From: Deltaproteobacteria bacterium
Lineage (GTDB): Bacteria; Desulfobacterota; GWC2-55-46; DRQE01
Reading direction: 5' to 3'
DNA length: 8,723 bases
Assembly: GCA_011371515.1 (NCBI GenBank)
Contig: DRQE01000031.1
Location: 1-8,723 of the forward strand
Part shown: positions 1 through 8,723 of the stretch, piece by piece
Layout: every line of letters begins with the position of its first letter
How positions within the stretch are numbered: position 1 is the stretch's first letter
Program-made: the position numbers and the translations under genes
Notes under the pieces: generated by a model
Databases searched by the model: none
What the model was told of the DNA's origin: nothing
The model's input: only the letters and a program-made list of their open reading frames with translations

Positions 1-140
1 AGAAGCAGCCTGTCTTCTACAAGGGCTCTCTCTATGAGGGCTTCATCTTCTATGCTGTTATGGTATTCCACATCGAACCCCATTATTCTCATCCACAGGG
101 CGAGTTTTCCGAGCATTGTGTCTGCTATAAAACGGGTCAT
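1..140 (-). CDS. Mut7-C RNase-domain protein, N-terminal 46 residues (runs off left edge)
   Basis: The gene starts at the ATG at 140-138 and is still open at the window edge, so only the first 46 residues are visible. The start MTRFIADTMLGKLALWMRIM, followed by G-F-D-V and then IEDEALIERALVEDRLL, is the typical opening of the Mut7-C (DUF82) family. That family has a PIN-like fold and is thought to act as an RNase. Asp7 in the FIAD motif matches the conserved first acidic residue of the PIN-like site; the later acidic residues and zinc-binding Cys lie outside the window. The ATG follows the transporter's TAA with one base between (TAA-G-ATG). No Shine-Dalgarno is visible, so translation is probably coupled to the transporter. 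The family is clear, but its substrate is not established. Confidence 0.85.
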   Translation of the reverse strand, partial: MTRFIADTMLGKLALWMRIMGFDVEYHNSIEDEALIERALVEDRLL

Positions 141-141
141 C

Positions 142-1656
142 TTAGAGCCAGCCAAAAAGATAGCACATACCCATAACGCCAAATAGTATTATGAAAAAGC
201 CGCCTATATCGAAAAGAATTCCCTTCCTGACCATTGAGAGTATGGGCACCATCCCTGAGCCATAGACTATTGCATTTGGTGGGGTTGACACGGGCAGCAT
301 AAAGCCGAAACTTGCCCCAAGACATGCTCCAAGGGCTGGAGGTAGAGCTGGTATATCGAGGCTCTGTGCTATGGCTATTATGAGGGGTATTACCATATTG
401 GCAGAGGCTGTGTTGGAAGTGGTCTCACTGAGTATTATCGCAAAGATAATACCCATTGCAGTAAGCCCCCATACATCCGAGACCCCTGAAAAACCCGTAA
501 GCCATCGGCCGAAGTTTTCGGCAAGCCCTGTGGAAAACATGAGTTTGCCGAGGCTTAAGCCTCCACCGAAGAGCACTATGGTGCCCCAGTCTATTCCGAC
601 AGCCTGTCTCCATGTCATGGTAAAGCGGCACTCCTTAAGGGATACAGGCAACAGAAATAGTAGCACCGCACCCATAATGGCAACCACCCCCGCATTGAGC
701 CTTGCCGCAAGAAGCTCACTTACGGGATGGGTCTTGCCGAGCACCATACCAGCGATACTCGGGAGTATCCACAAAAATACAGTAATAGAGAACGCTATGG
801 CTGTGTTTATCTCTCCACGGCTCCAGCTACCGAGTAAGGCACGATTCCTCACTATATAGTCTCTTATGTCGAGTCTTATCCTTCCGTAGCCACCTATGGG
901 TCCAAGAAGAAGAAAGAGAAAGCCAAACATAGCCACCGTTATGGGAATGGCAAAGCCCATCCACTCAAAAAAGCCTATCTTTACACCCAATAGGGTGTCT
1001 ATCATGCCTATACCTATAAGATTTGGTGGCGTGCCCACAGGGGTTGCAATGCCTCCCACAGAGGCTCCATAGGCTATCATGAGCATCATCATGGTGGAAA
1101 AGCGGTTGAAGTTGAAATCCTGCCTTCTTATCTGTGCATCTTCTATGGCAGAAAGAATGCCCATGGCTATGGGCAACATCATGGCGGTAGAGGCGGTGTT
1201 GCTCACCCACATGGATGTGCCTGCTGCTATGATACCAAAGGCAAAGAGAAGCCCTGTGGGGTTACGCTCAAGAAAGCGTATGGAAAGTATGGCAAGGGAG
1301 AAGCGTTTGTCCAGCCCGTGCAGTGAGATTGCCTCTGCAAGGATGAAGCTGCCGATAAAGAGAAACACCAGTGGATGGGCAAAGGGTGAGAAGACCTCCT
1401 TTGCCGAAGCCACCCCGAGCAATATGTTGAGTACCGCACCGAGAAGGGCTGTCACAGGTATGGGTAGAGCCTCTGTGAGCCAGAAGACCAGCACCAGCCC
1501 TATGACACAGAGAAGCATGTGTGCCTCGTGAGTAAGAGAGGGAAAGGGAAGAAAATAGAGTATTACAAAGACCACAGGACCCGTGATAAGTCCTGTGGTC
1601 TTACGCCATCGTTCAAACCTCTCTTCTGCCTCGGAGATAACCTCTCTTGGTTCCAT
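142..1656 (-). CDS. DASS (SLC13) family divalent anion:sodium symporter
   Basis: This 504-residue inner-membrane protein has about 11-12 hydrophobic segments and matches the divalent anion:Na+ symporter family (CitT, SdcS, VcINDY type). Known members import C4-dicarboxylates, citrate, sulfate or phosphate. Both halves of the inverted-repeat fold carry the family signature pair: Ser-Asn-Thr at 152-154 with TPPN at 209-212, and Ser-Asn-Thr at 414-416 with TPPN at 458-461. In VcINDY these motifs form the sodium and carboxylate sites. A 20-residue charged N-terminus precedes the first membrane segment. Length is normal for the bacterial family. The substrate cannot be read from sequence, though the doubled SNT motif favours di- or tricarboxylates over sulfate. 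The gene starts 9 nt after the PFK stop with no clear Shine-Dalgarno, suggesting coupling. A 13-bp inverted repeat lies in codons 19-30. Confidence 0.93.
   Translation of the reverse strand: MEPREVISEAEERFERWRKTTGLITGPVVFVILYFLPFPSLTHEAHMLLCVIGLVLVFWLTEALPIPVTALLGAVLNILLGVASAKEVFSPFAHPLVFLFIGSFILAEAISLHGLDKRFSLAILSIRFLERNPTGLLFAFGIIAAGTSMWVSNTASTAMMLPIAMGILSAIEDAQIRRQDFNFNRFSTMMMLMIAYGASVGGIATPVGTPPNLIGIGMIDTLLGVKIGFFEWMGFAIPITVAMFGFLFLLLGPIGGYGRIRLDIRDYIVRNRALLGSWSRGEINTAIAFSITVFLWILPSIAGMVLGKTHPVSELLAARLNAGVVAIMGAVLLFLLPVSLKECRFTMTWRQAVGIDWGTIVLFGGGLSLGKLMFSTGLAENFGRWLTGFSGVSDVWGLTAMGIIFAIILSETTSNTASANMVIPLIIAIAQSLDIPALPPALGACLGASFGFMLPVSTPPNAIVYGSGMVPILSMVRKGILFDIGGFFIILFGVMGMCYLFGWL
1568..1602. 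repeat. 13-bp perfect inverted repeat inside the start of the symporter gene
   Basis: AAGACCACAGGAC at 1568-1580 is exactly complementary to GTCCTGTGGTCTT at 1590-1602, with a 9-nt loop. On the minus-strand transcript it forms a hairpin 55-89 nt after the symporter ATG, covering codons 19-30. Only a short T-rich tail follows (TTTGTAATACT), so it is not a textbook terminator. It could act as an intragenic attenuator, a pause site, an RNA-stability element or a protein-binding site. The structure is seen directly; any role is inference. Confidence 0.6.
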
Positions 1657-1665
1657 CAGGACAGC

Positions 1666-2694
1666 TTACCCGAAAAATATACTGGCTATTCTGTAGAGCT
1701 CTTCGTCAACCGTTTTGGTCTCTCCTGTTGCCTCTTCCAGAGATACATCCACTATCTGGTTTCCCCTGAGAGCAACCATTCTACCAAATCTTCCCTCATG
1801 TGCAAGCTCAACCGCCCTGACACCGTAGCGGGTTGCGAGTATGCGGTCGAAGGCTGTGGGGGTGCCACCTCTTTGAAGGTGTCCAAGCACCACATGGCGG
1901 GTCTCTATGCCCGTTCTCTTCTCTATCTCTTTGGCAAGAAATTCGCCCACTCCACCAAGCCTTACATGGCCGAAAGAGTCGAGCTCTGTATCCTTCGTTA
2001 TCATGCCGCCAACCTCTTCAGGATAGGCGCCTTCGGCAACCACTATTATGCTGAAGTTTTTGCCCTCGTTTCTTCTTTTTCTTACCACCCCACAGACCAC
2101 ATCCATGTTGAAGGGCTTTTCCGGTATCAGTATAAGGTCTGCACCACCTGCAAGACCACCGTAGACGGCTATCCAGCCGGCGTGTCTTCCCATGACTTCC
2201 ACCACCATCACCCTGTGGTGTGCCTCTGTGGTGGTGTGAAGCCTGTCGAGGGCTTCGGTAACGATACTTACCGCTGTGTCGAATCCAAAGGTAAAGTCTG
2301 TGGCAGAAAGGTCGTTGTCTATGGTCTTTGGCACTCCAATGGTGTTTATGCCCATCCTGTAGAGCTTTGTTGCAACCCCAAGGGTGTCGTCTCCACCGAT
2401 GGCTATTATGCAATCAAGCCCGAGTTTCTTTATGTTTGCCGTAAGTTTCTCTGTATCCTCCTTTGTCTTAAGGGGGTTGGTCCTCGATGTGCCCAGTATG
2501 GTGCCGCCCTTGGGAAGAAGCCCTGATATTGCTTCCTTCGTAAGTGGAGCCACAGATAGCTCAAGAAGGCCCTTCCATCCGTCTCTTATGCCGGCAAACT
2601 TCATGTCAAGCTGAAGCCCCCTTCTTACAACCGCCCGTATTACCGCGTTGAGTCCGGGGCAATCGCCCCCTCCAGTGAGTACTCCTACATACAT
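1666..2694 (-). CDS. pfp: 6-phosphofructokinase, residues of the pyrophosphate-dependent type
   Basis: This 342-residue cytoplasmic enzyme phosphorylates fructose 6-phosphate at C1 in glycolysis. The fold markers are in order: GGGDCPGLN at 8-16, GGDDT at 100-104, PKTIDND at 122-128 with catalytic Asp126, MGRHAGWIA at 168-176, and HLQRGG at 272-277. Two residues decide the phosphoryl donor in this family. E. coli ATP-PFK has Gly104 and Gly124; here the equivalents are Asp103 and Lys123. That pair marks PPi-dependent enzymes, which are reversible and usually not allosteric. Automated annotation would often call this pfkA. The start is firm: a near-perfect Shine-Dalgarno (AAGGAGGT at 2709-2702) sits 7 nt before the ATG, inside the end of the kinase gene, and the ATG directly abuts the kinase TAA. 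It is followed 9 nt later by the symporter. Confidence 0.93.
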   Translation of the reverse strand: MYVGVLTGGGDCPGLNAVIRAVVRRGLQLDMKFAGIRDGWKGLLELSVAPLTKEAISGLLPKGGTILGTSRTNPLKTKEDTEKLTANIKKLGLDCIIAIGGDDTLGVATKLYRMGINTIGVPKTIDNDLSATDFTFGFDTAVSIVTEALDRLHTTTEAHHRVMVVEVMGRHAGWIAVYGGLAGGADLILIPEKPFNMDVVCGVVRKRRNEGKNFSIIVVAEGAYPEEVGGMITKDTELDSFGHVRLGGVGEFLAKEIEKRTGIETRHVVLGHLQRGGTPTAFDRILATRYGVRAVELAHEGRFGRMVALRGNQIVDVSLEEATGETKTVDEELYRIASIFFG

Positions 2695-4122
2695 TTAATC
2701 CACCTCCTTCATTGTGTGTTCTTCTGCAAGGGGAAGGTATACGGTAAATGTGGTTCCCTCGTTGGGCTTGCTTTCCACCTCTATCTTCCCCCCGTAGGTG
2801 TTTATTATTTCCTTACATATACTCAACCCGAGACCAACCCCGCTTCCGCCTGTTCTTGCCTTGTCCACACGGTAGAACCTGTCGAATATGTAGGGTAGCT
2901 CCTCTTCTGGTATGCCGATGCCGGTATCACTCACTCTGAGTATGGCGCATCTGCCCCTCTTGTTAAGTGTTACACTTATGCTGCCGCCTCTGGGGGTATA
3001 CTTTATGGCATTGTCCACAAGGTTGTATATAACCTGACCTATTCGCACAGGCTCGGCAAGCACCACAACGTCCTTTTCTATGTCTATGTTGAGTTTAAGC
3101 CCCTTCGTGTTTGCAAGTTTCTTAAATTGTTCACATCTTTCCTGTACTATGCCATCAAGGCTTACAGGCTCTTTTATGGTAGCCTCTTCCACATCTGTCC
3201 TTGCAAGGGTAAGAAGGCCCTTTATGACCTCGTTCATCCTGTCTATCTCTTCGAGGATGCTTACAAGAACCTCTCTCAACTCCTTCTCGTCTGCACGGCT
3301 TTTGAGTGCCACCTCCACCTCACCCTTCATGACGGTAAGGGGCGTTTTGAGTTCGTGAGAGGCATCGGCTGTGAACTGTTTTATCTGGCGGAAGGACCTT
3401 TCAAGCCTTGCTATCATCTCGTTGAATGTGGAGGCAAGGCGTCCCAGCTCGTCATCGGGCTTTACTATTGGAAGCCGCTGGTTGAGCCTCTCAGCGGTGA
3501 TTCTTCGGGCGATACGGGTCATCTCGTCCACGGGTTTGAGTGCCTTTCCTGCCAGAAACCAGCCCACACCGCCAGCTATAATAATCGACAGAACTATGCC
3601 GAAACTGAAGAAGTAGATCATGTAGTGGAATATCTCTTCCATGCCTTCAAGGCTCGTTGCCACCTGTATTATTGCCACGAGCCCCGTCTTTTTGACCACC
3701 ACGGGCAGGGTAAGTATCCTTACAGGATATACGCCAAAGGTTCTTACGGTCTCGTAGGTTCTCTTTCCGTCCAGTGCCCTTCTGTATGCACTCTCGGTAA
3801 GTGGTAGCTCGAGCCCCTCAAGGGTTGAAGACCTTCCTGCAACCCTGCCATCAGGGGTGAGCACCTGTATGTAGTTTCCCCTTATGCGCAATCCGAAGAA
3901 GCGTTCGAGTATTATGTCGAAGTTTTTCGGTAGCCTGAGCCTTCCGGGAGGCTCCACAATGGTGTGTACCATGAGCCCTGCAACAGAGCTTATCTCACGG
4001 TCTATGCGGTTCATGTATATCTTCGAGAGGGCATAAAAAAAACTGAGTCCAAAAAGGATAAGGCTTATGGCAAGAAGCGATGTATACCAGAAGGTAAGTT
4101 TTGTGCGTATGGAAAAGGTCAT
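2695..4122 (-). CDS. Membrane sensor histidine kinase (HAMP, HisKA, HATPase)
   Basis: This is a complete 475-residue inner-membrane histidine kinase. TM1 is at about 10-31, a periplasmic sensor region at about 32-165, TM2 at about 168-190, and a HAMP linker at 191-243 starting AGKALKPVDEM. HisKA is at about 247-313 with ASHELKTPL and phospho-acceptor His256. The ATPase domain at about 356-466 has N-box NLVDNAIKYT (367-376), G1 DTGIGI (399-404), F-box FDRFYRVD (413-420) and G2 GVGLGL (428-433). The layout is like CusS/heavy-metal-sensor-type kinases, but I see no metal-binding motif in the sensor region and cannot name the signal. No response regulator lies beside it, so it is an orphan here. 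The gene begins 13 nt after the Crp/Fnr stop with no Shine-Dalgarno, so expression is probably low and coupled. The ATG at 4122 gives the usual short basic N-terminus before TM1. Confidence 0.94.
   Translation of the reverse strand: MTFSIRTKLTFWYTSLLAISLILFGLSFFYALSKIYMNRIDREISSVAGLMVHTIVEPPGRLRLPKNFDIILERFFGLRIRGNYIQVLTPDGRVAGRSSTLEGLELPLTESAYRRALDGKRTYETVRTFGVYPVRILTLPVVVKKTGLVAIIQVATSLEGMEEIFHYMIYFFSFGIVLSIIIAGGVGWFLAGKALKPVDEMTRIARRITAERLNQRLPIVKPDDELGRLASTFNEMIARLERSFRQIKQFTADASHELKTPLTVMKGEVEVALKSRADEKELREVLVSILEEIDRMNEVIKGLLTLARTDVEEATIKEPVSLDGIVQERCEQFKKLANTKGLKLNIDIEKDVVVLAEPVRIGQVIYNLVDNAIKYTPRGGSISVTLNKRGRCAILRVSDTGIGIPEEELPYIFDRFYRVDKARTGGSGVGLGLSICKEIINTYGGKIEVESKPNEGTTFTVYLPLAEEHTMKEVD
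2702..2709 (-). promoter_or_regulatory. Strong ribosome binding site of the PFK gene
   Basis: The minus strand reads AAGGAGGT, a full match to the anti-Shine-Dalgarno core, 7 nt before the PFK ATG. It lies inside the last codons of the histidine kinase gene. The PFK can therefore be translated much more strongly than the kinase, whose own start lacks a Shine-Dalgarno. Confidence 0.8.
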
Positions 4123-4135
4123 AAAAGAAAGATTC

Positions 4136-4861
4136 TTAAAGAACCCCTCCTATCTCGGCAAGTCTGTCCATGGAGGTTATTATTATCTCTTTTCTTCTTA
4201 TCTTTATTATTCCCTCTTCCTTGAAGCTCTTAAGAAGCCTTATGGATGTCTCCTGTGTTATGCCAAGAAGCTCGGCTATTTCAAGCCTTGAAAGGGTAAG
4301 GTTGAGCCTGACCCCTTCTTCACATTCGTCACCGTACTCAGTGGCAAGTGTGTGTAGAAGGCTTGCCAGTTTCTCCCTTGCGTTCATTATACCAAGGCTT
4401 CCTATACGCTCATATGCCTGATGAAGCTCTCTGCCAAGGGCTATAAGGATCTTGTTGGCTATGGTGGGTTTCTTGCGAAGTACCGAGAAAAAGTCCTCTT
4501 TCTTTATGAAACACACATCTGTATCTTCCATGGCTATGGCGTTGTTGCCGTAGTGTTCTTCTTCGTTGAAGACCTCGAGGCCAAAGAGTTCTCCGGGGGA
4601 GCATATCTTTATTATCTGCTCTCTGCCGTCCTTTGCCGTCCTTACAAGTTTCACACGGCCCGTTCTTACCACATAGAAACCCCTGCACTCATCTCCTTCC
4701 ATGAAGATGATTTCCTTTTTCCTGTAGGAGTGCATACTGACGACACCCTTGAGTGCGTCAAGCTCACTTTCTGTAAGGGTAGAGAACAAAGTGTTATCCT
4801 TTATTCTGCATTCACATATACCACATATGGCTTCCTGCATCTTTATAAATCTGTGTGGCAT
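4136..4861 (-). CDS. Crp/Fnr-family transcriptional regulator with N-terminal Cys cluster
   Basis: This 241-residue cytoplasmic DNA-binding protein has a cyclic-nucleotide-binding-like sensor domain at about 26-140 (FMEGDECRGFYVVRTGRVKL, then SPGELFG). A long dimerisation helix follows at about 140-170, then a winged helix-turn-helix at about 186-225 (LSRLEIAELLGITQETSIRLL). In the recognition helix Glu204 and Arg208 align with the base-contacting Glu and Arg of FNR and CRP, but Ile207 replaces the Ser that gives FNR its TTGAT preference. Cys13, Cys16 and Cys18 form a C-x2-C-x-C cluster; further Cys are at 59, 87, 117 and 180. This recalls FNR's four-Cys Fe-S site, but the spacing differs, so oxygen or redox sensing is only a suggestion. 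The start is supported by AAGGAGG ten nt upstream. The signal and target promoters are unknown. Confidence 0.92.
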   Translation of the reverse strand: MPHRFIKMQEAICGICECRIKDNTLFSTLTESELDALKGVVSMHSYRKKEIIFMEGDECRGFYVVRTGRVKLVRTAKDGREQIIKICSPGELFGLEVFNEEEHYGNNAIAMEDTDVCFIKKEDFFSVLRKKPTIANKILIALGRELHQAYERIGSLGIMNAREKLASLLHTLATEYGDECEEGVRLNLTLSRLEIAELLGITQETSIRLLKSFKEEGIIKIRRKEIIITSMDRLAEIGGVL

Positions 4862-4871
4862 AGGGTCTTTT

Positions 4872-4878
4872 CCTCCTT
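4872..4878 (-). promoter_or_regulatory. Ribosome binding site of the Crp/Fnr gene
   Basis: The minus strand reads AAGGAGG, followed by 10 nt before the ATG at 4861. It lies in the 42-nt gap after the hydrolase stop and supports this start over the in-frame Met8. I see no terminator or convincing promoter in that gap, so the regulator is probably co-transcribed from upstream. Confidence 0.65.
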
Positions 4879-4903
4879 ATAGATTGCCCCCTGTGAAGAG
4901 TTT

Positions 4904-6805
4904 TCAGTTATCATGGCTGCCTGCAAGCTCAGCATAGGGAAAGTCGTATCTGTACGGAACAACCGCCACACTTACGCCCATCTTCTTGACCTTCTTTGCA
5001 AGTTTTATTATGTCTCTTTCAGCAAGGGGTCTACCAGTCTTCCAGTCTATAGTTTGTAATTTTATCAAAATTTTGTCTGGAACTCCAACAATACGTTTAG
5101 CCCTGTCGGTCATCTTAAGTATAAGTTTTTCAACCTCTGCCATGTCCTTGCGCAGCTCATCGGATATTTGCTTCTGATATGCCATTATGGCGTAGTAGTC
5201 GAAGCCCTTCTGGGCAACCTTCTCAATATCCTGTGAGAACCATGCAAGGGCATTGGAGGGGCTCGTAAGGTTCTCGTACATAAGGTTTATGGCAAACTTA
5301 ACATCAGGGTTGAGCTCTCTTACGGTTCTTTTCAGCTCGTCTATTATGTGTATTATTCGGTTGTTCTTCCATGTAGCCCACTGCCAGAAAAGCGGGGTAT
5401 AGGTTATAATAGAGTCTTCTCTTATACGATAGAGTCTTGATGGTTCAAGCTCAAGGCCTGTCTCTTCCTTGAACCTTCTTATAGCCACGGGGGTCAAGCC
5501 CTCGTTGTACTTGAGTATAAGGTCGTCCTGAAAGAGGATGCCATCTATGGGGTATTTTGCAAGGTCACGGTAGAGTGCCTTTATGTGTTCCACCACTGTG
5601 TCGTTAAATAGGTCAAGCCCTCTGCACCTGAAGTATCTTTCTTTCCTTACATCGTATCCCCTGCAGGCAAGCTCTCCTATGTGCTCTATGCCGTAATTTG
5701 CGTATCTTGTGGTCATCCATGCAAACACCCTTATGCCCTCACGGTGAGCCATCTCAAGTATGGGTGTGAGTATGTCTGCCACAACAGGGGCATGGGAGGT
5801 GCGAAAATACACACCTGCCCGTGGTGTGTGTCTTGCAGGTCTTACGAAGGGATAGAAACGATCACCACGGTTGTGGAATACCCTCAATATTATAGTATCT
5901 ATGCCGTGTGTCTTAAGCCGCTTTATCTCTCCTTCCACATCCTCAAGGGTTCTGCCTGAAAAGAGCATCACCTGAACCGCCTTAAGGGGTCTGGTAGTGG
6001 TAATGCCGTCTCGGGGCTCTTTTTCTGCAAACATGGAGGGTTTGAAAGAGGGGCTTCTTCTTGGTGGCAGTTCAAACACATCTGTTGAGGGCATTCTCTT
6101 TGACGGCAGTGAGGCAAGGTAGAACTCGCCCGAAGGATGTCTTCGTTGTGGCAGCCCTGTCATGTAGTAGTCCACAGAGGGGCTTCTGCGCTCTGGTAGA
6201 TAAGCAGTGTATGGATAGGAGGGTAGCCTTTTCTTTGGAAGTGCTGCCATGTAGTCGTAAAAAGGGCGTCTTTTGGGTGGTAGAGACATTGCCCAGTAAA
6301 GCTCTGGAAAGCGTTTTTCAGGCAGTGCGTAGATGTAAGAAGAGGGCACCCTTTTGCGTGGAAGTGAGGAAAGATAGTCGTAATAGGGTGGCCTCTTTTC
6401 GGGAAGATGGGCAAGCCATCTCTGGGGCTCTGTAAGAAGCTCTATTGCCTGTAGCCTCTTTTCTGCAAGCCTTTGAAACTTTGATGCAGGCCAGTTTTCA
6501 AGGAACTGGGCAAACTGTAGTGCTGCCTCGGTGTAGTCGCCTTTAAGGAAGAGTGTATCTGCAAGGTAGAACTGGGCATCCATCTTAAGAGGGCTTAACG
6601 GATAACTTGCTATCAGGCGCTCAAGCTCTTTTATAGCCTTCTGGTAGTCCTTGAGCTCTCTTAAGACCATGGCATAGCGAAGCTGTGCCTTATCGTTTGG
6701 CACAGTGTAGACTGTGGTGGATGCCGTGGCTCTGCCCTGCAAAGAGAGGGCAAGAGACGATACGACCATGGCTACAACGAACAGCCTTTTAGCCAAAGAG
6801 CACAT
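4904..6805 (-). CDS. Secreted TPR / LPxxR-repeat / PgaB-like glycoside hydrolase protein
   Basis: This 633-residue protein has a signal peptide (residues 1 to about 28, basic then hydrophobic, cleavage near ATAS), so it acts in the periplasm or outside. Residues about 40-125 form two or three TPR-like helical pairs (YQKAIKELERLIASYP; GDYTEAALQFAQFLENWP). Residues 134-259 hold nine copies of an LPx(K/R)RxP motif. Residues about 273-633 match the C-terminal glycoside-hydrolase-like domain of PgaB (GHL13/GH153): VQVMLFSGRTLEDVEGEIKR, GIRVFAWM at 357-364, and DGILFQDD at 421-428. The Asp pair aligns with the catalytic Asp motif of PgaB, which cleaves poly-beta-1,6-GlcNAc. The PgaB deacetylase domain is absent. 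The start overlaps the radA end by 17 nt and has AAAGAGG six nt upstream. Domain identity is good; the substrate is inference, and no polysaccharide synthase lies nearby. Confidence 0.85.
   Translation of the reverse strand: MCSLAKRLFVVAMVVSSLALSLQGRATASTTVYTVPNDKAQLRYAMVLRELKDYQKAIKELERLIASYPLSPLKMDAQFYLADTLFLKGDYTEAALQFAQFLENWPASKFQRLAEKRLQAIELLTEPQRWLAHLPEKRPPYYDYLSSLPRKRVPSSYIYALPEKRFPELYWAMSLPPKRRPFYDYMAALPKKRLPSYPYTAYLPERRSPSVDYYMTGLPQRRHPSGEFYLASLPSKRMPSTDVFELPPRRSPSFKPSMFAEKEPRDGITTTRPLKAVQVMLFSGRTLEDVEGEIKRLKTHGIDTIILRVFHNRGDRFYPFVRPARHTPRAGVYFRTSHAPVVADILTPILEMAHREGIRVFAWMTTRYANYGIEHIGELACRGYDVRKERYFRCRGLDLFNDTVVEHIKALYRDLAKYPIDGILFQDDLILKYNEGLTPVAIRRFKEETGLELEPSRLYRIREDSIITYTPLFWQWATWKNNRIIHIIDELKRTVRELNPDVKFAINLMYENLTSPSNALAWFSQDIEKVAQKGFDYYAIMAYQKQISDELRKDMAEVEKLILKMTDRAKRIVGVPDKILIKLQTIDWKTGRPLAERDIIKLAKKVKKMGVSVAVVPYRYDFPYAELAGSHDN
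6029..6406 (-). repeat. Nine tandem LPx(K/R)RxP protein repeats
   Basis: Leu-Pro starts each unit at residues 134, 148, 161, 175, 189, 203, 218, 233 and 246, so the period is 13-15 residues. The core is L-P-x-(K/R)-R-x-P, usually followed by aromatic Tyr/Phe and a short Ala/Ser/Leu linker (for example LPKKRLPSYPYTAY, LPERRSPSVDYYMTG). The units are basic, proline-rich and aromatic. DNA copies differ at many positions, so this is old, selected protein repetition and not recent slippage. I do not recognise it as a named repeat; binding to an acidic polymer or to peptidoglycan is a guess. Confidence 0.85.
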
Positions 6806-8159
6806 CTATAGCCTCTTTAACCGTTTTTACTCCCTCAAGGGTGCATCTGCTCGGGCTTGATAGCGCCTTTATAGAGTCCTCCGCCAGTATGCATCTTTTG
6901 AAGCCCAGTTTTTCTGCCTCTTTTATGCGTTGCTCTGCTCTTGTAACCCCCCTTACCTCTCCGGCAAGACCCACCTCTCCAAAGAGCAGGGTGTCTTCAT
7001 CAACTGGTCTGTCAAGAAAGTTAGATGCGAGGGCTGCCACCACCGCAAGGTCTACCGCGGGCTCATCCACCCTTATGCCACCTGCAACCTTTACGAAGAT
7101 GTCGTGGTTCAGTATTCGTATGCCGGCCTTCTTCTCAAGCACTGCTCCTATCAGGGCAACCCTTGAGGGGTCAAGCCCCACAACGGTTCTTCGCGGCATG
7201 CCGAGATAGGACGGAGAGACCAGCGCCTGTATCTCCACAAGCACAACCCTTGTGCCCTCAAGGCTTGCCGTAACTGCCGAGCCCGAGCTACCCTCTGGCC
7301 TTTCGGCAAGGAATATCTCGGAGGGGTTTTTGACCTCTCTGAGTCCACGGTCTGCCATCTCGAACACCCCTATCTCCATTACCGAGCCGTAGCGGTTCTT
7401 TACGGCCCTTAAGATTCGGTAAGTGTTACCAGAAGAGCCATCGAAGTAGAGCACCGTATCTACCATGTGCTCCAGTACACGGGGACCTGCTATGGAGCCG
7501 TCCTTTGTTACATGCCCTACGAGAAAGAGGGGTATCTCGAGACTCTTTACCGTGGATATAAGAAGGGCAGTAACCTCACGCACCTGACTCACACTTCCGG
7601 GAGATGAAGAAAGCGCACCGCTGTAGAGGGTCTGCACAGAGTCCACCACCACACAGGATGGCAGAAGCTCTTTTATCTTCTCTGTTATCCTTTCTGCGAG
7701 TATCTCTGTCCACACAAGAAGACTGGGACTATCTATGCCAAGCCTTTCTGCACGCATCTTTATCTGGCGAGCCGATTCCTCACCCGATACATAGAGCACA
7801 AGGTTGCCCCTTTTTGCAACCTTTCCCATTGCCTGCAAAAGCAGTGTGGACTTTCCTATCCCGGGGTCTCCACCCACGAGCACCACGCCACCCCGCACCA
7901 TACCACCACCAAGAACCCTGTCGAACTCTTCCATGCCGGTGGGATGCCTTGACTGTATAGAGGTATCCACATCTGTAAGTGGAGATGGTGAGGAAGAGTC
8001 TACATCTATAAAGGTGCGTGCAGGAGAGGAAGTGGCTGGTTCATACATCCGTTCTTCAACAAGGGTGTTCCAGTTCTCACAGCCCGGACACCTGCCAAGC
8101 CACTTGACACTTGAGTACCCACAGCTCTGACAGACATACTCTGTTTTAACCTTTCCCAT
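6789..8159 (-). CDS. radA: DNA repair ATPase RadA (Sms)
   Basis: This 456-residue cytoplasmic RecA-like protein helps process recombination intermediates and acts as a DnaB-like branch-migration helicase. All family parts are present: a four-Cys zinc finger (Cys10, Cys13, Cys24, Cys27), Walker A GDPGIGKST at 97-105, Walker B-type VVVD at 170-173, the RadA motif KNRYG at 254-258, and the Lon-protease-like C-terminal domain from about 285, which has a structural role. KNRYG has Tyr where most RadA proteins have Phe, a mild change. Length is normal. It is the first gene of the minus-strand row. The ATG at 8159 gives the usual short basic lead before YVCQSCG. The Shine-Dalgarno GGAG is only 3 nt from this ATG, and ATG-GAG-TAG comes directly before it in frame. 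Confidence 0.97.
   Translation of the reverse strand: MGKVKTEYVCQSCGYSSVKWLGRCPGCENWNTLVEERMYEPATSSPARTFIDVDSSSPSPLTDVDTSIQSRHPTGMEEFDRVLGGGMVRGGVVLVGGDPGIGKSTLLLQAMGKVAKRGNLVLYVSGEESARQIKMRAERLGIDSPSLLVWTEILAERITEKIKELLPSCVVVDSVQTLYSGALSSSPGSVSQVREVTALLISTVKSLEIPLFLVGHVTKDGSIAGPRVLEHMVDTVLYFDGSSGNTYRILRAVKNRYGSVMEIGVFEMADRGLREVKNPSEIFLAERPEGSSGSAVTASLEGTRVVLVEIQALVSPSYLGMPRRTVVGLDPSRVALIGAVLEKKAGIRILNHDIFVKVAGGIRVDEPAVDLAVVAALASNFLDRPVDEDTLLFGEVGLAGEVRGVTRAEQRIKEAEKLGFKRCILAEDSIKALSSPSRCTLEGVKTVKEAIDVLFG
6812..6818 (-). promoter_or_regulatory. Ribosome binding site of the hydrolase gene, inside radA
   Basis: The minus strand reads AAAGAGG six nt before the ATG at 6805, within the last codons of radA. 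This supports the overlapping start and translational coupling. Confidence 0.55.
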
Positions 8160-8249
8160 CTACTCCATCTGTTTGACAATCAAAGGCAATTTGTTTATGA
8201 TAGGTTAAGCGACAAATTACTTCCATTCAGGGAAAGTTCGCCAAAACCC
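8160..8249. promoter_or_regulatory. Divergent intergenic region between radA and the plus-strand gene
   Basis: This 90-bp AT-rich gap holds the only start region seen for either transcript. It contains a strong rightward promoter (8173-8201) and, on the minus strand, a TATCAT at 8202-8197 that could be a -10 for the radA row. No good -35 accompanies the latter, so the leftward promoter is uncertain. A short palindrome TTTGA-CAA-TCAAA (8172-8184) overlaps the rightward -35 and could be an operator; its spacing is too short for an FNR or CRP box. Confidence 0.55.
8173..8201 (+). promoter_or_regulatory. Near-consensus sigma-70 promoter
   Basis: TTGACA (8173-8178) is a perfect -35. After a 17-nt spacer comes TATGAT (8196-8201), one mismatch from the -10 consensus. 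Transcription would begin near 8208, leaving a leader of about 42 nt before the ATG at 8250. The match is strong; activity is inferred. Confidence 0.75.
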
Positions 8250-8723
8250 ATGCAAGCGGACATTACAAACATACTAATTGAACTGAACAGGGCTGTCAAG
8301 ACACTTAACTTCTACCCCGAAGGACATCCAAACAGGGATGAGGCTGTCAAAAACTGTTACAGGCTGATAATGAACCTCATAAAAGAGGAAGGAGAGGCAA
8401 AGCTGGAGGCAGCAGATAAAAAGATTTCCATAAACGGTGTTCACAGTGCCCATCCATTTTCTTCATCCCTCGGAAGAGAGCTTTTCTTAAGAAAGATACA
8501 TACCGTAACATTTACAAAAGGGCTTACCGAACGGGACATGCTCACCTTCCTCATGCTTCTTGTGGCAAAACCCGAGGATATATTCCAGAGAGGTGGTGCA
8601 GAGAAGATAATAATAAGGGAGAACACACAGGGGCTGCTCGTAAACGACCTTACCTTTGAGATAATAGAGAGCGAAAGGGAAAAGGAAAGAGAGCGCTACT
8701 CAGATGCAGAAAGTCAGGAAGGC
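8250..8723 (+). CDS. Uncharacterised cytoplasmic protein, N-terminal 158 residues (runs off right edge)
   Basis: The frame opens at the ATG at 8250 and stays open for 158 codons to the window end. There is no signal peptide or membrane segment. It begins MQADITNILIELNRAVKTLN, then FYPEGHPN (residues 22-29), a helix-rich stretch, a short beta-like part (KKISINGVHSAHPF), LGRELFLRKIHTVTFTKGLT, and a charged tail (ESEREKERERYSDAE). This helix-plus-FYPEGHP opening resembles the N-terminal region of large helical or HEAT-repeat-containing proteins from Nitrospirota and Deltaproteobacteria, known to me only as hypotheticals. That resemblance is from memory. The Shine-Dalgarno is weak (AGGGAAAG, about 13 nt upstream), but this is the first ATG in frame and follows a strong promoter. 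Function is unknown. Confidence 0.75.
   Translation, partial: MQADITNILIELNRAVKTLNFYPEGHPNRDEAVKNCYRLIMNLIKEEGEAKLEAADKKISINGVHSAHPFSSSLGRELFLRKIHTVTFTKGLTERDMLTFLMLLVAKPEDIFQRGGAEKIIIRENTQGLLVNDLTFEIIESEREKERERYSDAESQEG

Follow-up and report, generated by a model that had tools for sequence, protein, structure and literature searches.

The window analysed here, 8,723 nucleotides in full, carries a gene whose product is best read as a GH153-clan hydrolase acting in the envelope, with no further need for a deacetylated substrate. The 633-residue protein joins a TPR domain, a linker and a PgaB-type barrel (Table 1). We put the chances at about even that its substrate is an N-acetylated glycan of the envelope, with peptidoglycan the most probable, and not deacetylated PNAG (dPNAG).

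Table 1. Positions of the gene, its predicted parts and its neighbors in the window
Feature	Position	Strand	Evidence
Whole gene: signal peptide, TPR, LPxxR linker, GH153-related TIM barrel	4904..6805	minus	ORF, Pfam, AF2 model
Predicted Sec signal peptide, residues 1-28	6722..6805	minus	by-eye sequence reading, hydrophobicity
TPR domain of BamD/CpoB/YbgF type, residues 38-133	6407..6694	minus	Pfam TPR_6 and YfiO, family profile vs PDB, AF2 model
Linker, predicted disordered, nine LPx[K/R]R units, residues 134-262	6020..6406	minus	model, motif count, dN/dS
GH153/GHL13-related TIM barrel, residues 274-630	4916..5986	minus	
Met280-Leu-Phe282, replacing glucosamine-binding Asp320-Leu-Asp322 of PgaB	5960..5968	minus	alignments
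Asn312, replacing glucosamine-binding Asp358 of PgaB	5870..5872	minus	alignments
Beta-hairpin with Cys381 and Cys394, candidate disulfide	5624..5665	minus	model, alignments
Asp427-Asp428, aligned with Asp466-Asp467 of E. coli PgaB	5522..5527	minus	profile and multiple alignment
radA, upstream neighbor	6789..8159	minus	Pfam, neighborhoods
Crp/Fnr-type regulator, downstream neighbor	4136..4861	minus	Pfam, neighborhoods

The protein, whose ATG start shares 17 bases with the end of radA, is predicted to be exported via its signal peptide and presumably resides in the periplasm. Read by eye, the signal peptide comprises Lys6 and Arg7, a hydrophobic core starting at residue 9, and Ala-Thr-Ala preceding Ser29, with no lipobox seen in this region. 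Pfam TPR_6 matched two stretches (best at residues 40 to 71, E 1.4e-10), and the TPR helices were modeled with AF2 at a block pLDDT of 78 to 96. No deacetylase family in Pfam matched the protein, PF01522 included, nor was PF01522 found in any of the best 120 of 539 homologues, and the initial annotation was right that TPRs stand in place of the N-terminal deacetylase. Its proposal that they guide polymer as PgaA does found no support: when the family profile was compared with the PDB, the TPR part matched BamD (3qky, E 1.7e-11), CpoB (6g5s, E 7.6e-9) and YbgF chains, and PgaA was named in 0 of 29 matches (by chain name). The TPR domain of PgaA does work with the GH153 part of PgaB (PMC9384988, partial text), and the present protein also pairs a TPR with GH153. 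PgaA, however, is a separate outer-membrane porin, whereas the TPR here is short, of BamD/CpoB type and part of the enzyme's own chain, with no porin present.

Pfam GHL13 matched residues 330 to 612 at E 2.9e-29 and 102.6 bits (cut-off, 27), far above GHL10, the rival TIM-barrel family, at residues 293 to 548 (E 1.7e-12, 47.5 bits; cut-off, 27.9). The modeled TIM barrel resembled the PgaB C-terminal domain (GH153; E. coli 4p7l, B. bronchiseptica 6au1) over 325 aligned residues, at 21% identity. On its profile and catalytic Asp the protein is a member of the GH153 fold family, in line with the initial comparison to the hydrolase half of PgaB. Judged by four tested features it is not a PgaB; it scored 109.3 bits against the PgaB equivalog TIGR03938 (cut-off, 321.9), and PgaB has a CE4 deacetylase and a pga operon whereas this protein has TPRs and lies outside any pga operon. 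The next Foldseek match to the model after PgaB was the GHL10 domain of Cwp19 (5oq3), which shares the TIM barrel fold; in VIA it ranked level with an alpha-fucosidase and GH42 enzymes. The Cys381 and Cys394 pair was found in 60/60 rows of the family alignment and, as a pair, in 0/14 distant members.

The family alignment (A1) held 60 rows, the window included and the rest chosen from the best 120 of 539 homologues; with 14 distant members chosen from fetched loci, 74 relatives were examined. Asp427 and Asp428 were present in 60/60 and 14/14 of these, respectively, that is, in 74/74. They align with E. coli Asp466 and Asp467, as the initial annotation anticipated; like PgaB, the protein has the catalytic Asp (466 in E. 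coli, 474 in B. bronchiseptica), the next Asp, and the equivalent of Glu474 (E. coli numbering). In B. bronchiseptica PgaB, the catalytic acid is probably Asp474, and GlcN at subsite -3 is bound by Asp326, Asp328 and Asp364 (PMC5933820, partial text); E. coli Asp466 corresponds to Asp474 (PMC13366581, partial text). The E. coli -3 numbers used here, 320, 322 and 358, are our own assignment from motif and alignment. Asp occurred at these three positions in 0/74 family members. Position 280 was Met or Ala in 54/60 rows of A1 and Asp in none, position 282 was Phe in 60/60 rows and hydrophobic in the 14 distant members, and position 312 was Asn in 74/74. One alignment set Asp322 opposite a gap rather than Phe282, the latter being favored by the RAVQV anchor. 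Two further PgaB residues were also replaced: Asp472 by His or Tyr (59/60 rows), and Tyr645 by Val616, which precedes an invariant Pro. At the place of Glu607, Lys582 was found in 60/60 rows, and Glu576 aligned with Ile547 or Ser548 depending on the method, with an invariant Glu550 nearby.

The three aspartates were kept in 25/25 PgaB-type proteins of an E. coli search, made up of the E. coli protein and 24 chosen from 120 listed, among them one (P0131) without a deacetylase Pfam. They were likewise kept in 5/5 PgaBs from the same phylum as the window (30/30 overall). All five of these carried a deacetylase and exceeded the PgaB equivalog cut-off; at their loci, four tested downstream genes exceeded the PgaC cut-off, and one upstream gene tested as PgaA fell slightly below its cut-off. 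In a tree, 31 family members were split from 15 PgaBs by one fully supported branch. Gln465, Lys607 and Tyr at 543 were common to the five same-phylum PgaBs and the present family, and Glu511 was shared by 3/5. These residues were therefore discarded as marks of a new specificity and regarded as traits of the phylum's enzymes. The same-phylum PgaBs have Gln465 and Lys607 where His and Glu would be expected, a finding relevant to the proposed role of Glu607 as catalytic partner in PgaB. In the aligned sequences, the family is distinguished by loss of the -3 aspartates, His or Tyr for Asp472, and loss of Tyr645.

Homologues numbered 539, of which the best 120 were listed. Among these 120, about 105 (by eye) combined GHL13 with a TPR-type Pfam match; they came mostly from uncultured Deltaproteobacteria and usually lay behind radA. 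A match of at least 180 bits was found in 51 of 395 sampled genomes of the phylum, among them 15 of the 17 from the gene's own class (by eye; three candidates scored per genome). Of five distant members scanned, one had TPR matches and four did not. The architecture, called unfamiliar in the initial annotation, is thus common among relatives, but it did prove to be without a description in the literature searched, as judged by title and start of abstract; there, GH153 and tetratricopeptide occurred together in a PgaB paper only. One 724-residue relative (P0100) has an additional PF24125, apparently a barrel insert between the FHNKGDR and GVYF stretches.

Within its own taxonomic family, the barrel was present in 5/9 genomes. 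At two loci from two genera of that family (L090 in genome G388 and L091 in G194, both genomes listed as 100% complete), the gene was missing between radA and crp, while radA, the Crp regulator, a histidine kinase, phosphofructokinase and a symporter kept an unchanged order. Across 45 loci with a clustered relative (44 fetched plus the window), radA lay upstream on the same strand in 39, the two genes overlapping by as much as 103 bases or standing up to 1493 bases apart; two of the remaining six loci start too close to a contig end to judge. Neighbors scanned as 20 representatives belonged mostly to housekeeping or regulatory families, and were set aside as a clue to the substrate. None of them, and none of the window's own genes, matched a polysaccharide synthesis or export family, and pgaA and pgaC were not found among the neighbors scanned, in agreement with the earlier remark that no synthase lies close by. 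From its distribution, the empty sites, the linkage to radA and the neighbor families, the gene looks like an inherited, dispensable lineage gene rather than a member of an exopolysaccharide operon. Positions 8250 to 8723 hold a divergent partial ORF where many loci have a gene for a HEAT-repeat protein opposite radA.

No PgaC over the cut-off was detected in 47 relatives' genomes (completeness unstated; E. coli as positive control), and none in the gene's own genome (1.30 Mb, 92% complete). The latter contained one GT2 match of 27 bits in a 247-residue protein, three transpeptidase genes of peptidoglycan synthesis, a gene for a 341-residue polysaccharide deacetylase, and a second, weak deacetylase match inside a GH57 protein. 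Wzy proteins are divergent. A role as a periplasmic trimmer of the cell's own exopolysaccharide or lipopolysaccharide, made via an unrecognized route, is the alternative that fares best, though we consider it fairly unlikely. Synthase-dependent PNAG, Pel, alginate and cellulose export systems pair a periplasmic hydrolase with a TPR-type scaffold (PMC9384988, partial text). GT2 matches below the PgaC cut-off occurred in 47/47 relatives' genomes (likewise in 14 control genomes), and all four relatives inspected have a GT2 protein of 776 to 823 residues. Against such a role stand the neighborhoods free of synthesis and export families described above and an own genome with no Poly_export or Wzy_C match, of which 8% may be missing.

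In the four relatives (L062 to L065), that GT2 protein is PgaC-like, has an additional C-terminal region of about 350 to 400 residues, and is encoded in an overlapping gene pair (both genes scanned in L062 to L064; synthase half, by translation only, in L065). Its partner gene in the L062 to L064 pairs codes for a GlcNAc de-N-acetylase of PIG-L type joined to a TPR array. The C-terminal region of the L062 synthase gave a sub-threshold GHL10 match. The pair may represent an undescribed synthase-hydrolase plus TPR-deacetylase system. Kinship of the present barrel with the GT2-fused region was not supported by profile comparison (probability, 7) and was set aside.

It was also suggested initially that the enzyme may be a PgaB-like hydrolase directed at the biofilm matrix of other organisms, which would require no synthase of its own. 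We regard this reading, as a dPNAG hydrolase, as improbable. The fold and catalytic Asp are shared with PgaB, export is predicted, and the lack of PgaC over the cut-off in the 47 relatives' genomes and in its own is what this reading would expect; yet the -3 aspartates are absent in 74/74 relatives and kept in the five same-phylum PgaBs, Asp472 and Tyr645 are replaced, and radA-linked inheritance across families would be unlike a scavenging gene. With the glucosamine-binding aspartates lost and no PgaC over the cut-off in these genomes, the notion of one chain that both guides and cuts PNAG fails as far as the substrate is concerned. A purely glycan-binding, non-catalytic role for the barrel, as once described for the PgaB C-terminal domain, is more doubtful still: Glu607, put forward from structure as the second catalytic residue of PgaB (PMC5765458, partial text), is indeed Lys in 60/60 rows, but the same Lys occurs in the five same-phylum PgaBs, and would signal loss of activity only if those enzymes were inactive as well, and Asp427 and Asp428 are kept in 74/74.

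The favored reading is thus of an N-acetylated envelope glycan as substrate. The PgaB C-terminal domain cleaves dPNAG and not PNAG (PMC9384988, partial text), and because the three sugar-holding aspartates of PgaB are missing, a different chain is likely to be cut. Asp427 would act as in PgaB, and the glucosamine pocket may have been lost along with the deacetylase, since PgaB cuts the polymer where its own deacetylase has made GlcN. The BamD/CpoB-like TPRs, joined to the barrel via the nine-unit linker predicted to be disordered, could anchor the enzyme to a partner in the envelope, with the cell's own wall as its presumed substrate. By elimination of other glycans and by analogy with Cwp19, peptidoglycan appears to be the leading candidate. 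The GHL10 barrel of Cwp19 is a peptidoglycan lytic transglycosylase (PMC6016235 and PMC5765458, partial texts), in which an important Asp occupies the position of PgaB Asp466 and beta-7 lacks an acidic partner (PMC5765458, partial text). Cwp19 differs in being a Gram-positive surface protein with CWB2 repeats, and the present protein is related less closely in sequence to GHL10 than to GHL13. More tentatively, a TPR-linked branch of the GH153 clan in uncultured Thermodesulfobacteriota may have switched from trimming biofilm polymer to cleaving peptidoglycan through joint loss of the deacetylase and the glucosamine pocket, with one genus gaining a nine-fold LPxKRxP tether.

The family may add a new type of wall-cutting enzyme. 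In nature its -3 subsite has been replaced while PgaBs from the phylum retain theirs, and this contrast offers a clean way to test which residues cause GH153 to require a deacetylated substrate. Public sources name 12 of the 120 listed homologues (best of 539, by eye) PgaB; these are probably misnamed, and would pass as evidence of PNAG biofilms, yet none of the 47 genomes has a PgaC over the cut-off.

The long linker is restricted to one genus and is the sole odd part of the architecture: six or more LPx[K/R]R motifs were found only in P0001 to P0004 among the 120 best of 539 homologues, and by reading, members from three further genera in the family had none. Placed between TPR and barrel, its units are 13 to 17 residues each with the core LPx[K/R]R-x-P. 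The repeats reported initially are real and did not arise by chance, for when these 138 residues were shuffled 20,000 times, the motif count averaged 0.04 and never exceeded 2, against nine in the protein. As for the "basic repeat domain," basic was apt (net charge +11 over 134 residues) but domain was not, the stretch being predicted disordered (AF2 mean pLDDT 31 to 47 per block of ten, residues 141 to 270). Against a 78%-identical relative (L001), motif columns were 89% identical with a dN/dS of 0.04, and non-motif columns 51% identical with a dN/dS of 0.14, both ratios being rough since synonymous changes are close to saturation. On this difference in dN/dS, the motif is judged to be under purifying selection inside a stretch predicted to be disordered, and the linker could serve as a tether or an envelope-binding motif. 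A search of its own genome gave no other LPx[K/R]R-repeat protein at E up to 10. No tandem repeat was found at the DNA level across the linker, and units of the window and P0003 were 63% identical at the same position and 44% at other positions. Recent DNA duplication was therefore ruled out as the source of the repeats, and the array is older than the split between the window and P0003.
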